Source of the DNA: Candidatus Promineifilum breve
GTDB lineage: Bacteria; Chloroflexota; Anaerolineae; Promineifilales; Promineifilaceae
Direction of reading: 5' to 3'
NCBI RefSeq assembly: GCF_900066015.1
Contig: NZ_LN890655.1
Location: forward strand, 2,954,726-3,018,725
Length of the DNA stretch: 64,000 bases
Shown: positions 1 to 64,000 of the stretch, piece after piece
Numbering within the stretch: the first letter of the stretch is position 1
Layout: every line of letters begins with the position of its first letter
Translations under genes and position numbers: made by a program
The notes under the pieces: model-generated
The model's input: only the letters and a program-made list of their open reading frames with translations
Told to the model about the DNA's origin: nothing
Database searches by the model: none

Positions 1-1
1 C

Positions 2-202
2 GAAAAGGCCGAAGTCACCAGCGCCCTGCCGCTGACCGACGCCGAGAAGCAGTCGGCGATGAAGATGTTGGGCGTCAAGGACGTGCAGTTCAAGGTCGAT
101 CCGTCGATCCTGGGCGGCCTGGTGGTGCGCGTGGGCGACCGGGTGGTGGACGACAGCGTCTCCAACCGCATGAGCGCCCTGCAAGAATCGCTGCGCCGCT
201 AA
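2..202 (+). CDS. atpH: F0F1 ATP synthase subunit delta, C-terminal part (5' truncated by window)
   Basis: The last 66 residues of an open frame that enters from the left edge. The segment reads DPSILGGLVVRVGDRVVDDS followed by a short R-rich helix, which is the conserved C-terminal signature of the delta/OSCP subunit linking F1 to the peripheral stalk of ATP synthase. In most bacterial operons atpA follows atpH directly. Here the gene is followed by hairpins, a terminator and a lipid enzyme, so this is the end of the transcription unit, and atpA-G-D-C must lie upstream or elsewhere. A b-delta fusion cannot be excluded because the N-terminus is outside the window. Confidence 0.85.
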   Translation, partial: EKAEVTSALPLTDAEKQSAMKMLGVKDVQFKVDPSILGGLVVRVGDRVVDDSVSNRMSALQESLRR

Positions 203-214
203 TTATGGGTTCCG

Positions 215-248
215 AGAAACCGAGTTTTTTCCGAAAAACTCGGTTTCT
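215..248. repeat. Palindromic repeat, GAAACCGAG-T6 type, copy 1
   Basis: Perfect 15-bp arms AGAAACCGAGTTTTT (215-229) and their reverse complement (234-248) around a 4-nt loop, 12 nt after the atpH stop. A second, slightly different copy lies at 369-408. The run of T inside the first arm and A inside the second means it is not a classical terminator. It belongs to a dispersed intergenic palindrome family. Confidence 0.85.
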
Positions 249-324
249 AGTTAGCTCATCACTCTCGTTGAGAGGGGAGAAGACGGCCGCCGCGCCGAAA
301 CGGCAGCCTTGCATGGCAGATACG

Positions 325-362
325 AACAGGCTGGGGATTGTGATCGCCCGGCCTGTTTTTTT
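325..362 (+). terminator. Rho-independent terminator after atpH
   Basis: ACAGGCTGGG (325-334) pairs with CCCGGCCTGT (346-355) with one T-G wobble and an 11-nt loop, and is followed directly by seven T. It sits between the two palindromic repeats and would end the atpH transcript before the lipid gene at 450. Confidence 0.75.
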
Positions 363-368
363 GCCGGC

Positions 369-408
369 CCTAGAAACCGGGTTTTTTCCTAAAAACCCGG
401 TTTCTAGG
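369..408. repeat. Palindromic repeat, GAAACCGGG-T6 type, copy 2
   Basis: Perfect 18-bp arms, 369-386 (CCTAGAAACCGGGTTTTT) and 391-408. Same design as copy 1 at 215-248 with a G for A change in the core and longer arms, so the two are not simple duplicates. The change is compensated on both arms. Confidence 0.85.
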
Positions 409-449
409 GCCCACATTATGCAACCTGTGCAGTCTGATAGGGGAATAAT

Positions 450-1073
450 ATGAACCCGGATCAGCCCATCAAACAACGCGCCACACTGACCGACCAGTTG
501 CGCCTACGCGCCAAGGTCATCATCGATCCCATCGTCGACGTGTTGGCCCGCTATAAGCTGGGGCCGGACTTCCTGACGGTGCTGGGCTTCCTGACCCATA
601 TCTTCTTTGCTTACCTGCTGGCTATAGGCGAGTTTCGCTGGGCGGCGGTGGCCATCGCCCTGCTGTCGCCGCTGGATGCGCTGGACGGCGCGCTGGCCCG
701 CAAGCTGGGCCGCAAGCAGGGCGGCTTCGGCGCGTTCCTCGATTCCACCCTCGACCGGCTGGCCGAGATCGTCCTCTTCGGCGGCTTCATCTATTACTAC
801 TATGCCCAGGCCGATCAGACCATGCTGGCCGTGGCCTATCTGGCCGTCACCGGCTCGTTGATGGTCAGCTACGCCCGCTCGCGGGCCGAGGCGCTGGGGT
901 TCGAGGCCAAGATGGGCGTCCTCAGCCGCGTCGAGCGCTACGTGGTGCTCGTCGTCTTCCTGGCCCTCGAACTGCCCCACATCGCCCTGGCGATTTTGGC
1001 CGCGTTCACCTACTTCACCTTCTTCCAGCGCATGTGGGCCGTCTGGCAGCAATCGCGCGAGCCGAACGAGTAG
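450..1073 (+). CDS. CDP-alcohol phosphatidyltransferase family membrane protein
   Basis: 207-aa integral membrane enzyme that should transfer a phosphoalcohol onto CDP-diacylglycerol. The family motif D-x2-D-G-x2-A-R-x8-G-x3-D-x3-D is complete at about residues 76-98 (DALDGALAR, then GAFLDSTLD). Length and the single catalytic domain fit PgsA-like or phosphatidylinositol-phosphate synthase-like proteins. The exact alcohol acceptor cannot be read from the sequence. The ATG at 450 is preceded by an AGGGG Shine-Dalgarno sequence at 440-444. The stop is 3 nt before the lgt start, so the two envelope-lipid genes are very likely cotranscribed. Confidence 0.85.
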   Translation: MNPDQPIKQRATLTDQLRLRAKVIIDPIVDVLARYKLGPDFLTVLGFLTHIFFAYLLAIGEFRWAAVAIALLSPLDALDGALARKLGRKQGGFGAFLDSTLDRLAEIVLFGGFIYYYYAQADQTMLAVAYLAVTGSLMVSYARSRAEALGFEAKMGVLSRVERYVVLVVFLALELPHIALAILAAFTYFTFFQRMWAVWQQSREPNE

Positions 1074-1076
1074 GCC

Positions 1077-2258
1077 ATGAGCCGGCGGATTGAACCCTAT
1101 TGGTATGCCATCGGCCTGGTGCTGGCCGCCGCCGCCGCGCTCTATGGCTATCATCTGGCGACCGGTCTTACCCCGTCACGGGCGGCGGTCATCATTCTCG
1201 GCTTCCCCATCTACTGGTACGCCTCGTGGATCATCACCGGCATCGTCCTGGGGGCGTGGGTCGTGTCCCGGCTGGCCGCCGAGCGAGCGCGGCGCGTCTT
1301 CGAGGCGACCGTGCCCACCGGCGTCCGCGCCCGCCCGTTGGCCGAGTTGGCGCTGCCGGAGGTGATCGCGGCGCGCCTGGCGAAGCGCCGCTTCACCACG
1401 CTGGGCGACATCTTGTGGGCGGCCGGTCTCGACCCGCGCCGTCTGGGCCTGAAGAAAGCGGCCACCGATGAGGTTGTGGCCGCTCTGGCCGACGCGCCGG
1501 GTACGGACGCGGCCTGGCTCACGGCTGCCCCCTGGCAGCGCTGGAACCCCGACCACGCCTGGAACGGGTTGATGTGGGCGCTCATCCTGGGCCTCATTGG
1601 CGCGCGCGTCTACCACATCCTGACCCCCTCGCCGAGCATGGCCGCCGTGGGCATCTACTCACCGCTCGACTATCTGCGCGATCCGCTGCAACTGCTCAAT
1701 TTTCGCGGCGGCGGTTTGGGCATCTACGGCGGGCTGGCCGGCGGCGCGTTGGGCCTCTACATCTTCACCCGCCGCAACCGGCTGGCGATGCTGGATTGGA
1801 GCGATCTGGCCGTGGTCGGTCTGGCGCTGGGGCAGGCCATCGGCCGCTGGGGCAATTTCTTCAATCAGGAACTCTATGGCCGGCCGACCAACGTGCCGTG
1901 GGCCGTCCATATCGATCCCGTCAACCGCCTGCCCGACTACGCCGCCTTCGAGCGCTTTCACCCGGCCTTCCTGTACGAATCGCTGTGGAGCCTGCTGACC
2001 TTCTTCGTCCTGCTGCGGCTGGCGCGCCGCCACAGCGAGCGCCTGTTGCCCGGCGAACTGACGGCGTTTTATCTCATCGCCTATGCCATCGGCCGCAGCC
2101 TGCTGGAGCTGGTGCGCCTCGATAGCCGGGCGGTGGCGTTCTTCGGGCTGGAGTCGGGGCTGGCCGTGGCGACGTTGATTTCGCTGGTCGTCGCCCTGGG
2201 CGCGGCGGCGGCGGTCATCATTCGTCGCCTGCGCCGCCGCCGGGCGACCGTCGGCTGA
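1077..2258 (+). CDS. lgt: Prolipoprotein diacylglyceryl transferase with an inserted HhH/RpoA-CTD-like domain
   Basis: 393 aa, about 100 longer than typical Lgt. It attaches diacylglycerol from phosphatidylglycerol to the lipobox cysteine of prelipoproteins in the cytoplasmic membrane. The Lgt signature GQAIGRWGNFFNQELYGRP lies at residues 252-270, after the GIYGG segment (216-220), with further membrane helices behind it. Between the first helices (13-62) and the segment at 164 lies a soluble stretch. Residues 86-139 of it read like the C-terminal domain of RNA polymerase alpha (RPLAELALP, then TTLGDIL, then LKKAATDEVVAALA). Such a domain is not part of canonical Lgt. The window encodes several lipobox proteins that would be its substrates (4019, 6304, 29910). 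Confidence 0.92.
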   Translation: MSRRIEPYWYAIGLVLAAAAALYGYHLATGLTPSRAAVIILGFPIYWYASWIITGIVLGAWVVSRLAAERARRVFEATVPTGVRARPLAELALPEVIAARLAKRRFTTLGDILWAAGLDPRRLGLKKAATDEVVAALADAPGTDAAWLTAAPWQRWNPDHAWNGLMWALILGLIGARVYHILTPSPSMAAVGIYSPLDYLRDPLQLLNFRGGGLGIYGGLAGGALGLYIFTRRNRLAMLDWSDLAVVGLALGQAIGRWGNFFNQELYGRPTNVPWAVHIDPVNRLPDYAAFERFHPAFLYESLWSLLTFFVLLRLARRHSERLLPGELTAFYLIAYAIGRSLLELVRLDSRAVAFFGLESGLAVATLISLVVALGAAAAVIIRRLRRRRATVG

Positions 2259-2319
2259 GCGCCGCCTAATCGTCTCTGACAACCTGAGTCGCCTCTGTTA
2301 CACTTCTAAAAACGGGAGG

Positions 2320-2428
2320 AGTGGCGAGTAGCGGGTGGCAAGTGGCGGGTAGCAGGTCGAAAGGGCAGGATTTGAAGCCGCCACTCGCCACTCGCCACTC
2401 GCCACTCGCTACTCGCCACCCGCCACCC
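2320..2428. repeat. Heptamer array with inverted halves, TGGCGAG family, copy A1
   Basis: First half (about 2321-2357) is a degenerate tandem of GTGGCGAGTAGCGGG-type heptamers. The second half (about 2380-2428) is the reverse-complement array of CCACTCG units, so the whole can fold into a long imperfect hairpin. A reading frame stays open through it from a GTG at 2321, but this is a by-product of the repeat. Further copies lie at 21146-21201, 39649-39715, 40165-40221 and 57595-57656. Confidence 0.85.
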
Positions 2429-2452
2429 TCCGCGCAATTTTATGGTGAAACA

Positions 2453-3793
2453 TTGTCATCAAAACGAACATCCCCCCTGCTGATCATCCTCATCGCCGCT
2501 GCGCTGGTGCTGGCCGCCGTGTGGCTGGGCAATCGCCTGCTGAACGGCGGCGACTCGCTGCTGCGCAACGTGACCATCGGCGAGACGGTCATCACCCCCA
2601 ACGCCGACGGGGACAGCGACGCCACGCCCATCCGCTATGAACTCTCGCGCAACGCCACCGTCACCATCTACTTCGAGGATGCCGCCGGCGACCGCTTCTT
2701 CTTCCGCCAGGCCAAGGCGCGGGGCGCGGGCGAGTACGAGGTGTTGTTCAGTGGCGTGGTCGATGGCTACCGGCTGGCCGACGAGCCAATCGACGGCGAA
2801 ATCCTGGCCCGGCTGCTGGGCGACGGCGACTATACCTGGACTATCGAGGCCACCGACTTTGACGGCGTGACCGAGACGCAACAGGGCACGCTGACCATCG
2901 CCGCGGCCGACACGCAACTGCCCGAACTGCGCAACTTCACGCTCGACCGCCACACCTTCACCCCCAACCGTGACGGCATCGACGACCGGGTGCTGATGCA
3001 GTTCTACCTGCCCAAAGAGGTCGCCAGCCTGCGCGTCTTCCTGCAACTGCCCGACGGCCGCGAAGTACCCATCGCCGAGCAGGAGCGCGACGTGGAACCC
3101 AACATGCCCGGCCGCCACTACTTCGACTACGAGGGCGGCGTGGACAACGGCGAGACGCCGCCGGCCGACGGCACCTATACCGTCGTGGCCGAGGCCCAGG
3201 ACCTGGAAGGGCAGCGCCTGCGGGTGACCACCGAGTTGACCATCCAGTACGGCGGCGTGCCACGGGCCGACATCCTGGCCCCGCCGACGGGCAACACCGT
3301 ACAGTGGAGCGCCTCGGCCGTGGCCCTGTGTGACACGATCTACTTCACCATGACCGTGCGCAACTATGGCAACACGCCCATCCGTACCACCGGGCCGGAG
3401 CCGGGCACGGTCTACGATTCCACCTGGAACTACAACACCCTCGGCTGGCACACCGAATCGGGCGCATGGCGGGCGGCCATCGGCTTCGAGAACGAACTGA
3501 CCAATTACCCCTTCCGCTGGGCGTTGGGCAACCCGGAGGAGTTGGAGCTGATCGACGGCCGCTACTACCTGATGCCCGGCGACCGCGCCGTCATCACCGG
3601 CGGCATCCGCGTCACCGACGTGTTCGGCGACCGCAACCCGCAGCCCCTGTGGGCCGGGCTGATCCACGAGGATGTGGAGATCACCGAGTTCAACAACCGC
3701 GTCGATACCCGCGACATCCTGGTGGACATCCCCGACCCGGCCAATATGCCGACGTGTGAGCCGCGGGAGATACCGGTGAGGGCCTTGCCATAG
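2453..3793 (+). CDS. Membrane-anchored protein with FlgD-type Ig-like domains
   Basis: 446 aa from a TTG start at 2453 that has GGTGAA at 2445-2450. The frame stays open further upstream, but that part is repeat array A1. Residues about 8-27 form one hydrophobic segment (LLIILIAAALVLAAVWLG), giving an N-terminal membrane anchor. Outside are two successive FlgD/gliding-motility-type Ig-like modules, each opening with TPNADGDSD or TPNRDGIDD and closing with a DGTYTV-like strand. A C-terminal region of about 190 residues follows, with one Cys near each end. Its role is unknown; extracellular adhesion or surface scaffold is only an inference. It lies alone between the lgt operon and a terminator. 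Confidence 0.7.
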   Translation: MSSKRTSPLLIILIAAALVLAAVWLGNRLLNGGDSLLRNVTIGETVITPNADGDSDATPIRYELSRNATVTIYFEDAAGDRFFFRQAKARGAGEYEVLFSGVVDGYRLADEPIDGEILARLLGDGDYTWTIEATDFDGVTETQQGTLTIAAADTQLPELRNFTLDRHTFTPNRDGIDDRVLMQFYLPKEVASLRVFLQLPDGREVPIAEQERDVEPNMPGRHYFDYEGGVDNGETPPADGTYTVVAEAQDLEGQRLRVTTELTIQYGGVPRADILAPPTGNTVQWSASAVALCDTIYFTMTVRNYGNTPIRTTGPEPGTVYDSTWNYNTLGWHTESGAWRAAIGFENELTNYPFRWALGNPEELELIDGRYYLMPGDRAVITGGIRVTDVFGDRNPQPLWAGLIHEDVEITEFNNRVDTRDILVDIPDPANMPTCEPREIPVRALP

Positions 3794-3800
3794 TTAAATC

Positions 3801-3837
3801 ATTAGGTCAGTGGGGTAGATTGCCACACTGACCTAAT
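3801..3837. repeat. Perfect inverted repeat ATTAGGTCAGTG
   Basis: 12-bp perfect arms (3801-3812 and 3826-3837) shortly after the stop at 3793. No T-tract follows. A related, weaker hairpin with GTTGGTCAG arms is at 12080-12111. It probably stabilises or ends the upstream transcript. Confidence 0.65.
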
Positions 3838-3985
3838 GCTTCGCGCTCCTAATCTTAATCTCCCCTGAATGTGATTGCCTGCCCCTCGCACAAGCGGATA
3901 CACTAGCCCTCAGGCGGTTGGTTGGAGCTATTCGCGCAGGGTGGGCGCGATCCGCACGCTGTAGAGGATTTGACAACAGGCTGGC

Positions 3986-4013
3986 GACTGGCGACCTCCG
4001 TCAGTCTTTTTTT
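3986..4013 (+). terminator. Terminator hairpin abutting the next start codon
   Basis: GACTGGCG (3986-3993) pairs with CGTCAGTC (3999-4006), loop ACCTC, followed by seven T (4007-4013). The start codon of the lipoprotein gene lies only 5 nt further on at 4019. It can end the 2453 transcript, or act as an attenuator in the leader of the next gene. Confidence 0.7.
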
Positions 4014-4018
4014 GTCTA

Positions 4019-5257
4019 ATGAACAGGACTTATCGATTCATCGTCGCCCTCTGGGTCATACCGGCCGGTCTGTTGGCCGGTGGTTGCCGGGCGCTGGATA
4101 GCGGCGCGACGGCCGACGGCCGCCCACCGGCCACCGCAGCCATCCCGACCGCCACGGTTGAACCCACGCCGCCGCCGCCAACCTTGCCCACGCCCCAGCC
4201 TACGCGCACGGTCGCGGTTCCGCCGCCGGCCATCGCCACGGCGACCGTTGCGCCGACCGTAGGCCCCACGGCCACCCTGCCGCCGCTGGGCGCGGCCGAG
4301 CGGCCCATCCAGTTGCTCTTTCCGCCGGTGGCCGCCGGAACCATCATCCTGCAACGCGCCGCGCCACTGGTCGAGGCCTTGCGCGCCGCCACCGGGGTCG
4401 AGTTTGCCGCCGGTATCGCCGATAGCGAGGCGGCCCTGGTCGAGTTGATCTGCGCCGCCCCGGAGGACACCATCGGCTTTATCTCGGCCGCGGCCTACAC
4501 CGTGGCCCATGAGCAGTGCGACGCGCGGGCCGGGCTGGTGGCGGCGCGGGGCGACGGATTGACCTGGCAAATGGGCATGTTGGTGACGCAACCGGGCGGC
4601 CCGGTCGCGTTGGCCGATCTGGCCGGGCAAAGTTGGGCCGTGGCCGACACCCACAGCCTGCCGGTCACCCTCTATTTTCAGGCGCAACTGGCGGCGGCGG
4701 GCATTGAACCGGGCGAGATCGTCGCCATGCCGGAAGAGACGAGCGCTCTGTTGGCCCTGCGCGGCGGCGAGGTGGATTTCACCACCGCCACCTTCGTGCC
4801 GCCGATCATGCCCCTTGACCAGCCCTGGCTGCCCGGCGAGACCGACCCCGAGGTGTGGCGCTTGTTGGGCGTCTCGCCCACGCGCAGCCCCATCGGCTAC
4901 GTGCTGGTGGCCGGCGAGCCGGCGGCCGGCGGCTATCGCCTGCGCGACGCCCGCGCCCGTTTGTTCGATACGACGCCCGATATTTTTGACGTGACCCGCA
5001 TCCTGGCCGTGAGCGCGCCGATCCCCAACGAGACGGTGGTCATCGGCGCCGACCTGCCGCCGGAACTGGCCGGCGACATCCTGGCGGCCATGACCCAGTT
5101 TGCCGCCTCCGGTGCGTGTGATGCGTCCCTATGTTCGGCCGATTTGTTCGGTTGGACCGGTCTGCAACCGGCCGAAGATTCCGCCTATGACCCGATTCGC
5201 GCTATCAAAGACACATTGGAATTGGAAACAGCCGACCTTTGGGCAGAACTGGACTGA
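4019..5257 (+). CDS. PhnD-like ABC transporter substrate-binding lipoprotein
   Basis: 412 aa. A signal peptide ends in lipobox LAGGC (Cys about 23), then a Thr/Pro-rich linker (about 30-95), typical of lipoproteins in this genome. The rest is a type-2 periplasmic-binding fold of the phosphate/phosphonate/phosphite (PhnD) family: RPIQLLFPP opening strand, GIADSEAALVELI, DTIGFISAAAYTVA, DLAGQSWAVAD and a GGEVDFTTAT segment. No permease or ATPase is adjacent, so the ligand is unknown and an orphan sensing role is possible. The start lies 5 nt after a T-tract of a terminator and has no visible Shine-Dalgarno sequence, so initiation may be unusual. The stop is 1 nt from the following GT2 gene. Confidence 0.75.
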   Translation: MNRTYRFIVALWVIPAGLLAGGCRALDSGATADGRPPATAAIPTATVEPTPPPPTLPTPQPTRTVAVPPPAIATATVAPTVGPTATLPPLGAAERPIQLLFPPVAAGTIILQRAAPLVEALRAATGVEFAAGIADSEAALVELICAAPEDTIGFISAAAYTVAHEQCDARAGLVAARGDGLTWQMGMLVTQPGGPVALADLAGQSWAVADTHSLPVTLYFQAQLAAAGIEPGEIVAMPEETSALLALRGGEVDFTTATFVPPIMPLDQPWLPGETDPEVWRLLGVSPTRSPIGYVLVAGEPAAGGYRLRDARARLFDTTPDIFDVTRILAVSAPIPNETVVIGADLPPELAGDILAAMTQFAASGACDASLCSADLFGWTGLQPAEDSAYDPIRAIKDTLELETADLWAELD

Positions 5258-5258
5258 G

Positions 5259-6179
5259 ATGCTCGACGTTGCCGTCATCATCGTCAGTTGGAACGTGCGG
5301 CAATATCTGTCCGATTGCCTGCGCTCGGTGGCGGCCGATCTGCGCGCCTCGCGGCTGCGTGGCGAGGTGTGGGTCGTCGACAATGCCTCGACCGACGGCA
5401 CGGTGGCGCTGCTGAAGGATCTGTTCCCGCAGGTGCGCGTCATCGCCAACCAGACCAACGTCGGTTTCGGCGCGGCCAATAACCAGGGAATGCGCGCCGC
5501 CGCGGCCCACCACCCACGCTATTATTTCTTTCTGAACCCGGATACGCTGGTGCGGCCGGGGGCGATGGGCCGGCTGGTGAAGTGCCTGGACGAGCGACCG
5601 AAGGGCGGCATGGCCGGGGCGCGTCTCATCTATGGCGACGGCCGCTTCCAACATAGCGCCTTCTCTTTCCCCGGCCTGGGCCAGTTGATTTTCGACCTCT
5701 ACCGGATGCCGCCCCGCCTCTACGATAGTCGGCTGAACGGGCGCTACCCGCGCCGCTACTACCATACCGACCACGCGCCGTTCGCCATCGACCACCCGCT
5801 GGGGGCGACGATGCTGGTGCGGGCCGACGTGGCCGAATCGACGCAGGGCTTCGACGAATCCTTCCACATGTATTGCGAGGAGATCGACTGGAGCTGGCGG
5901 GTGCGCGAGTCGGGCTGGGAGATCTACGTCGTGCCCGAGGCCGAGATCGTCCACTTCGGCGGCGAGAGCACGCGCCAAATCCCGGCCCAATCGATGATCA
6001 ACCTGTGGGAGAGCCGGGCGCAACTGTATCACAAGCACCACGGCCGGGTGCGTCAGTCGGTGGCGCGCTGGCTGGTGCAGTCGCAAATGACCAAGCGCGC
6101 CCACCACGCCCAGGACCCGCAACTGAAGGCGGCCTATGAACACATCGCCGCCGTCTGGGCCAAAGATGGGCGGAAATAG
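5259..6179 (+). CDS. Glycosyltransferase family 2 (rhamnosyltransferase-like)
   Basis: 306 aa from ATG 5259, one base after the previous stop; longer upstream starts overlap the lipoprotein gene and are rejected. GT2 hallmarks: VAVIIVSWN at the N-terminus, VVDNASTDGT for nucleotide binding, NVGFGAANNQG, the metal-binding FLNPDT, and a C-terminal MYCEEIDWSWRVRESGW acid motif. This set is typical of cytoplasmic, dTDP-rhamnose-type or N-acetyl-sugar transferases that build surface polysaccharides. Acceptor and donor are not readable. Cotranscription with the PhnD-like gene is likely from the spacing. Confidence 0.85.
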   Translation: MLDVAVIIVSWNVRQYLSDCLRSVAADLRASRLRGEVWVVDNASTDGTVALLKDLFPQVRVIANQTNVGFGAANNQGMRAAAAHHPRYYFFLNPDTLVRPGAMGRLVKCLDERPKGGMAGARLIYGDGRFQHSAFSFPGLGQLIFDLYRMPPRLYDSRLNGRYPRRYYHTDHAPFAIDHPLGATMLVRADVAESTQGFDESFHMYCEEIDWSWRVRESGWEIYVVPEAEIVHFGGESTRQIPAQSMINLWESRAQLYHKHHGRVRQSVARWLVQSQMTKRAHHAQDPQLKAAYEHIAAVWAKDGRK

Positions 6180-6184
6180 GATTG

Positions 6185-6300
6185 GTTAGGATTGGAAGAA
6201 TTGGCTACGGATTTAGACGGAAGAAACGGATTTATCTGTCGGTCATTATCCGTTTTGTCCGTTGAAATCCGTAGCCAATTCTTCTATCTGTATCTGTAAC
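6185..6300. repeat. CACGGAT/TACGGAT family inverted array, copy C1
   Basis: Left arm contains GAATTGGCTACGGATTTAGA and right arm its near reverse complement ending GTAGCCAATTC, with ACGGAT/ATCCGT units between. It lies between two convergent genes (ends 6179 and 6304). Same family as 30967-31041, 36247-36343, 37344-37394, 41633-41720 and 50823-50885. Confidence 0.8.
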
Positions 6301-6303
6301 CAA

Positions 6304-7278
6304 TTATTGTGTGAAGCGCTCGATTGTAGCCCCGGCCCACAGGCCATCCAGCCAGGCATCGAACGCGGCTTGCAGCAGGTCGTAGCGCCCCTCGGCCGTC
6401 AGTTCGCGGTTGGGGTCGCGCTCGGTCACCTTGACGATGTAGTAGGTCGTCTTGCCGGTGGCGTCGGTCACGGCGATCAGGTCGCTGATCCCGCCCGGTT
6501 GCAGGGCAAAGGCCGCCGCCTCGACCTCGGGCACGAGCAGCGAGCCGGGGCCGAAGAAGCCCAGGTCGCCGCCATTGACGCCCGTCACCCGATCGACCGA
6601 ATTCTGCTCGGCCAGAAAGGCGAAGTCATCCCCGGCCCGCGCCCGATCCAGCACCGATTGGGCCAGCGCGCCGTCGTCCATCTGGATGTAGCTGGCCCGC
6701 ACCTGATCCATCGTCGTCGGCACGTCGGCCGTCACGCGGGTCACCATTTCGCCGGTGATCAGTTCGGCGGTCAATACCTCGCGGAACTGCTCTTCCGTCC
6801 AGCCGTTGGTTTGCAGGAAGGCGTCGAAGGTGGCCGGGTCGCCGGCGGCGCGCAGTTCGGCCAGCCGTTGCTCGACCGTCTCCGGGGTGACGGTGACGCC
6901 CTGGGCGGTCGCGGCTTGCAGGATGAGCTGCCGCTCGATGAGGGCGTTGAGCACCTGCTCGCGGACGTTGGTCGCCGTGCCGGCCGGCGGCGCGCCCCCG
7001 GCCGACAGCGAGGCCTCATAGCGGGCCAGTTCGGCCTCGAAGGCGGCCAGGAAGATCGGCTCGCCGTTGACCAGCGCCGCCAGCGGTTCGGTCGGCGTCG
7101 GGGTGGGCGGCACGGGCGTGTTGGTGGCCGCGGCCGGCGGCGGCAGGGTGGCCGCGGCCGGTTCCTGCCCGGCCGGGGCGGCCGTGGGCAGAATGGTGGT
7201 CGTCGCGCCGCCGTTGGAACAGGCGGCCAGGAGAAGCAGGATGAGGTGCGCCAGAGGCGCCAGGCGTTTACGATTCAT
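6304..7278 (-). CDS. SurA/PrsA-like peptidylprolyl isomerase lipoprotein
   Basis: 324 aa. Signal peptide with lipobox LLAAC (Cys about 20), then a Thr/Pro/Ala linker. A SurA N-terminal helical chaperone region starts at ALVNGEPIFLAAFEAEL (about 67) and runs through the helices with REQVLNALIERQLILQAA. The parvulin domain follows, with ARAGDDFAFLAEQNS, GGDLGFFGPGSL, FALQPGGIS and YYIVKVTER. It should help exported proteins fold outside the membrane. The -10 box TATAAT ends 7 nt before the ATG, so the mRNA is probably leaderless. The gene is monocistronic between two repeat arrays. Confidence 0.85.
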   Translation of the reverse strand: MNRKRLAPLAHLILLLLAACSNGGATTTILPTAAPAGQEPAAATLPPPAAATNTPVPPTPTPTEPLAALVNGEPIFLAAFEAELARYEASLSAGGAPPAGTATNVREQVLNALIERQLILQAATAQGVTVTPETVEQRLAELRAAGDPATFDAFLQTNGWTEEQFREVLTAELITGEMVTRVTADVPTTMDQVRASYIQMDDGALAQSVLDRARAGDDFAFLAEQNSVDRVTGVNGGDLGFFGPGSLLVPEVEAAAFALQPGGISDLIAVTDATGKTTYYIVKVTERDPNRELTAEGRYDLLQAAFDAWLDGLWAGATIERFTQ

Positions 7279-7285
7279 GGGGCGG

Positions 7286-7313
7286 ATTATAATGTAGTCG
7301 GCCCGGTTGTGAA
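7286..7313 (-). promoter_or_regulatory. Sigma70-type promoter for the PPIase gene (leaderless)
   Basis: On the minus strand: -35 TTCACA (7308-7313), 16-bp spacer, -10 TATAAT (7286-7291). Only 7 nt separate the -10 box from the ATG at 7278, so transcription should begin at or next to the start codon. Confidence 0.65.
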
Positions 7314-7351
7314 ACTTGCGCGTCTACACAACTCAGGGACTTTCGGTAGTC

Positions 7352-7478
7352 ACCTTGGGGACACAGAGAACACAGAGCAATCACAGAGCTTCACAGAGCC
7401 TCACAGAGGAAGAACCTTTCCCCGCTCCGTGCTCTCCGTGACTTCTCGGTGATCTCTGTGTCCGCTTTTGGCAACTAA
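7352..7478. repeat. CACAGAG family inverted array, copy D1
   Basis: Left half is a string of CACAGAGaa-type units (ACACAGAGAACACAGAG and further). The right half carries the complement (CTCCGTGA, TCTCTGTGTCC). A second copy lies at 11023-11122. It is placed between hutI and the PPIase promoter. Confidence 0.8.
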
Positions 7479-7488
7479 AATGCCCTGA

Positions 7489-8751
7489 CTAGACGACCAC
7501 CTGCCCACGCTTGATGACCGTTTCGACCAGATTCGTGCCATAGCGATACCCCAACTGGCGATAATCGGCGACGCCCAGGATGATCGCGTCGGCCTGAAAG
7601 CCGGGCGTCAGGCTGCCCACGTCATGGCCGCGGCCGATGGCCCAGGCGGCGTTGAGCGTGGCCGCCACCACGGCCTGGGCCTGGGTGAGGCCCATGTAGC
7701 GGCAGGCCAGGGCGATGACCATCGGCATCGATTCGCACCAGGTCGTGCCCGGGTTCAGGTCGGTCGCCAGGGCCAGCGCGCCACCGGCGGCCAGGATGGC
7801 TTTGGCCGGGGTGTAGTCGTGGTGGGCCAGCCCGAACGGCGTACCCGGCAGTCCCACGGCCACTGTGTCGCCCCGGCCGAGGGCGATGATGTCGGCCTCC
7901 GGCGTGCGCACGAGATGGTCGGCCGACACCGCGCCCAGCTCCACGGCCAGCTTCGTGCCGCCCAGCCCGACGAACTCATCGGCGTGGACTTTCAGCCGGT
8001 AGCCCAGGGCGGTGGCGGCTTCCAGGATGCGCCGCGTCTGGTCGAGGTCGAACGCGCCGTCCTCGCAGAACACATCGCAGAACAAGACGATCCCCCGCGC
8101 CCGCATCCACGCGGCCCCGGCGGGCAACGTATCTTCGAGGAGATAGCGCACGTAGCCCTCGGTGTCGCCGCGATACTCCTCCGGCACGGCGTGGGCGGGC
8201 AGGAAGGTGGGCGTCAGTTCGACCGGCTGGCTGTCGCCCAGGGCCATGATGGCGTCCAGTTGTTTCAGTTCGGCGGCCGTGTCCAGGCCGTAGCCGGTCT
8301 TGGCCTCGGCGCTGGTCGTGCCGTGGCGCAACATGCGGGCCAGGCGCGGCCGGTTGGCCTCGACCAGTTCAGCGACGGTGGCGCGGCGCGTCTGGCGCAC
8401 GGTGGACATGATGCCGCCACCGGCCGCCATAATTTCCATGTAGGTGGCCCCGGCCAGCCGCTGCTCGAACTCGGCCGCCCGGTCGCCTTGCCACGGCAGG
8501 TGGGTATGGGGATCGACGAAGCCGGGCAAGACGCAACGGCCGGCGGCGTCGATGGTCTGAGTGGCGCGGAAGCGGGCGCGCAACGCGGCCGACGGCCCGG
8601 CGGCGACCACGCGGCCATCGGCCACGGCCAGCGCCCCATCGGCGATGAGGCCCAGATCGCCCAGCGCCGCGCCGCGCTGTGGCCCGTCGTGGGGCGGCAC
8701 GAGGCACAGTTGCCCGGCGGAGTGGATCAGTAAATCGACGTGTTCGGTCAT
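7489..8751 (-). CDS. hutI: Imidazolonepropionase
   Basis: 420 aa, the usual length. It hydrolyses 4-imidazolone-5-propionate to N-formimino-glutamate in histidine degradation. Metal and substrate motifs are visible: FVDPHTHLPW, the GGGIMSTVRQTR substrate loop, KTGYGLD, LKVHADEF, SADHLV and ALATDLNPGT. The ATG at 8751 is preferred because GGGA lies 8 nt upstream; a GTG two codons earlier (8757) is too close to that sequence. No other hut gene is in the window, so the pathway is encoded in pieces. The upstream side carries the palindrome 8764-8809. Confidence 0.93.
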   Translation of the reverse strand: MTEHVDLLIHSAGQLCLVPPHDGPQRGAALGDLGLIADGALAVADGRVVAAGPSAALRARFRATQTIDAAGRCVLPGFVDPHTHLPWQGDRAAEFEQRLAGATYMEIMAAGGGIMSTVRQTRRATVAELVEANRPRLARMLRHGTTSAEAKTGYGLDTAAELKQLDAIMALGDSQPVELTPTFLPAHAVPEEYRGDTEGYVRYLLEDTLPAGAAWMRARGIVLFCDVFCEDGAFDLDQTRRILEAATALGYRLKVHADEFVGLGGTKLAVELGAVSADHLVRTPEADIIALGRGDTVAVGLPGTPFGLAHHDYTPAKAILAAGGALALATDLNPGTTWCESMPMVIALACRYMGLTQAQAVVAATLNAAWAIGRGHDVGSLTPGFQADAIILGVADYRQLGYRYGTNLVETVIKRGQVVV

Positions 8752-8763
8752 AGTCACTTTCCC

Positions 8764-8809
8764 AGACCTCAGAGGTTGCCGGACTCCTATCCGGCAACCT
8801 CTGAGGTCT
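8764..8809. repeat. AGACCTCAGAGG palindrome, family F copy 1
   Basis: Perfect 19-bp arms AGACCTCAGAGGTTGCCGG (8764-8782) and complement (8791-8809), 8-nt loop. It encodes the last residues and the stop of the MFS gene, so it can act as that gene's terminator. Related copies: 16952-17003, 30370-30434 and 62211-62298. Confidence 0.85.
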
Positions 8810-10022
8810 CACTACTCGTTGTCGTCCCCTCGTGCAACCAACGGAACAGCACCACCACGGCCAGCACCATCATCAGCGCCGCGACGGTCGCATTGCCGGG
8901 CAGCCCCGCCCGCTGCCAGATGAATGGCCCGATGACGGAGCCGATGGTGCGTCCGGCGGCCATCGCCCCAAAGGCCATCGACATGACCGCGACGCGCGCG
9001 CTGGGCACGATCTCGGTCAGCAGGGGAATGGCCCCGACCACGGCGATCTCGAAGGTGAAGAACAGGGCGAACATGGCCGCCAGCGATGCGGTCAGCGAGC
9101 TGGTGGTGAAGGGGATGACGATAAAGGTGAGGGCGCACAGCAGGCCGCACAGGATGACCACCGGCCGCTTGCCGAAGCGATCGACCGACCAGCCGGCCGT
9201 GGCCTCGCCGCCCATCTCGGCCAGGCCGATGAGCGTGGTGGCGAAGCCGAGGCCGGTCAGGCTGAGGCTGAAGGAGCTTTCCATCCAGTCGCCATAGACG
9301 ATGAACAGGGTTTCCTGAGACACCATCGTCAGCATCATGTAGAGCGTCGCGGCCCAGATGATGGGGTAGCGGCGCAGCATCTGCCAGGTGTAGCCCAGGC
9401 CGGCCGTGCCGCGCCGGCCCTGGGCGGCGGGGGGCAGGGCGCGCCACAGCAGGAAAGCCGCCGGCAGCCCGGCCAGGCCCAACCACAGGAAGGGGGACGA
9501 CCATCCCTGGCGAGCGATGAGCCAGCCGGTCAGCGGCGCGCCCAGCAGGAACGCCCCGCTCCAGCCGAACTCGGTCATCGACAGGGCCTTGCCGCGCTGG
9601 GCGTAGGGCACGACGTCGCCCAGATAGGATTGCATGGCCGGGTCGTAGATCACCTTGACCGCGCCGCCGACGACGAGCGCCACGCCCAACGACCACACGG
9701 CGGGCACGCCGGCCACCAGCAGGGCCGCGGCGCTGAAAACCACGACGCTGATGGACATGACCACTCGCCGGCCGTAACGCTCCGGCAGGGCGGCGAACAA
9801 AGGACTGAACAGGCCGATCAGGTTGCGCAGCGAGACGAGGAAGTAGATGGTGGCGACGGGCACGCCCAGACCGCGGGCAAAGGCCGGGGCGAAGGGGTAG
9901 ACGATGCGCAACAGGGTGTTTTGCAGAAAGCGGGCAAAGGTCAGAATGCCCAGAAGGGCAATGCGCCGGGCGTCCCAGGCCCAGGCAGGCTGAGACGGCG
10001 CGGGTTCCTGATGGTGGGGCAT
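8787..10022 (-). CDS. MFS transporter
   Basis: 411 aa with about 12 hydrophobic segments. The MFS motif-A-like loop PERYGRRVVMS follows the second helix, and VDRFGKRPVV sits at the equivalent place in the second half. The substrate is not predictable; the first half resembles drug- or metabolite-efflux carriers. The C-terminal residues (SSETSEVAG) and the stop are encoded by palindrome 8764-8809, an instance of repeat exaptation. A possible promoter (TTGTGA, 17 bp, TACACT at 10033-10038) would place the transcription start only a few bases before the ATG. Confidence 0.82.
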   Translation of the reverse strand: MPHHQEPAPSQPAWAWDARRIALLGILTFARFLQNTLLRIVYPFAPAFARGLGVPVATIYFLVSLRNLIGLFSPLFAALPERYGRRVVMSISVVVFSAAALLVAGVPAVWSLGVALVVGGAVKVIYDPAMQSYLGDVVPYAQRGKALSMTEFGWSGAFLLGAPLTGWLIARQGWSSPFLWLGLAGLPAAFLLWRALPPAAQGRRGTAGLGYTWQMLRRYPIIWAATLYMMLTMVSQETLFIVYGDWMESSFSLSLTGLGFATTLIGLAEMGGEATAGWSVDRFGKRPVVILCGLLCALTFIVIPFTTSSLTASLAAMFALFFTFEIAVVGAIPLLTEIVPSARVAVMSMAFGAMAAGRTIGSVIGPFIWQRAGLPGNATVAALMMVLAVVVLFRWLHEGTTTSSETSEVAG

Positions 10023-10248
10023 AGGCTAAGGAGTGTAGCCTATGCAAGAATAGGTCACAAGTGTTAGCGGCGCGGTTTATCGGATTGAGTTACCGGCGAT
10101 ACGGGGGAGAAATAAGTAAATTAGGGGGTTGAATAGAAGTGCGTACACCTTTAGACTATCACTATCCCGTTTGCGCCGTCTCTCTGCCACCATCTGGAAG
10201 CCATTTTAGCCGAAAGCGAATTGAGCACCGGGGAGCAAGGAGTTCGAT

Positions 10249-10965
10249 ATGGATGTCATATTCGAGTATGCCGTCAAGGTGATCTGTGGCAGAGCGGACG
10301 GCGAAATTCTGGCGCCGGGTCGTTATTGGACGGCGATAAATGTCCACAATCCCGCCACCACCGGGGTGAAATTCAGGAAGAAGGTCGCCATCGCTTTTCC
10401 CGGCGAGAAGCCGGGGCCGGTGTCGGAATTCTTCGACGCCAAGCTCGGCCCGGATGAGGCGTTCGAAATCGATTGTAAAGATATTCGCGCCCATGCCCAC
10501 TATGACGAAGAGTTTCTGAAGGGCTTTGTCGTGATACAAAGTCCGTCCGAACTGGACGTTGTCGCCGTCTATACCGCGGCCGGGGCGCGTGACACCGTCG
10601 AGACGATGGACATCGAACGCGTTCCCGCGCGGCGCATCAGGACCGGATTGCCGGATCTGGTGCCCGAACCCGACGAGACTGGTTCCTTCTGCCGCCGTAA
10701 AGACGGCAATCTAATCGTCACGGTCAGAAACCAGGGCACATTCGGGGCGGGGCCGTCGGTGACGTCGGTCGACTTCGGCGGCTTCGGGGTGGTCTCCCTG
10801 GCGACTCCCGCTCTCGCGGCGGGCGCGAGCGTCGATCTGGCCTTCCCTATCCCGCTTGGCTGTTTCGACCCGGATTGCGACTTCAGGATTACCGTCGATG
10901 CGACCAGCATCGTGGTCGAATCCAACGAAGGCAACAACACCGCGTTCGGTACGTGTCTGGGGTAA
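10249..10965 (+). CDS. CARDB-domain protein of unknown function
   Basis: 238 aa with an AAGGAG Shine-Dalgarno sequence before the ATG. There is no signal peptide or membrane segment. The N-terminal half (about 1-120) is a beta-rich module opening with VDVIFEYAV-like strands, with GRYWTAINVHNP and VVIQSPSELDVVAVYTA, which I do not recognise. The C-terminal half (about 140-236) has the CARDB pattern: PDLVPEP, LIVTVRNQG, PALAAGASVDL and VDATSIVVESNEGNNT. Cysteines at FCRR, CFDPDC and the final CLG could form disulfides. A weak promoter (TTGAAT 10129-10134, 17 bp, TAGACT 10152-10157) is possible. Monocistronic. Confidence 0.65.
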   Translation: MDVIFEYAVKVICGRADGEILAPGRYWTAINVHNPATTGVKFRKKVAIAFPGEKPGPVSEFFDAKLGPDEAFEIDCKDIRAHAHYDEEFLKGFVVIQSPSELDVVAVYTAAGARDTVETMDIERVPARRIRTGLPDLVPEPDETGSFCRRKDGNLIVTVRNQGTFGAGPSVTSVDFGGFGVVSLATPALAAGASVDLAFPIPLGCFDPDCDFRITVDATSIVVESNEGNNTAFGTCLG

Positions 10966-11022
10966 TTCTGAGCAGATATACTCGTCCAAGCGCCCGCGGG
11001 GGTTTTCAATAGTTCGGAGTAA

Positions 11023-11122
11023 CACAGAGGCCACGGAGGGAACACGGAGAGCACAGAGGAAGACACCTATCGTTTCCTCGGTGATCCTCTGTGACTTCTC
11101 CGTGCCCTCGGTGTAACTTCTT
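11023..11122. repeat. CACAGAG family inverted array, copy D2
   Basis: Left half AACACAGAGGCCACGGAGGG with further GGAACACGGAGAGCACAGAGG units. Right half TCCTCTGTGACTTCTCCGTG plus CCTCGGTG. Same family as 7352-7478, and lies after the CARDB gene. Confidence 0.8.
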
Positions 11123-11166
11123 AAGGAACGGCCACTACTGAAAGCCTGTCCGCGCGGGTGCATCAC

Positions 11167-11194
11167 ATGACAATCGGACGCGCGGTGCTACAAT
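11167..11194 (+). promoter_or_regulatory. Promoter for the CPBP-like gene (leaderless)
   Basis: -35 ATGACA (11167-11172), 16-bp spacer, -10 TACAAT (11189-11194), then 7 nt to the ATG at 11202. The geometry is identical to the promoter at 7286-7313, supporting a leaderless transcript. Confidence 0.55.
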
Positions 11195-11201
11195 CCGCCC
11201 T

Positions 11202-12062
11202 ATGTCTGGCCCAACCACGGGGAGCGCCGCGCCCGGCGATTTAACCCCCCACGAAATCATTTCCCCGGCGACAGCCCGCAACCGCGCCCTGATCGCCATT
11301 CTCCTGCCGCTGGCCCTGGCCCTGCTGGTGGGCGTCATCAGCGGCTCGCTCTTCGCCCCCACGGCCGCCGGCGCGCTGCCCAACGCCGCGCCCATCTTCG
11401 CCGCCCTGGGCATCGCCGCCTGGTTCGTCGGCCTGCGCTTCTATGGGTTGCGCGGGCTGGGGCTGCGCGGCGGCCGGCCGCTCTTCGCCGGCATTGGCTT
11501 TGCCGTGCTGGCTTGGGTGGCGGTGCTCATCGGCCGCTTCCTGCCCACGCTGCCGAGTGTGGACTTCGACGCCACCGGCCAGGCCATCGTCGAGATGGCT
11601 CTACAGGTCGAGGTGATAGCGACCCAATCGGCCGGGTCGGGGCGGGCCTTCGCCTATCTCCTGCTGTTCGAGGCCTTCGCCGTGCACGTGTGGGCGTTTG
11701 GCCTCGTCTTCCGGGCGCTGGCCGACTGGCGCGGCGGGCTGACGGCGGCCATCGGCGCGGGCATCCTCTTCGGCGCCACCGGCTACCTGCTCTTCCGCGA
11801 GTCCTTTGTGCCCGGCTTGCCGGCGTTGCTCTACTTCCTGCTGTGGGGCGTCGTCTATGGCGTCATTCGCCTGCGCACGGGCAGCATTCTGGGGCCGATC
11901 CTCGTGCAGGCATTGCAGAGCTTCACGGCCTGGTTCGTCTTCCAGCCGCCGGACGATATGAGCCAAACGGGCATCCGCACCGTCTATCTGGCGATCAGCC
12001 TGCTGTTCGTGCTCATCATCTGGCGCCTCTGGCCGCGGCAGGAGGCGGATTATCGCGTTTGA
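11202..12062 (+). CDS. CPBP-family-like membrane protein without catalytic residues
   Basis: 286 aa with about eight hydrophobic segments. Segments around AFGLVFRALADW, GAGILFGATGYLL and GPILVQALQSFTAW align by spacing with the three CPBP/Abi intramembrane protease motifs (EExxxR, FxxxH, HxxxN/B). Here the Glu-Glu pair is Phe-Gly and both His positions are replaced, while the Arg is kept. It is therefore probably a pseudoenzyme or only a distant relative. Nothing nearby suggests a substrate; the downstream crotonase gene has its own Shine-Dalgarno sequence and hairpin. No Shine-Dalgarno sequence precedes the ATG, consistent with the leaderless promoter. Confidence 0.55.
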   Translation: MSGPTTGSAAPGDLTPHEIISPATARNRALIAILLPLALALLVGVISGSLFAPTAAGALPNAAPIFAALGIAAWFVGLRFYGLRGLGLRGGRPLFAGIGFAVLAWVAVLIGRFLPTLPSVDFDATGQAIVEMALQVEVIATQSAGSGRAFAYLLLFEAFAVHVWAFGLVFRALADWRGGLTAAIGAGILFGATGYLLFRESFVPGLPALLYFLLWGVVYGVIRLRTGSILGPILVQALQSFTAWFVFQPPDDMSQTGIRTVYLAISLLFVLIIWRLWPRQEADYRV

Positions 12063-12079
12063 ATGGCGAGAAGTAAACC

Positions 12080-12111
12080 GTTGGTCAGTCCAAATTGACT
12101 CGCTGACCAAC
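12080..12111. repeat. Small hairpin GTTGGTCAG / CTGACCAAC
   Basis: 9-bp arms 12080-12088 and 12103-12111. It lies between the CPBP-like stop and the crotonase Shine-Dalgarno sequence, and is similar in core (GGTCAG) to the inverted repeat at 3801-3837. Confidence 0.5.
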
Positions 12112-12126
12112 CGACACAGGAGCACC

Positions 12127-12900
12127 ATGACCTACGAAAATATTCTAACCCGCGTCGAGGGGCGGGCCGGGATCGTCACGCTGAACCGGCCCAAAGCGCT
12201 CAACGCCCTGAACCGCGAATTGATGACCGAATTGATGGACGCGCTGGCGGCCTTCGACGGCGACCCGGCCGTGGGCTGCATGGTCGTCACCGGCAGCGAG
12301 CGGGCCTTCGCCGCCGGGGCCGACATCAAGGAGATGGCGACGGCCACGCCCACGACGATGATGACCAACTCGTTCATCGACCTGTGGGATCGGCTGCGCG
12401 GCGTGGGCAAGCCGATTATCGCCGCCGTGTCCGGCTTCGCGCTGGGCGGCGGCTGCGAACTGGCGATGGCCTGCGACATGATCGTCGCCAGCGAGACGGC
12501 CCAGTTCGGCCAGCCGGAGATCAATCTGGGGGTCATCCCCGGCGCGGGCGGCACGCAACGGATGACGCTGGCCGTGGGCAAGGCGGTGGCGATGGAGATG
12601 GTGCTGAACGCCCGCTATCTATCGGCGGCCGAGGCGCTCCAGCACGGCCTGGTCAACCGCGTTTACCCGGTGGAGGTCTACCTGGAGGAAGCGATCCGTC
12701 TGGCCAATGAGATCGCCGGGCGCGCCCCGGTGGCCGTGCGGCTGGCGAAGGAGGCCGTCAATGCCGTCTTCGAGATGCCGCTGCGGGCTGGATTAGACCA
12801 TGAGCGGCGGCTGTTCTACCTGCTGTTCGGCACGGCCGACCAGAAAGAGGGCATGGAGGCGTTCGTCAACAAGCGCCGCCCGACGTGGACAGGCTCATAG
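12127..12900 (+). CDS. Enoyl-CoA hydratase/isomerase (crotonase family)
   Basis: 257 aa, the normal length. It should add water across 2-enoyl-CoA. Both catalytic glutamates are present: E111 in GGGCELAMACD and E131 in GQPEINLGVIPGAGGTQR. The oxyanion-hole segment FAAGADIKEM (61-70) precedes them. ACACAGGAGCACC gives a good Shine-Dalgarno sequence. It stands alone, with no thiolase or acyl-CoA dehydrogenase beside it, so its pathway (fatty-acid or amino-acid degradation) is open. Confidence 0.92.
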   Translation: MTYENILTRVEGRAGIVTLNRPKALNALNRELMTELMDALAAFDGDPAVGCMVVTGSERAFAAGADIKEMATATPTTMMTNSFIDLWDRLRGVGKPIIAAVSGFALGGGCELAMACDMIVASETAQFGQPEINLGVIPGAGGTQRMTLAVGKAVAMEMVLNARYLSAAEALQHGLVNRVYPVEVYLEEAIRLANEIAGRAPVAVRLAKEAVNAVFEMPLRAGLDHERRLFYLLFGTADQKEGMEAFVNKRRPTWTGS

Positions 12901-12972
12901 AGGGCCGGCCGCACCTACATGAGTAGTACCAAAGTTATAACCGGATTGTTACCGATATTTCACGATCCAGGG

Positions 12973-13001
12973 TAGACAGGGGGGAGTAAAACCGCTATAA
13001 T
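12973..13001 (+). promoter_or_regulatory. Near-consensus sigma70 promoter
   Basis: -35 TAGACA (12973-12978), 17-bp spacer, -10 TATAAT (12996-13001). The best promoter match in the window. It would start at about 13008 and give a leader of about 97 nt before the small gene at 13105. Confidence 0.75.
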
Positions 13002-13104
13002 GTCACTATCGTAGGTAAGTAATCATAGTGGTTCTTCCTTACGAACTTTCTTACGGCGGATGGAAAAATACAAGCGCCGCCGCCAATTGTAGAGGTAAAG
13101 CGCG

Positions 13105-13272
13105 ATGACCTGGTTTTTACTGTTCCTGGGAGCCTCGGTATTCAGTTCCATCTTCGTCCTGGCGGCGGGGATGCTCTCGTCACGGATGAACCGGCACGAG
13201 GATCTTGTCGAGACGTTCTCCATCGACACGCGCGAAGCCCCGGCTCGATCCGGTATTCGCACGACCGACTGA
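13105..13272 (+). CDS. 55-aa single-pass membrane protein
   Basis: Starts MTWFLLFLGASVFSSIFVLA, giving one N-terminal hydrophobic helix (residues 2-22). A short polar tail of about 30 residues with acidic and Arg residues follows and ends RTTD. AGAGG at 13091-13095 serves as Shine-Dalgarno sequence. The gene is bracketed by a near-consensus promoter (12973-13001) and a strong terminator (13323-13354), which supports it as a real, independently expressed small gene. No family is recognised. The roughly 97-nt leader could hold regulation but shows no known riboswitch. Confidence 0.6.
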   Translation: MTWFLLFLGASVFSSIFVLAAGMLSSRMNRHEDLVETFSIDTREAPARSGIRTTD

Positions 13273-13322
13273 GACGGGACTCATGCCGGGCACAATTGAC
13301 CCGGCCCAACGAATGTAACCGG

Positions 13323-13354
13323 CAGCCGCCCATTGTGGGCGGCTGTTTTTATTT
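13323..13354 (+). terminator. Rho-independent terminator
   Basis: CAGCCGCCCA (13323-13332), loop TTG, TGGGCGGCTG (13336-13345), then TTTTTATTT. A perfect 10-bp GC-rich stem ending the small-protein transcript, exactly at the 3' edge of the convergent ABC exporter gene. Confidence 0.88.
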
Positions 13355-15160
<1,806 letters not shown>

Positions 15161-15239
15161 TTGGCTTTCTCCTCCCGAAGGTCGTGATCATTGGACAGAT
15201 TGTCTTAGCAAGTCGCGCCGCCGGGCCGGTAAGTCAGGC

Positions 15240-15580
15240 CCACGACGGGCAACCCTTGCTTTGAGGATTGTATCCTCTTTCGTTTTTACGAAATACAGTT
15301 GGTCAGGGTTGCGCCCTCTTCATATTGTAGGGCGGGTTGGCAACCCGCCTCTTCTCTCCTCGCACTACAGGGCGGGATACCATCCCGCCCTACAAGGCCC
15401 ACGCCCGAAGTGTGGTCAGGCAACCGGAAGCGAATCCGCCCGTTTTCCACCAACGCCTTTCCCGGTTGCCAGACCCCTACGTCATTTGTGATTATTTTGT
15501 CACGCTGCAAAAACCAGTTACGCCTCTGCAACCGGCTTCAGCCGGGTTTTGTGTACCAGCGGCGGGTTTGAACCCGCCGA
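15240..15580. repeat. Repeat-rich intergenic stretch with GGCGGGTTGGCAACCCGCC palindromes
   Basis: The roughly 430-nt gap after 15160 has no convincing gene. It holds a small GAGGAT/ATCCTC hairpin with following T (15263-15287). It also holds the array 15325-15396, with GTAGGGCGGGTTGGCAACCC and GGGCGGGATACCATCCCGCC (family E, also at 35712-35772 and 56843-56933). An ACCGGCT/AGCCGGG hairpin followed by four T lies at 15531-15550, and GGCGGGTTTGAACCCGCC just before the next gene. Confidence 0.75.
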
Positions 15581-15637
15581 ACTTAGATGATGGTGAACCG
15601 CGCCGGTAAACGGTGGTCAAAGGGCGGCGGTCTCTCT

Positions 15638-16948
15638 ATGATCGGTCGTATGTTGTGGAGCCGCGCGTGGTTGGTCTTTCGTCTGCTGGTGTTGTCGGCG
15701 ATCCTGGTGCTGCTGGTGGGGCCGGAGTGGCCGGCCTTCGGCGATGACGCTTACCGCTTCCAGACCATCGTCGGCCGCGAACGCCGCTTCGATTTTGTGA
15801 CCTGGACGGCCGAGGCGCTGGGCAAAAAGGCTCAGGCCGCGCTGGCCGGCAGCCACCGCTATCTGCCCGAAGAAGACCGACGCGCCTTCGTGCTGGCCTA
15901 TCTGGAGCAGATCGACGCCGCCCAACGGCTGGAGGCGGCCATCGATGCCGCCTTCGTTGACCCGACCGTCGCCGACCCGGTCGCGGCCACGGCCGAGCTG
16001 GCCGCCGAGCGCGACGCCATCCGCGCCGAGCTGGCCGCGCGGCAACCGTTGGCCGAGGCTATCGTGCAGCAGCAGGTGGCGGCCCTGCTGGCCGAGGAGG
16101 GGTTGGCCTTGAGCGATATGGCCTGGCCGCCGGTGATGATGACCACCTCGCCCGTGCCCTACATGCTCATCGTCTCGCCCCGCGACCGCATCGCCCAGAT
16201 CGATTCGGCGGCGCTCGTCCCCGGCCTCACCACGGACGAGAAAGAGGTGCTGGAGAGCGCCGTCTTCGCTGAGTTGGATCGTTCGGCGTTGGTGGTGCCC
16301 ATCGGCGGGCTGGGCATCTACCCGGCCATGATCCGCGAGACGGCCAGCATGAACTGGCTGGCCGAGGTGACGGCCCACGAGTGGGCGCACCATTGGCTGT
16401 CGCTCCATCCGCTGGGCGTGCGCTATCTCGATGGGCCGGCCATGCGCACCATCAACGAGACGGTGGCTTCGATCGTGGGGCTGGAGATGGGGGAGCGGGT
16501 GATTGCCCGCTATTACCCCGAACTCGTGCCGCCATCCGTCGAGACAACGCCCGCCCCGGCCGAACCGGATGAGCCGGAAGAGCCGGCCCCCCCGGTCTTT
16601 GATTTCAGCGCCGAGATGGCCGATACGCGAGCCACGGTTGACCGGCTGCTGGGCGAGGGACAAATCGAGGCGGCCGAGGCTTACATGGAGGCGCGGCGGC
16701 GCGTCTTCGTCAGTCACGGCTACAACATCCGCAAACTTAATCAGGCCTATTTCGCTTTCTATGGCGGCTATGCCGCCGAGCCGGGCGGGGCGGCCGGGCC
16801 GGACCCGGTGGGGCCGCTGCTGCGCGAGCTGCGCGCCGCCAGCCCGTCGCTGCAAGCCTTCCTGCGCGACGTGGGCGGCATCACCAGCTTCGACGACCTG
16901 ACCGCCCTCCATCAGAAACGCACCGGCGAAGAGCCGACCATCCAATAA
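15638..16948 (+). CDS. Membrane-anchored HEXXH metalloprotease, family unassigned
   Basis: 436 aa from ATG 15638. An in-frame ATG at 15587 would add 17 residues and is possible. A single hydrophobic segment (about 10-28) anchors the protein. The central part is helical and Ala/Glu-rich. A zinc site AHEWAHHWLSLHPLG has H247, E248 and H251, and NETVASIVGLE supplies E274, 23 residues after the second His, as in gluzincins. A Pro/Glu linker (about 290-320) leads to a C-terminal helical domain. The active site should face outward. I do not recognise a named family. It sits alone between repeats, convergent to trxB. Confidence 0.72.
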   Translation: MIGRMLWSRAWLVFRLLVLSAILVLLVGPEWPAFGDDAYRFQTIVGRERRFDFVTWTAEALGKKAQAALAGSHRYLPEEDRRAFVLAYLEQIDAAQRLEAAIDAAFVDPTVADPVAATAELAAERDAIRAELAARQPLAEAIVQQQVAALLAEEGLALSDMAWPPVMMTTSPVPYMLIVSPRDRIAQIDSAALVPGLTTDEKEVLESAVFAELDRSALVVPIGGLGIYPAMIRETASMNWLAEVTAHEWAHHWLSLHPLGVRYLDGPAMRTINETVASIVGLEMGERVIARYYPELVPPSVETTPAPAEPDEPEEPAPPVFDFSAEMADTRATVDRLLGEGQIEAAEAYMEARRRVFVSHGYNIRKLNQAYFAFYGGYAAEPGGAAGPDPVGPLLRELRAASPSLQAFLRDVGGITSFDDLTALHQKRTGEEPTIQ

Positions 16949-17003
16949 AAAAGACCTGACAGGTTGCCGGTGAACGGGAGTTCATCGGCAACCTGTCAGG
17001 TCT
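16947..17003 (-). terminator. Terminator of trxB, formed by an AGACCTGACAGG palindrome (family F copy 2)
   Basis: Perfect 18-bp arms AGACCTGACAGGTTGCCG (16952-16969) and complement (16986-17003). On the minus strand five further T follow the stem (16951-16947), so it works as a terminator for trxB. It also lies right after the metalloprotease stop on the other strand. Confidence 0.75.
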
Positions 17004-17035
17004 CACAAAACGACCTGTTGAATCTGTGGATTTCT

Positions 17036-17968
17036 TTACTCTTTCGCCGCCAACCAGCGCTCCAGTTGCATGGCCGCGGCCACGCCCTGGCCGACCGACG
17101 TGGCGATCTGGCGGTAGTGCGGGTCCTGTATCTCGCCCGCGGCATAGACGCCGGCCACGTTGGTGCGCATGAACTCGTCGGTGATGACGTAGCCATGCTC
17201 GTCCATCGCCAACTCATCGACCAGGAACTTGCTGTTGGGGTAGTGGCCGATGAAGATGAACACGCCATCGACGGTCATGTCGCCGGCCGCGCCCGTTTTC
17301 AGGTTGCGCAGCTTGACGTTTTGCACCACGCCGTTGCCCTCGATGGCGTCGATGACCGAATCCCACACAAAGCCGATCTTCTCGTTGGCGAAGGCGCGCT
17401 TTTGCAGCGTCGGCCCGGCGCGCAGTTCGTCGCGGCGGTGGACGATGGTCACCTTGTCGGCGAACTTGGTCAGGAAGATGCTCTCTTCCAGGGCGCTATC
17501 GCCGCCGCCAACCACGGCCACGTCCTTGCCGCGGAAGAAGAAGCCGTCGCACGTGCCGCAATAGCTGACGCCGCGGCCGACGTATTCCGTCTCGCCCGGT
17601 ACTTCCAGATGCTTGGGCGACGCCCCGGCGGTCACGATCACCGCGTCGGCGCTGAACGTCTGGCCGTGGGTCTTCACGGTGAAGGGCGGGCCGTGGCGGA
17701 AATCGACCTCGGTCACCTCTTCGTAGACCAGCCGCGCGCCAAAGTGCTCGGCCTGGCGGCGCATCAATTCGACCATGTCCGGACCGGTGGGCGTGGCCTC
17801 GGGGTTAAACAGGCCAGGGTAATTCTCCACCTCGCTGGTGAGCGAAATCTGGCCGCCGAGCTGCACGCCGGTGAGTACGACCGGGTTCAGAAGCGCCCGC
17901 GCGGTGTAGATGGCCGCCGATAGTCCGGCCGGGCCGGAGCCAATGATTACGACTCGTTCCTTTTGCAT
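17036..17968 (-). CDS. trxB: Thioredoxin reductase
   Basis: 310 aa from ATG 17968; a TTG four codons earlier is also possible. FAD- and NADPH-dependent flavoprotein that reduces thioredoxin. FAD motif IIGSGPAGLSAAIY (8-21), redox pair C137/C140 in CGTCDG, NADPH motif VVGGGDSALEES, and a C-terminal GEIQDPHYRQIATSVGQG in place of the usual GD. The downstream palindrome is its terminator. The upstream region (17969-18066) separates it from the Sir2 operon and has a lone TATCAT box at 18045-18050. Confidence 0.93.
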   Translation of the reverse strand: MQKERVVIIGSGPAGLSAAIYTARALLNPVVLTGVQLGGQISLTSEVENYPGLFNPEATPTGPDMVELMRRQAEHFGARLVYEEVTEVDFRHGPPFTVKTHGQTFSADAVIVTAGASPKHLEVPGETEYVGRGVSYCGTCDGFFFRGKDVAVVGGGDSALEESIFLTKFADKVTIVHRRDELRAGPTLQKRAFANEKIGFVWDSVIDAIEGNGVVQNVKLRNLKTGAAGDMTVDGVFIFIGHYPNSKFLVDELAMDEHGYVITDEFMRTNVAGVYAAGEIQDPHYRQIATSVGQGVAAAMQLERWLAAKE

Positions 17969-18066
17969 GCCTCTTCTCAATTCAAGCTAATGGCCGGGAG
18001 AAGGCGCGATTGGGTCGCGCCCGCGCTCGCCCCGCCCAGGGTTTATGATACCTTGCCGCACACTCG

Positions 18067-18921
18067 CTATCTCTCTATTCTGACTTCTCCGGCCGAGGGA
18101 TTCTTACCCACCAAACCCAGGTGTGGCCCCTCCGGCGGCGGCTCTTCCAGCGGCGCCGGGCGCGTCTGGAACGGATCGGCTAATTGGGGCAGCACCTCGG
18201 CCACGTCGCCGCGCAGGACGACGTCGGCCTGGTCATCGAGATGGGTCTCGTTGTAGTTGATGATGATCAGCCGCGCCCCATTGGCGAGGGCCATTTCCGG
18301 CAAATCGGCCGCGGGGGCCACCTGGAGCGACGACCCGACCACAATCATCACGTCGGCCGTGGCGCAGTGGTGCTGGGCGGCTTTCATCGCCCGCCAGGGC
18401 AGTAGCTCGCCGAAGAGGACGACACTGGGCTTCATGATGTGGCGGCAGCGTGGGCAGTGGGGCACTTTGCCGGCGGCCATGAACGCATCCAGCAGCGGTT
18501 CGGCGGGGACGACGTTGTGGCACGTGGGGCAGACGACCTCGCGCAGATGGCCGTGGATCTCGTAGACTTGATGCGACCCGGCGCGGCTGTGGAGCAGATC
18601 GATATTCTGGGTGATGATGGCTTGCAGACGGCCGACAGCCTCCAGTTGGGCCAGCGCCAGGTGGGCCGGGTTGGGTTGCGCCTCGCGGATCACGTGCAGC
18701 AGGGGGCGCAACCAGTCGTAGAAGGCCAGCGGTTGGCGGCGAAAGGCGGCCAGTGTGGCGACTTCCACCATGTCGGCCGCCTTCTCCCACAGGCCGGATT
18801 TCGGGCTGCGGTAGTCGGGGATGCCCGACGGCGTGCTGATGCCCGCGCCGGTCAGGGCCACCACGTGGCGGGCCTGGCGCAACAGTTCAATCGCCCGGTC
18901 GATGTGTGCCTCGTTGCCCAT
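18067..18921 (-). CDS. Sir2-family NAD-dependent protein deacylase
   Basis: 284 aa. Motifs in order: LTGAGISTPSGIPDYRS (NAD binding), TQNIDLLH, catalytic His in EIHGHL, a zinc site CPTC and CPRC, and VVGSSLQVAPAADLP. It removes acyl groups from lysines using NAD. The C-terminal 40 residues (TRPAPLEEPPPEGP) are a family-atypical tail. It is the last gene of a minus-strand set: phosphatase, DUF3090, SCO1664, Sir2, with a 19-nt gap before it. Confidence 0.92.
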   Translation of the reverse strand: MGNEAHIDRAIELLRQARHVVALTGAGISTPSGIPDYRSPKSGLWEKAADMVEVATLAAFRRQPLAFYDWLRPLLHVIREAQPNPAHLALAQLEAVGRLQAIITQNIDLLHSRAGSHQVYEIHGHLREVVCPTCHNVVPAEPLLDAFMAAGKVPHCPRCRHIMKPSVVLFGELLPWRAMKAAQHHCATADVMIVVGSSLQVAPAADLPEMALANGARLIIINYNETHLDDQADVVLRGDVAEVLPQLADPFQTRPAPLEEPPPEGPHLGLVGKNPSAGEVRIER

Positions 18922-18940
18922 GACACAATCCTTGCCGGTC

Positions 18941-19684
18941 TCAGACCGGCGGCCACGGATAGTGGCGGCCCGCGCCCGGTTTGGGGAAATTGGTCCGGTC
19001 GATGAGCCGGCTAAGCCGGTAGCCCAGCGCCTCGATCTCGGCCGGCGACAGTAATTCGACCAGCGTAGCGGGCAGCGGGTCGCCGGGGTCGTCCAGCCGC
19101 CGGCGAAGGGCCGCCAAATCGGCCTTCAGGGCGGCGGGGATGGGTGTGCCGCCGAATTCCCAGATCACCGTCCGCAGCTTGGCATCGACGTGGAAGCAGA
19201 TGCCGTGGTCGATACCCCACAGGCGGCCCGCTGCCGCTTCCTCCTTTTGATCGATCAGGACGTGGCCGGCCTTGCGGTCGGCGTTGTTGATCAGCACGTC
19301 GAGCAGCACCATGCGCTGCAATTGGGGGCGCATGGCTGCCTGGCCCTCGATGGTGAAGTAATGGCGGGCGGGATCGTGGTCGATGAAGAGTTGCACCGTG
19401 CCCAGGCCGTGTTGCGCCTCGCGCAGGACGGTCGGCGGGATGATGTGCCAGCCCAGCGCCCGGCTGATGACAAACGCGGCCTGCTCGCGCATACAGAGCG
19501 TGCCCTGCGGGAAATCCCACAGCGGGCGCTCGCCGCGCTGGGGCTTATAGACCGCGCCGACTTCGCGCGGCCCATCGCAGACGCGGACCAGAAAGGCGTA
19601 GTTGGAACTCCAGGGCAACAGCCCCTCGATCTCCACCCGCCCGCTTTGCAAGAGCGGCAACATCTCGTCCGCTATGTCGTTCAT
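18941..19684 (-). CDS. SCO1664-family protein (PI3/PI4-kinase-like fold)
   Basis: 247 aa matching the family known from Actinobacteria (TIGR03843 as I recall it). Hallmarks: GLLPWSSNYAFLV, AVYKPQRGERPLWDFP with the likely ATP-contact Lys, LLDVLINNADRKAGHVL with a catalytic-loop-like DxxxNNADRK, and WGIDHGICFH with a metal-binding DHG. It may be a small-molecule or lipid/protein kinase; the substrate is unknown. Its conserved neighbours DUF3090 and the histidine phosphatase are both here in the same order of transcription, 19 nt and 6 nt apart. Confidence 0.85.
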   Translation of the reverse strand: MNDIADEMLPLLQSGRVEIEGLLPWSSNYAFLVRVCDGPREVGAVYKPQRGERPLWDFPQGTLCMREQAAFVISRALGWHIIPPTVLREAQHGLGTVQLFIDHDPARHYFTIEGQAAMRPQLQRMVLLDVLINNADRKAGHVLIDQKEEAAAGRLWGIDHGICFHVDAKLRTVIWEFGGTPIPAALKADLAALRRRLDDPGDPLPATLVELLSPAEIEALGYRLSRLIDRTNFPKPGAGRHYPWPPV

Positions 19685-19703
19685 GGGCGATTTCGGGCCG
19701 GGC

Positions 19704-20219
19704 CTAATGGCGATGGCCGTTGCGCTGGGGGCAGAAGTGGCCGTCGGGGTCGATGGGCCGGCCGCAGTTGCCGCAGATCGGCCGCCCCTGCTTCACGATA
19801 TCGGTGACGTGCTTCACGAGCGACAGAATTTGCGCCCGCGTGGCCCAGAAGCTGACGACGTTGGGGTCTACGCCCTCCTCCACCAATTCGTAGGCGATCA
19901 GGACGACCAGATCGTCCCCCTCGCTATAGCCCAGCCCCATGTTGCCGACGCGGAACATCTCTTCCACCGGCTCGCGCAGACGCATGTCCATCCAGATCGG
20001 CTCGGCCGTCTCGCGGGTGGCCGGCGGGTGCTGCCGAGACAGGTCATCGAGGAACGTCTCCAGGCTGCCGGCCAGCAGGATAGCCTGCTCCTTTTCGATG
20101 ATCAGCGAAATGGTCTGCGTGCCGCGGCTACCTTGCAGGAAGAAAGTGCGTTGGCCGGGCGGCCCCACCGTGCCGACGGTGAGGTGGGTGGCCGGGTTCA
20201 GGTCGATTTGGTGGGCCAT
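19704..20219 (-). CDS. DUF3090-family protein with C-terminal zinc ribbon
   Basis: 171 aa. The DUF3090 body opens with LTVGTVGPPGQRTFFLQG and includes EPIWMDMRLREPVEEMFRVG and the acidic VVLIAYEL strand. The C-terminus carries CGNCGRPIDPDGHFC, a two-Cys plus Cys/His ribbon typical of the family. Its function is unknown. It accompanies the SCO1664 protein and the histidine phosphatase, suggesting one shared pathway. Confidence 0.85.
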   Translation of the reverse strand: MAHQIDLNPATHLTVGTVGPPGQRTFFLQGSRGTQTISLIIEKEQAILLAGSLETFLDDLSRQHPPATRETAEPIWMDMRLREPVEEMFRVGNMGLGYSEGDDLVVLIAYELVEEGVDPNVVSFWATRAQILSLVKHVTDIVKQGRPICGNCGRPIDPDGHFCPQRNGHRH

Positions 20220-20225
20220 GAATCG

Positions 20226-21038
20226 TTACTCTTCTTCGTCGAACGCCGCAAGGGCGGGTTCGCTGGTTTTGGCGGCGTGATTGGCGCCGGGCGCGGGTTG
20301 GCCGTCGGCCGCCGCGGGCAACGTCACCCAGTTGGCCGCCCCGTCGGTGGTCGGAGTGGGTTGGGCCGCGGCGCGCCTGGGCTTCTTGCCGTCTTTCTTC
20401 TTGGTTTGTTTCTCTTTGGCGGGCGCGGCCGGCACGTTCAGCGGCCCATCGTCGTTGATGCGCAACACGCGCACGCCGCCTTCCGCTCCCAGAGCCAACA
20501 GGCTGGCCGACGCGGGCGAGATCACCAGCCGCTGGAACAGATCGATGTGGATGCCCAGATAGTGGGCCAGCAACAGGCGGATGACGTCGGCGTGGGAGAC
20601 GACGACGATCATGTCTTTGTCATGCCGCGCGGCCAGTTCCTCGATGGCCTGCACCGCGCGAAACTGGGACTCGCGCAACGCCTCGCCGCGCGGAAAGCGG
20701 GCGCGGCTGGGGAAGAATTGCACCGCCCGCCACAGCGGTTCCTTGGACAGCTTCTTGATCTTTTTGCCTTCCCACTCGCCATATTCCACTTCGCTGATCT
20801 CGTCGATGAACTGCACGGACAGGCGGTGGGTATCGGCGACGTAGGCCGCCGTCTCGACACAACGGGTGATGGGGCTGCTATAGACGGCCTTGACCGGCAG
20901 CGCGGCCAGCCGCTGGGCAACGGCGTTGGCCTGGCGGTGGCCGGTCTCGTTCAGGTGGATACCGGGAATCCGCCCGGCCAGCTTATTCTTCCTGGCCCAT
21001 TCGTTTTCGCCATGTCGCACGAGGATGATCGTTCCCAT
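20226..21038 (-). CDS. Histidine phosphatase (phosphoglycerate-mutase-like), MSMEG_4193-type
   Basis: 270 aa from ATG 21038. The frame is open further upstream, but that part is translated repeat. The catalytic RHG lies in IILVRHGENEW, with SSPITRCVETA and, near the end of the core, a VVSHADVIRLLLAHYLG His motif. The family core is about 200 aa; here a Lys-rich then Ala/Pro-rich tail of about 70 residues is added (KEKQTKKKDGKK, ending AAFDEEE), probably disordered. First gene of the phosphatase-DUF3090-SCO1664-Sir2 set. Confidence 0.85.
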   Translation of the reverse strand: MGTIILVRHGENEWARKNKLAGRIPGIHLNETGHRQANAVAQRLAALPVKAVYSSPITRCVETAAYVADTHRLSVQFIDEISEVEYGEWEGKKIKKLSKEPLWRAVQFFPSRARFPRGEALRESQFRAVQAIEELAARHDKDMIVVVSHADVIRLLLAHYLGIHIDLFQRLVISPASASLLALGAEGGVRVLRINDDGPLNVPAAPAKEKQTKKKDGKKPRRAAAQPTPTTDGAANWVTLPAAADGQPAPGANHAAKTSEPALAAFDEEE

Positions 21039-21080
21039 TGGGGGAGATGATAGCACAAAATGGGGGGACTGCGAAAGGAA

Positions 21081-21201
21081 GAGCGGGGAGCGGGGGAGCG
21101 GGGGGGGCAGGGGGGCAGGGGGGCAGGGGGGCAGGGGAGAATCTCCCACTCGCCACTCGCCACTCGCCACCCGCCACCCGCCACCCGCTACTCGCCACTC
21201 T
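21081..21201. repeat. Composite repeat: GGGGAGC array (B) joined to ACTCGCC array (A2)
   Basis: 21081-21140 is a run of GGGGAGCGGGGGGGCAGG-like units. 21146-21201 is a run of CCACTCG/CCACCCG heptamers. The two families abut head to tail. The A2 part forms the last codons and the stop (AGT GGC GAG TAG on the minus strand) of the PBP2 gene. Confidence 0.85.
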
Positions 21202-23686
21202 CCTCAATGCCCGTACTGGGATCGACAGGCACAATGCCATCGAAGGCCGGTTCGGGGGTGGCCGGGGTGGCGGGCGCGGTGCTGCTCAGTTGCGGCAAGA
21301 TCGGCGAGAAGAGGCCGGGGTTCGTCGGGGCGCACATGGTCGGTTGCGCGGCGGCCTCTTCCGGGGTCAGTTCGCCCATCAGCGACGCATATTGCCCCGC
21401 GCCGAAATAGGCGGCGATGACGTGGCAGGCGATGGGCGTGGCCCACAGCGATCCCTCGCCGCCGTTGAAGACGAAGACCGCCACGGCGATCTCCGGGTCG
21501 TCGTAGGGAGCATAGGCCACGTACCAGGCGTGGGTGGGCAGAATGCGCCGTTGAGCAATGTCCTCAAACCGGCACCAGCCGCGGTCGATGGCGATGTTGT
21601 CGCAATATTCGGCCGTGCCCGTCTTGCCCGCCGTGGGGATGCCCGCTTCCTCCAGCGCCGTCCAATCGACGTAGGTCGCGCCCGTGCCGAAGTCCTCTTC
21701 GCTCAGGCGCTGGTTCACCATCCGCATCCCTTCCTGCACCACCTGGATGGACTCCCGGTCGACGGCCAGCGTGTCGATGACCTCCGGCTGGAAGATGTAG
21801 TTGCCGTCAGCGTCGAACTGCACGTTGATCGTCGGGTCTACCAGCGGGTTGCCGTCGGCGTCGGTCAGGATCGTCTCGCCGTCGCGGCCGGGGCGGGCGC
21901 GGGCGATGATCTTGCTGTCCCCGTCTACGATGACCACGTTGCCGTCGTCATCGGTCATGTGATGGACGATGCGCGGCCGGTAGAGGAAGCCGCCGTTGGC
22001 GATGACCGAGGCCATCTGCGCCTGTTGCATTGGCGTGGCCGTCATAAAGCCCTGGCCGATGCCCAGGTTGTAATCGTCGCCGGTCGACCACGGTTCACCG
22101 TAGGACTGGCGTTTCCAGGCGCGGGTGGGCAGATTGCCGGTGGCCTCCAGCGGCAATTCGATGCCCTGAACGCGGCCATAGCCGAATTGGCTGCCATAGA
22201 GATTGATGCGATCGACCGTCAGCCCCTCCACGAATTCGCCGTCCTGGTCGAAGCCGCCGGTGACTTTGTAGAAGTAGACGTCGCAGGAATGCTTGATCGC
22301 CAGACGCATGTTCACCAGCCCATGCCCGGCCAGATTCCAGCAGACAAAGGGCTGCACGCGGCCGGGGTCGTTGGGGGCGAAGCGGTTGGGAATTTCGATG
22401 GTGCCGGGGTCCAAGATGTACCGGTCGGGGGAGATGACGCCCTCGGCCAGCGCGGCCGAGGCCGGCACCAGCTTGAACGTCGAGCCGGGCGGGTAGGTGC
22501 CGCTGATGGCGTGGTTCACCAGCGGCGTGTATTCGTTGCGGGCCAGACCCAGGTAATAATCGACCGGCACTTCGGTCTGGAATCGGTTGTTGTCGAAGGT
22601 GGGCAGGTTGACCATCGCCAGCACTTCGCCGGTCTTGGGGTTCATGGCGACCACGGCCGCCTGCTCGATCTCCGGCAGGGTTTGCTCGCCGGTGATCTCG
22701 TCGCGGCGCGCTTCCTGACTGTTAGCGACCATGTATTGGCGCACGATGTCGTAGGCGATCTCTTGCAGGCGCAGGTCGAGGGTTAGATGTAGGTTCAGCC
22801 CGGCCTCGGGCGGGATCTCTTCGCCTACCTGGCGCACTTCGCGGCCGGTCCAATCTTTCTCGATGGTGCGCTCGCCTCTGGTTCCGGCCAGTTCGATCTC
22901 CATCGACGATTCCAGCCCGGCCCAGCCCACGCGGTCGTCGCGCTCGTAGCCCAGCAAGTCGATCCAGTTCTGGTTGGGAACCGGCCCCATGTAGCCGATG
23001 ATGTGGGCCGTATAGTCGCCCGACGGATATTCGCGCAACGCCTGGGGGATGACGCGCACGCCGGGCATGTAGATGCTCTCCTGCTCGATGCGGTAGGCCA
23101 TGGAGATGGGCACGCCGGTGGTGATGACGGCCGGCACGTAGGGCGCAAAGCTGTTCTCGGCCACGATGCCCTCGATGCTGTCGGCCAACTGGGGCACGAC
23201 GCCGGCCTGATCGAGCGTCTCTTCCACGTTCGCGCCGTAGATTTCGGCCAACCGGCTATAGGTGTTCACCAGTTCCGGGTTGGCGCTGGCGACGAGCTGT
23301 TGCTGGGCGACCGTGTTGGTGATGGGAACGCCGGTCAGTTCCGCCAGACGACTGAAAACCGCTTCGATTTCGCCCTCCTCGGTGGGCAGGAAGGCGGGGG
23401 TGATGGTCACGTTGAAACTGGGCTTGTTATTGGCCAGGGGGAAGCCATTGCGATCCACGATGACGCCGCGTGGGGCATTGGTAGTCAGCACGGCGAACTG
23501 ATTGTCGGTGGCCCGCGTCCCCAGGTCTTCGCCGGCCGTTTGCTGGAGCCAGTAGACGCGATAGACCAGGAGCGACAACACGAAGACGACGATGACGCGC
23601 ATGAAGAGCAGGCGGCCGCCGACGCCGGGGATTTGGTGAATCTCCGGGTCGCGCTCGTCCGGTGGTTTCCATCCGATACTGGACAT
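21188..23686 (-). CDS. mrdA: Penicillin-binding protein 2 (class B transpeptidase)
   Basis: 832 aa, long for PBP2 (about 630). N-terminal anchor about 29-45, then the dimerisation region beginning APRGVIVDRNGFPLANN. The transpeptidase domain has S402 in PPGSTFK, SCD in IKHSCDVYFYK and K688 in AGKTGTAEYCD. It cross-links peptidoglycan during elongation. Extra length comes from an insertion around DGDSKIIARARPGRDGE to VQFDADGNY, before the KTG motif, and a Thr/Pro-rich C-terminal tail. The last residues SGE and the stop come from repeat A2. It follows mreD by 81 nt, completing an mreB-C-D-PBP2 operon. Confidence 0.92.
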   Translation of the reverse strand: MSSIGWKPPDERDPEIHQIPGVGGRLLFMRVIVVFVLSLLVYRVYWLQQTAGEDLGTRATDNQFAVLTTNAPRGVIVDRNGFPLANNKPSFNVTITPAFLPTEEGEIEAVFSRLAELTGVPITNTVAQQQLVASANPELVNTYSRLAEIYGANVEETLDQAGVVPQLADSIEGIVAENSFAPYVPAVITTGVPISMAYRIEQESIYMPGVRVIPQALREYPSGDYTAHIIGYMGPVPNQNWIDLLGYERDDRVGWAGLESSMEIELAGTRGERTIEKDWTGREVRQVGEEIPPEAGLNLHLTLDLRLQEIAYDIVRQYMVANSQEARRDEITGEQTLPEIEQAAVVAMNPKTGEVLAMVNLPTFDNNRFQTEVPVDYYLGLARNEYTPLVNHAISGTYPPGSTFKLVPASAALAEGVISPDRYILDPGTIEIPNRFAPNDPGRVQPFVCWNLAGHGLVNMRLAIKHSCDVYFYKVTGGFDQDGEFVEGLTVDRINLYGSQFGYGRVQGIELPLEATGNLPTRAWKRQSYGEPWSTGDDYNLGIGQGFMTATPMQQAQMASVIANGGFLYRPRIVHHMTDDDGNVVIVDGDSKIIARARPGRDGETILTDADGNPLVDPTINVQFDADGNYIFQPEVIDTLAVDRESIQVVQEGMRMVNQRLSEEDFGTGATYVDWTALEEAGIPTAGKTGTAEYCDNIAIDRGWCRFEDIAQRRILPTHAWYVAYAPYDDPEIAVAVFVFNGGEGSLWATPIACHVIAAYFGAGQYASLMGELTPEEAAAQPTMCAPTNPGLFSPILPQLSSTAPATPATPEPAFDGIVPVDPSTGIEESGE

Positions 23687-23767
23687 GACCTTGTGATTAT
23701 GCCGGAGGAGGTCGCCCGCGGCACGGGTTTCACCGGCAATTCTTAGGCGGCGTCCCGCCCAGCGCGG

Positions 23768-24268
23768 CTAGAACTCGACCCGCCGCGGACGCATGACCCG
23801 CAGCGTGGCCCCCAATAGCAGGAAGATGGGCACGATGAGCACGGCATGGAGCAGCACCAGCGGCAGCATAGCCAGCAGCCCGCCCACCGACACGCCAAAC
23901 CCGAACAGCCGCAGACCGATGGCATAGACGCCCAGATAGAGCAACGTGCCCAGCCCGGCCTGCAACATGGCCACCAGCAGGCGGCGCGGCGGCAGGATGG
24001 GCTGCAACAACAGCGGCCCGGTCACCCCGGCCATGAACGCCAGGGAGGAGATGCCCAGCGGGGCCAGCGAAAAGAGATCGACGAAGATGCCGGCGATGAA
24101 GGCCCAGATGAGGCCCTCCTCCAGCCCGCGCTGATTGCCCCAGACCAGGGCGACGATGAACAACAGTTGCGGCGTGAGGCCGACGATGGGGAAGCGGGGC
24201 AGGATCGCCGACTGGACAATCGCCAGCAGGGCCATGACCGGGATGGCGATGTAGACGTGGTTGCCCAT
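23768..24268 (-). CDS. mreD: Rod-shape-determining protein MreD
   Basis: 166 aa with five to six hydrophobic segments and few polar loops (GNQRGLEEGL, VDLFSLAPLGISSL). The position between mreC and PBP2 and the length identify it as MreD, the polytopic partner of MreC in the elongasome. The start is 2 nt from the mreC stop, so translation is probably coupled. Confidence 0.85.
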   Translation of the reverse strand: MGNHVYIAIPVMALLAIVQSAILPRFPIVGLTPQLLFIVALVWGNQRGLEEGLIWAFIAGIFVDLFSLAPLGISSLAFMAGVTGPLLLQPILPPRRLLVAMLQAGLGTLLYLGVYAIGLRLFGFGVSVGGLLAMLPLVLLHAVLIVPIFLLLGATLRVMRPRRVEF

Positions 24269-24270
24269 GC

Positions 24271-25125
24271 CTATGGCTCCTCGCTGAAGGGGGCGATGTC
24301 CACCACGTCGAAGGCGGTGACGACGAAGACGATCTCGATCGAGTTGAAATCGACGGCCGGCTGCACCACGGCGCGCTGGAACAGTTCGGCCTCGTTACGC
24401 TCCACCTCGACCACCCGGCCGATGACCAGATTCTCCGGGAAATTGCCGCCCAGGCCGGAGGTGGTCACCAGTTCGCCCACCTCGACCTGATATTGCAGAT
24501 CGATCCAGTCGATGGTGGGCAATTGGCCGCGGCCCGCGCCGCGCAACATGCCCGTGGCCCGCGTGGAACCCAGCCGCACCGGGATGGCGCTGGCCGTCTC
24601 GGTCAGCAAGGCCACCTGCGAGGCGTTGTTGGTGACGCGATAGATCTGGCCCACCAGCCCGCGGGCAGCCTCGACCGGCATGCCGACGCGCACGCCGTCA
24701 TCGAAACCCTTATTGATGAGGATGCTTTGCAGCGCGGGGTTGGTGTCCTGGCCGATGACGTCGGCGGTGATGCGCCGATAGGTGGGCGTTTCGGCCGCCC
24801 GGTCGAATAGCTGGCGCAGGATTTGGGCCTCGCCCGCGTCCTCCAGCAGTTGCTCGTTTTCCTTGCGCAGCGTCTCGTTCTCGGCTTGCAGGCGGTCGAT
24901 CTCGCTGAGGGCCGTCTCCAGGTTGCGCGGCCCGGCGGCCACGTCGGCCAGCGTATCGGTGCGCGCCGCCGTCCAGCCGCTGATGGCCGACAGCGGATTG
25001 CGCACAAAGCCGACGACGCCAGCCAGCGCGCCGGTCGAATCGAGGATGGTCAGCAGGATGGCCGAGCCGACGAGCAGGGCCAGCGTGAGCCAGCGGATGC
25101 GTTGTTGTGTTCGCCCCAGGTTCAT
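24271..25125 (-). CDS. mreC: Rod-shape-determining protein MreC
   Basis: 284 aa. One N-terminal transmembrane helix (about 13-31), a coiled coil (about 75-110, IDRLQAENETLRKENEQLLE), then the two beta-barrel core recognisable from DTNPALQSILINKGFDDGVR, GMPVEAARGLVGQI, VALLTETASAIPVRL and LVTTSGLGGNFPENLVIG. It scaffolds the wall elongation complex outside the membrane. It lies 21 nt after mreB. Confidence 0.93.
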   Translation of the reverse strand: MNLGRTQQRIRWLTLALLVGSAILLTILDSTGALAGVVGFVRNPLSAISGWTAARTDTLADVAAGPRNLETALSEIDRLQAENETLRKENEQLLEDAGEAQILRQLFDRAAETPTYRRITADVIGQDTNPALQSILINKGFDDGVRVGMPVEAARGLVGQIYRVTNNASQVALLTETASAIPVRLGSTRATGMLRGAGRGQLPTIDWIDLQYQVEVGELVTTSGLGGNFPENLVIGRVVEVERNEAELFQRAVVQPAVDFNSIEIVFVVTAFDVVDIAPFSEEP

Positions 25126-25146
25126 AGGCGATTGGCGGCCCGGCCC

Positions 25147-26208
25147 TTAGTGGCGGGTGCTGCCCCGGTGGAGGCCGACGAGAACGCGCTGGTAGTTATC
25201 TAAATCTTCGAGCACGCGCCCCGCGCCGCGGGCCACGCAGGTCATGGCGTCCTCGGCCACCCAGACGCGCATCTTCACCGCGTCTTCCAGCCGGTCGGCC
25301 AGCCCCTGGATGAGCGCCCCGCCGCCCGCCAGACAGACGCCGGTCTCGATCAGGTCGGACACCAGTTCAGGCGGCGTTTCATCGAGGGCGTCGAGCACGG
25401 TATCGACGATGATGTTGATCGATGGCGACATGGCCTCGCGCAGTTCGATGCTGCTGACCTCGACCACCTGCGGCAGGCCGGTGATCAGATTGCGGCCGCG
25501 GATGCTCATCGTCTTCTCTTCGGGCAGGGGGAAGGCCGAGCCGATGGCGATTTTGGAGCGCTCGGCCATGCGCTCGCCGATGAGCAGGTTGTACTTGTTG
25601 CGGATGTAGCCGATGATGTCTTCGTCCATCTCGTCGCCGGCGACGCGGATGGAGCGGCTGACGACGATGCCGCCCATGGCAAATACGGCCACCTCGGTCG
25701 TGCCGCCGCCGATGTCGACGATCATGCTGCCGCGCGATTCGATGATGGGCAGGCCGGAGCCGATGGCCGCGGCCATGGGTTCCTCGATCAGGTACGCCTC
25801 GCGCGCCCCGGCCGAGATGGTGGCGTCATAGACGGCGCGCTTCTCGACCTCGGTGACGCCGCTGGGCACGCCGACGACGACGCGCGGCCGGGGGAAGGGC
25901 ACAAGCATCTGCTCGTGGGCCTTGTCGATGAAGTATTTCAGCATGGCCTCGGTGATCTCGAATTCGGAGATGACGCCGTCGCGCAGGGGGCGGATGGCGA
26001 CAATGTCGCCGGGGGTGCGGCCCACCATTTCGCGCGCCTCGGCCCCGATAGCCAGCGGCCGGCGGGTGCGCTTGTTGATCGCCACCCACGACGGCTCATT
26101 GATGACGATGCCCTTATCGCGTATGGCAACCAGGGTATTGGCCGTGCCCAGGTCGATGCCGATGTCCAGCGAGAAAACTCCCAGCAGCCAGTCGAGTGGT
26201 CGGAACAA
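25147..26208 (-). CDS. mreB: Rod-shape-determining actin homologue MreB
   Basis: 353 aa. Actin-fold signatures: DIGIDLGTANTLV (phosphate 1), IVDIGGGTTEVAVF (phosphate 2), LAGGGALIQGL (adenosine). An N-terminal amphipathic stretch MFRPLDWLLGVFS probably binds the membrane. It directs the elongasome, fitting a rod or filament-forming cell. First gene of the mreB-mreC-mreD-PBP2 operon. An extended -10 promoter at 26334-26342 gives a leader of about 120 nt. Confidence 0.97.
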   Translation of the reverse strand: MFRPLDWLLGVFSLDIGIDLGTANTLVAIRDKGIVINEPSWVAINKRTRRPLAIGAEAREMVGRTPGDIVAIRPLRDGVISEFEITEAMLKYFIDKAHEQMLVPFPRPRVVVGVPSGVTEVEKRAVYDATISAGAREAYLIEEPMAAAIGSGLPIIESRGSMIVDIGGGTTEVAVFAMGGIVVSRSIRVAGDEMDEDIIGYIRNKYNLLIGERMAERSKIAIGSAFPLPEEKTMSIRGRNLITGLPQVVEVSSIELREAMSPSINIIVDTVLDALDETPPELVSDLIETGVCLAGGGALIQGLADRLEDAVKMRVWVAEDAMTCVARGAGRVLEDLDNYQRVLVGLHRGSTRH

Positions 26209-26333
26209 GGTAGTTTTGTTGTCCTTTCAAATAGTACGTTGGCAGTCCGTCCGTCGCTGCGTTTGAAGCCGCCCTCAAAAGTTACTGCCGAGGGACACCG
26301 ACACGAGGCGACGCATGATACCTTAACCTTAGC

Positions 26334-26342
26334 ATTATAGCA
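26334..26342 (-). promoter_or_regulatory. Extended -10 promoter of the mre operon
   Basis: Minus-strand TGCTATAAT: perfect -10 (26334-26339) with the TGn extension (26340-26342). No good -35 element is visible, as expected for an extended -10 promoter. The same TGCTATAnT core recurs before fabF, the GT39 gene and the small gene at 62310. Confidence 0.55.
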
Positions 26343-26491
26343 TTGATCAAATGATGGGCACAGAGCGGCCCTCTGCGCTCATAATCAGCTTAATGACTTG
26401 CGTATGTTATGCTGAGGTCGATTAACGATTGGCAAACGTCCCTTGCCGCGTCGCCTATCGTCGCTAAGATCAGGACAGGAGAATATTAATC

Positions 26492-26908
26492 ATGGCACAA
26501 CAGGCGATGTTCAGCGGCCTTATCTACGACGAATTTGAGAATCCGGTGGCGACAGCGATCATTGGCGGCGAGGCGCAATACGTGGTCGATGACGACGGCT
26601 TCCTGCGCCACGTCGATGCCGAACTCATCGACCGGCAAATCCTGGCCTTCTTTCTGGCGCAACTGGAGCAGAACAAGGCGTTGGCCGTGGAGCAGGCCAT
26701 GCAGATGATGGGCCAGGACGACCTGCTGACCAAGGCCGCCCTTGACGATTCGCTGAACAACATCAGCGCCGATCAGATCATCGCCCAGGGCGTGCCCGCC
26801 CAGGCGCGTGATATGCTGGGCATGGCCGGGTTCCGGGTGGTCATCAATGTCCATGGCGACATTGTGCGTTTGGATCAGCCCGCCGCGCCGGAAGAAGGCG
26901 ACGAATAG
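26492..26908 (+). CDS. Conserved-looking protein of unknown function
   Basis: 138 aa, acidic, no signal or membrane segment. AGGACAGGAGAATATT supplies a strong Shine-Dalgarno sequence. The N-terminal third is beta-rich with an IYDEFENPVATAIIGGEAQYVV pattern, and DDDGFLRHVDAELIDRQIL leads into two or three helices; the end (GFRVVINVHGDIVRLD) returns to strand. No catalytic motif is evident. It stands divergent from mreB (283-nt gap) and before the G repeat, so there is no operon context. Confidence 0.6.
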   Translation: MAQQAMFSGLIYDEFENPVATAIIGGEAQYVVDDDGFLRHVDAELIDRQILAFFLAQLEQNKALAVEQAMQMMGQDDLLTKAALDDSLNNISADQIIAQGVPAQARDMLGMAGFRVVINVHGDIVRLDQPAAPEEGDE

Positions 26909-27022
26909 GTGTAAGTGCGACGCACCTTCTGAGGTGCGTTGCACTTGAGGTGCGTCGCCCTTGAGGTGCGTCTCCCTTGAGATAATCAGGTGCGACGCAC
27001 TTCGGAAAGTGCATCGCACCTG
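26909..27022. repeat. AGGTGCGTCGCAC family inverted array (G)
   Basis: Units GTGCGACGCACCTTCTGAGG, GGTGCGTTGCACTTGA, GGTGCGTCGCCCTTGA and GGTGCGTCTCCCTTGA run left to right, with AGGTGCGACGCACTTCGG and AAGTGCATCGCACCT closing. Each unit is itself nearly palindromic. It lies between two convergent genes. Only one copy in the window. Confidence 0.8.
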
Positions 27023-27030
27023 GGGGTGGA

Positions 27031-28455
27031 TCAATAAGCCCCTTTGCCGGACAGCAAATGCGGGATCGTTTGCAGCAGGATGCGCACGTCCAGCCCCACC
27101 GTCCAGTTCTCGATGTAGTAAATATCGAGCAGGCACAACTCATCGAATGACAGGTCGGAACGCCCGCTGACCTGCCACAGCCCGGTCATGCCGCCGACGA
27201 CGGCCAGGCGCTGCCGATGCCACGGCTTGTAATGTTCCACCTCTTCGGGCAGGGGCGGCCGCGGCCCCACCAGACTCATCTGCCCCATCACCACGTTATA
27301 GAGCTGCGGCAATTCGTCCAAACTGAGCCGGCGAATGAGACGGCCGGCGCGTGTCAGGCGCGGGTCGGCCTTGATCTTGAACATCGGCCCGTCGGCCTCG
27401 TTCAACTCCCGCAGCGCCTCTTTCTGCTCATCGGCGTCGAGCACCATCGAACGGAACTTGTACATATTGAACAGCCGCCCCTCACGGCCGACGCGCGGCG
27501 AGGGGTAGAAGACCGGCCCCGGCGAATCGAGCTTGATAAAAAGCGCAATCGCCCCCATGACCAGCAGCGTGGGCAGGGCGAAAAAGGCGATGATGAACAG
27601 ATCGAGCGCCCGCTTCAGTAGCCGCCCCCAGGTGCTGATGTGGCCGAAGGCGGCCATGTCGCGCACCCCCAGCAAGGGCATACCGGCCATCGTGGTGAAC
27701 TCCACCCGGTTCAGGCTGAGTTGCAGCAGATCGGGCGCGACCTGGGCGCGCACCTCATGCTGGCGGCACACCTGGAGCAGGTTGAGCAGTTCCGGATGCA
27801 TGGCCCCCGGCAGGGCCAGGAAGACGGTGTGGATGGGGGCCATGTCGCGCAGGTGGCGATCCAGTTCAGCATAGCCGCCCAGGCGGGGGATGCGGCCGAT
27901 GCCGCCGTTGCTGCCCTCGCCATCGTCGAGATAGCCGACGAGGGCGAAACCGAGATCGGGCCGGGCCAGCAGGGTGCGGATGACGCTGCGGCCGGTCTCG
28001 CCCGCGCCCACCACCAGCGCCCGGTCGACGCCGATGCCGCGCCGGTAGAGCAGCGCCAGACTGACGCGGCGCGCCAGCCGGGCCGCGGCCAGTACCAGGA
28101 CGATGAACAGCAAGGCCCAGAAGATGAGCAGGCGCGAAAACGGCGACGGCTGGACGAAGAAGGTGACGGCCATCATCAGGGCGATGCCCGCCGCCGTGGC
28201 CGTCACGATGCGCCCCACCTCGTCCAGCCACGATTCGCCCCGTCGCCGCCGCCAGACGCCGGTGTAGCGATAGGTCAGCGCCAGCAAGACGACCAGCACC
28301 AACTGCTGGCCCAGATAATCACGGTAGGGAGCGAATGACGTTACCGGCAGAAACCATTGCCAGACGTAGCGGGCCACGTAGGCCAGGGCGAACGCCAGAT
28401 TGATGAGCACGACGTCAGTGAGGATCGTCGTCCAATGGATGACGTTGGCTTTCAT
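27031..28455 (-). CDS. Polyprenyl glycosylphosphotransferase (exopolysaccharide initiation)
   Basis: 474 aa. Four to five N-terminal helices (about 10-120), a CoA-binding-like Rossmann region with ALVVGAGETGRSVIRTLL (about 147-164), a further helix about 280-300, then the sugar transferase domain with SPGPVFYPSPRVGREGR, MYKFRSM, SLDELPQLYNV, SLVGPRP and GLWQVSGRSD. It loads the first sugar phosphate onto undecaprenyl phosphate to start surface-polysaccharide repeat units. The start overlaps the upstream GT4 stop by 4 nt (ATGA), so both belong to one polysaccharide operon. Confidence 0.92.
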   Translation of the reverse strand: MKANVIHWTTILTDVVLINLAFALAYVARYVWQWFLPVTSFAPYRDYLGQQLVLVVLLALTYRYTGVWRRRRGESWLDEVGRIVTATAAGIALMMAVTFFVQPSPFSRLLIFWALLFIVLVLAAARLARRVSLALLYRRGIGVDRALVVGAGETGRSVIRTLLARPDLGFALVGYLDDGEGSNGGIGRIPRLGGYAELDRHLRDMAPIHTVFLALPGAMHPELLNLLQVCRQHEVRAQVAPDLLQLSLNRVEFTTMAGMPLLGVRDMAAFGHISTWGRLLKRALDLFIIAFFALPTLLVMGAIALFIKLDSPGPVFYPSPRVGREGRLFNMYKFRSMVLDADEQKEALRELNEADGPMFKIKADPRLTRAGRLIRRLSLDELPQLYNVVMGQMSLVGPRPPLPEEVEHYKPWHRQRLAVVGGMTGLWQVSGRSDLSFDELCLLDIYYIENWTVGLDVRILLQTIPHLLSGKGAY

Positions 28456-29660
28456 CGGGCGCTCCTCGATGGGGATTCGGCCGCGCGGCGATAGACGGCG
28501 GCCGTCTCCTGCCCGGCGGCGGCCCAGGAGAAGCGCGCCGCGTGGGCCGGACCGGCGGCGCGGGCGCGGGCGGCGATGGCCGGGTCGTCCAGGGCTTGGG
28601 CCAGCCGGGCGGCCAGTTCGTCCGGGTCGCGCGGGTCGTGGTAGAGGGCTACGTCCCCCCCGGCCTCGGGCAGCGACGACGCCCCGGCGGCCACCACCGG
28701 CGTGCCGCAGGCCAGCGCCTCGACCACCGGCAGCCCAAAGCCCTCGTAGAGCGACGGCATCACCAGGGCGGCGGCGGCGTTATACCACAGCGGCAGCGTC
28801 TCATCGGCCACGTAGCCGGCGAAGCGCACCCGGTCGGTTAGGCCCAGCGCGGCCACCCGCTCAAAGATGGCGCCATAGGCCCAGCCTTTGCCGCCCACCA
28901 GCACCAGCGCCACGTCCGGCCGGTTCAGCCGGGCCAGCGCTTCCAGCAGCAGGAGGATGTTCTTGCGCGGCTGGAGCGTGCCGACGTGGAGCAGGAAGGT
29001 GTCGGGCAAGCCCTGTTGGCGGCGAAAGGCGGCCACGTCGGCCGCCGGCAACGGGCGGTAGGCCGCGCCGACGCCGGGGCGCACCACATCGATGCGCTCC
29101 AGCGGCGCGCCGTACACGCGGTGCAGGTCGCGGCGGCCCGATTCGGAGATGGTGATGAGGCGGGCGGCGCGGCGGCAGGCGTGGGCGGTCTCGGCCATCA
29201 GGTAGCGGCGCTGGGCGGCGGGGAAGCTGTCGGGTATCTCGATGAAGCTCAAATCGTAGATGGTGACCACGGCCGGGCAGGGGGCCAGCCGCGGCAGGGC
29301 GAAGGCCATGCTGTGCAGCAGGCTCAGCCGGTCGCGCCGGGCCAGGACGGGCCACACGGCCTGCTCCCAGGCGATGCGCGCCAGACGGTTGGCCGTGGGC
29401 AGGCGCGTGCCCACCGGGCGCAGGGTGGGATGCTCGGCCCATTCGGCCGCGCGGCGGGTGTAGAGGGTGTAGCGTAGGTCGTCGTCCGGCGGCAAATGGC
29501 TCAACACTTGATAGATGTACTGGTGGATACCCGCGCGGCGATAGCCGGCCTCGTCGGACAGGAGGTGGGCGTTGATGCCGATGTGGAGCGGTGGTTGAAT
29601 CGGCCGCGACGGCGAAACGGACACGCTACGGCCCCCAATGAATCCTGACACTCGGCGCAC
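28452..29660 (-). CDS. Glycosyltransferase family 4 (GT-B)
   Basis: 402 aa from a GTG. Recognisable start of the fold at LHIGINAHLLSDEAGYRRAG, so the first 25 residues may not be translated and the start is uncertain. GT4 donor-site motifs: LLHVGTLQPRKN, VGGKGW, the ALVMPSLYEGFGLPVVEALACGTPVVA block with the E-x7-E pair, and SLPEAGGDVALYHDP. It adds a nucleotide-sugar-derived residue to the polyprenyl-linked chain started by the next gene, to which it is coupled by a 4-nt overlap. Confidence 0.9.
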   Translation of the reverse strand: MRRVSGFIGGRSVSVSPSRPIQPPLHIGINAHLLSDEAGYRRAGIHQYIYQVLSHLPPDDDLRYTLYTRRAAEWAEHPTLRPVGTRLPTANRLARIAWEQAVWPVLARRDRLSLLHSMAFALPRLAPCPAVVTIYDLSFIEIPDSFPAAQRRYLMAETAHACRRAARLITISESGRRDLHRVYGAPLERIDVVRPGVGAAYRPLPAADVAAFRRQQGLPDTFLLHVGTLQPRKNILLLLEALARLNRPDVALVLVGGKGWAYGAIFERVAALGLTDRVRFAGYVADETLPLWYNAAAALVMPSLYEGFGLPVVEALACGTPVVAAGASSLPEAGGDVALYHDPRDPDELAARLAQALDDPAIAARARAAGPAHAARFSWAAAGQETAAVYRRAAESPSRSAR

Positions 29661-29750
29661 TCATGGGCTAATTATACGATTTTCGGCTCAATCGGCATGT
29701 TGGCGATACCGGCAACCTTGCCCTGAGCCGGTCAATATGATAAACTACAT

Positions 29751-29792
29751 TATGTATACATGACGCATGTCTGCATGCTTCATGTATACATA
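29751..29792. promoter_or_regulatory. Twin 10-bp palindromes ATGTATACAT, operator-like
   Basis: ATGTATACAT occurs at 29752-29761 and 29782-29791, each a perfect palindrome, centres exactly 30 bp apart. Flanks extend the mirror (TATGTATACATGA against TTCATGTATACATA), so both sites also form one large inverted repeat. It lies about 120 nt before the LysM lipoprotein start and 100 nt from the divergent GT4 start, so either gene could be the target. No regulator is adjacent. Confidence 0.5.
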
Positions 29793-29909
29793 CCGCCGGG
29801 GTTGACCGCGCGGTATGTCACTTATGAGCCGGGCAACCCGCCCGCCGCCGCAACGCCGCGACCTCTTCGCGGCCGGGCGGCGATCCATCGCCATACTTCT
29901 GGAGGCCGC

Positions 29910-30359
29910 GTGAATCGCACAAAAATCTTGTTGTTCCTAACGACTGTCCTGCTGCTGTTGGGCCTGGCCGCGTGCGAATTGCCCGCGCCGGGCAGCCAGC
30001 AGCCCTCGGCCACGAACACCCCGGTTCCGCCGCTGTTGGGCGTGCCGACCCAGGCGATCATCTTGCCCAGCCCGACGCCGCTGCCCGTGGCCCCGGTCGC
30101 CAGCCCCACGCCCACGACCGACCCGGCTCTGCTGGTCGCCAGTGCCACGCCGCCCCCGGCCCCCGAGGCCACGGCCGTCCCGGCCCCGGATACTTCATCG
30201 CCCACCGGCGAGACCATCCACACCGTGGCAGCGGGCGAGAATCTGTTCCGCATCGGGCTGCGCTATGGGTTCACCGTTCAGGAATTGGCAACCTACAACG
30301 GCATCGCCAACCCTAACGTGCTCAGCGTGGGCCAGCAGATCAGGATTCCTGCCAGGTAA
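29910..30359 (+). CDS. LysM lipoprotein
   Basis: 149 aa from GTG 29910, chosen because GGAGG lies at 29901-29905 and the protein then begins with a proper signal peptide (MNRTKILLFLTTVLLLLGL) and lipobox LAAC. The frame stays open to 29760 but that part lacks signal features. A Thr/Pro/Ala linker (about 25-95) leads to one LysM domain (about 101-148: HTVAAGENLFRIGLRYGFTV, then VGQQIRIP), which binds peptidoglycan or chitin-like glycans. It should be held on the outer face of the membrane and bind the wall. Downstream is a family F palindrome. Confidence 0.85.
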   Translation: MNRTKILLFLTTVLLLLGLAACELPAPGSQQPSATNTPVPPLLGVPTQAIILPSPTPLPVAPVASPTPTTDPALLVASATPPPAPEATAVPAPDTSSPTGETIHTVAAGENLFRIGLRYGFTVQELATYNGIANPNVLSVGQQIRIPAR

Positions 30360-30369
30360 CAGGCTACCC

Positions 30370-30434
30370 AGACCTGACAGATTGCGCCCGGACTCTTGTC
30401 CGCCCGGACTCTTATCCGCCCACCTGTCAGGTCT
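30370..30434. repeat. AGACCTGACAG palindrome with inner tandem units, family F copy 3
   Basis: Outer arms AGACCTGACAG (30370-30380) and CTGTCAGGTCT (30424-30434). The interior holds a 16-bp unit GCCCGGACTCTTGTCC repeated about twice with one change. Same outer arms as 16952-17003 and 62211-62298, but a different filling. Confidence 0.8.
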
Positions 30435-30443
30435 AGACCGGCT

Positions 30444-30980
30444 ATGGAAATCGTCCAATCCCGCATCGTCTGGGAGGGCAAGTGGCGGCTGCGCGTGGAG
30501 ACGCTGCGCCTGCCCGACGGCCATGTCTTCGAGCGCGGGGCCATCGACCACCCCGGCGCGGTGGTGATCGCCCCGCTGCTGTTCGGCGCGGATGGCGCGC
30601 CGCTGCTGCTCATGTTGCGCCAACACCGCCATACCCTGGATCAGACGATTCTGGAATTGCCGGCCGGAACCAGGGAGCCGGATGAGCCGTGGCTGGAATG
30701 CGCCCAGCGTGAACTGCGCGAGGAGACCGGCCAGCGGGCGGCGCACTTCATGCCCCTGGGCGAAATCTGGCCCGCGCCGGGCCTGACCAACGAGCGGATG
30801 GCCCTTTTCCTGGCGACCGACCTGTCGCCCGACCCGCTGCCGATGGATGTCGATGAGGCCATCACCGTCGAGGCGTGGCCGTTGGCCGCGCTGGTGGAGA
30901 TGGCGCTGGATGGGCGGCTGGAGGACGGCAAGAGCGTCGTCACCGTCTTGCGCGTGGCTAAAGAAATTGGCTACGGATGA
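30444..30980 (+). CDS. Nudix hydrolase, ADP-ribose pyrophosphatase-like
   Basis: 178 aa from ATG 30444; upstream in-frame codons belong to the repeat. Full Nudix box: G-x5-E-x7-REUxEExGU as GTREPDEPWLECAQRELREE then TGQ (about 76-98). The preceding QHRHTLDQTILELPAG strand and the PAPGLTNE loop fit the NudF/ADP-ribose subfamily that cleaves ADP-sugars. Weak Shine-Dalgarno sequence. The final residues and the stop fall inside the 37-bp palindrome at 30967-31041. Confidence 0.88.
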   Translation: MEIVQSRIVWEGKWRLRVETLRLPDGHVFERGAIDHPGAVVIAPLLFGADGAPLLLMLRQHRHTLDQTILELPAGTREPDEPWLECAQRELREETGQRAAHFMPLGEIWPAPGLTNERMALFLATDLSPDPLPMDVDEAITVEAWPLAALVEMALDGRLEDGKSVVTVLRVAKEIGYG

Positions 30981-31051
30981 AGACGGAAAAGACGGATTAA
31001 ATTAAATTTAATCCGTCTTTTCCGTCTTCATCCGTAGCCAAATCTTTTTTT
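30967..31051 (+). terminator. 37-bp perfect palindrome with T-tract, ACGGAT family copy C2
   Basis: Arms 30967-31003 and 31005-31041 are perfect complements with a single-base centre. They begin TTGGCTACGGATGAAGACGG. The sequence ATCTTTTTTT follows. It overlaps the Nudix stop (30978-30980) and should terminate that transcript. The perfect arms suggest recent formation or conversion. Confidence 0.85.
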
Positions 31052-31061
31052 GGGGCAGCGC

Positions 31062-33440
31062 CTATTCCTCGTCGCGGGGATGCTCGTCGCCGAAGGACTT
31101 GAGTTCCGTCGCCAGTTCACGCAGGCGCTTCTTGACCGTGAAGTGCACCGTGCCTTCGGGATATTCGCCGTTTTCGTCCGCTTCGCCGGCCGGGCGGCCC
31201 ATCAGCAGCTCGATGCCCTCGTTGATCGTGGACACCGGCCAAATGTGGAATTGCCCGGCGCGCACGGCATCGACCACGTCCTCGCGCAGCATCAGGTTGA
31301 CGATGTTGGTCGTGGGGATGATGACGCCCTGATCGCCGGTCAGACCGCGCGCCCGGCAGATATCGAAGAAGCCCTCGATCTTCTCATTCACCGCGCCAAT
31401 CGTCTGGATTTCGCCGCGCTGGTTGACCGAGCCGGTGACGCTGATCGCCTGCCGCACCGGCAACTGGCTCAGGCTGGAGATGAGCGCGTATAGTTCCGAC
31501 GATGAGGCGCTGTCGCCGTCGATCCAGCCATAGAACTGCTCGAACGTCAGGCTGGCGTTGAGCGAAAGCGGCTGGCGCTGGGCATAGGTGCCGCCCAGAT
31601 AGGCGTTGAGGGTCAGCACGCCCTTCTGATGGCTGGGCGAGTCCATATCCGTCTCGCGCTCGATGTGGATGACGCCGTTATCGCCCATGAAGGTGCGGGC
31701 GCTGATGGGGCCGGGATGGCCGTAGGTGAAATCGCCCAGCTCGCGCACCGTCAGGCCATTGACCTGGCCGATGGCCTCGCCCTGGGTGGCGACGAAGATC
31801 GCCCCTTCGAGGATGGCCTCGCTCAGTAGCTCGGTTTCGTGACTGGCCCGCTCGGTGCGTTCGTCCAGCGCGGCGCGCACGTCCTCGGCCGTCACGACCT
31901 CATGGCCGACGCTGCCCGCCCAATAATTGGCCTCGCGCGCCAGGTCGGCGATGGCCCCAAAGCGGGTGCTGAGCTTGCACTGGTGCTCGGCCAACCGCGC
32001 GCCATGCTCGATGATCTTGGCCATGGCGTCGCGGCCGAAGGGGCGCAACTTTTCTTCCTGGCTGCGGGCGGCGACGAACTCAGCGTAGGAGTGCTCGTGC
32101 TGCGGGTGGCGCGGCATCGTGTCGCTGAAGTCCGCCCGCACCTTGAACAGATCGCTGAACTCTTCATCGTGATAGAAGAGTTGATCGTAGGAATTGAAAT
32201 TGCCCAGCAGGATGACCTTGAGCCGCAGGGGGATGGGCCGCGGCCAAAGGGTATTGGCGATGAGCGGGCCATCGGATTGCGGCGGCCGCATCTCGATCTC
32301 TTCCGCCTTCAGCGCCCGCTTCAGCGCTTCCCACATCTCCCGCTGGCGCAACAGGTCAGAGGCGTACATCACCAGATAGCCGCCGTTGGCCCGGTGCAGA
32401 TCGCCGGGCCGAATCTGGGTGAAGTGGGTGGTCACGGCCTGGCCCTGCGATTCGTATTCCAGCCGGCCGAACAGATTCTCGTAGGTCGGGTTGAGTTGGA
32501 CGACGACCGGCGCGCCCGCGCCGGCGCTGTTATCGACCAGCACGTTGACCTCGTAGCGGCGCAAGTCGATCAACTGGTCGATGTCGCGGTCATCGGGGGT
32601 GGGCGCGGCGCGGGTCACCTGCTCCAGCAGGTCCTCGCGCATGGCGTCCAGGAAGTCGCGCAACACGGGCTGCTCGGCGTATTGCTCGCGCAGGGTGTCG
32701 AATTCGTCCTGGATGGCGGCCTCGGCCACCTCGCGATCCAGCCGGCGGCGCTCCTCGCGGGCGTCGCGCTCGAGGATGCGCACCTCACGCAGAATGTTTT
32801 GCAGTTCGGACTGGAGCGCGCGCTGGGTATCGCGCCGGACGTAGCTTTCGTTGGCGTCACCGTTGGCTTCGGGGCCGTCGTCTTCGCTCACGTCGCGCAC
32901 CATCAGGCCGGAGGGCGTCTCCTGCAAATCGAACCCCTGGCCGGAAGCCTTGCGGTCCAGTTCGTCGAGCATTTCCTCGCGCTGCTCGACGAGCTTCTGG
33001 TCGAGGGCATGGACGGCCTCGCGGTAGGAGCTGCTCTCCAGGGCCTGGGTCAGGGTGCTCTGGAGGCTCTCCACCAGGCGCTTCATGTGCTCGGCGAAGA
33101 TGTTGCCCTGGCCGGGCGACAGGCTGATGGCCTGCGGCCGGTGGTTGGTCTCGAAATTATAGATATAGAGCCAATCGTCGGGCGTCGGTTCGTGGCCGCA
33201 ACGCTCCTGGAGGAAGTGGCGAATGGCCGTGCTGCGGCCCGTGCCCGCCGATCCCATGACGAAGATGTTGTAGCCCTTGCTCTTTAGCCCCATGCCGAAT
33301 TCGAGCGCTTTCGTCGCCCGCGGCTGGCCGATGATGGCCGTTGTCGGTTGCAGATCGGCCGTCGTCTCGAAGCTGAGTCCGACCGGATCGCAGACCATAC
33401 GGAGTTGTTCAGGTGAAAGTGGTTTCACATGTGCCGACAT
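31062..33440 (-). CDS. Lon-like ATP-dependent protease (AAA_32/LonB type)
   Basis: 792 aa from ATG 33440; longer upstream starts are rejected as they pass the promoter at 33484-33512. N-terminal region with the ATPase P-loop variant FVMGSAGTGRSTAIRHFL, a long charged coiled region (about 105-240) with an insertion, the second ATPase half (GGYLVMYASDLLRQREMW, ILLGNFNSYDQLFYHDEEFS), then the S16 protease domain: GDSASSSELYALIS with the catalytic Ser and GAVNEKIEGFFDICR with the Lys. It degrades or remodels cytosolic proteins and is distinct from classical LonA. Transcribed alone from a good promoter. Confidence 0.9.
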   Translation of the reverse strand: MSAHVKPLSPEQLRMVCDPVGLSFETTADLQPTTAIIGQPRATKALEFGMGLKSKGYNIFVMGSAGTGRSTAIRHFLQERCGHEPTPDDWLYIYNFETNHRPQAISLSPGQGNIFAEHMKRLVESLQSTLTQALESSSYREAVHALDQKLVEQREEMLDELDRKASGQGFDLQETPSGLMVRDVSEDDGPEANGDANESYVRRDTQRALQSELQNILREVRILERDAREERRRLDREVAEAAIQDEFDTLREQYAEQPVLRDFLDAMREDLLEQVTRAAPTPDDRDIDQLIDLRRYEVNVLVDNSAGAGAPVVVQLNPTYENLFGRLEYESQGQAVTTHFTQIRPGDLHRANGGYLVMYASDLLRQREMWEALKRALKAEEIEMRPPQSDGPLIANTLWPRPIPLRLKVILLGNFNSYDQLFYHDEEFSDLFKVRADFSDTMPRHPQHEHSYAEFVAARSQEEKLRPFGRDAMAKIIEHGARLAEHQCKLSTRFGAIADLAREANYWAGSVGHEVVTAEDVRAALDERTERASHETELLSEAILEGAIFVATQGEAIGQVNGLTVRELGDFTYGHPGPISARTFMGDNGVIHIERETDMDSPSHQKGVLTLNAYLGGTYAQRQPLSLNASLTFEQFYGWIDGDSASSSELYALISSLSQLPVRQAISVTGSVNQRGEIQTIGAVNEKIEGFFDICRARGLTGDQGVIIPTTNIVNLMLREDVVDAVRAGQFHIWPVSTINEGIELLMGRPAGEADENGEYPEGTVHFTVKKRLRELATELKSFGDEHPRDEE

Positions 33441-33483
33441 TAATTTTCGTAGTTTACCTCGGTAGTTGGGGGCTAGAACCCTT

Positions 33484-33512
33484 ATCATACTGCTACCGCC
33501 GACGAATGACAA
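33484..33512 (-). promoter_or_regulatory. Promoter of the Lon-like protease gene
   Basis: Minus strand: -35 TTGTCA (33507-33512), 17-bp spacer, -10 TATGAT (33484-33489). It implies a leader of about 37 nt to the ATG at 33440. Confidence 0.65.
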
Positions 33513-33584
33513 GCGTAGGGGTTGGTGAGCGGCGGCGGTCGTGATAGCATTCACCCAAGTCTCAGGCAGAGTCGCAAGGGTGAG

Positions 33585-34313
33585 ATGAAAGTGGGCGACA
33601 TGGACGATTTCCAGCAACAGGTGGTTCTGGTGACGGGCGGGACGGGCAACCTGGGCCAGGCCGTGATCCGCGCGTTTCTGGCGAGCGGGGCGCGGGTGGC
33701 GGCGGTGGTGCGCAAACCGGGCGACGCCGCGGCTGTTTTCGCCGCCGACGCCCCGGCCGAGCGCTGCCGGGCCGTGGTGGGCGATTTGATGGACGAGAGT
33801 TCCGTGGCCGGGCTGGCCCGGCAAACGCTCGACGCCTTTGGCCGGATCGACGTGCTGGTGAACACTGCCGGCGGCATTCGCGCCGGCACACCGCTGCACG
33901 AGACGTCGCTCCAGGATTGGGACTTTATGATGAACCTCAACGCCCGCACCGTGTTCCTCATGGCGCGGGCGGTCATCCCCACCATGCTGGCGCGGCAACA
34001 GGGCAGGATCATCAGCATCGCCGCGCGGGCGGCGCTAAAGGGCACGGCCCGCCACGGCCCCTATAATGCCTCCAAGATGGCCGTCATTCGCCTGACGGAA
34101 ACGATGTCGGCCGAGCTGAAAGGGCGCGGCATCAACGTCAATTGCATCCTGCCGGGCACAATCGACACGCCGGCCAACCGCGCCGAAACCCCCGACGCTG
34201 ACTTCAGCAAATGGGTCTCGCCGGAATCGTTGGCCGGGGTCATCCTCTTCCTGGCCTCCCCCGCCGCGGCCGACATCCACGGCGCGGCCATCCCGGTCTA
34301 CGGACGAAGCTGA
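33585..34313 (+). CDS. Short-chain dehydrogenase/reductase lacking the catalytic Ser
   Basis: 242 aa from ATG 33585, which has AAGGGTGAG just upstream; an ATG five codons later is an alternative. SDR hallmarks: VTGGTGNLGQAV (Rossmann), NTAGG, and YNASK with catalytic Tyr and Lys. In the segment before the Tyr, IISIAARAALKGTARHGPY, the position 13 residues before Tyr, normally Ser, is Ala. The cofactor site is intact, so altered or slow chemistry, or a different proton relay, is possible. One base precedes the next gene, so it is cotranscribed with the GPH symporter and may act on an imported sugar or glycoside. Confidence 0.82.
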   Translation: MKVGDMDDFQQQVVLVTGGTGNLGQAVIRAFLASGARVAAVVRKPGDAAAVFAADAPAERCRAVVGDLMDESSVAGLARQTLDAFGRIDVLVNTAGGIRAGTPLHETSLQDWDFMMNLNARTVFLMARAVIPTMLARQQGRIISIAARAALKGTARHGPYNASKMAVIRLTETMSAELKGRGINVNCILPGTIDTPANRAETPDADFSKWVSPESLAGVILFLASPAAADIHGAAIPVYGRS

Positions 34314-34314
34314 T

Positions 34315-35709
34315 TTGAGCGAGGCCACGCGACTGACGACAAAGACGAAGCTCATCTTCGGCCTGGGCGATTGGGGCACGTCGGCCGCCGCCACGGCGCG
34401 CAATATCTTCTGGTTCGTCTTCCTGACCAACGTCGTCGGCCTCAATCCGGGGCTGGCCGGCGGCATCTGGCTGGTCGGCCGCTTGTGGGACGCGGTCAAC
34501 GATCCGCTCATCGGCAGCCTCAGCGACCGGCTGCACTCGCGCTGGGGGCGGCGGCGGCCGTTTCTGCTCATCGGCGCCGTGCCGTTTGCCCTGACCTTCT
34601 TCCTGTTGTTCTTCATCCCCCCTTTTGAATCCACGGCGGCGCTGGTCATCTACTACAGCATCATCTTTTTGCTCTATGACACGCTTTACACCGTCGTCAA
34701 CGTGCCCTATCTGGCGCTGGTGCCGGAACTGGCCCAGACCTACGACGAGCGCAGTAGCCTGACCGGCTGGCGCACCGCCTTCTCTTTCCTGGCCCAGTTG
34801 GCGACGGCCGGCGCGTTCAAGCTGCTGGCCGAAAACGTCTTCGCCCCCTGGTTCGGCGGCGGGCCGGATGGCATCCGCTTGGGCTATCTGCTGGCCGCCG
34901 GACTATGGGCGCTCAGCATGGCCCTGCCGCTCATCCTGCTGGCCCTGACCATCCGCGAGCCGGAACGCGAGCCGGTTTCGTCCCCCATCCGCCTGCTGGG
35001 CAACTTCCGTGAGGTGTTCAACAATCGCCCCTTCCGCCTGGCGGCGCTCATCTACCTGTTGTGCTTCACGACCGGCGACGTCATCCTGCTGGTCTTCGTG
35101 CGCTATCTGATCGATTACGTGCGCGTGCGGCCGGGCTTCGATAGCGTGGTGCTGGCGGTGGTGCTGAGCGCGTCGCTGCTCAGCATCCCGCTGGTCTTGG
35201 CCCTCATGCGCCGCACGGATAAGCGCACGGCCTATCTGATCAGCATTGGCTTTATGGTGGCGGTGCTGACCGTCGGCGCATTTTTGCCGCCGGGGGTGCA
35301 AAACCCGCTGCTCATCGGCGCGGTGTTGGCCGGGATGGGCTTCGCCGCCATGAGCATCATCCCCTGGGCCATCGTCGCCGACGTGATCGAGGTCGATGAA
35401 TTGCAGACCGGCGAACGGCGCGAGGGCCTCTATACCGGCTATCTGGTGTTCCTGCGCAAGCTGGCCACGGGTCTGTTCGTCTTCGGCGTGGGACAATTGT
35501 TGTCGGCCACCGGCTACGTCAGTTCGACGACCGGCAGCCTGTTCATCGATCAGCCGCGGGCGGCGCTGAACGCCATGCGCTTTCTGGTCACCGTTATTCC
35601 GGCCGTGGCTCTGGCTTTGTCGCTGGTGCTGGCCTGGCGCTTCCCGCTGGATCGCGAGGCCCACGAGGCCATCCGGCGCGAACTGGAAGCGCGGCGGGCC
35701 GGATTATAA
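34315..35709 (+). CDS. GPH-family sugar:cation symporter
   Basis: 464 aa, TTG start one base after the SDR stop (TGATTTG). About 12 helices. Family features: an N-terminal GLGDWGTSAAATARN-type start, the conserved DAVNDPLIGSLSDR with HSRWGRRRPF, and a NVPYLALVPELAQTYDERSSL segment in the middle. Glycoside-pentoside-hexuronide symporters import sugars or sugar conjugates with a cation; the substrate is not predictable. Operon with the SDR suggests uptake followed by oxidation or reduction. Confidence 0.85.
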   Translation: MSEATRLTTKTKLIFGLGDWGTSAAATARNIFWFVFLTNVVGLNPGLAGGIWLVGRLWDAVNDPLIGSLSDRLHSRWGRRRPFLLIGAVPFALTFFLLFFIPPFESTAALVIYYSIIFLLYDTLYTVVNVPYLALVPELAQTYDERSSLTGWRTAFSFLAQLATAGAFKLLAENVFAPWFGGGPDGIRLGYLLAAGLWALSMALPLILLALTIREPEREPVSSPIRLLGNFREVFNNRPFRLAALIYLLCFTTGDVILLVFVRYLIDYVRVRPGFDSVVLAVVLSASLLSIPLVLALMRRTDKRTAYLISIGFMVAVLTVGAFLPPGVQNPLLIGAVLAGMGFAAMSIIPWAIVADVIEVDELQTGERREGLYTGYLVFLRKLATGLFVFGVGQLLSATGYVSSTTGSLFIDQPRAALNAMRFLVTVIPAVALALSLVLAWRFPLDREAHEAIRRELEARRAGL

Positions 35710-35711
35710 GA

Positions 35712-35772
35712 TGTAGGGCGGGATGGTATCCCGCCCCGGCTCAGATGGGCGGGATACCATCCCGCCCTACAA
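35712..35772. repeat. GGCGGGATACCATCCCGCC palindromes, family E copy 2
   Basis: TGTAGGGCGGGATGGTATCC and GGGCGGGATACCATCCCGCC arranged as inverted copies, so the ends pair over about 60 nt. It lies between the GPH symporter stop and bcp. Confidence 0.85.
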
Positions 35773-35785
35773 ATAGGAGATATGA

Positions 35786-36247
35786 ATGTTGAATATAGGC
35801 GATACCGCCCCCGATTTTGAACTGCTGACCGACACCGGCGAACCATTGAAGCTGTCCGATTTACGCGGCCGGCGCGTCATCCTGTTCTTCTACCCACGAG
35901 CCGACACGCCCGGCTGCACCAAACAGGCCTGCGGCTTCCGCGACCGCTTCCCGCGCATTGAGACGGCCAACGCCGCCGTCATCGGCCTCAGCCCCGACGC
36001 GCCGAAAGACCTGGCCAAGTGGAAGGCCAAGGAGAGCCTGCCCTATACCCTCGTCTCCGACCCCGATCACCAGGTGGCCGAAGCCTATGGCGCGTGGGGC
36101 GAGAAGCAATCCTACGGCAAGACCTACACCGGCATCCTGCGCGGCCACGCCGTCATCGGCCCCGACGGCACGCTCGAAGACCTGCGCACGCGCATCAGCC
36201 CCGACGAGAGCGTCGAACTGGCCGTAGCTTTTCTAGAGGGGAAATGA
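35786..36247 (+). CDS. bcp: Thioredoxin-dependent peroxiredoxin (BCP)
   Basis: 153 aa, usual length. It reduces hydrogen and organic peroxides. The opening GDTAPDFEL, peroxidatic Cys in ADTPGCTKQAC with the second Cys five residues later (atypical 2-Cys BCP), and the VSDPDHQVAEAYGAW block are all present. ATAGGAGATATGA gives a Shine-Dalgarno sequence. It probably uses thioredoxin reduced by TrxB, encoded at 17036. It ends at the start of repeat C3. Confidence 0.93.
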   Translation: MLNIGDTAPDFELLTDTGEPLKLSDLRGRRVILFFYPRADTPGCTKQACGFRDRFPRIETANAAVIGLSPDAPKDLAKWKAKESLPYTLVSDPDHQVAEAYGAWGEKQSYGKTYTGILRGHAVIGPDGTLEDLRTRISPDESVELAVAFLEGK

Positions 36248-36343
36248 ATTAGCCACGGATTGACACGGATTACACGGATTTGAACGGATAGACCAACTTC
36301 TATCCGTCAAATCCGTCAAATCTGTGTAAATCCGTGGTGAATT
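36247..36343. repeat. CACGGAT family inverted array, copy C3
   Basis: AATTAGCCACGGATTGACAC with GGATTACACGGATTTGAACGG on the left. On the right CCGTCAAATCCGTCAAATC and GTGTAAATCCGTGGTGAATT as the complement, with a roughly 18-nt loop. It lies directly after bcp. Confidence 0.85.
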
Positions 36344-36360
36344 ATTATTCGGAGGTTGCC

Positions 36361-37341
36361 ATGCGCGCGATTCGTTTTAGTCGTTTTGGGCCGCCGGCCG
36401 AGGTGCTGAGCCTGGAGGAACTGCCCTTGCCGGAGCCGGGGCCGGGGCAGGTGCGGCTGCGGCTGACCCACCGGTCGATCAATCCGTCGGACCTGCTGAC
36501 CGTCAGCGGCGAATACGGCCGCCTGCCGCGCCTGCCGGCCACACCGGGCTTCGAGGCCGTGGGCCGGGTCGAGGCGCTCGGCGAAGGGGTCAGGGGCTTG
36601 CCCATCGGGACGCGGGTCGTGCCCCTCGGCGTGGGCGGCACGTGGGCCGAATCAGCCACGGCCGCCGCGGCGCTGCTGCTGCCCGTGCCCGAGGCCGTCA
36701 GCGACGCCGCCGCGGCCCAGTTCGTCGTCAATCCGGTGACGGCCTGGGTGATGCTGGTGGAAGAGTTGCAACTGGAGCCGGGCGACTGGGTGGTGCAGAC
36801 CGCCGCCGGCTCGACGCTGGGGCGGCTGGTCATCCAGCTTGGCCGGTTGCGCGGCTATCGGACGATCAATCTGGTGCGCCGCCCGGAGCAGGTGGACGAA
36901 CTGTTGGCGCTGGGGGCCGACGCCGTCTATTGCACCGGCGACGAGGACGTGGTGGAACGGGTGCGCGAGGTGACCGGCGGCCGGGGGGCGAAGGGCGCGC
37001 TGGAGGCGGTCGGCGGCCGAACGGGCGAGATAGCCCTCAAAACGCTGCGGCCGGGCGGCACGATGCTGGTCTATGGGATGCTGGGCGGCGAGCCGTTGCC
37101 GCTCCACAACGGCGAAATGCTCTTCCGCGGCCTCACGGTGCGCGGCTTCTGGCTATCGCAATGGTTCCGCCAGACCGACCCGGCCCACGTGACGGCCACG
37201 CTGGGCACACTGATGCAACTGATGGCCGACGGCCACCTCTTGCCGCCGGTGGAGGCCGAATATGACCTGGCCGATTTCCAGACGGCCATCGCCCATTGTG
37301 AACGGCCGGGGCGGCAGGGGAAGGTGTTGCTGACGGGATGA
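36361..37341 (+). CDS. Zinc-independent MDR oxidoreductase (enoyl reductase/quinone reductase-like)
   Basis: 326 aa from ATG 36361, which is preceded by TTCGGAGGTTGCC (good Shine-Dalgarno sequence); the frame upstream is repeat. It lacks the zinc ligands of alcohol dehydrogenases. SDLLTVSGEYGRLPRLPATP and GFEAVGRVEALGEGV resemble the MECR/2-enoyl-thioester reductase branch. The NADPH fold shows QTAAGSTLGRLVIQLG rather than GxGxxG. Substrate could be an enoyl thioester or quinone. Monocistronic. Confidence 0.82.
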   Translation: MRAIRFSRFGPPAEVLSLEELPLPEPGPGQVRLRLTHRSINPSDLLTVSGEYGRLPRLPATPGFEAVGRVEALGEGVRGLPIGTRVVPLGVGGTWAESATAAAALLLPVPEAVSDAAAAQFVVNPVTAWVMLVEELQLEPGDWVVQTAAGSTLGRLVIQLGRLRGYRTINLVRRPEQVDELLALGADAVYCTGDEDVVERVREVTGGRGAKGALEAVGGRTGEIALKTLRPGGTMLVYGMLGGEPLPLHNGEMLFRGLTVRGFWLSQWFRQTDPAHVTATLGTLMQLMADGHLLPPVEAEYDLADFQTAIAHCERPGRQGKVLLTG

Positions 37342-37343
37342 AA

Positions 37344-37394
37344 TAAATTAACCACGGATTTTCACGGATTCCACGGATGGATACGGATAACTGG
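37344..37394. repeat. CACGGAT family array, copy C4 (half)
   Basis: AACCACGGATTTTCACGGATTCCACGGATGGATACGGATAA; only the direct-repeat half is clear. A short AT-rich remainder to 37460 contains AATCTGCGAAATCTGCGGAT units. Confidence 0.75.
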
Positions 37395-37462
37395 CTTGTT
37401 CAACCGTTAGGTTAGGTTTTGCAGAGTCGAAAAAAATCTGCGAAATCTGCGGATAACTCCTC

Positions 37463-40400
37463 TTATTCCGCCGCTTTGGGGATAGTGACACTATCCGGCA
37501 GCAGGGCGCGGCCGTCGGGTAGCAGGCCGTCGGGGGCGATGGCCTCCAGGCGCGCGCCGTCGTCGGGCCGGTAGAAGCCCGTCGCCAGCCGGTATTCGCC
37601 CGGCGGCAGCCCCACCAGATCAAAGGTCACCGCATCGGCCACGACTTCCCCGGCCGTCCATTGGCCGGTCGGGTAGCTGTTGCCGGCGGCATGGCCGTCG
37701 ATCTGGGCCACGACCGCGCCGGTGGCATCGATGAGGTGGACGAAGCGGGTGAAGTCGGTCGTCAGATCGGCTGGGGCCTGCCAGTAGAGGGTTAGCGCCA
37801 GCCGGTCGGCGCTCGTTGCCTGCGCCACGCCCTGCAACCAGATGAGATTGCGCCCCGCCTCATTGAAGCTGACGTCCAGGCGCGTGAGGTTGTCCGGCGT
37901 CGTGAAGTTCGGTTCCACCGCGCGGAAGGCGATCCCGCCCTCGGCCGCGGTCACTTCCCCCAGGCGGCGCGTCAGCAGGGTCGCGCCCGTGGTCGTGTCG
38001 TACAGGAGCATCACCAGCGAATAGGGCGGCGAGCCGGCTAGCGTCTCCGGCAAGCGCAACGCCAGCCAGTCGCGAATCGGCTCGTCCGGCGACCAGCCGT
38101 CGGTGGGCTGATAGCCGTAGCCCGGCTGCGTGTCGAGTTGGCTCAGCACCAGCCCTTCCCCATTCTGCAATCGCCAGGAGACCTGATAGCGCCCGCCCAA
38201 CGGCTGGTCGACCAACCAGGCGAAGCGGCCATCGAGCGTCGTCGGGTCGCGGACAACCATAGCCAGCGGACGAACATCCAACTCGGCCGCCGGCGTCTCC
38301 CCTGCCCCCCCGCTCCCCTGCTCCCCTGCTGCTGCCAACACCCTCACCGGCCGCAAAAACAACTCCCCCCGCGTGCCGCCCGACGGCAGGAGCGGGCGCG
38401 CGCCGTCGATGGTCAGGCGCGGGACGTAGAGGCCGGGCGGGGCATCGGGCGGCACGGGCAGCGCAAAAACGACCGATTCGTCGTTGAGGGTTTGGGTTGC
38501 CACAGCGATGACCGGCGGGTCAGCCGCGTCGTCGGGCGTGGGCCGGGCCAAGGCGGGCGTCACCAGCGCCAGCGTCGCCGCCGCCGCACTGCCCGGCGAG
38601 AGGCTGAGCGTGACGGTCAGCGTTTGCCCGGCGGACAGTTCTTCCGCGCTATAGCCATACTCGTGGAGGCGCGATCCGTCCTCAAAACCAACCCCGCCGG
38701 TATCGTGGTGCAGATAAGCCATTTGGGCGAAGTCCCACGTCAGGTCGCCCGGCGGCAATTGGCGCGGATCATTGCGCCATAGCAAGGCGAGGACAAACAA
38801 AAGGAGCACTCCCCCGCCGACAGACCACAGACCGCGCCCGGAAGAACGCTCCCCTGCCCCCTCTCTCCCCTGCTCCCCTGCTCCCCTGCCCCCCCGCTCC
38901 CCCGCCCCCCTGCCCGGAACCACAAGCAACACGACCACAACCACGACCGCCACCAACGACACCACCTCGGCCGCCACGCGAATGGGCGTGCGGCCAAGTT
39001 CCAGCGCCACGGTGTGATCGCCCGGCGGAATGGTCAGGGCCATGAGACCCGACGAGGGCAGCGGGCGCAGGTCGGCCGGTTGGCCGTCGATGGTCGCCCG
39101 CCAGCCGGGCCAGTAGAGCGTGGGGAAGCGCACCTCCGCGCCTTCGGCGGTGTCGATTTGCCACGTCTGTCGTGTTGCCCGGCGCTCCCGCAGTTCGGCC
39201 GATTGCAGCGCGCCGGACAGGGCCACCAGGCGGTCACGGTCGCCGGCATTGAGCCAGGCGCTCGTCCACGGCCGCGGGCTGGACGCGGGCGTCAGGTACT
39301 CGGCGCTGACCGTCGTGCCGATGTTGCCGGTGAACCATTCGTAGTGGGCCAGCCGCTCGGCGGTCACGTCGGCGTCGGTCAGGATGAGGTGATCGACCCG
39401 CAGACCGAGCAGCGCGGCGGCCAGCAGTACGAGACTTGCCAACCCGACCACGGCGGCGCGCGCGGCGGGCAGGGCCGTCGCCCGCGCCAACCCGCCGGTC
39501 AACAACGCCAGGAAGAACGACGCCACCGACAGGAAGCGCCATGGGAATTGGGCGAACGAGAGCAGGGGTAGGTGATCCCACAATGGCCGGGATAACGGCG
39601 TGATCATGAAGATGGCAATGAGGGCGGCGACGATGAGGAAGATGTCTGTAGCGGGTAGCGGGTGGCGGGTGGCGAGTGGCGAGTGGCGAGTGGCGGGTGG
39701 CGCGGTGGCGGTGGTTGGTCGTCTGGTGAGCAGTAGCGCCGCCGCGCCGGCCACGGCCAATAAGACCTGGACGAGGCCCAGACGAAAGGCCACGCCGCCG
39801 TCGGGGTTGTAGTCGAAGAGTAGTCCGCGCTGCATCAGGTCGAAGGCGCGGAAGTGGTTGCTATAGTGGAAGTAGCCCTCGGTGACCGGGCCGAGTTGGG
39901 CCAGCCCCTGCTCGGCTAGAGCGGGGATAAAGAACCAGGCGGCGAGGGCGAGGGCGAGGACGATGGCGGCCAGCGCGAAGAGCAGGGGAGCGGGGGGGGA
40001 GAAGCGCAGGGGAGCAGGGGGGCAGGGGAGCAGGGGAGAAGGGGAGCGATCGGCGGTCACCAATCGTATCCCCAGATAGAGGGCCAGGAACGGCGTGAAG
40101 ATGAGGGCCGAGATGTTGTGGCTGAGGATGAGCGCGGCGTAGGCCAGGGCGAAGAGGGCGATGGGGCGGGTGGTGGGTGGCAAGTGGCGGGTGGCGGGTG
40201 GCGCGTGGCGCGTGGCGAGTTGGGCGTTCTTTCCCCCCTGCTCCCCTGCTCCCCTGCTCCCCTGCGCCTTAGCCACCACCCCATCAGCCGCCAACAACAC
40301 CACCGGATAAAAAGCCATCGCCCAAAACTCGGCCAGCGAATCGCCGCGGACGTAGACGTTGACCATGTGGAACGGGGCAACCGTGTAGGCCACGGCGGCC

Positions 40401-40822
40401 AGCAGCCCGGCCCAGCGCGACCCCAGCCAACGCCGGCCGAGGTGGAACATGCCCAGCCCGGCCACGATGAATCCGGCCAACTGGGCCAGATGAATGGCGC
40501 GGACGAAGCTGAAGCCGAGGAAGCGGAAGGCGGCGGCGACGTAGATCGAGAGTGGGGCGTAGAAGTTGTAGAACGGGTAGCCGTAGCCGTAGTTGGCGTC
40601 GGGCATCCAGCGCACGGGGAAGTGCCCATCGGCCAGCGCGGCGGTCAACTGGTGCAGCCGTTGCAACAGGAAGGGGCTATCGCCGCCGCCGCGGGTGTTC
40701 AGCAGGCCCGGTTGTCCGATGGCCGGCCAGGCGGCGAGGACGGCGATGAGCACGACGGCGACCACCCACGGCCAATCGGGGCCGGGACGGCGGCGGCCGT
40801 TATCCTGTGGCGATTCACCCAT
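37463..40822 (-). CDS. Large PTPS_related-type membrane protein (GT-C-like), with in-frame repeat insertions
   Basis: 1119 aa. The N-terminal part (about 20-560) has a dozen helices and the PTPS_related/GT-C-like signature: GGGDSPFLLQRLHQL, FPVRWMPDANYGYGYPFYNF, YVRGDSLAEFWAMA. A C-terminal region (about 680-1119) has beta domains and DFAQMAYLHHD. A surface-polysaccharide or lipid glycosylation role is likely from the fold, but unproved. At least five low-complexity blocks coded by the intergenic repeat families lie in frame (about 186-220, 259-281, 370-392, 636-669 and 831-843). They contain GAGEQG, ATRHSPLATRH and SPSPLLPCPPAP-like peptides, probably in loops. The end is preceded by repeat C4. 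Confidence 0.72.
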   Translation of the reverse strand: MGESPQDNGRRRPGPDWPWVVAVVLIAVLAAWPAIGQPGLLNTRGGGDSPFLLQRLHQLTAALADGHFPVRWMPDANYGYGYPFYNFYAPLSIYVAAAFRFLGFSFVRAIHLAQLAGFIVAGLGMFHLGRRWLGSRWAGLLAAVAYTVAPFHMVNVYVRGDSLAEFWAMAFYPVVLLAADGVVAKAQGSRGAGEQGGKNAQLATRHAPPATRHLPPTTRPIALFALAYAALILSHNISALIFTPFLALYLGIRLVTADRSPSPLLPCPPAPLRFSPPAPLLFALAAIVLALALAAWFFIPALAEQGLAQLGPVTEGYFHYSNHFRAFDLMQRGLLFDYNPDGGVAFRLGLVQVLLAVAGAAALLLTRRPTTATAPPATRHSPLATRHPLPATDIFLIVAALIAIFMITPLSRPLWDHLPLLSFAQFPWRFLSVASFFLALLTGGLARATALPAARAAVVGLASLVLLAAALLGLRVDHLILTDADVTAERLAHYEWFTGNIGTTVSAEYLTPASSPRPWTSAWLNAGDRDRLVALSGALQSAELRERRATRQTWQIDTAEGAEVRFPTLYWPGWRATIDGQPADLRPLPSSGLMALTIPPGDHTVALELGRTPIRVAAEVVSLVAVVVVVVLLVVPGRGAGERGGRGAGEQGREGAGERSSGRGLWSVGGGVLLLFVLALLWRNDPRQLPPGDLTWDFAQMAYLHHDTGGVGFEDGSRLHEYGYSAEELSAGQTLTVTLSLSPGSAAAATLALVTPALARPTPDDAADPPVIAVATQTLNDESVVFALPVPPDAPPGLYVPRLTIDGARPLLPSGGTRGELFLRPVRVLAAAGEQGSGGAGETPAAELDVRPLAMVVRDPTTLDGRFAWLVDQPLGGRYQVSWRLQNGEGLVLSQLDTQPGYGYQPTDGWSPDEPIRDWLALRLPETLAGSPPYSLVMLLYDTTTGATLLTRRLGEVTAAEGGIAFRAVEPNFTTPDNLTRLDVSFNEAGRNLIWLQGVAQATSADRLALTLYWQAPADLTTDFTRFVHLIDATGAVVAQIDGHAAGNSYPTGQWTAGEVVADAVTFDLVGLPPGEYRLATGFYRPDDGARLEAIAPDGLLPDGRALLPDSVTIPKAAE
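38296..38330. repeat. CCCCTG/CTCCCCTG array inside the coding sequence (B)
   Basis: CTCCCCTGCCCCCCCGCTCC followed by CCTGCTCCCCTGCTGCTG. Read on the minus strand it gives AAGEQGSGGAGET in the large membrane protein. It matches the intergenic B family at 53377-53450 and 55458-55534. Confidence 0.85.
38818..38915. repeat. GACCACAGACC (J) plus CTCCCCTG (B) arrays inside the coding sequence
   Basis: 38818-38834 is CGACAGACCACAGACCG, as seen again at 52274-52290. 38848-38915 is a CTCCCCTGCC-type array read in frame as repeated GAGE/GRGAG units. Two families side by side within one gene. Confidence 0.85.
39649..39715. repeat. GTGGCGGG/GTGGCGAG heptamer array inside the coding sequence (A3)
   Basis: Nine to ten heptamers on the plus strand. 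Minus-strand reading gives APPATRHSPLATRHPLPATD. Same units as intergenic copies A1 and A5. The length keeps the frame. Confidence 0.88.
39980..40047. repeat. GGGGAGCAGGGG array inside the coding sequence (B)
   Basis: AGCAGGGGAGCGGGGGGGGA then GCGCAGGGGAGCAGGGGGGC and CAGGGGAGCAGGGGAGAAGG. Translated on the minus strand as SPSPLLPCPPAPLRFSPPAP. Confidence 0.85.
40165..40265. repeat. A4 heptamer array next to a B array, inside the coding sequence
   Basis: 40165-40221 is a GTGGCGGGTGGC/GTGGCGCG heptamer run. 40230-40265 is CCCCTGCTCCCCTGCTCCCC. As at 21081-21201, families A and B lie next to each other. The minus-strand protein reads SRGAGEQGGKNAQLATRHAP across the junction. Confidence 0.85.
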
Positions 40823-40842
40823 AGGGCCAATGATAGCCCGAT

Positions 40843-41640
40843 CTAGGCGCGACGCATCCCGGCGATGATGCGGCCGAAAACCGCCCGGTTGACCGCGCGG
40901 GGCAGGAAGCGCATGGCGAAAACCCCGGCGCTGTAAACCAGGCCGGGCACGACGACATCCGACAGGCCGAGGCGCGACAGAGCGTGGGCGACCACGGCTT
41001 CGACTTCCATGCCCATGAAGTCGCTGATGCCGGCCACGTCGAGGAACTCGGTGCGCGTGGTGCCGGGGGCCAGGGCCATGACCGCCACGCCATCGGCCCG
41101 CAGCTCGGCCGCCAGCGCCTCGCCCAGCAGCAGGTTAAACGCCTTGGTCGCCGCGTAGAGGCTCCACAGCGGCGTGCCGGCGAAACCGGTCACCGAGGAC
41201 AGGAAGATGATCCCACCGCGACGGCGGGCGCGCATGGCCGGGCCGAATTCGCGGGCCAGCAGCGCCGGGGCGCGGCTGTTGAGGTTGAGCAGCCGGGTCA
41301 GGTCGTCGGGCTTCATGTCGAGGAACGGCCCGGTCAGGCTGAAGCCGGCGCTGTTGACCAGCAGGCCGATCTCCAGGCCGGCCGTGGCCGCGCGGATGGG
41401 GTCGAGGAATGAGTCGGCGCACAGATCGACCGGGATGGGGCGGGCTTCGACGCGGTGGGCGGCGACCAGTTCGGCGGCCAGTTCATCCAGCCGCGCGGCC
41501 CGCCGGGCGACCAGGGCCACGTTCAGCCCACGGGCGGCCAGTTGCCGGGCGAATTCGCGGCCTATGCCCGACGACGCGCCCGTGACCAGCGCCCACGGGC
41601 CGTAGCGCTGCGCGAATGTCTGACTCAATGATTTCACCAC
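40843..41640 (-). CDS. Short-chain dehydrogenase/reductase (classical)
   Basis: 265 aa. Rossmann TGASSGIGREFA (20-31), NSAGF, catalytic Ser in IIFLSSVTGFAG, Tyr-Lys in YAATK. The likely GTG start (41640) and its surroundings (GTGGTGAAATCA) lie in the edge of repeat C5, so repeat sequence may supply the start codon; an internal start is possible. The substrate is not predictable; the length and C-terminal hydrophobic stretch VPGLVYSAGVFAMRFLP resemble SDRs acting on lipids or steroids. Upstream lies pgm in the same orientation. Confidence 0.85.
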   Translation of the reverse strand: MVKSLSQTFAQRYGPWALVTGASSGIGREFARQLAARGLNVALVARRAARLDELAAELVAAHRVEARPIPVDLCADSFLDPIRAATAGLEIGLLVNSAGFSLTGPFLDMKPDDLTRLLNLNSRAPALLAREFGPAMRARRRGGIIFLSSVTGFAGTPLWSLYAATKAFNLLLGEALAAELRADGVAVMALAPGTTRTEFLDVAGISDFMGMEVEAVVAHALSRLGLSDVVVPGLVYSAGVFAMRFLPRAVNRAVFGRIIAGMRRA

Positions 41641-41720
41641 GGCTTTTCACGGATTACACGGATCAAAACGGATTGAATCAGTGGCAATCCGTTTTGTCCG
41701 TGTCCATCCGTAGCCAATTC
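41633..41720. repeat. CACGGAT family inverted array, copy C5
   Basis: Left: TTCACCACGGCTTTTCACGG ATTACACGGATCAAAACGGATTG. Right: CAATCCGTTTTGTCCGTGTCC with ATCCGTAGCCAATTC. It fills the whole gap between pgm (stop at 41721) and the SDR. Confidence 0.85.
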
Positions 41721-43373
41721 TTAGACCCCAGCCGCGGCAAAGGCTTCATCGATGATCCGCCCCGCCTCGGCCTGCACGAGGCGCAGGTGATCGCTGCCCT
41801 TGAAGCTCTCGGCATAGACCTTGTAGATATTCTCCGTGCCGCTGGGCCGGGCGGCGAACCAGCCGTTGTCGGCCACGACCTTCAGGCCGCCGATGGGTTC
41901 GTTGTTGGCTGGGGCGCGGGTCAGCTTGGCCCGAATCGGCTCGCCGGCCAGCGTCTTGGCCTGCACCAGTTCGGGCGACAGGTCTTTCAGAACCGCCTTG
42001 CGCGCCGGGGTGACGGGCGCGTCGGCCCGCTCGTAGACCGGGTCGCCGAACTGCTCGGTCAGCGCCCGGTAATGCTCGCCGGGGTCGCGGCCGGTGCGGG
42101 CCATGATCTCGGCCGCCAGCAAGTCCATGATGAAGCCATCCTTGTCGGTCGTCCACACCGTGCCGTCGCGCCGCAGGAACGACGCCCCGGCGCTCTCCTC
42201 GCCGCCGAAACCGTAGTCGCCGCTGAGCAGACCGGCGACGAAATACTTGAAGCCGACGGGCACTTCGGCCAGCCGCCGCCCTAGCGCGGCGGCCACGCGG
42301 TCGATCATCGAACTGGAGACGAGCGTCTTGCCCACGGCGGCGTCGGCCCGCCAGTGGGGCCGGTTCTGGAACAGGTAATGGATCGCCACGGCCAGATAGT
42401 GGTTGGGGTTCATCAGTCCGGCGCTGCGGGTGACGATGCCGTGGCGGTCGAAATCGGGGTCGTTGCCGAAGGCGATGTCGAAGTCGTCCTTCAGGCGGAT
42501 GAGGGAAGCCATCGCGTAGGGCGACGAGCAATCCATACGGATCTTGCCGTCGCGGTCGACGGTCATAAAGCCGAAGGTCGGATCGACGTAGGGGTTGACG
42601 ACGGTCAGCGTCAAGCCGTAGCGCGCGGCGATAGGTTCCCAGAAGGCCACACCCGCGCCGCCCATCGGATCGACGCCCAGCCGCAAGCCGGCGGCGGCGA
42701 TGGCCTCCATGTCGATGACCGCGCCGAGGTCGTCCACGTAGGGGGTCACGAAGTCGTATTCCTCGGTCGTGTCGGCGGCCATGGCCCGCGCCAGCGGCAG
42801 GCGGCGCACCCCACGCAGACCGCCGGCCAGCAATTCATTGGCCCGATCCTGAATCCACTTGGTGGCGGCGGTGTCGGCCGGGCCGCCCTCCGGTGGGTTA
42901 TATTTGAAGCCGCCATCCTCGGCTGGGTTGTGGGAGGGGGTGATGACCACGCCGTCGGCCTGGGCGGGACCATGGTCGCGGTTCCAGGTCAGGATGGCGT
43001 GGGAGATGACCGGGGTCGGGGTGTAGCCGCGGCCGCGCTGCACGACGAGGCGCACACCGTTGGCGGCGAAGACCTCGATGGCCGTGATGAGCGCCGGCTC
43101 CGACAGGGCGTGGGTGTCCATGCCGGCGAAGAGCGGACCGGTGATGCCGCGCCCGGCGCGATATTCGGCGATGGCCTGGCAGATGGCGAGGATGTGGCCC
43201 TCATTGAAGCTGCCGGCGGCCGACGTGCCGCGATGGCCCGACGTGCCGAAGGCGACCTGCTGGGTCGGGTCGGCCGGGTCGGGGTGGGTGGTGTAGTAAG
43301 CGGCCACCAGCCGCGGGACGTTGACCAGGGTGGCTTGGGGGGCGGGTTGGCCGGCTAGTTCGTGAAGTATCAT
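41721..43373 (-). CDS. pgm: Phosphoglucomutase, alpha-D-glucose specific
   Basis: 550 aa from ATG 43373, matching the family length; an upstream start at 43412 is less likely. It interconverts glucose 1-phosphate and glucose 6-phosphate, feeding nucleotide-sugar and polysaccharide synthesis. Catalytic phosphoserine loop [10 protein letters not shown], metal loop [10 protein letters not shown], sugar-binding [14 protein letters not shown] and phosphate-binding [15 protein letters not shown] are all present. Precursor supply for the many glycosyltransferases in this window is a plausible role. Confidence 0.93.
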
Positions 43374-43444
43374 AATGTGTTCTCTGGTGAGTTGGTAGAT
43401 ACCGGGCTTCAAGAATAGAACCAGGATTAGCTACTGGAATACCT

Positions 43445-43792
43445 TTATAGAGGCAAAAATTGGACTGTGTTCATCAGGTCTTCAGGCTCTCCGCTCATCG
43501 CGATCAATAATAAATCGTCAATTGCACCACCTATCGACACGCGCAATTGGTGAGCATAAATCACACCAGAAAACCGGATTCCCTTCCTTTGTCGGCGAAC
43601 TGCCTCGGCAATCAGATCGTCATCACGAGAAAATAAGACACGCCCAAGTTGTTCTGCACGATTCAACAGCAAAGGATCGGGAACTTGATGATGGTCATCC
43701 TCATAAGCAGTCAAAACATCAACACCGTGAAGGCGTAACCCGATGGTGATTGCTGCTGGTACATTGTGATCCATATAGAGACGGATGCTCAC
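43445..43792 (-). CDS. DUF5615 PIN-like toxin
   Basis: 115 aa. A PIN-like (Mut7-C type) nuclease fold with acidic residues in LYMDHNVP, AYEDDHHQVPD and FSRDDDLI. It should be an RNase toxin. The start overlaps the upstream DUF433 stop by 4 nt, the usual antitoxin-first layout. This pair appears intact, in contrast with the two neighbouring systems. The DNA is visibly more AT-rich than its surroundings. Confidence 0.82.
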   Translation of the reverse strand: MSIRLYMDHNVPAAITIGLRLHGVDVLTAYEDDHHQVPDPLLLNRAEQLGRVLFSRDDDLIAEAVRRQRKGIRFSGVIYAHQLRVSIGGAIDDLLLIAMSGEPEDLMNTVQFLPL

Positions 43793-44103
43793 GGCAAAAG
43801 CCCCTGAGCTTTCAGCTTGACGACTAATGGCGTCACCGGGGCGTTCTTTCGGATCAATTCGACAAACTCAAGACGCTGCTGAATGTCGGCGTCGATTTCG
43901 TCTTGGTGATCCCAGTAATATGCCAGGGCTGAATGAATTTGGCCGAGCGTTAAATGAGGATGTTGTAGATGAAGCTCCTCAGCGCTCCAACCATAGGCGA
44001 CCTTATCTAGGACTAACTCGATTACCTTGGTATTTGCGCCCGCAAGATAGGGTATACCGGATTCGTCGAGAACTATATGCGCATATGTCGTTTGGTCGAG
44101 CAT
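43789..44103 (-). CDS. DUF433 antitoxin
   Basis: 104 aa. DUF433 features: IVLDESGIPYLAGANTKVIELV, then GWSAEELHLQHPHLTLGQIHSALAYYWDHQDEID, a winged-helix-like DNA-binding segment. It should neutralise the overlapping DUF5615 toxin and repress their promoter. A minus-strand TATAAT at 44135-44140 lies 31 nt upstream of the ATG. Confidence 0.85.
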   Translation of the reverse strand: MLDQTTYAHIVLDESGIPYLAGANTKVIELVLDKVAYGWSAEELHLQHPHLTLGQIHSALAYYWDHQDEIDADIQQRLEFVELIRKNAPVTPLVVKLKAQGLLP

Positions 44104-44134
44104 GTTTACTCCGTTATGGGTTCCGTAGAGGGCA

Positions 44135-44140
44135 ATTATA
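44135..44140 (-). promoter_or_regulatory. -10 box for the DUF433/DUF5615 pair
   Basis: Minus-strand TATAAT in GGTATAATTG; no good -35 element is seen at 16-18 bp. The low GC content here raises the chance of a random match. Confidence 0.35.
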
Positions 44141-44147
44141 CCTTAAC

Positions 44148-44381
44148 ATGCCAGCCTGTTTCGATGCTGTTTTTTTGGAACACCCTGTTCACGTGAGTAT
44201 AACAGGTCAGAGAGGGATCGTCAGTTTACAGATGTATAATAATAAAAACATGGGTGACAAGACTAAAGATTTTTCATGGGCTGTGAGAGTCAAATCGGTT
44301 CGGGTGAGCGGCAATTGGCGGGTCACATTTGTGTTTGATGGGCAGGATGCGGCCAACGTCAATTTGGAAGATTATCATTGA
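44148..44381 (+). pseudogene. HigB/RelE-type toxin remnant, N-terminus lost
   Basis: 77-aa frame. Only the C-terminal part, [20 protein letters not shown] and then [15 protein letters not shown], matches the RelE/HigB ending ([12 protein letters not shown]...DYH). The first 35 to 40 residues bear no resemblance to the family N-terminus, and a full toxin would be about 92 aa. WAVRV and SVRVSG look like a small internal duplication. It is followed 10 nt later by an intact higA, so it is read as a decayed toxin; I found no other frame upstream encoding the missing part. Confidence 0.65.
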
Positions 44382-44391
44382 GGTGGCAGAA

Positions 44392-44685
44392 ATGATGAAT
44401 ATGTTTAATCCTCCTCATCCCGGCGAGATTCTTAGGGAGTTGTGCCTGGAGCCGTTGGGACTCACCGTAACCAAAGCGGCCGAGGGGTTGGGAGTGAGCC
44501 GCAAGACTCTATCGGCTATCCTGAACGGCAAGGCAGGCATTAGCCCGGAGATGGCTATCCGCCTGTCGATGGCCTTCGATACCTCGGCCGAGAGCTGGCT
44601 TAACCAGCAAGCTCAGTATGATCTATGGATCGCTCGGCAGAGGCAACGGGCATATAAGGTGGAAAGGCTTATTGCTACTGAGTAA
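44392..44685 (+). CDS. higA: HigA-family antitoxin
   Basis: 97 aa from ATG 44392 (GAGGTGG Shine-Dalgarno sequence overlapping the previous stop). Starts [14 protein letters not shown], the HigA opening, and has an XRE helix-turn-helix: [39 protein letters not shown]. It binds DNA and normally the HigB toxin. The toxin gene upstream is truncated, so this is an orphan antitoxin that may act in addiction defence or as a regulator. Confidence 0.9.
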
Positions 44686-44741
44686 CTAGAGGAATCGGAA
44701 GCCAATCCGAACAATCTGTGAATCGGTAGAGTAAAGTACAC

Positions 44742-44960
44742 GTGGACACTCTTGATATTTTAAATACCGCGCAATATGTAATCGACAAAGACGGCCGGCA
44801 AACGGCGGTCTTATTAGATCTGGAGAGTTGGGAAGCCTTGCGTCAGTTGTTGGAAGAGTTGGCGGAGGATGAACGTTTAGGAGAGTTGATGGCTGCTGTG
44901 CAGATGGATGAAAAGCTGGAATTGGAAGCAGCCCGAGAAGTCTATCAAGCATTCAGATAA
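44742..44960 (+). CDS. Phd/YefM-like antitoxin, orphan
   Basis: 72 aa from GTG 44742. MDTLDILNTAQYVIDKDGRQ followed by TAVLLDLESWEALRQLLEEL has the pattern of Phd/YefM N-terminal DNA-binding and C-terminal toxin-binding helices. No RelE/YoeB or Doc toxin follows. The downstream piece is a HicA remnant, which overlaps its last 53 nt in another frame. An orphan antitoxin is the simplest reading. Confidence 0.6.
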   Translation: MDTLDILNTAQYVIDKDGRQTAVLLDLESWEALRQLLEELAEDERLGELMAAVQMDEKLELEAAREVYQAFR

Positions 44961-45066
44961 GCCGGGTATCGTCACAATTTCTGGTAATATTGGCAAAGAA
45001 ATACCGCCGGGTACACTGAATAGTGTGTTAAAGCAGGCTCAACTAAAGGGGCAAGGCCATGACTGA
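44908..45066 (+). pseudogene. HicA toxin remnant (C-terminal part)
   Basis: 52-codon frame beginning MKSWNW. Residues KHSDKPGIVTISG and then GTLNSVLKQAQLK match the C-terminus of HicA RNases. The first 20 or so family residues and the catalytic GSH histidine are missing. It overlaps the end of the Phd-like gene and the first 8 nt of hicB, as in a normal hicA-hicB pair. Decayed by 5' deletion, probably at a junction with the Phd-like gene. Confidence 0.65.
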
Positions 45067-45274
45067 ATATATGGTTGTGATTGAACAAGGCGTAGACGGC
45101 TTTGGGGCCTACGTGCCGGATCTACCTGGCTGCGTGGCTGTCGGCGACACGCGCGAAGAAGTGCTGACCCTCATCCAAGAAGCGATAACCTTCCATCTGG
45201 AGTTGTTGCGAGAAGACGGTCTACCCATTCCGCAACCGCATTCGGAAAGCGAGTATGTAGCGGTAACTGCTTAA
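45059..45274 (+). CDS. HicB-family antitoxin
   Basis: 71 aa. The partial RNase-H-like HicB fold is clear: YMVVIEQGVDGFGAYVPDLP, GCVAVGDTREEVLTLIQEAI and then FHLELLREDGLPIP. It lacks a C-terminal DNA-binding helix-turn-helix, so it is the short HicB form. Its toxin is the fragment upstream, so it is another antitoxin that outlived its partner. Confidence 0.85.
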   Translation: MTEYMVVIEQGVDGFGAYVPDLPGCVAVGDTREEVLTLIQEAITFHLELLREDGLPIPQPHSESEYVAVTA

Positions 45275-45298
45275 AGACGCCTGGATTGATATTCTTCT

Positions 45299-46591
45299 TT
45301 ATCGCCGCAACACCATAAACAGTAGCGCCCCCAACAAAATAACCCCGATCAGGATCGCCCCGATCCCCACGTAGACGAGCCAATTGGAGCCGCCACTTGC
45401 CCCGCCGCCGGTGGCCGCGGCCGTGGCTGTCACCGCGCCCGCCGCCAGGGTTGGCGTGGCCGCGCCCGCCGTGGGCGTGGTGCGCAGCCGGCTGCCGAAC
45501 TCCAGCCCCACCGTCTGCCCGTCGGCCACGTTGACCGTGGCATTGGCCTGGGTGGTCATCTCCAGCGACGACGGCAGCGTCTGGCCCACCTGATAGGCCC
45601 CGGCGGCCAGATTGCCGAAGCAGATGGGCGTCTCCGTGCCGGTGGAGACGGCCTGGCCGATGACCGCGCTGCCCTGGCCCACGGTCAATGTGACCCCGCC
45701 CACGTACCCCTCATCGGGATCGCGCAGGCCGTTGCCGTTGGCGTCCAGGAAGGCGTTGACGCAGATGGTTGACGTGCCGGCTGCCGGGCCGGCGACCGTG
45801 GCCGCCGCGGTGGGCACGAGCGTGGCCGAACCCGCGTCGGTGGGCGCGCCGGTCGGCGGGGGCAGGGCGGTCGGCGTATCCGTGGCCGGGGCCTGCGTCG
45901 GTTGCGGGGCGGGCGTATTCGTCGGCGGCGACTGGACGACGAGTTGGGCAGCATCGGCCCACGTGTCCAGGAATTGGCGGCACTGATTGACGCCGTTGAC
46001 CGCCCAATCGGCGCCGGTGAAAACGGTGATCTGGTTGCCGGTGGCCGTCGCCTCCACGCTGAATTGCTGCCACGCATCGTGGGGCGAGCCGGCCGCGCCC
46101 CAGACCACGTCGGCGTCGTTCCACACCCCGCCGCCGTTGGGGTCGATGCCGGCGCGCATATTGATCTGCAAGCCGCTCTCCGACGGCGCGGGCGAGGCCT
46201 CGTTGGTTCCCCGGCCGCGACCGTAGAACGTGAAGCGATAGACCGCGCCCGGCGTGGCCGGCACGGTCTGATAGACGCCGCCCGACCAGGTGTCCCAGTT
46301 GTTGCCGACGTATTGGGACACCGCGCCGTCGCGCACGAAGCCGGAACTCGTCTCCGCGTTCCAGCGCGGCTCAAAGTGGTAGGCCACCAGGCACTCCTGA
46401 TCGGTGCGCGGCGTGGCCCGATGCCAGCGCTGCCAGTTCTGGGCCGCGCCGCCGCTGAAGGGCTGCTCGAAGCTGGGGTTTTGCAGCAGGTTGGTTCCCT
46501 GAGCGGCCGGGGCGGCCAGGGCGCGGGCGCTCAGAAAGAGAGTTAGGCTCAGGATCACGATCAGGAGAAGGTTGCTCTTTTTCATCGTCAC
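45299..46591 (-). CDS. Secreted surface protein with CBM-like and SdrD_B-like modules
   Basis: 430 aa. Signal peptide (6-27, SNLLLIVILSLTLFLSARAL), then a jelly-roll carbohydrate-binding-like domain starting GTNLLQNPSFEQPF and ending around CRQFLDTWADAAQLVVQSP. A Thr/Pro/Ala linker (about 222-268) leads to an SdrD_B-like Ca-binding module (ICVNAFLDANGNGLRDPDEG, about 272-360), a second low-complexity stretch and one transmembrane helix (about 404-428). It should be displayed on the surface and held by the C-terminal anchor. Same module plan as the next gene, probably cotranscribed from upstream (33-nt gap). Confidence 0.75.
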   Translation of the reverse strand: MTMKKSNLLLIVILSLTLFLSARALAAPAAQGTNLLQNPSFEQPFSGGAAQNWQRWHRATPRTDQECLVAYHFEPRWNAETSSGFVRDGAVSQYVGNNWDTWSGGVYQTVPATPGAVYRFTFYGRGRGTNEASPAPSESGLQINMRAGIDPNGGGVWNDADVVWGAAGSPHDAWQQFSVEATATGNQITVFTGADWAVNGVNQCRQFLDTWADAAQLVVQSPPTNTPAPQPTQAPATDTPTALPPPTGAPTDAGSATLVPTAAATVAGPAAGTSTICVNAFLDANGNGLRDPDEGYVGGVTLTVGQGSAVIGQAVSTGTETPICFGNLAAGAYQVGQTLPSSLEMTTQANATVNVADGQTVGLEFGSRLRTTPTAGAATPTLAAGAVTATAAATGGGASGGSNWLVYVGIGAILIGVILLGALLFMVLRR

Positions 46592-46623
46592 ATCACGTTG
46601 CCGGCCGGCGGCCGGGCCTCTAA

Positions 46624-47637
46624 TTATTCCAGGTCATCGAGATCGCGGAAGCGGCGCTCGCTGCCCGCCTTGTCGGGCGGAGGGCCGGCGGCGGGGCGGC
46701 TCCCAGTCTGTCTGAACAGCAAGAGTAGCACAGCCCCCAGCAGGAGCAAACCGCCGATGAAGAGGGCGATGACGCCGGCCAGGCGGGGGGCGAGGGAGCC
46801 GGCAGGGGAGCTGGGGGGCGGGGGAGCAGGGGAGCCAGAGGGCAGGAGAGACGGGGTCGTGGTGGCGGTTGTTGGTTGGCCGTTGGCGGTCACTACCCCC
46901 GGTGTGGCCGCGCCGATGAAGCTGCCGAATGCCTGGCGCAGTTCGCCGCCGCCGGTCAGGTTCAGCGACCAGTCGCCGGCGGTGGTCAGCGTTTCGCCGG
47001 GGGCGATGGAGCGGGCGACGCGGTACTCGCCGGGGGCCAGCCCGTCGAGGCATTTCGGCTCGGAACGGCCGTCGGTGATGTAGTTGGCGACGACGGCCGT
47101 CGTGTTATAGATGGTGAAGGCCACCCCGGCCCGCAGCGGCTCGCCGGGATCGTGGACGCCGTCGCGGTTGAGGTCGTCGAAGGCGCTCAGGCAGATGGTG
47201 GCCGTGGCCGGGGTGGCCGTCGGTTGCGGCGTGGGCGGTGGCAGGGGCGCGGTGGGCGTGATCACCGGCGTGGCGGTCAGCGGGGCGACGAAGCCGACGA
47301 TGAGCGCGTCGCCGGGGTTGATGATGGCGCTCTCGCTCAGGTTGTTGAGCGCCAGCAGGTCGGGCAGGGTCAGCCCGGCGCGGGCGGCGATGATCCACAG
47401 CGATTCGCCCGGCTGGACGACGACGATGATCGCCCCCTCGGCATTGGGCGTGGGCGACACCCAGGGGGGCGGCAGAGTGGGCAAAGTTGTCGCGCTCTCG
47501 GTGGCCGCGGCCGTGGCGGGTGCGACCGTAGCGCCGACGGTCGGCGTGGCAGCCTGGCGCGGCGGCACGGCGGCCCAGCCGGCCGGCAGCAGCACGGCCG
47601 CCAGTAACCACAAGAGGGATCCCCATTTCATCATCAT
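46624..47637 (-). CDS. LysM plus SdrD_B-like anchored protein
   Basis: 337 aa. Signal peptide (about 1-22), Thr/Ala linker, LysM domain (about 71-113, VVVQPGESLWIIAARAGLTL), Thr/Pro linker, SdrD_B-like module (ICLSAFDDLNRDGVHDPGEP, about 147-245), a Pro/Ser segment coded by a B-type repeat (46783-46853) and one transmembrane helix near the C-terminus. It probably links the membrane to peptidoglycan. GGAG 10-13 nt before the ATG. GT39 ends 13 nt upstream, so they share an operon. Confidence 0.78.
   Translation of the reverse strand: MMMKWGSLLWLLAAVLLPAGWAAVPPRQAATPTVGATVAPATAAATESATTLPTLPPPWVSPTPNAEGAIIVVVQPGESLWIIAARAGLTLPDLLALNNLSESAIINPGDALIVGFVAPLTATPVITPTAPLPPPTPQPTATPATATICLSAFDDLNRDGVHDPGEPLRAGVAFTIYNTTAVVANYITDGRSEPKCLDGLAPGEYRVARSIAPGETLTTAGDWSLNLTGGGELRQAFGSFIGAATPGVVTANGQPTTATTTPSLLPSGSPAPPPPSSPAGSLAPRLAGVIALFIGGLLLLGAVLLLLFRQTGSRPAAGPPPDKAGSERRFRDLDDLE
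46783..46853. repeat. GGGGAGC-type array inside the coding sequence (B)
   Basis: GGCGAGGGAGCCGGCAGGGG, then AGCTGGGGGGCGGGGGAGCA and GGGGAGCCAGAGGGCAGGAG. Translated on the minus strand as PSGSPAPPPPSSPAGSLAP, a loop before the transmembrane helix. Confidence 0.75.
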
Positions 47638-47650
47638 ACCAATACGCTCC

Positions 47651-49651
47651 TTACGGTTCCGGCCGGATGATCGCTTTGTCGTCGATCAGCCCGCCGCCGG
47701 CATCCACCACCGGCAGGCGTTCGTTCGTATCGGGCCAATATAACCCAATTGCCACGCTGTCGCCCGCCGTATTGTACGGGCGGGGTAAACTGAGCACGTA
47801 CCGTTCGCTGACCTGTATGCCCGGCGACCAGCCCGCCGTGGGCCACAAACCGCGCAATAGCGGGCCGTCGTATTGGGCCAGCATCCCTTCCGGCCCCATC
47901 ACGTGGATGAACAGATTGGGCGATGGGGCGTCGCCGGGGTAGCTGCTGCCCGGCTGCCAGCGCAGATCGACGGCGATTTCATCGGCCGCGGGCAGGTCGG
48001 CCGTGGTGTCGAGCAGGAAAGTGTCGGCGAAATTGACGGCCGTGGCCGCGTCGGGGGCGGCCGTTAGCGGCGTGACGGCAAAGCGGCTGAAGAGCGAGTA
48101 CGGCGTCGGTTCCAGATCGCCGCGGGCCAGCGGGCCGGGGGCGACATCGACCAGCGCCGGGGCCACGATGGCCGCCGGCAGAAAGTCGAGCGGGTCGTAG
48201 GGCCAGGCGTAGACGACCGACGGGGCGACGAGCGCGGGCAGGCCCTCGGCCGGGGTGAAGGTCGCCGCCGGGTGGTCGCCCAGCAGGAAGCGGACGGACG
48301 GCCAGCCATCGGGGAAGCGACGGTCGAGCAGCACAGTAGCCCCGGCCTCGGCGTCAGCGGCGGCGGTGTGGGCCAGGTCGGCGGCGGCGGCCTCGAATAG
48401 GTAGGCCACGTCGGGTTGTTGCGCATAGTCTACGTAGTCACAGACGGTCAGGGCGGCGCTACCGGCCAGCAGCAGGATGACGGCCGCGCGCCGCCCCGCC
48501 ACCGGCAGCCGCGCCCATTCCCATAGCAGCGCCAGCCCAATGGCCGGAAACAGGATAGCCCCCGGCAGCACCCCGGCCGCCCGCAGAAAGTGGGGCGCGT
48601 CTTCGGCCAGGATGGTCGGGCCGAGCATGACCAGTTGCCACAGCAGGACGAAGGCCGCCGCCGGTCGCCGCCAATGGCGCAGACACCACAGCAGACCCAC
48701 CAGGAACGGCCCGGCCATGAGCCAATCGAAGACGGGTCGCCCGACGGCGCTTTGCTCCGGCATCAGGGCGAAGCTGCGCCAGGCGTTGTGGCGCAGAATG
48801 TCGTCGCCGCGCCACAGATACATGCCCAGCGCGCGCCCGACGTTGCCCAGCAGCGCCCCCAGCGGATCGCCGCCGTTGATGTCGGGGCTGAGAATGGAGA
48901 CCTGTCCGGCGCGGCCGAACACCAGTGACGGGTCGGCGGCGAAGACCAACGCCAGGGGGGCCAGAGCCAGCGCCGCGCCCAGAGCGAACCACAACACCCG
49001 GCCGCCATCCCACAGCCGCGCCCGCCGCCCCGTGGCGATGAGATAGAGGGCGAAAAGGCCCAGCAGCAGCGGCGTGAAGCGGACGGCCAGATAGGTGTAG
49101 AAGCTCAGACCATAGACCAGCCCGGCGGCCAGCCACCAGCCGCGGCGATGCTCGCGCCAGGCGCGCGTGCCCAGCCAGAAAGTCAGCGCCAATAGCGGGG
49201 CCAGCAGCCCGGCGCGTAGCCCGATGCGGCCGAGATGGACGGGCCAGAAGGTGACCGCCCACAGGATGGCGGCGAACAGCCCGGCGGCGCGGCCGAACCA
49301 GTCGCGGCCGAGCCAATAGACGGGCAACGTCGCCAACGCCCCGACCAGCGCCGCCGGCAGCCGCAGCGCGAAGGTCGTGGGGCCAAAGAGGGCCAGCGAC
49401 AGGGCGACGAGGTAGATGAAGAGTGGCTCGCGGCCGTTGTTGGCCGGGAAGAAGAGGGCCAGATCGCCGCGCAACACGCCCAGCGCGTCGAGGCCGTTGT
49501 AGGCTTCGTCGCGATAGGGGCCGGGCGGCCATTCGCCCAGGCGATAGAGCCGCAGACCGGCGGCCAGGCCGACGACCAGAAGCAACAAAGCCCATCCCTG
49601 CCAGGATGGGCCGAACGACCGCCGCGCTGCTAACTTTCGCAAGGTTGCCAA
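47651..49651 (-). CDS. Glycosyltransferase family 39 (ArnT/PMT-type)
   Basis: 666 aa from a TTG. A dozen helices. The GT-C acidic motif GPYRDEAYNGLDAL lies in the first extracellular loop, followed by NNGREPLFIYLVAL and IGLRAGLLAPL. The C-terminal 220 residues form a soluble domain. It should transfer a sugar from a polyprenyl-phosphate donor to a protein or lipid on the outer face. The promoter (49661-49688) places the start of transcription about 3 nt before the start codon. Operon with the two SdrD_B-like surface proteins, so it may glycosylate them; this is inference. Confidence 0.85.
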   Translation of the reverse strand: MATLRKLAARRSFGPSWQGWALLLLVVGLAAGLRLYRLGEWPPGPYRDEAYNGLDALGVLRGDLALFFPANNGREPLFIYLVALSLALFGPTTFALRLPAALVGALATLPVYWLGRDWFGRAAGLFAAILWAVTFWPVHLGRIGLRAGLLAPLLALTFWLGTRAWREHRRGWWLAAGLVYGLSFYTYLAVRFTPLLLGLFALYLIATGRRARLWDGGRVLWFALGAALALAPLALVFAADPSLVFGRAGQVSILSPDINGGDPLGALLGNVGRALGMYLWRGDDILRHNAWRSFALMPEQSAVGRPVFDWLMAGPFLVGLLWCLRHWRRPAAAFVLLWQLVMLGPTILAEDAPHFLRAAGVLPGAILFPAIGLALLWEWARLPVAGRRAAVILLLAGSAALTVCDYVDYAQQPDVAYLFEAAAADLAHTAAADAEAGATVLLDRRFPDGWPSVRFLLGDHPAATFTPAEGLPALVAPSVVYAWPYDPLDFLPAAIVAPALVDVAPGPLARGDLEPTPYSLFSRFAVTPLTAAPDAATAVNFADTFLLDTTADLPAADEIAVDLRWQPGSSYPGDAPSPNLFIHVMGPEGMLAQYDGPLLRGLWPTAGWSPGIQVSERYVLSLPRPYNTAGDSVAIGLYWPDTNERLPVVDAGGGLIDDKAIIRPEP

Positions 49652-49660
49652 AGCAGACGC

Positions 49661-49688
49661 AGTATAGCAAAATTACCCATTGCGTCAA
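49661..49688 (-). promoter_or_regulatory. Promoter of the GT39 operon
   Basis: Minus strand -35 TTGACG (49683-49688), 16-bp spacer ending TTTTGC, -10 TATACT (49661-49666) with TGn extension. About 9 nt lie between -10 and the TTG start, so near-leaderless. Confidence 0.65.
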
Positions 49689-49704
49689 AGCCTCAATCTT
49701 TATT

Positions 49705-50823
49705 ATGCGCGTGCTCATGCTCTCCAAGGCCTGCCTCGTGGGGGCCTACCAGACCAAGCTGGAAGCCATCGCCCGTTTGCCGGGCGTGGCGTTGACGGCC
49801 ATCGTGCCGCCGTCGTGGGACGACCCCGACGGCCGCGTGACGCTGGAACGGCGCTACACCGAGGGCTACGAGCTGCTGGTCGATCCCATCCGCTTCAACG
49901 GCCGCTACCACACCTATTACTTTCCCCGACTGCCGCAGCGGCTGGCCCAGTTGCGCCCCGACATCGTCCACATCGATGAGGAGCCGTATAACCTGGCGAC
50001 GTGGCTGGCGCTGCGGGCGGCGCGCGCCGCCGGGGCCAAAACGCTCTTTTTCAGTTGGCAGAATATCGCTCGCTCCTACCCGCTGCCGTTTAGCCTGATG
50101 GAGCGGCAGGTGTTGGCCGGGGTGGATTACGCCATCATGGGCAATCAGGAGGCGGTGGGCGTGTGGCAGTCGAAGGGCTACGCCGGCCCCTACCAGGTGA
50201 TCCCGCAATTCGGCGTCGATCCCGATCTGTTCGCGCCGCCGCCCACGCGCGACCCCGGCCGGGCCTTCATCATCGGCTCGGCCAACCGGCGGCTGGCCCC
50301 GGAAAAGGGGGTCGATCTGTTGCTGCGGGCGGCGGCCGAGCTGCCCGGCGTGTGGCGGCTCCACGTGGCCGGCGAAGGCCCGGCGCTGCCGTCGTTGCGC
50401 CGCCTGGCCGATGAGTTGGGCATCGCCGCCCGCGTCCACTTCGACGGCCCCATCCCCTCGACGCAGGTGCCGGCCTATCTGCGCGAACTGGACGCGCTGG
50501 TGCTCACCTCGCGGACGCTGCCCAGCTGGAAGGAACAGTTCGGCCGGGTGCTGGTGGAGGCGATGGCCTGCGGTGTGCCGGTCATCGGCTCACGTTCCGG
50601 CGAGATTCCCCACGTCATCGGCGACGCGGGCCTTACTGTTCCAGAAGAGGATATAGACGCGCTTCGGAATGGCCTGCTACAATTGATGCAGGATGACGCG
50701 CTGCGCCGCGAGTTGAGCCGGCGCGGCCGACAACGGGTGCTGGAGCGCTTCACCCAGGCGCAGATCGCCGCCGCTACGGTGGACGTCTATCGGCGTATGC
50801 TGCCCCGTTCCGAAGAGAAATGA
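49705..50823 (+). CDS. Glycosyltransferase family 4 (GT-B)
   Basis: 372 aa from ATG 49705; upstream in-frame codons run antisense to the GT39 gene. MRVLMLSKACLVGAYQTKLE then EEPYNLATWLALRAARAAGA fit a GT-B N-domain with the acceptor site. Donor site: IIGSANRRLAPEKGVDLLL, HVAGEGPALPSLR, VLTSRTLPSWKEQFGRVLVE and EAMACGVPVIGSRSGEIPHV (E-x7-E). It transfers an activated sugar to a surface glycan or lipid. Divergent from the GT39 operon with a 53-nt gap. C-terminal part ends next to repeat C6. Confidence 0.9.
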   Translation: MRVLMLSKACLVGAYQTKLEAIARLPGVALTAIVPPSWDDPDGRVTLERRYTEGYELLVDPIRFNGRYHTYYFPRLPQRLAQLRPDIVHIDEEPYNLATWLALRAARAAGAKTLFFSWQNIARSYPLPFSLMERQVLAGVDYAIMGNQEAVGVWQSKGYAGPYQVIPQFGVDPDLFAPPPTRDPGRAFIIGSANRRLAPEKGVDLLLRAAAELPGVWRLHVAGEGPALPSLRRLADELGIAARVHFDGPIPSTQVPAYLRELDALVLTSRTLPSWKEQFGRVLVEAMACGVPVIGSRSGEIPHVIGDAGLTVPEEDIDALRNGLLQLMQDDALRRELSRRGRQRVLERFTQAQIAAATVDVYRRMLPRSEEK

Positions 50824-50885
50824 ATGAAACACGGATTTCCACGGATATAACGGATTGGACGGTAAGAGAAGAGTCTGCCTACAAA
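50823..50885. repeat. CACGGAT family array, copy C6 (half)
   Basis: AAACACGGATTTCCACGGATATAACGGATTGGAC followed by a weaker AAAATCCGGCTAA right side. Only the direct-repeat half is clear. Confidence 0.7.
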
Positions 50886-50925
50886 ATCCGGCTAATGATC
50901 GTGATCCGGGTCTAATCGATTGCCT

Positions 50926-51972
50926 ATGAGTGAACCAATACCGCCGATTGAAGAGATCGGTGAACTGAACGAACAGGAAATAGCGACCGGCGAGCGCCGC
51001 CCGCGGCTGGCTGTGCGCCTGTTGGGGCTGGCGCTGGTCATCTTCTCCGTCGTCGTGGCGACCTATCTGGTGGTGGCCTACTTCGCGCTGGAGAGCGGCC
51101 GGGCCGAACGTGTGGCCCAGGAGACGACGGCCCGCACGGAACAGATCGACCGCCAACTGGAACTGGCGCGCGAAGACCTGGCTGAGGGCAGCGATAACCT
51201 GGCCCTCACCCGTGTGGAGTGGGTGCTGAGCCAGGACGCGGCCAATGCCGACGCCCTGGCGCTGCGCGATCAGGTGCTGAGCGAACGGGACCAACCGACG
51301 GCCGTGCCCACCACGCCGCCGGCCACGCCATTGCCGGCCACAACCATTGCCGCCGAAGCACCGGCCGGCGACGCGCTGCCCGAACTGCAAGCCATCCGCC
51401 GATTGACGGCCGCCGAGGATTGGGAGGGAGCCTTGACGCTATTGCTGGCCTTCCAGCAGCGCTTCCCCGATTACCAGCGCAATGAGACCAATCAACTCCT
51501 CTATGACACCTACGTCGCCCTTGGCTTGAGCCACATCAACACCGAAAAAATTGAACTGGGCCTCAATTACTTCGCCCAGGCCGAGCGGCTGGGCAACCTG
51601 CCCCAGGAAGCGCTCGATTATCGCCAGTGGGCCGACCTCTACTTCGAGGCCGTGGCCTATTCGGGCGTCAACTGGGACATCGCCGCCGGCTATTGGCGCG
51701 ATCTGTGCGCCGCGGCCCCCTTCTTCCAGGGGGCGTGCGAGCGCTTCCAGTCGGCCCTAATCGGCTATGGCGACCAACTGGCCTATCTGTTCGACTGGTG
51801 CCCGGCCGTCTCGGTCTATCAGGAGGCCTGGAACCGCCAGCCAACCGAGACGCTAGGCAGCAAGCTGAGCGAGGCCCGCGCCGGTTGCGCTTCGGCCACG
51901 GCCGTGCCCATCACCGGCACGAACCCCATCACCGGCACCAACCCGCTGACGCCGACGGAACCGGGAGGCTAG
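50926..51972 (+). CDS. Membrane-anchored TPR-like protein
   Basis: 348 aa from ATG 50926. A cytoplasmic N-terminus (about 1-28), one transmembrane helix (LLGLALVIFSVVVATYLVVA, about 32-52), a coiled region rich in Ala/Glu, a Thr/Pro/Ala linker (about 123-147), then TPR-like helical repeats (AIRRLTAAEDWEGALTLLLA and GLNYFAQAERLGNLPQEALD). Two cysteines in the C-terminal half. It ends with repeated ITGTNP units. The next gene starts 6 nt later and codes the LuxR-Kelch protein, so the two are probably partners. Confidence 0.65.
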   Translation: MSEPIPPIEEIGELNEQEIATGERRPRLAVRLLGLALVIFSVVVATYLVVAYFALESGRAERVAQETTARTEQIDRQLELAREDLAEGSDNLALTRVEWVLSQDAANADALALRDQVLSERDQPTAVPTTPPATPLPATTIAAEAPAGDALPELQAIRRLTAAEDWEGALTLLLAFQQRFPDYQRNETNQLLYDTYVALGLSHINTEKIELGLNYFAQAERLGNLPQEALDYRQWADLYFEAVAYSGVNWDIAAGYWRDLCAAAPFFQGACERFQSALIGYGDQLAYLFDWCPAVSVYQEAWNRQPTETLGSKLSEARAGCASATAVPITGTNPITGTNPLTPTEPGG

Positions 51973-51978
51973 AGCGCG

Positions 51979-53376
51979 ATGGCCGAACGGGGTGAGCCGC
52001 TGAGCGACCGCGAACTGGAGGTGCTGAACCGTCTGGCGGTCGGGGAATCGAATAAGGCCATTGCCGATGGGCTGTCGATCAGCCCGTTGACGGTCAAAAC
52101 CCACCTGCGCAATATCTACACCAAGTTGGGCGTCTCCACCCGCACCGAGGCGATGACGGTGGCGCTCCAGCAGGGGGTCGTTGCCGTCCAGACCGCGGAC
52201 GGGCAAGCGACGGCCGACGAGCGACCACCGACCACGGACGGTGGGGTGACGAGTGAAGAGAAGACGGCCGACGACAGACCACAGACCACAGTCGAAGAGT
52301 CTCCGTCGTCCGTCGTCCGTCGTCCGTCGTCCTTCGATGCCCACCGCTGGCGCAACCTGAGTCTGGCCCTGCTGGGGCTGCTGGCGCTGTTGGTGAGTAT
52401 TTTTTCCTTTGTCCAATGGCGCGAAGGGGCGTTGTTAGCGCCGACGCCTGAGCCGTTTGCCGAGCAGACGCTGGGCGACACGCGCTGGCTGAGCAGCCGG
52501 CCGCTGCCGGAGGCGCGCGCCGGGCGGGCGGCGGCGGCCATCGGGCTGGACGTCTATCTCATCGGTGGCGAATCGGCCGCGGGGGTCAGCGATGCCGTGG
52601 CTATCCTCGATACTCAGACCCGCCAATGGCGACAGGCCACGGCCAAGCCGACGGCGGTCAGCGCGGCCACGGCCGCCGAGCTTTTCGGCGAGATTTACGT
52701 GCCCGGCGGGGCCACGGCCGGCGGCGCACCGACGACGGTGGTGGAAGCCTATAGCCCGGCGCAAAACGCCTGGCGGCGCGTGGCCCCACTGCCCCAGCCG
52801 GTGGCCGGCGGCCTGGCCGTGGTCGATGGCGGCTTCCTCTTCGTGTTGGGCGGCCGGGACGAGGCGGGCGCGCTGGACACGGCTTTTATCTACGACCCGG
52901 CCGCGGATAACTGGCGGCCCATTGCCCCCCTGCCCGCGCCGCGCGCCGATGCCGCCGGCGGCGCACTATTGGGCATGATCTACGTCGTGGGCGGCCGCGA
53001 CGGCGAGGGGCCACAGGACAGTTGCTTCGTCTATGACCCGGCGGCCGACGGCTGGGACGAATGCCCGGCCATGCTCCTGCCACGCGCCGGGGCCGGGGCC
53101 ACTGTCCTGCTGAACAAGCTCTACGTCGTCGGCGGCGCGGCCGGGCCGGAAGCGGCTCATGGCGAGGTCTACGAGCCGAACAGCCGCACGTGGACGGTGC
53201 TCGACGCCCCGCCCGGCAGCGGCGGCTGGACGGAACCGGGCGTGGCCCACGTGGAAGCGCGCATCTATGCCCTGGGCGGCCACGTCGGCGAGTCGCTGAG
53301 CGATGCCACGCTCATCTATGCGCCCCTGGCCTATCAGACGTTTATCCCCGCCGCGCCGTCGGATGTTGAGGAATAG
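51979..53376 (+). CDS. LuxR-type HTH - transmembrane - six-bladed Kelch protein
   Basis: 465 aa. Residues 8-64 are a LuxR/FixJ helix-turn-helix (LSDRELEVLNRLAVGESNKA, then LTVKTHLRNIYTKLGVSTRT). A 50-residue linker (70-122) is coded by repeat family J. One transmembrane helix (127-147) follows, then a Kelch-like propeller (about 165-455). Six blade cores are visible as hydrophobic-GG: VYLIGGE, IYVPGGA, LFVLGGR, IYVVGGR, LYVVGGA and IYALGGH. DNA binding in the cytoplasm with a sensor propeller outside suggests a ToxR/CadC-like one-component transmembrane regulator. Targets are unknown; amidase and L,D-transpeptidase genes follow. Confidence 0.8.
   Translation: MAERGEPLSDRELEVLNRLAVGESNKAIADGLSISPLTVKTHLRNIYTKLGVSTRTEAMTVALQQGVVAVQTADGQATADERPPTTDGGVTSEEKTADDRPQTTVEESPSSVVRRPSSFDAHRWRNLSLALLGLLALLVSIFSFVQWREGALLAPTPEPFAEQTLGDTRWLSSRPLPEARAGRAAAAIGLDVYLIGGESAAGVSDAVAILDTQTRQWRQATAKPTAVSAATAAELFGEIYVPGGATAGGAPTTVVEAYSPAQNAWRRVAPLPQPVAGGLAVVDGGFLFVLGGRDEAGALDTAFIYDPAADNWRPIAPLPAPRADAAGGALLGMIYVVGGRDGEGPQDSCFVYDPAADGWDECPAMLLPRAGAGATVLLNKLYVVGGAAGPEAAHGEVYEPNSRTWTVLDAPPGSGGWTEPGVAHVEARIYALGGHVGESLSDATLIYAPLAYQTFIPAAPSDVEE
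52190..52340. repeat. GACCACAGACC / GTCGTCCGTC array inside the coding sequence (J)
   Basis: Left side GACCGCGGACGGGCAAGCGA with GACGAGCGACCACCGACCAC; middle GACAGACCACAGACCACAG; right side TCCGTCGTCCGTCGTCCGTC. It makes the linker between helix-turn-helix and membrane helix of the LuxR-Kelch protein. A short copy is at 38818-38834. Confidence 0.8.
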
Positions 53377-53450
53377 CAGGGGAGCGGGGGAGCAGGGGAG
53401 CAGGGGAGAATCACTTCACCCCTGCCCCCCTGCCCCCCTGCTCCCCTGCC
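53377..53450. repeat. Inverted GGGGAGCAGGGG / CCCCTGCCCCCC array (B)
   Basis: CAGGGGAGCGGGGGAGCAGG with GGAGCAGGGG on the left; CCCCTGCCCCCCTGCCCCCC with TGCTCCCCTG on the right. The halves can pair. It begins at the LuxR-Kelch stop codon and ends at the amidase promoter. Confidence 0.88.
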
Positions 53451-53452
53451 GC

Positions 53453-53482
53453 TTGTATAAACACACTTAGATCGAGTAGAAT
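53453..53482 (+). promoter_or_regulatory. Promoter of the amidase gene (leaderless)
   Basis: -35 TTGTAT (53453-53458), 18-bp spacer, -10 TAGAAT (53477-53482), 9 nt to the ATG at 53492. No Shine-Dalgarno sequence is present, so the message is probably leaderless. The -35 lies at the end of the B repeat. Confidence 0.5.
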
Positions 53483-53491
53483 ATCGACATA

Positions 53492-54334
53492 ATGCGTTCG
53501 GCATATGACGACCCCGGCCCAGACGATAGGCCCGTAATGCGCTTTATCGGCCGCAATCTGGCTCTGCTCGCCTTTCTGGCGATCTCGGCCGCGGCCATGC
53601 TGGGCGCATACTTCTACTTCAGCCCCACCAGCGGCGTGGCCGAGGTGGTGGCCGCGGGCAGTTCGGCCGGGTCGCTCTCGGCCCCCTTCGTCAAGCCGGT
53701 GCCGCCCAAGCCCATCACCCAGCGGCTGACCCAAAGCCCCGGCCCGTTGCGCATCGGCATCATCTCCGGCCACAAGGGCAACGACTCCGGTGCTGTTTGC
53801 GCCGACGGCCTGACCGAAGCTGAGGTCAACGAGAATATCGCCGTGCGCGTCGTCTCCGCCCTGCAAACACGGGGCATCGCCGCCGACCTGTTGGGCGAAT
53901 TCGACCCCCGGCTGGACGGCTACGTCGCCACGGCCCTGGTGTCGATCCATGCCGACTCGTGCGACCCCATCAACGAACTGGCGACCGGCTACAAGTTGGC
54001 TGGCTCCGGTTTCACCGATTCCTCGGCGCTATCCATTTGTGTCGAGGACGCCTATCGCCAGGCGACCCAGATGAGCTATCACGCCAACACCGTCACCATC
54101 GATATGACCGACTACCAGGCTTTCCGCCGGATCGCGGTCGGCGTGCCGGCGATCATCATCGAGGTCGGCTTTTTGAATCTGGATCGGGCGCTGCTGACCG
54201 GCCAGCCCGATCGCGTGGCCGGGGGCATCACCGCCGGCATCTACTGTTTTCTCGATCAGGCCCGCAGCGGCGTCACCGTCTCCCCGGCGGCGCTGCCCGG
54301 AGCGGCCGCCCCGCCGGGAGGCGACGGCCAATAG
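53492..54334 (+). CDS. N-acetylmuramoyl-L-alanine amidase (Amidase_3)
   Basis: 280 aa. N-terminal anchor (about 20-42), short linker, then the zinc amidase. Ligands: H in IGIISGHKGNDSG, E in LTEAEVNENI, H in ALVSIHADSC; catalytic Glu in IIIEVGFLN. It cuts the amide between MurNAc and the stem peptide, acting outside the membrane in wall turnover or cell separation. The ATG at 53492 has no Shine-Dalgarno sequence, but a promoter lies 9 nt upstream. The L,D-transpeptidase gene follows after 36 nt. Confidence 0.9.
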   Translation: MRSAYDDPGPDDRPVMRFIGRNLALLAFLAISAAAMLGAYFYFSPTSGVAEVVAAGSSAGSLSAPFVKPVPPKPITQRLTQSPGPLRIGIISGHKGNDSGAVCADGLTEAEVNENIAVRVVSALQTRGIAADLLGEFDPRLDGYVATALVSIHADSCDPINELATGYKLAGSGFTDSSALSICVEDAYRQATQMSYHANTVTIDMTDYQAFRRIAVGVPAIIIEVGFLNLDRALLTGQPDRVAGGITAGIYCFLDQARSGVTVSPAALPGAAAPPGGDGQ

Positions 54335-54370
54335 ACCGCGGCCAACAGGCACCGCCAGGCTTGTAGACGC

Positions 54371-55456
54371 ATGACCAATCCAACTCCCTCCATCAATAAA
54401 CTGATCAGCGACGCGCGGCGGGCCATCGAGGCCGGCCGCCCCGACGAGGCCCGGCCGCTGCTGCGCCAGGCGGCCCATCTGGCCCCAGACGATTCGCGCC
54501 CCTGGCTCTTGCTGGCCGGGATAGCCGAATCGCCGCGCGAACGGCGCACCTATCTGGCCCAGGCGCGCCGGCTGGATGCCAACAGCCGCCCGGCGGCCGC
54601 CCCGGTTGCCGCGCCGCCCAGCCGGCCCCGCCCGGCAAGCCGGCCCCGACGCTCGCTGTGGGCCGGGGTGGCGCTGCTGTTGTTGCTCGTGCTGGCGGCC
54701 GGGGCACTGCTGGCCCTCACGCCCGCCGGCCGGACGATGTTGGGTAGCGTCGTCGGGCGCGTGTCGGCCCTGGCCGGTGTCGGCGGGGTTGTGCCGCTGG
54801 AACCGACGGCCGCCAACCCTCTACCGACCGCGCCGGCCGCCACCGCCGCCCCCCTGGCCGTCGCCTCGTCCATCGCCGCCTTGCCGCCGCCGACCGAGCC
54901 ACCCGTCTTCCCCACCAAGGGGGTGATGCCCGGCGGCCAACCGCTGCCGACCTGGACGCCGACTTCCGAGCCGACGCCGACGCTGGCCCCCACGATGACC
55001 CCCAGCCCATCGCCCGAACCCAGCCCCACGCCGGAGCCGATCCCGCTGTCGTCGGGCGCGCCCGCGCCGCGGCCGCCGGGCGTGGCCGAGGGGGAGCGGT
55101 GGATCAACGTCAACCTGACGTCACAGGTGTTGGTGGCCTACGAGGGGGACACGCCGGTGTACGAGACGCTGGTCAGCAGCGGCCTGCCCATGTGGCCGAC
55201 GGTAACCGGCCAGTTCCGCACCTACATGAAATACGAAAGCCAGACGATGAACGGCTATCTGCTGGGCTACGACTATTTCCTGCCCGACGTGCCCTACGTG
55301 ATGTATTTCTTCGAGGATTACGCCATCCACGGCACCTATTGGCACAGCAATTTCGGCACGCCGATGAGTCACGGTTGCGTCAACGTCAGCACGCCCGACG
55401 CGGGCTGGTTGTTCAACTGGGCGCCGGTCGGTACGGTCGTTAACGTTCATTATTAG
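54371..55456 (+). CDS. L,D-transpeptidase (YkuD) with N-terminal TPR-like region
   Basis: 361 aa. Cytoplasmic helical repeats (about 8-72, ISDARRAIEAGRPDEARPLL with AAHLAPDDSRPW), a basic Pro-rich stretch, one transmembrane helix (about 97-115), a long Thr/Pro linker (about 135-235) and the YkuD domain (about 236-361) with HGTYWHSNFGTPMSHGCVNV, containing the catalytic Cys. It forms 3-3 cross-links or attaches proteins to peptidoglycan. The cytoplasmic TPR-like part is unusual for this enzyme. It lies 36 nt after the amidase gene; together they look like a wall-remodelling pair. Confidence 0.9.
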   Translation: MTNPTPSINKLISDARRAIEAGRPDEARPLLRQAAHLAPDDSRPWLLLAGIAESPRERRTYLAQARRLDANSRPAAAPVAAPPSRPRPASRPRRSLWAGVALLLLLVLAAGALLALTPAGRTMLGSVVGRVSALAGVGGVVPLEPTAANPLPTAPAATAAPLAVASSIAALPPPTEPPVFPTKGVMPGGQPLPTWTPTSEPTPTLAPTMTPSPSPEPSPTPEPIPLSSGAPAPRPPGVAEGERWINVNLTSQVLVAYEGDTPVYETLVSSGLPMWPTVTGQFRTYMKYESQTMNGYLLGYDYFLPDVPYVMYFFEDYAIHGTYWHSNFGTPMSHGCVNVSTPDAGWLFNWAPVGTVVNVHY

Positions 55457-55457
55457 A

Positions 55458-55534
55458 AGAGAAGCAGGGGGGCAGGGGAGAGGGGGAGCAGGGGAGATTA
55501 TCACCCCTGCCCCCCTGCCCCCCTGCTCCCCTGC
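55458..55534. repeat. Inverted GCAGGGGGGCAGGGG / CCCCTGCCCCCC array (B)
   Basis: AAGCAGGGGGGCAGGGGAGA with GGGAGCAGGGGAGA on the left; CACCCCTGCCCCCCTGCCCC with CCTGCTCCCCTGCATTC on the right. It fills the gap between the L,D-transpeptidase and purA. Confidence 0.88.
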
Positions 55535-55555
55535 ATTCTGACAGGAGGGAGCAAC

Positions 55556-56845
55556 ATGCCGCTCAATATCATCATCGGGGCGCAATGGGGCGACGAAGGC
55601 AAGGGCCACATCACCGACCGGCTGGCCCATGACGCGGCCGTGGTTGCCCGCTATAGCGGCGGCGACAACGCCGGCCACACCGTCACCATTGCCGGCGAAA
55701 TCTTCAAGCTCCATCTTATCCCGTCGGGCATTATCCACCCCGGCGTGCTGTGCCTCATCGGCAACGGCACGGTGGTAAACCCGGCCGTGCTGCTGCGCGA
55801 GATGGACGCCCTGGCGGCGCGCGGCGTGGACGTATCGCCGGAGCGGCTGAAGCTGAGCGGCGGGGCGCACCTCATCACCCCGGCCCACATCGCGCTGGAT
55901 CAGGCCCACGAGCGGGCGCGGGGCAAGGAAGCCATCGGCACCACGATGCGCGGCATCGGCCCGACCTACACCGACAAGGCCCGGCGCGAAGGGCTGCGGG
56001 CGGAACTATTCGCCGACCACGACGCGTTGGCCGAGGCCCTCATGGCCCACGTGGCGGCCAAGAACGAGGCGCTGGTGGGCGGCTATGGCGAGGCGGCGCT
56101 GGACGGCGCGGCCGTGGCCGCCGAGTTCGCCGCCCACGCCCGCCGGCTGGCTCCCCATCTGGTCGATGGGCCGCTGCTGGTCGACGAGGCCTTGCGGCGC
56201 GGCGCGATGGTGCTGGCCGAGGGAGCGCAGGGCACGCTGCTCGACATCGACCACGGGACGTATCCGTTCGTCACCTCGTCCTCGCCCACGGCCGGCGGCG
56301 CGCTGACCGGTCTGGGCGTGGGGCCGCGCGAGGTTGACCGGGTGATCGGCGTCGCCAAAGCCTTCACGACGCGGGTGGGCAGCGGGCCGTTTCCCACCGA
56401 ACTGGATGGGGCGGCAGCGACCCGGCTGCGCGGCACGGGCGAGAAACCCTGGGACGAATTCGGCACGACGACCGGCCGGCCGCGGCGCGTGGGTTGGCTC
56501 GATTTGCCCATCCTGCGCCACGCGCGGCGGGTGAACAGCCTGTCGGAACTGGTGCTGACCAAGCTCGACATCCTCAGCGGGTTGGACGAAATTCCGGTGT
56601 GCGTGGTCTACGAGCTGGATGGGCGGCGGGTGGAATCATTTCCGCACGATCTGCGGGCGCTGGCCCGTTGCCGCCCGATCTATGAGATGCTGCCCGGCTG
56701 GGCCGAGGACGTGACCGAAACGCGCCGGCCGGGCGATTTGCCCGACGCGGCGCGGCGGTACGTGGATTTTGTGGCCGCGGGGGCGGGCGCGCCGGTCAGC
56801 TACGTCTCGGTGGGGCCGGGCCGCGAGCAGTTCATCGTGATGTAG
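55556..56845 (+). CDS. purA: Adenylosuccinate synthase
   Basis: 429 aa. It joins IMP and aspartate using GTP on the way to AMP. P-loop GAQWGDEGKGHITD (usual GKGK, here His for the second Lys), IMP-binding loop GDNAGHT, TTMRGIGPTYTDK, AEGAQGTLLDIDHGTYPFVT, and TRVGSGPFPTE. A strong Shine-Dalgarno sequence GGAGGGAG lies at 55542-55549. Transcribed alone between two repeats. Confidence 0.96.
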   Translation: MPLNIIIGAQWGDEGKGHITDRLAHDAAVVARYSGGDNAGHTVTIAGEIFKLHLIPSGIIHPGVLCLIGNGTVVNPAVLLREMDALAARGVDVSPERLKLSGGAHLITPAHIALDQAHERARGKEAIGTTMRGIGPTYTDKARREGLRAELFADHDALAEALMAHVAAKNEALVGGYGEAALDGAAVAAEFAAHARRLAPHLVDGPLLVDEALRRGAMVLAEGAQGTLLDIDHGTYPFVTSSSPTAGGALTGLGVGPREVDRVIGVAKAFTTRVGSGPFPTELDGAAATRLRGTGEKPWDEFGTTTGRPRRVGWLDLPILRHARRVNSLSELVLTKLDILSGLDEIPVCVVYELDGRRVESFPHDLRALARCRPIYEMLPGWAEDVTETRRPGDLPDAARRYVDFVAAGAGAPVSYVSVGPGREQFIVM

Positions 56846-56933
56846 GGCGGGTTGGCAACCCGCCCCTCTTCTATCCTCGCAAGCTGATACTATCCAGCCG
56901 GGCAAGAGGGCGGGATACCATCCCGCCCTACAA
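56843..56933. repeat. GGCGGGTTGGCAACCCGCC family E copy 3
   Basis: GTAGGGCGGGTTGGCAACCC then a spacer and GGGCGGGATACCATCCCGCC with CTACAA at the end. It begins with the purA stop (TAG at 56843-56845) and ends before the convergent PRC-barrel gene. Confidence 0.88.
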
Positions 56934-56936
56934 AAC

Positions 56937-57539
56937 TCAGAGTTCGGTGGGCGGCTCGGCCGGTAGCTCTTCTTCGACGATCTTGGTGATCGGAATATCG
57001 GCCACCGTCTCGACAGCCATCGGCACGGCCTCGGCGTCGAGCAGCGAGGCCTCCAGCCGGGCCAGATCGACCGTCATGCGGCCATCTTCCTGACCGGTGT
57101 CGATGATGACGCTGCGGCTGATGACACGCTTCTCGGCCAGCGGCCCCTCGACGTAAGCCTTGGAGAGGGCAAAGCCGGTGATGCTGCCGTGGGGATCGAC
57201 GATGACGTCGCCGATCATGCCCAGGCGTGTGCCGCCGGGGGTGTCGGCCTCGCGGCCGGCCAGCTTGTCGCGGCGGAACCAGCCCTTGGCGGCCGGCAAC
57301 GCGCTGTCGTCGGTGATGACGTTGCTGTTTTTCACCAGCACGGCATCGGGGCCATAGACGACCACGTCCCCGGCGCGGATCAATTCCGACTTGCGGCGCA
57401 CCAGGCCCTGCGAACCCAGAAATAGGCCCAGCAAGACCTCGAAGTTGGGGTCAACGTAGATGTCCTGCACCTTCCCCAGCAGCTTGCCTTCATCGATGGA
57501 GTAAATCGGTTTGTTGATTAAATCTTTTCCTAGACGCAT
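56937..57539 (-). CDS. PRC-barrel domain protein
   Basis: 200 aa from ATG 57539; GGGAG precedes it by 10 nt, and codons further upstream are repeat A5. Two PRC-barrel halves: LGKDLINKPIYSIDEGKLLG, then KVQDIYVDPNFEVLLGLFLG, and the second GGTRLGMIGDVIVDPHGSIT. PRC barrels occur in photosynthetic reaction-centre H subunits and in RimM-like or sporulation proteins; the second type is more likely. The specific function is unknown. Confidence 0.8.
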   Translation of the reverse strand: MRLGKDLINKPIYSIDEGKLLGKVQDIYVDPNFEVLLGLFLGSQGLVRRKSELIRAGDVVVYGPDAVLVKNSNVITDDSALPAAKGWFRRDKLAGREADTPGGTRLGMIGDVIVDPHGSITGFALSKAYVEGPLAEKRVISRSVIIDTGQEDGRMTVDLARLEASLLDAEAVPMAVETVADIPITKIVEEELPAEPPTEL

Positions 57540-57594
57540 GATGTTTTTGCTCCCTTGATTGTGGTAATTGTCTCTTAACGCGTGAATAAACGCA

Positions 57595-57656
57595 AAGGGT
57601 GGCGGGTGGCGGCGGGTGGCTCTGAACGCGCCACCCGCCACCCGCCACTCGCCACC
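57595..57656. repeat. Inverted heptamer array, TGGCGGG/CCACCCG, copy A5
   Basis: AAAGGGTGGCGGGTGGCGGC with GGGTGGC on the left; GCCACCCGCCACCCGCCACT with CGCCACC on the right, loop about 10 nt. It fits exactly between fabF (stop at 57657) and the PRC-barrel leader. Confidence 0.88.
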
Positions 57657-58901
57657 TTAACGACCGAAGATAAGCGTCGCATTGTGCCCGCCCAGGCCGA
57701 AGGCGTTGGACATGACGACGCGCAGGGCGGCCGGGCGGGCGGTGTTGGGCACGTAGTCGAGGTCGCAGGCCGGGTCGGGCTGCTCGTAATTGATCGTCGG
57801 CGGGATGCAGCCGTCGCGCAGGGCCAGCAGGCAGAGGATGGCCTCCAGCGCCCCGGCCGCGCCCAACAGATGGCCGGTCATCGACTTGGTGGAACTAACC
57901 GGGATGGCCTGGGCTTGCTCGCCGAAGAGGCGCTTGATGGCCGCCGTCTCGGCCCGGTCGTTGAGCGGCGTCGACGTGCCGTGGGCGTTGATGTAGTCGA
58001 TGTCGTCGATGGTCAGCCCGCCGTCCAGCAGGGCGGCGCGCATCGACTCGGCCGCGCCCTCGCCCCGCTCGGTGGGCATGGTGATGTGGTAGGCGTCGGC
58101 GCTGCTGCCATAGCCCAGCAGTTCGCCGTGGATGGTCGCGCCGCGGGCCAGGGCGTGGTCGCGCTCTTCCAGCACCAGCAGGGCCGCCCCCTCGCTGACG
58201 ACGAAGCCATCGCGCCCGACGTCGAACGGCCGCGAGGCCCGCTCCGGTTCGTCGTTGCGTGTGCTGATGGCCCCCATGACGCCGAAGCCGGCCAGCGCCA
58301 GGGGCAGGATGCACGCCTCGCTCCCGCCGGCCAGCATCAGGTCGGCCGCGCCACGCCGAATCATAGCCGCCGCCTCGCCGATGGCGTTGTTGCCACTGGC
58401 GCAGGCGGAGTAGACGGCCAGGTTCGGCCCGCTCAGGCCGTGGGTGATGGACAGGAGGGCGGCCGGCGTGTCGGCCAGCATCATGGGCACGAAGAAGGGG
58501 CTGACGCGCCCCGGCCCGCGCTCGCGCAGTGTGTCGGCCGCCTCGTGGATGGGGTCGAGCGCGCCCATGCCGCTGCCGACGATGACCCCGGCGCGGCGGC
58601 GGGTGGCCGGGTCGTCGCTCAGACCGGCATCGGCCAGGGCCTGCTCGGCCGCGGCCAGCGCCAGTTGCGACAGGCGGGCCATGCGCCGCGCTTCCTTGCG
58701 GCCGAAGCGGGCCACCGGGTCGAAGCCCTTCACTTCGCCGGCGATGCGCGTCTCGTAGCCGGCGGCGTCGAAGAGGGTGATGGGGCCGATGCCGGAGCGC
58801 CCGGCTTTGATGGCCGCCCAGGTCGAGTCCACGTCGTGGCCGAGAGGGGTGATCGCGCCGAGGCCGGTGATCACCACGCGGCGGGGGTAGGAAGTATTCA
58901 T
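57657..58901 (-). CDS. fabF: Beta-ketoacyl-ACP synthase II
   Basis: 414 aa. It condenses malonyl-ACP with acyl-ACP. Cys-His-His triad: [23 protein letters not shown] and [13 protein letters not shown]; the N-terminal [13 protein letters not shown] and the GMGA segment are typical. A minus-strand TGCTATACT ends 8 nt before the ATG, so the transcript is probably leaderless. No other fab gene is adjacent. Confidence 0.95.
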
Positions 58902-58909
58902 GCTCTGCT

Positions 58910-58918
58910 AGTATAGCA
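58910..58918 (-). promoter_or_regulatory. Extended -10 promoter of fabF
   Basis: Minus-strand TGCTATACT (TGn 58916-58918, -10 58910-58915); 8 nt remain to the ATG at 58901. No -35 element is seen. Confidence 0.5.
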
Positions 58919-59002
58919 CGACGTTGCGGTCTGGGGGTGATGTCGTTTTGAAAAAATAGGGCCGCGGCAGGCGTATTTGTTTGTGTCACCCTGTATTACC
59001 TG

Positions 59003-59011
59003 TGTTAGAAT
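59003..59011 (+). promoter_or_regulatory. Extended -10 promoter of the esterase/ATP-grasp operon
   Basis: TGTTAGAAT: TGn at 59003-59005, -10 TAGAAT at 59006-59011. A weak TTGTGT lies at 58981. It implies a leader of about 50 nt, with a strong Shine-Dalgarno sequence (GGAGAGGG) at 59048-59055 serving the ATG at 59069. Confidence 0.45.
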
Positions 59012-59068
59012 CCCCCCACTATCGTCAAGTGCGACACACGTGGTAACAGGAGAGGGAATCACAAGCTA

Positions 59069-59788
59069 ATGCATCGCGAACATCACCGTTGGTATAGCCC
59101 TTCTCTAGGGCGGGACATGGATTTGCTGATCGTCGGCCACGCCGGGGCGCGGCTGCTCGTCTTCCCCACCTCAATGGGCCGCTTTTACGAGTGGGAAGAT
59201 CGGGGCATGTTCAACGTACTGGGCGACATGATCGGCGCCGGCCAATTGCAAGCCTATTGTGTCGATAGCGTTGACGCCGAAAGCTGGTATGCCCGCTGGA
59301 AGCACCCCGGCGCGCGCGCCTGGCGCAACATCCAGTACGACCGCTATTTGACCGATGAAGTGCTGCCTCTCTCGCGCCAGAAAAACGGCAACCCGTTTAT
59401 GATCACCCTCGGCGCCAGCTTTGGCGCTTTCCACTCGCTCAACTTTGCCCTGCGCCATCCCGATCTTGTCGGCCGGGCCATCGGTCTGAGCGGCATCTAC
59501 GAGGTCAACCGCTGGACCGACGGCTATTACGACACCAACATCTACTACAACAGTCCGATTGATTATATCGGCGGTGAGAATGATTGGCGGCGGCTGGAGC
59601 TGCTGCGGCGGCAAGACATCATCCTGGCTGTCGGCCGCGATGACAGCCTGCGCAGTAGCAGCGAACGCCTCTCCGCCGCGCTGTGGAGCAAGGGCATCGG
59701 CAACGCCCTGCGCCTGTGGGACGGCTGGTCGCACGACTGGCCCTATTGGGAGAATATGATCCGGCTCTACATGGGCGGACACGATTAA
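59069..59788 (+). CDS. Alpha/beta-hydrolase esterase (COG4947-like)
   Basis: 239 aa with no signal peptide. Serine-hydrolase features: nucleophile elbow LGASFGAFHSLN, acid GRDDSLRSSSE, and His in WDGWSHDWPYWENM near the end. The beta strands DLLIVGHAGARLLVFPT and AYCVDSVDAESWYARWKHPG fit the putative-esterase fold. First gene of a set with two ATP-grasp ligases. It might release, trim or transfer their product; that is inference from context. Confidence 0.8.
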   Translation: MHREHHRWYSPSLGRDMDLLIVGHAGARLLVFPTSMGRFYEWEDRGMFNVLGDMIGAGQLQAYCVDSVDAESWYARWKHPGARAWRNIQYDRYLTDEVLPLSRQKNGNPFMITLGASFGAFHSLNFALRHPDLVGRAIGLSGIYEVNRWTDGYYDTNIYYNSPIDYIGGENDWRRLELLRRQDIILAVGRDDSLRSSSERLSAALWSKGIGNALRLWDGWSHDWPYWENMIRLYMGGHD

Positions 59789-59890
59789 AGAAATTACGAA
59801 TTAGGAATTACGAATTACGAATGGAGTATGAAGAACGCACTCTTAATTCTTAATTCGTAATTCTTAATTCATAATTCGTAATTTTTAAGA
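59788..59890. repeat. AATTACGAATTA family inverted array (H)
   Basis: Direct units GAAATTACGAATTAGGAATT ACGAATTACGAATGG on the left; ACTCTTAATTCTTAATTCGT AATTCTTAATTCATAATTCG on the right. AT-rich inverted halves within the operon, between the esterase and the first ATP-grasp gene. Only one copy in the window. Confidence 0.88.
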
Positions 59891-59899
59891 GAGGGAACC

Positions 59900-60826
59900 A
59901 TGACAAAAAAAGTTGGTCTGATAGTTGGTCGAGAGTGGTCTTTTCCGCCGGCGTTTATTGAGGAAGTGAATCGCCGCAAAGAGGGGGTGACGGCCGAGTT
60001 CGTGAAGCTGGGCGGCACCAAGATGAACGACCCCAGCGAGTACGCGGTCATCGTCGACCGCATTTCCCACGAAGTGCCGTATTATCGCTCGCACCTGAAG
60101 AACGCCGTGCTGCAAGGCACGACGGTCGTCAATAACCCGTTCATGTGGACGGCCGACGACAAGTTCTTCGAGGCTTCGCTGGCCGACAAGCTGGGCGTGG
60201 CCCATCCCAAGACGATTGTCATGCCCAATAAGGATTACGTGCCCGGTATCGTCCACGACGAAAGCCTGCGCAACCTCCGCTATCCGCTCGATTGGGACGC
60301 CCTGCTCGAATACGTCGGCCTGCCGTGCGTGCTCAAGGATGCCCACGGCGGCGGCTGGAAGGATGTGTTCATCTGTCACACCAAGGAAGATTTGTGGCAC
60401 GCCTATAACCAATCGGGCCTGCACACGATGGTCTTGCAGGAGTACATCCATTGGGATCATTACGTGCGCTGCATGTGCCTGGGGCAGGAAGAAGTGCTGC
60501 CGATGAGGTATGATCCCCACGGCCGCCGCTACGTCGTCGATCACGCCCACCTGTCGCCGGAACTGGGCGCGCGCATCGTGGGGGATTCGCTGAAACTGGT
60601 GCGGGCGCTGGGCTACGACATGAACACCGTCGAGTTCGCCATCCGCGACGGCGTGCCCTACGCCATCGACTTTATGAACGCGGCCCCGGATATGGACATC
60701 AATTCGCTGACGCCGGTCTATTTCGAGTGGGTAGTGCGCCACATGGCCGATATGGTCATCGACCTGGCCCTGAACCCGCGGCCACAGTTGACCGAGTTGA
60801 AGTGGAGCGGCCTCTTTAACGGCTAG
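59900..60826 (+). CDS. ATP-grasp ligase
   Basis: 308 aa; GAGAGGGAACC is the Shine-Dalgarno sequence. Pre-ATP-grasp Rossmann-like part (VGLIVGREWSFPPAFIEEV), central VLKDAHGGGWKDVFICHTKE with the ATP-binding Lys and Gly-rich loop, QEYIHWDHYVRCMCLGQEEV, and the metal-binding end NTVEFAIRDGVPYAIDFMNA. It should form an amide or similar bond through an acyl phosphate. Substrates are unknown. The next gene, a permuted ATP-grasp, follows after 11 nt, so the two likely act in one pathway, possibly in sequence. Confidence 0.82.
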   Translation: MTKKVGLIVGREWSFPPAFIEEVNRRKEGVTAEFVKLGGTKMNDPSEYAVIVDRISHEVPYYRSHLKNAVLQGTTVVNNPFMWTADDKFFEASLADKLGVAHPKTIVMPNKDYVPGIVHDESLRNLRYPLDWDALLEYVGLPCVLKDAHGGGWKDVFICHTKEDLWHAYNQSGLHTMVLQEYIHWDHYVRCMCLGQEEVLPMRYDPHGRRYVVDHAHLSPELGARIVGDSLKLVRALGYDMNTVEFAIRDGVPYAIDFMNAAPDMDINSLTPVYFEWVVRHMADMVIDLALNPRPQLTELKWSGLFNG

Positions 60827-60837
60827 AAGGTGCCCCT

Positions 60838-62205
60838 ATGTCTTTGACCGAAGCCATCATTACCTACCACGATCTGTTGACCGACGACGTTGCCGCCGAT
60901 TCGCAGGCGCAACTGGACGATCAAATGCACTCGCGCGGGTTGTTCTTTGGGCCGCGGCCGTTGTGCTCGGTGTTGCGTCCGCGCTTTCTGACGCCGGAGC
61001 AATACACCTACTTGCGCCACGCCATTCGGCCGCTGTTGCGCGCCTTCGAGAAGATCTCCCATCTGGCCGTGGCCGACGCCGACTTTCGCGCCCAGTTCGG
61101 CCTGTTCGATTGGGAAGAGTCGCTCATCCACATCGACCCCGGCTTCAAGGTTCATTCGCCGCTCAGCCGGGTCGACTCCTTCTTCATCACCGACGGCCAA
61201 AATATGTCGCTGAAGTTCACCGAGAACAACGCCGAAGTGCCGGCGGCTTCGGCCTACAACGACGTGCTCAACAGCGCCTTTTTCGGCTTGCGCGTCATGG
61301 GACAATTCCTGAAAACCTATTCGGTGCGCTCCATCCCCACCCGCCATAGCGTGATGCACGTGCTGCTGGAATGCTGGCGGCAATTTTCGGGCGGCAAACG
61401 GGGCAACAAGCCGCAGATCGCCATCCTCGACTGGGAGGAAGTGCCCACCCGCAGCGAGTTCGAGCTATTCGTGGCCTACTTCAAATCCCAGGGATTGACG
61501 GCGCAGATCGTCGATCCGCGCACGGTGGAATATCGCAACGGGGGTTTGTATGATGGCGACTACCGCATCGACCTCATCTACAAGCGGGTGCTCATCACCG
61601 AATTGATCGAGCGCATGGGCATCGATAATCCCGTCGTCCACGCCGTGCGCGACCACGCGGTGTGCATGGTCAACCCGTTCATCTGCAAGATTCTCTTCAA
61701 GAAGGCCGCGCTGGCCGTGCTCAGCGACGAACGCAATGCCGCCATTTATGCCGCCGACGAGGCGACCGCCATCCGCGAGCACATCCCCTGGACGCGCATC
61801 GTCGAGGAGCGGACGACGACCTATAAGGGGTTGCCGGTCGATCTGATCCCCTTTATCCAGAAATATCGGGAGCAGTTTGTGCTGAAGCCCAATGATGATT
61901 ACGGTGGGCACGGCATCGTGCTGGGCTGGCAGACCAACAGCAGCGGTTGGGAAGCGGCGCTACAGACGGCGATGGAGATACCTTACGTCGTTCAGGAGCG
62001 CGTGCCCATCCCTAACGAACCGTATCCGAGTATGGTCGACGGCAAGTTGCAGATCTACAACCGCATGTTGGACACCGCGCCGTTCACTTTCCACGGCGAG
62101 TACACCGACGGTTGCCTGACGCGCCTATCGACCGACCCCCTGCTCAATGTAACGGCCGGCGGCGGCTCCACCGTGCCGACGTTTATCGTTGAGAAGCGGG
62201 AGTAA
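60838..62205 (+). CDS. Circularly permuted ATP-grasp ligase
   Basis: 455 aa. The acidic metal-binding segment MSLKFTENNAEVPAASAYND lies near residues 123-142, in front of the Lys and Gly-rich loop FVLKPNDDYGGHGIVLGW (K350), which is the reverse of the normal ATP-grasp order. The middle (about 190-330) carries DLIYKRVLITELIERMG and a conserved VVHAVRDHAVCMVNPF. The C-terminal YVVQERVPIPNEPYPS completes the site. Family members include peptide-like and glutathionylspermidine-type synthetases. The product here is unknown. Cotranscribed with the previous gene. Confidence 0.8.
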   Translation: MSLTEAIITYHDLLTDDVAADSQAQLDDQMHSRGLFFGPRPLCSVLRPRFLTPEQYTYLRHAIRPLLRAFEKISHLAVADADFRAQFGLFDWEESLIHIDPGFKVHSPLSRVDSFFITDGQNMSLKFTENNAEVPAASAYNDVLNSAFFGLRVMGQFLKTYSVRSIPTRHSVMHVLLECWRQFSGGKRGNKPQIAILDWEEVPTRSEFELFVAYFKSQGLTAQIVDPRTVEYRNGGLYDGDYRIDLIYKRVLITELIERMGIDNPVVHAVRDHAVCMVNPFICKILFKKAALAVLSDERNAAIYAADEATAIREHIPWTRIVEERTTTYKGLPVDLIPFIQKYREQFVLKPNDDYGGHGIVLGWQTNSSGWEAALQTAMEIPYVVQERVPIPNEPYPSMVDGKLQIYNRMLDTAPFTFHGEYTDGCLTRLSTDPLLNVTAGGGSTVPTFIVEKRE

Positions 62206-62210
62206 AAGTT

Positions 62211-62298
62211 AGACCTGACAGGCGGGCGCACTCCCGTGCGCCCACTCCCGTGCGCCCACTCCCGTGCGCCCACTCCCGTGCGCCCACCTGTCAGGTCT
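62211..62298. repeat. AGACCTGACAGG palindrome around four 14-bp tandem units, family F copy 4
   Basis: Outer arms AGACCTGACAGG (62211-62222) and CCTGTCAGGTCT (62287-62298). Inside, the unit CTCCCGTGCGCCCA is repeated four times exactly (62231-62286). It follows the stop of the permuted ATP-grasp gene by 5 nt and may end that operon. Confidence 0.9.
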
Positions 62299-62309
62299 TA
62301 GAGATATGT

Positions 62310-62483
62310 TTAACTACCCGGCACGGTAATCATGGACAGGATCATGCTGATGACGATCATCACGCCGACGATGATCAGCAAAATCCGCGTCCAATTGATA
62401 TTCTTCTTCTTGGCCGCGGCTCCCTTGGTCGATTGATGCGACCGTGTGGCGGGTGTGCGGCGCTTCGGTTGCGACTTGCCCAT
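62310..62483 (-). CDS. 57-aa small membrane protein
   Basis: Basic N-terminal half (MGKSQPKRRTPATRSHQSTK, then AAAKKKNINWTR) followed by one C-terminal helix ILLIIVGVMIVISMILSM. A purine-rich GGAGAAGAAG precedes the ATG. A promoter core TGCTATACT at 62562-62570 gives a leader of about 70 nt. Looks like a tail-anchored small protein with a cytoplasmic basic tail; no family recognised. Longer upstream starts would pass through the leader and are rejected. Confidence 0.6.
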   Translation of the reverse strand: MGKSQPKRRTPATRSHQSTKGAAAKKKNINWTRILLIIVGVMIVISMILSMITVPGS

Positions 62484-62786
62484 ACTGTTCTTCTTCTCCG
62501 AGTCATTGATTTCAGCTCGCGTTGCCCCCATCGAGGGGCCACGCCGGCTGTGCAACGCCGAAGTATAGCAAAAACAGCCTCGCCCGCCCACGGCCCGCGC
62601 CTCTCCCGCGTGATTCCTAACCCGATTCTATAGCGATCAAAAGAGGAACGCGCCGCTCATAGAGCGGCGCGCCGGACGCGGTTGAGCCTGGAATGTCGCG
62701 TCCTGCCCCTTTTTTGGTTATGATTGTTGCCTGATTAATGCGACCGGCCTGGGATGAATCGGGCCGCGCAATACACGATCTAACGT
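62484..62786. other. Intergenic region between two divergent genes
   Basis: Holds the promoter for 62310 (62562-62570, minus strand). It also holds a perfect 9-bp hairpin GCGCCGCTC/GAGCGGCGC with loop ATA (62650-62670) and, near 62705-62735, CCCCTTTTTTGGTTATGATT. No gene or riboswitch recognised. The hairpin has no T-tract. Confidence 0.5.
62562..62570 (-). promoter_or_regulatory. Extended -10 promoter of the 57-aa gene
   Basis: Minus-strand TGCTATACT (-10 62562-62567, TGn 62568-62570); same core as in the fabF and GT39 promoters. No -35 element seen. Confidence 0.45.
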
Positions 62787-63341
62787 ATGAATGGCATCCT
62801 ATCCGGCACGGCTCTTGTTCTCGTCTATGGCGGCGTCGGCCTCATCGGTTTGGCGCTCATCAGCGGGGCCATCTTCTCGCTCCTGCGCAGCTTCACGCCC
62901 GGCCGCCAGACGCGACCCCAGGGGGCCACTCACCCCCTCTTCTCGCGCGCCGTAACCTACTCGCTGGGCCTCAGCGCGGCCGTCTTCGGCGTGGCCGGTC
63001 TGGTGGCCCATCTCCTCTTCCACGCCGCGCCGGACACCGGCATCCTGATCGCGCTGGCGCTGGGTCTGGTCGCGGGCTTCATCGCCCTGGCCATCCTCGT
63101 CTATTTGCCGGCGCGCGGCCGGGTCGAAGAGGAATTGATCGACTTCGACGCCGCCGGCCGCCGGGCCGAGGTCGTCATCACCATCCCGGTCAACGGCCTG
63201 GGGGAAGTGGTGCTGCGCCAGGGGGCGGAGCGCGTCAAGCTGGGGGCGCGTTCGGCCACCGGCCGGCCCATCCCCAGCGGCACGACGGTCGTCATCGAGC
63301 GCGTCACCAAGCGGGTGGCCGTCGTCAGTCCATTGCCATGA
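62787..63341 (+). CDS. NfeD-like membrane protein with OB-fold tail
   Basis: 184 aa. Three hydrophobic segments (about 5-33, 53-79 and 85-110), then a soluble tail (about 115-184) with an OB-fold pattern: RRAEVVITIPVNGLGEVVLR, SGTTVVIERVTKRVAVVSPL, resembling NfeD/YqiJ-like proteins that work with stomatin/flotillin. No stomatin gene is in the window. It ends in TGA overlapping the next start (ATGA). Confidence 0.65.
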   Translation: MNGILSGTALVLVYGGVGLIGLALISGAIFSLLRSFTPGRQTRPQGATHPLFSRAVTYSLGLSAAVFGVAGLVAHLLFHAAPDTGILIALALGLVAGFIALAILVYLPARGRVEEELIDFDAAGRRAEVVITIPVNGLGEVVLRQGAERVKLGARSATGRPIPSGTTVVIERVTKRVAVVSPLP

Positions 63342-64000
63342 TGCGCCGCCGTTTTCTAGCCTGGCTCGAAGCGCGGCCCATCTGGCTGACCATCGCTATC
63401 TCATTTGGGTTGCTACTGGTCGTCTGGCAGTTGCTGGTGGTCTGGGGCGATCTGCCGCCGTTCATCCTGCCCGGCCCGGTCGCCGTGGTGGCCGCGCTGA
63501 TCGATCTGATCGCCGACGGCCGCCTGTTGCGCCATGCGCTGGTCACGCTGAGCGAGGTCATCCCCGGGTTGGCGCTGGGCGCGGGCGTGGCCTTGCCGCT
63601 GGCCTATCTGCTGACCAAATCGCCGCTGGCCGAGCGGCTCATCTCGCCCTATCTCATCGCCTCGCAGGCCATCCCCATCATCGCCGTCGCCCCACTGCTG
63701 ACCATCTGGATTCAATCGTGGTACTGGTCGCGGGTATTGGTGGCGGCGCTGGTCGTCTTTTTCCCCATCCTGATCAACTCCATCGCCGGGCTGCGCTCCG
63801 TGCCCCGCGAGTTCTACGACCTGATGCGCTCGCTGCGGGCCGGTAAAGGTCAGGTCTTCCGCAAGCTGGAGTTGCCGGCGGCGCTGCCCACGGTGCTGGC
63901 CGGGCTGAAGGTGGGGGCCACGCTGGCCGTCATCGGCGCGCTGGTGGGCGAATTCGTCCAGCCCAAGAGCCAGGGGCTGGGCTTTTTGCTGGTCACGGCC
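63338..64000 (+). CDS. ABC transporter permease (SsuC/TauC/ThiX type), 3' truncated by window
   Basis: First 221 residues. Starts MMRRRFLAWLEARPIWLTIA; overlaps the NfeD-like stop by 4 nt. Helices at about 17-36, 65-90, 100-125 and 125-150. The cytoplasmic EAA-type loop that meets the ATPase is visible: EFYDLMRSLRAGKGQVFRKL, then ELPAALPTVLAGLKVG. Members import aliphatic sulfonates, nitrate, taurine or vitamin precursors (in Chloroflexi also riboflavin-like RibXY). The substrate is not decidable here; the ATPase and binding protein would lie beyond the right edge. Confidence 0.85.
   Translation, partial: MMRRRFLAWLEARPIWLTIAISFGLLLVVWQLLVVWGDLPPFILPGPVAVVAALIDLIADGRLLRHALVTLSEVIPGLALGAGVALPLAYLLTKSPLAERLISPYLIASQAIPIIAVAPLLTIWIQSWYWSRVLVAALVVFFPILINSIAGLRSVPREFYDLMRSLRAGKGQVFRKLELPAALPTVLAGLKVGATLAVIGALVGEFVQPKSQGLGFLLVTA

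Follow-up and report, generated by a model that had tools for sequence, protein, structure and literature searches.

Tandem heptamers and octamers dispersed over bacterial genomes have been known for decades and, to our knowledge, there is no agreed way in which they spread. Rickettsia palindromic elements, which are non-tandem and have a fixed sequence, are found in frame in many conserved proteins and are tolerated there; they are among the elements named in a review on MITEs (PMC10969869). The STRR heptamers of cyanobacteria and the GGGNATC repeats of Xanthomonas and Nostoc are G-rich 7-nt units that are dispersed and mostly intergenic (PMC4692102). The TAACTGA repeats of the Beggiatoaceae similarly form dispersed heptamer arrays, a few of them in ORFs, and an orientation-dependent stop filter has been noted for these (PMC4679880). 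REPINs are inverted doublets of short repeats, again dispersed and largely extragenic (PMC3116915), and in the DRT10 system short tandem-repeat DNA is made by 3' extension, the product being a protein-primed cDNA for defence (PMC12632851).

The genome of Candidatus Promineifilum breve, from which the window analyzed here (a stretch of 64,000 nucleotides) is taken, carries tandem repeats with a unit length of about 7 nt, spread over a large number of mostly intergenic sites, as in the STRRs. Judging by the available text of PMC4692102, the repeats described there resemble the present ones in their G-rich 7-nt tandem units and in their mostly intergenic, partly intragenic location, and the placement of the 5' edge near the gene that we observe agrees with that reported for Xanthomonas and Nostoc. 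Unlike those repeats as described in the same text, the ones examined here also occur as inverted pairs of fixed polarity, whose arms are independent or belong to different families, and include six in-frame arrays in a single gene, and the reloading of loops in orthologues that is apparent here is not described there. The Beggiatoaceae repeats lie mostly upstream of start codons, and a regulatory role has been proposed for them (PMC4679880), whereas those of the present genome show a polarity tied to the DNA edge and interrupt conserved domains.

The gene with six arrays (37463-40822, minus strand) is, as the initial annotation had it, a single frame of 1119 aa that stays open through the repeats. 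It encodes a multi-spanning membrane protein of the PTPS_related family (PF10131; the score of 27.4 bits narrowly passes the curated Pfam cut-off of 26.4) with about 13 transmembrane segments predicted from hydropathy. All five blocks of repeats that had been assigned to this gene were reproduced by TRF. The first in the direction of translation combines an octamer array, (GGGGAGCA)3.9, at 40235-40265 (minus strand, 100% match, G-rich on the gene strand, aa 186-196) with a heptamer array, (GGCGGGT)7.6, at 40165-40217 (plus strand, C-rich on the gene strand). There follow 8.5 copies of the octamer, running opposite to the gene, at 39980-40047 (plus strand), which read PLLPCPPAPL in the loop at aa 259-281, and the heptamer array (GCGGGTG)8.6 at 39651-39711 (plus strand, also opposite to the gene), which reads ATRHSPLATRH in the loop at aa 369-392. 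At 38847-38915 (minus strand), 8.2 octamer copies in the orientation of the gene read GAGERGGRGAGEQG (aa 636-659) between two transmembrane segments predicted from hydropathy; the initial annotation rightly had this block start at 38818, the array being preceded by, and adjoining, two copies of GGTCTGT (38820-38833, minus strand; ACAGACC on the forward strand), which, from the sequence and the family census, belong to a third dispersed heptamer family. The last array, 4.2 octamer copies at 38297-38330 (minus strand), reads AAGEQGSGGAGE and lies in the soluble C-terminal part (aa 831-842). By hydropathy, four of the five blocks are located between predicted membrane segments, and the orthologue alignment places all five in loops of variable length, in agreement with the earlier suggestion of likely loops.

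The units in the gene, that is, the octamer GGGGAGCA, the heptamer GGCGGGT/GGCGAGT and the two GGTCTGT copies, were said to be those of the intergenic repeat families, and indeed all three occur in hundreds of dispersed arrays. Because 7 and 8 are not multiples of three, one strand of such an array covers all three frames and yields one peptide. Depending on orientation, the octamer gives GEQGSRGA or CSPAPLLP and the heptamer gives G(G/E)WRVA(G/S) or TRH(P/S)P(P/L)A, all of them stop-free. The translations of the blocks (AQGSRGAGEQG, LATRHAPPATRHLPPTTRP, SPSPLLPCPPAPLRFSPPAP, TATAPPATRHSPLATRHPLPA, GRGAGERGGRGAGEQGREGAGER and AAGEQGSGGAGE) agree with the low-complexity peptides noted before, such as GAGEQG and ATRHSPLATRH. 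Since a single protein contains the octamer read in either direction, with unrelated peptides produced from the same DNA, what is conserved is the DNA. Selection at the protein level for the peptides of the blocks was rejected, given that the unit is read both ways and that the orthologues have other peptides.

Comparison of 30 loci, namely, this gene and 29 orthologues or partial orthologues from species-level relatives represented mostly by fragmentary assemblies, in which the loops align poorly, showed that other species and genera lack the five blocks or have, in their place, other 7- and 8-mers in the same loops (ATTCACA, TCTCCAA, GCATTAC, AGTGGGG and others). The loop at aa 181-224 contains, in orthologues, arrays of AGTGGGG, TGGCAAGT, GACGAGC with inverted TCACTCG, GTGGCGA, GGATTGC or AATGGTC, and the octamer array at 40235-40265 is missing from most of them. 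In the loop at aa 254-284, which corresponds to the query array at 39980-40047, there are arrays of ATTCACA, TCTCCAA, CCAATTA, CCAATCT or GCATTAC; two orthologues (L035 and L046) have 8-mers at aa 369-392, where the query has the heptamer; and the array at 38297-38330 is not present in orthologues, L036 having a TCAATCA array at this position. Altogether, 24 of the 29 period-7/8 arrays of the orthologues lie in the five loops, which account for 14% of the protein (p about 3e-16, for loops fixed from the query, a hand count and a statistic that ignores relatedness). Orthologues that keep the blocks with conserved amino acids, the finding that would have refuted the earlier inference, were not seen: the DNA unit is shared and the peptide is not. 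Of the 30 genomes, only G000, G004 and G007 have more than one octamer match, and these are the three in which the gene contains the octamer (p=0.0002, relatedness ignored); ATTCACA is present in the gene in G016, G019 and G034, all of which are among the nine genomes with at least 10 ATTCACA matches (p=0.02, relatedness again ignored). In the two families tested, then, the unit in the gene is a member of the lexicon of its own genome. The earlier inference that the repeats are active on evolutionary time holds only at the level of species, which is that of the relatives compared.

The 20-nt octamer pattern GGGGAGCAGGGGAGCAGGGG has 446 matches with at most one mismatch in the 5.03-Mb genome, compared to none for the reversed control. 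In a census of 1.264 Mb of the genome (L061-L120), for which a home-made gene caller was used, 7-, 8- and 9-mers were the dominant short periods, with 224, 110 and 97 non-overlapping arrays, respectively. Only 18% of the 7-mer, 31% of the 8-mer and 13% of the 9-mer arrays were intragenic, against 81% expected from random 45-bp placements, so genes are strongly avoided. When the 78 intragenic arrays were redistributed 5000 times at random, with length weighting, no gene ever received more than 5, compared to the six in the membrane protein gene; two further genes, however, one coding for a DUF2298/PMT_2 membrane protein, hold 8 and 9 arrays.

Units that bear stops are excluded from genes. For families in which every frame is closed by a stop whichever way the array lies, 0 of 31 arrays were intragenic; for those without a stop in either orientation, the figure was 59 of 212 (p=0.0002). 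For families open one way only, 12 of 14 intragenic arrays were in the open orientation (CAGTGGT, 3 of 3, and AATTACG, 6 of 6, in the stop-free orientation), and the two exceptions, both of CGTCATT, remain open because the TGA-giving unit is the variant AATTACG. The lack of stops is not sufficient for intragenic occurrence: GGGCAGT and CCACTGT are stop-free, yet none of their arrays was seen in genes in the 1.264-Mb census, which counts against the explanation that we favor below. The proposal of the initial annotation that repeats enter genes and are tolerated if their length keeps the frame is largely supported, with frame and stop codons filtering the survivors; from sequence comparison, short repeat arrays appear to keep landing in genes and to survive where they are harmless.

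The description of a single invaded gene, although correct for this gene, is too narrow because many conserved enzymes carry interrupting arrays as well. Intragenic arrays were detected in or beside the conserved Pfam domains of MoeA (two inverted pairs), ThiD, the YfiH laccase, five ABC ATPases, DNA polymerase B and MmeI. MoeA is 74-79% identical within the genus. The sequences on either side of its insertion, VAVRPGHPVVLG and PIIGVPGYPVSAAL, hardly vary, while the stretch that they enclose consists of repeat-like peptides that differ among G000, G003, G006 and G007; in another family this stretch is short. In-frame insertion into MoeA, ThiD, YfiH, ABC ATPases and PolB is reminiscent of the Rickettsia palindromic elements, from which the present repeats differ in that their arms are tandem arrays of 7-9-nt units from many families. 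The data show that loops derived from non-coding DNA have been acquired by conserved enzymes repeatedly, and in parallel among related species. In practice, such arrays disturb both gene modeling and alignment for these genomes. ABC transporter genes (L078:2707-6610 and L080:14174-19181) contain differing arrays, including octamer array pairs, in the linker or at the start of the ATPase domain, and in a family B DNA polymerase gene (L105:7162-9459) the DFTSMYPSIM motif is closely followed by AATTACG and octamer arrays.

Taken together, these observations make it probable that the blocks are STRR DNA that was acquired by the gene on separate occasions, was supplied from the lexicon of dispersed arrays and was kept where frame, stop codons and loop tolerance allowed. 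The supply would be a genome-specific set of 7-9-nt units, present as single arrays or as inverted pairs with the purine/G-rich arm first, and an array would survive in a gene if its length preserves the frame, if there is no in-frame stop in that orientation and if the peptide falls in a tolerant loop.

The initial annotation is to be amended in a further respect: the dispersed units often are polarity-fixed inverted pairs rather than simple arrays or free-standing satellites. Among same-family neighbors at most 60 bp apart, 97 were inverted and 10 direct; at distances of at most 40 bp, the order was 5'->3' in 97 cases and 3'->5' in none, the purine- or G-rich arm always being the first (5'), a 97:0 ratio that is a test of consistency within families, the family orientations having been set after the pairs were seen. 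For octamer pairs alone, the polarity was 21:0, a strong result by itself, and mixed-family pairs followed the same rule in 23 cases against 1, with 28 same-sense neighbors besides. Reference elements in the window are two intergenic inverted octamer array pairs, one with a 10-nt loop at 53375-53450, directly at the stop of the gene 51979-53376, and one with a 7-nt loop at 55463-55534, and a mixed-family element at 21081-21200, with the octamer as the 5' arm and the heptamer CCACTCG as the 3' arm. Within the membrane protein gene, the octamer at 40235-40265 and the heptamer at 40165-40217 are the 5' and 3' arms, respectively, of a mixed-family pair with the 5'->3' polarity. In the open-access literature searched for a mechanism of STRRs, no pairing rule is described. 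The same inverted pairs were not found in 0.4 Mb each of the relatives G006 and G013. The arms typically are 31-33 nt long for 7- and 8-mers and 26 nt for 9-mers; that arms of about 32 nt occur with both 7- and 8-nt units looks as though length were set by a ruler instead of by counting units.

The similarity between the two arms of one octamer element does not exceed that between arms from separate elements (p=0.42), and the same is the case for three other families, so that arms are independent in four of six families; in the nonamers and the AGTGG family, the arms of a pair are more alike than expected by chance. Fold-back copying between arms is rejected for the octamers on this ground. 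Among lone intergenic arrays, the 5' edge is nearer to the gene than the 3' edge in 52 of 71, whatever the orientation of the gene (p=0.0001). The combination of edge-tied polarity, independent arms and mixed pairs suggests that an array is added to each 3' end before joining: at a broken or gapped site, the 3' ends would be extended by the copying of pre-existing arrays, the templates presumably being other arrays, with the same 5'->3' sense of the added array on either side, and would then be joined at the short loop. The polarity rule, with the purine-rich arm first, independent arms and anchoring at gene edges, narrows the mechanism to DNA ends and is testable.

No RVT_1, Ku or array-flanked Y1 transposase was found that might carry out end addition and joining, and the lack of RVT_1 and Ku counts against this mechanism. 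A profile search for RVT_1 (PF00078), which in the control detected the domain in three genomes, gave no matches in the 99.96% complete genome, and a diverged reverse transcriptase may evade this model; Ku was not found in the genome, and Ku-dependent end joining was rejected for that reason; and the three Y1_Tnp matches in the genome have no array units within about 1.5 kb on either side. Tentatively, and with a rather low probability, broken or gapped chromosomes might be healed by G-rich repeats on both 3' ends and then joined, the in-frame blocks being repair scars. It is equally tentative to suggest that this lineage and the cyanobacteria sharing the octamer practice such repeat healing in a manner akin to telomere healing, with neither a reverse transcriptase nor Ku detected.

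It is rather unlikely, by comparison, that a transposase mobilizes the pairs as intact, non-autonomous palindromic elements, in the way in which RAYTs mobilize REPINs. Inverted pairs that are dispersed and largely extragenic are shared with REPINs, as far as these are described in the available text of PMC3116915, and their fixed polarity, the arms of about 32 nt and the Y1_Tnp matches are compatible with this possibility. The nonamers fit the copying of whole elements better than end addition, with their similar arms and conserved upstream leader, GAAGAGAAYC, and it is above all for these that a transposon-like element is possible. However, the arms here are tandem rather than non-tandem, pairs of mixed families are frequent, copies also occur in genes, the octamer arms are independent, and loops are not common to the copies. 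No target duplication was seen, in loops too variable to show a clean junction or duplication, and the lack of arrays around the three Y1_Tnp genes led us to reject RAYT mobilization.

Still less likely is purely local growth, in which replication slippage would have expanded a chance seed at each block and nothing would have moved from one site to another. The numbers of units do vary, slippage has been argued to be frequent for 7-nt units (PMC4679880), and the ThiD orthologue of G004 (L144) has a long local expansion; slippage probably acts on arrays already present. It does not account for one unit common to hundreds of sites or for a unit in the gene that changes with the lexicon of the species, and it cannot yield inverted, polarity-fixed pairs.

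Retention of the arrays for a function, as terminators or 3' hairpins of mRNAs with the intragenic ones as by-products, is very unlikely. Intergenic pairs do lie just behind stop codons, at a median distance of 4 nt, and are rare at divergent promoters (4 versus about 35 expected), a placement that can be explained by terminator use or by selection against damage, and for which promoter avoidance accounts equally well. In contrast, the arms do not co-vary, lone arrays do not follow the direction of transcription (17 versus 33), and intragenic pairs would terminate genes such as moeA. Finally, synthesis by a telomerase-like reverse transcriptase with a short RNA template, followed by joining of the arrays into breaks, is hardly credible: the fixed polarity of G-rich 3' ends, unit lengths near the telomeric ones and the 9-nt tandem cDNA made by DRT10 are in its favor, but the absence of RVT_1 from our search, for which it was rejected as the leading idea, the many units per genome and the available text of PMC12632851, where no chromosomal writing by DRT10 is reported, all weigh against it.

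Among the matches listed, Cyanobacteria often carry the octamer array, and there are scattered occurrences in Phycisphaerales, a zetaproteobacterium, a methylomirabilote and a few others. In the phylum to which the window belongs, it was present in 5 of 301 sampled genomes and, within the family, almost solely in this genus. In cyanobacterial loci with the same octamer, 12 of 12 skewed pairs were G-first.

Several additional features deserve mention. The leader of the nonamers is seen, for example, at C1a 124161 and 354835 and at C2a 273102, and nonamer elements, unlike the 7- and 8-mers, have a fixed order of the unit variants CACAGATTA, CACAGATTT and CACAGATT. In the 1.2 Mb, a short palindrome of the type GAAGAGCGCTCTTC recurs in the loops of inverted pairs that belong to several families unrelated to one another. 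The window also contains a perfect 14-mer tandem repeat, CACTCCCGTGCGCC, with 4.2 copies at 62229-62287, and a 16-mer tandem repeat with a palindromic core, GTGCGTCGCACCTTGAG, at 26915-26981.

Follow-up and report, generated by a model that had tools for sequence, protein, structure and literature searches.

A conserved module of three predicted ATP-dependent ligases and a hydrolase in Chloroflexota

Genes and repeats at the locus

The window analysed here, a 64,000-nucleotide stretch of the Candidatus Promineifilum breve genome, carries three consecutive genes on the forward strand. The first, est (59069–59788, +), encodes a 239-residue alpha/beta-hydrolase of the PF00756 esterase family; the second, ag (59900–60826, +), a 308-residue ATP-grasp ligase of RimK/D-Ala-D-Ala-ligase type; and the third, cp (60838–62205, +), a 455-residue circularly permuted ATP-grasp ligase with a predicted glutathione synthetase/glutathionylspermidine synthetase/Cp1B fold. 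Intergenic spacing is 111 nt between est and ag and 11 nt between ag and cp, and both the same-direction array and the 11-nt gap between the ligase genes agree with a preliminary description of this DNA. The flanking open reading frames, at 57657–58901 on one side and 62310–62591 (93 aa) on the other, lie on the reverse strand. As the closest plausible genes to left and right are thus in the opposite orientation, the transcription unit probably consists of est, ag and cp only. The product of 57657–58901 (-) is tentatively FabF-like. No RNA element was detected at gathering score within 58700–62500.

A candidate extended -10 promoter precedes est at 58983–59011 (+), with the arrangement GTGTCA-17 nt-TAGAAT and a TG before the second hexamer. 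The string is present as previously claimed, and strings resembling TATGTTAGAAT were also observed 5' of est at loci L031 and L035, with weaker versions at L032 and L033 (L042 stood outside this comparison). However, two promoter-like matches were observed in the region against 1.5 ± 1.3 in shuffled sequence, and taken alone the candidate is no better than chance. Between est and ag lie facing (inverted) arrays of an AT-rich 7-bp repeat (59790–59888); all eight window matches of a 13-mer tested from these arrays were confined to that stretch. Downstream of cp, at 62211–62298, AGACCTGACAGG arms enclose a 14-bp tandem repeat. This palindrome had been described as terminator-like, a claim that did not hold: the arms recur at 16952–17003 and at 30370–30434 (there with a mismatch in one arm), and none of the three terminator-like sites called in the region (3.3 ± 1.7 expected) falls within it. 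A dedicated terminator at this position was therefore ruled out in favour of a dispersed repeat.

Family assignment of the three proteins

Profile searches with cp matched 3N6X (2e-8) and, weakly, Cp1B (5e-4), YjfC (0.004) and YgiC (0.011). Against the permuted ATP-grasp families PF14403, PF04174 and PF03738 the window protein itself reached 13.5 bits, below the cut-off of 32, and 44 of its 47 relatives matched PF14403 at E≤0.01 (best 4e-13). Residues E129, K350 and D353 were conserved in 47/47 and N131 in 46/47; the E129-x-N131 pair, K350 and D353 are presumably Mg/ATP-site residues. A structure model of modest reliability (pLDDT 63, with stretches around the ATP-site lysine below 50) gave closest fold matches to Cp1B (Z 15.9), yeast glutathione synthase (15.8) and E. 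coli GspS (15.6). The best 26 entries (Z 13.5–15.9) were all permuted ATP-grasps, the next entry scoring 6.7, and the modelled fold is that of the glutathione synthetase/glutathionylspermidine synthetase/Cp1B class. The alignment extends over nearly the full length of cp to GspS residues 207–618, the synthetase part, and the fused N-terminal amidase domain is absent from cp. Glutathionylspermidine synthase, named for comparison in the preliminary description, was an apt choice as to fold, although it fits no better than eukaryotic glutathione synthetase or fungal Cp1B. The match to Cp1B, at the top of the list but tied with others, extends over 359 residues at 5.1 Å with 13% identity. According to a passage of PMC12568646, Cp1B is a fungal enzyme of E-64 biosynthesis acting on epoxysuccinate together with an ANL-type amide synthetase, neither of which belongs to the Chloroflexota module described below.

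By sequence, ag is a member of the ATP-grasp superfamily, with the lysine, glycine-rich loop and metal-binding Asp/Asn all present. Profile matches included D-Ala ligases, RimK and carboxylases. RimK, to which ag had previously been compared, proved only a distant relative: the rimK_fam match (9e-9) scored 35 bits, where the cut-off is 143.4. Among 44 ag relatives, rimK_fam was matched by 37 and LysX_arch by 13 (E≤1e-5 for the former). K146 (43/44), E181 (42/44), D257 (42/44) and N260 (43/44) are conserved, and we take these to have the usual ATP-grasp roles; the ag structure model (pLDDT 56) was too poor for use. The est protein scored 35.9 bits against PF00756 (cut-off 22), with S117 of the GxSxG motif and H222, presumably catalytic, invariant in 38/38 relatives and a candidate aspartate, D192, in 33/38. 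Catalytic motifs are thus intact in all three proteins, as noted earlier, and the ATP-binding residues, whose loss in relatives would have spoken against the preliminary proposal, are retained.

A fourth gene and its distribution

The occurrence of the trio is far beyond chance, since it recurs in other genomes, where it accounts for three of the four genes in a conserved module of three ligases and a hydrolase. The fourth member is a GCS2/YbdK-type carboxylate-amine ligase of the gamma-glutamylcysteine-ligase family, carried within the cassette by 44/71 cp genomes and unlinked in the window genome, whose sole GCS2 gene (G000:C1:3881945–3883099) lies 865 kb from the trio. The window-genome protein scored 193.9 bits against PF04107 (cut-off 21), and the GhExE motif (G11, E13, E15) was present in 36/36 relatives, which places it in the GCS2/YbdK family. 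The best profile match was to YbdK (1R8G; 7.5e-67), of which the module's GCS2 is a relative, followed by plant glutamate-cysteine ligases (2.4e-5); YbdK is not known to act alongside two ATP-grasp partners. In a GCS2 tree the window-genome copies did not group with cassette copies but sat near the base, on a branch that was poorly resolved and flagged for long-branch effects, and the tree was set aside as proof of a cassette-type copy. NCBIfam NF010039, matched by the window GCS2, was likewise discarded as a discriminator, since all 6/6 unlinked paralogues tested also matched it.

Among 301 Chloroflexota genomes, cp was strongly present in 71, ag in 74, est in 67 and GCS2 in 68, and all four genes were found in 60, a fifth of the total. 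Each pair was common to 60–68 genomes and jointly missing from 224–227, although the associated p values take no account of phylogeny and score thresholds were placed by eye, after gaps in the match scores were visible. Matches to cp occurred in 79 genomes, of which 71 were kept and eight, all weak, left out; for ag, 74 of 82 were kept, leaving out eight that include three family f16 genomes and retaining a split (G163) and a contig-edge (G172) copy. For est, 67 of 90 were kept; the 23 left out comprise the f16 trio (104–108 bits) and 20 weaker matches, including, in G285, a contig-edge piece of a genuine cassette est. For GCS2, 68 of 115 were kept at a threshold of approximately 396 bits, plus a split copy in G239, and 47 were left out.

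The genes ag and cp were clustered in 66 of the 71 cp genomes and all four genes in 26; ag was on the same strand as cp in 66/71, GCS2 in 44/71 and est in 33/71, all lower bounds as contig ends cut some cassettes, with loci L031–L041 outside these counts. Adjacency elsewhere, whose rarity would have spoken against the preliminary proposal, is thus not rare. In most cases the match edges of cp and GCS2 range from a 19-nt overlap to approximately 120 nt apart. Unlinked parts are mostly retained: in two genomes (G037 and G262) the four genes occupy four separate contigs, and in family f23 est and GCS2 lie away from ag-cp in 15/16 cp genomes with all four still present. Only one member was found in 14 of the 83 genomes having any. 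Three f16 genomes carry adjoining divergent ag and GCS2 genes without cp, indicating that the set is not indivisible. Sequence distances, with no control for shared ancestry and with the apparently identical contig L033/L042 counted twice, correlated at r 0.91–0.96 among ag, cp and GCS2 and at 0.68–0.75 between est and the others.

The eight commonest sequence clusters around cp were the four module families or their antisense shadows, and the next cluster occurred in 8 loci. No carrier, precursor peptide, exporter or NRPS family was widely common to cp neighbourhoods among open reading frames of at least 70 aa, a limit that a very small partner could escape. The dedicated multi-ligase pathway put forward in the preliminary description is therefore supported by clustering and by conserved residues, but its fourth, GCS2/YbdK member had been missed.

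Candidate products of the module

The analysis establishes which genes are present, how they are ordered, that they co-occur, that their active sites are conserved, the family of GCS2 and, on a model of modest reliability, the fold class of cp. From this we infer a pathway in which three ATP-dependent ligases would act in sequence on one small molecule to build a gamma-glutamyl-type peptide amide that the hydrolase edits or recycles, a reading to which we assign a probability of roughly 0.55. GCS2 would form an amide on a carboxylate, probably the gamma-carboxylate, of glutamate or a similar acid, and the RimK-like ag and the glutathione synthetase/peptidyl-polyamine synthetase-type cp would each use acyl-phosphate chemistry to attach a further amino acid or amine. 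The est protein might cleave the product as an ester, as a thioester or in an activated form, removing a bound group or recycling it; that it trims or hydrolyses the product, as proposed earlier, is a guess. In Candidatus P. breve the unlinked GCS2 would supply the missing step. The likely product is a small, intracellular peptide amide, as no further family, whether carrier, precursor peptide, exporter or NRPS, is widely common to the neighbourhoods. Against a single four-gene pathway stand the position of the window GCS2 outside the cassette and apart from the cassette type in the tree, the f16 genomes with ag and GCS2 but not cp, the 14/83 single-member genomes and the lack of gamma-glutamyl transpeptidase enrichment described below.

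The enzymes are similar to those of glutathione synthesis, and the module may make a small peptide or a thiol not yet described. As a special case of the peptide-amide pathway, the low-molecular-weight thiol of Chloroflexota is a conceivable, though unlikely, product of the module: glutamate and cysteine would be joined by GCS2, and the result lengthened by cp and ag into a thiol of three or four parts. The hydrolase would act on its S-acyl forms, by analogy with S-formylglutathione hydrolase. Plant and yeast glutathione or homoglutathione biosynthesis likewise combines a GCS2-superfamily ligase with a synthetase of permuted ATP-grasp fold, but the module adds a RimK-like ligase and an esterase, and cp has approximately 10% identity to glutathione synthetases. 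YbdK reportedly has gamma-glutamyl:cysteine ligase activity; this activity is weak, a point against a thiol. A passage of PMC6336425 lists Chloroflexus aurantiacus among bacteria that have novel uncharacterised thiols and lack glutathione. Genome G118, presumed to be this species, holds ag, cp, est and GCS2. PF04107 is also present in Haloferax volcanii, and gamma-glutamylcysteine is placed in halobacteria by a reference title in PMC7278568.

Searches for known thiol genes covered 80 of the 301 genomes, comprising 40 of the 71 cp-positive genomes and 40 cp-negative ones picked for COX1 and completeness. The bacillithiol gene BshC (PF10079) was found in 0/80, with 3/14 control genomes positive, consistent with a different thiol; however, as the 40 genomes without cp also lacked it, its absence is not specific. 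No strong glutathione-synthetase gene was found in the 80 genomes: GshB (PF02955) matched in 15, ten above the curated cut-off (best 61 bits), in 10/40 cp-positive against 5/40 cp-negative genomes (p 0.25). The two best of these 15 proteins, from the window genome and G128, were of the RimK family, with 63–82 bits against glutathione synthase cut-offs of at least 272. COX1 was listed for 71/71 cp genomes against 182/230 others (p 7e-7; a 253-row list compared by eye), a link in keeping with a thiol but confounded by phylogeny. Gamma-glutamyl transpeptidase was not enriched (35/40 cp-positive against 31/40 cp-negative genomes, p 0.38), which argues against a thiol product. A shade less likely again is the full proposal that the four genes conduct biosynthesis and S-acyl hydrolysis of a new glutathione-like thiol that is the uncharacterised thiol of C. 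aurantiacus and is used across respiring Chloroflexota without bacillithiol or canonical glutathione genes. To the question of a small thiol or redox buffer in Chloroflexota, the module contributes four candidate genes in the presumed C. aurantiacus.

The product is similarly unlikely to be a conjugate of peptidyl-polyamine or amino-acid amide type, akin to glutathionylspermidine or to YgiC/YjfC products, that the hydrolase cleaves, although cp resembles YjfC, YgiC and GspS, all permuted ATP-grasps, in profile and fold. The EYNAESP-type consensus of cp aligns to the acid-site EYNADTP of YjfC, and some distant plasmid relatives are annotated as glutathionylspermidine synthase family. GspS carries its cleaving activity as a fused amidase; cp has no such domain, est is a PF00756 alpha/beta-hydrolase, no further family is widely common to the neighbourhoods and, unlike the E. 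coli proteins, cp belongs to a set of four genes that also includes GCS2 and a RimK-like ligase. Tagging of a protein terminus or a lipid or cell-wall envelope precursor with amino acids, reversed by the hydrolase, appears less probable again. The RimK and LysX groups modify proteins or a carrier protein, and the distant RimK/LysX likeness of ag and its relatives is in keeping with such a role, but no carrier, small-protein or envelope family widely accompanies the module among open reading frames of at least 70 aa. A secondary-metabolite cluster with a diffusible product is very unlikely: distant cp homologues do occur in biosynthetic-looking plasmid clusters (Streptomyces L118 and Selenomonas L120), but the module recurs over many Chloroflexota families, its parts are retained when unlinked and neither an exporter nor a tailoring family recurs widely at the loci. 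A defence-system reading was dropped, as none of the four module proteins had a PADLOC match at E≤0.01.

The four-gene module is described in none of the literature titles and abstract openings covered; an earlier mention is possible in the amidoligase survey of Iyer et al. 2009, the likeliest place for one. The four-gene set is not described in the portions of PMC4431377 covered either. The alpha-E/COG2308/DUF2126/Anbu peptide-tag system has alpha-E and transglutaminase-linked partners; at the clustered loci, families other than the four module genes each occur in at most 8. Whatever its product, the module represents a recurring multi-ligase pathway in Chloroflexota and a source of three new predicted amide-forming biocatalysts.

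A plasmid search with ag gave zero matches. An M17 leucyl aminopeptidase gene was rejected as a fifth partner, adjoining GCS2 in two genomes of one genus (G000 and G144); in G037 such a gene lies near cp with a pgk-like gene between them.

Gene arrangement and co-occurrence across the Chloroflexota

Three plus-strand open reading frames were present in the window at 59069-59788 (est, an alpha/beta-hydrolase gene), 59900-60826 (ag, a RimK-like ATP-grasp gene) and 60838-62205 (cp, a predicted circularly permuted ATP-grasp gene), separated by 111 nt and 11 nt respectively and flanked on both sides by opposite-strand genes. This agrees with the preliminary description of esterase, ATP-grasp and permuted ATP-grasp genes in one direction with the ligases 11 nt apart. 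The nearest named relatives of the window's genome (5.03 Mb assembly) are Promineifilum MAGs (Chloroflexota). All three proteins were found at 83–92% identity in loci L031 and L033, and at 79–86% identity in L034 where est is cut.

Among 301 genomes drawn from the phylum, with "strong" presence cut-offs placed at score gaps, strong matches were scored for cp in 71 genomes, for ag in 74 and for est in 67, against 79, 82 and 90 genomes at E<=0.001. A fourth gene, GCS2, predicted to encode a GCS2/YbdK-type carboxylate-amine ligase (PF04107), was strong in 68 (115 at E<=0.001 including all paralogues). All four occurred together in 60 of the 301, and joint absence for each gene pair was observed in 224–227 genomes, with Fisher p values (4.5e-46 to 2.6e-56) that ignore shared ancestry and follow cut-offs chosen at score gaps, and so are descriptive rather than tests.

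Gene surroundings were inspected for each of the 71 cp genes, a cluster being defined as same-strand genes with gaps below 1 kb. GCS2 recurred directly downstream of cp, with match edges between a 19-nt overlap and approximately 120 nt apart in most loci and 268, 837 and 1,697 nt apart in three. All four genes formed one same-strand cluster in 26 genomes, ag-cp-GCS2 in 18, ag-cp in 15 and est-ag-cp, the window's arrangement, in seven; cp was alone in five, and est adjoined the cluster on the opposite strand in four more genomes. Gene order was variable in family f25 (cp-GCS2-est-ag or cp-GCS2-ag). The eight commonest ORF clusters near cp all derive from the four module families, either as members or as antisense shadows; the family next in rank occurred in eight loci. 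Unlinked members mostly persist in the genome: ag was present somewhere in 68, est in 63 and GCS2 in 65 of the 71 cp genomes. In 15 of 16 f23 genomes with cp, ag and cp were linked with est and GCS2 elsewhere, and in two genomes (G037 and G262) the four genes were spread over four separate contigs.

The window's genome carries one PF04107 gene, 865 kb from est-ag-cp, and its genus-mate a single GCS2 match; in both genomes an M17 aminopeptidase gene (L063:4291-5841 and L157:9160-9975) immediately precedes it. A tree leaves the window genome's copy unplaced, and for this reason its role in the pathway is one that we infer. In three f23 genomes (L135, L158 and L161) the gene after the unlinked GCS2 is predicted to encode an acyl-CoA dehydrogenase, an assignment checked against Pfam in L135.

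Predicted enzyme types

The est product passes the PF00756 esterase cut-off, and ag encodes a RimK/D-Ala-ligase-type ATP-grasp scoring under the cut-offs of all families matched. Separate from ag, the window's genome encodes a RimK-family alpha-L-glutamate ligase (L185:479-1402, contig C1 at ~1.131 Mb; 213 bits against a cut-off of 143.4). The window cp sequence alone gave E 0.034 against PF14403 and no match in the PDB. PF14403 was matched by 44 of 47 cp relatives, and a family profile of cp matched putative GspS 3N6X (2e-8), with weaker matches to Cp1B, YjfC and YgiC; EYNADTP of YjfC aligns with the cp acid-site consensus EYNAESP. With a mediocre AlphaFold model (pLDDT 63), all 28 Foldseek matches at E<=0.001 were permuted ATP-grasps (Cp1B, glutathione synthetases, YgiC and GspS), and VIA-align gave Z scores of 13.5–15.9 to permuted ATP-grasp entries, the next entry scoring 6.7. 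Judged by these profile and model comparisons, cp is a predicted circularly permuted ATP-grasp. A GCS2 profile search returned YbdK first and plant glutamate-cysteine ligases next, and the G, E and E of GhExE, described in PMC2588565 as the signature of carboxylate-amine ligases, are kept in the GCS2 proteins.

A predicted multi-ligase pathway

Three of the four co-occurring genes are ATP-dependent amide-ligase types with conserved sites. The set is read here as a multi-ligase, apparently NRPS-free peptide-amide pathway, in which successive acyl-phosphate ligations would take place on one small molecule, the first from a glutamate-like acid, and the esterase would act on an ester, a thioester or the end-product. 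The enzyme folds are already known; no account of the four-gene set was found among the open-literature matches listed. Plant glutathione synthesis, which employs a GCS2-type ligase and a glutathione-synthetase-fold ligase, offers a parallel, with one extra ligase in the module.

A more specific reading, that the four genes make a glutathione-like thiol, namely the novel thiol of Chloroflexus aurantiacus, from a putative cysteine substrate, is considered unlikely. All four genes are present in the genome taken as C. aurantiacus J-10-fl, at 58% for ag, 46% for cp, 55% for est and, relative to the L043 protein, 60% for GCS2. This species is among the bacteria listed in PMC6336425 as lacking glutathione and having novel thiols. 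BshC was absent from all 80 genomes searched. PF02955 (GshB) matched in 15 of the 80, ten over the cut-off, with the best match (61 bits) in the window's genome; the two of the 15 classified, from this genome and G128, are RimK-family proteins far under glutathione synthase cut-offs. The BshC and GshB absences also hold in genomes without cp, and GGT was not enriched. COX1 was present in 71/71 cp genomes versus 182/230 others, a difference confounded by phylogeny.

Relatives outside the cassette and repeats

A contig titled Armatimonadetes bears a cut ag together with cp and GCS2, and cp was present in 5/43 genomes of its group. Plasmid-borne cp relatives were distant only (23–30% identity): on Selenomonas plasmid pSRC2 the accompanying genes encode a member of the glutamate-cysteine ligase family, a MATE exporter, an alpha/beta hydrolase and an NlpC/P60 protein, while the Sinorhizobium relative adjoins a carboxylase-like ATP-grasp and the Streptomyces one lies within a larger cluster. 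Homologues of est (35–46% identity) were found on Rhizobiaceae, Peptoclostridium and Thiodictyon plasmids. Since est homologues directly follow another ATP-grasp gene in two of three annotated plasmid cases examined and in one Chloroflexota genome, the preceding gene being of PF13535 type in Peptoclostridium (L153), Pararhizobium (L154) and the Chloroflexota genome (L137), esterases of this type may habitually partner ATP-grasp enzymes.

A second ag paralogue (38%) is present in the window's genome (L122:6899-7822; contig C1, 3513916-3514779) and its genus-mate (L123:6098-7021), in a different setting with no cp, est or GCS2 match at either locus. In f16 genomes (L124, L125 and L126), where cp is absent, a divergent ag and GCS2 pair was observed, possibly a related pathway; two of them (L125 and L126) also have an est-like gene ~7–8 kb beyond the pair, the intervening stretch holding one and three further ATP-grasp-type ORFs, respectively.

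A palindromic repeat whose arms read AGACCTGACAGG, one of them carrying a mismatch, is dispersed in the window at 62211-62298, 16952-17003 and 30370-30434, the copy at 62211 enclosing a 14-bp tandem repeat of 4.2 copies. Between est and ag (59790-59888) a 7-bp AT-rich repeat forms arrays facing each other, and all eight window matches to the tested 13-mer fall inside that interval.
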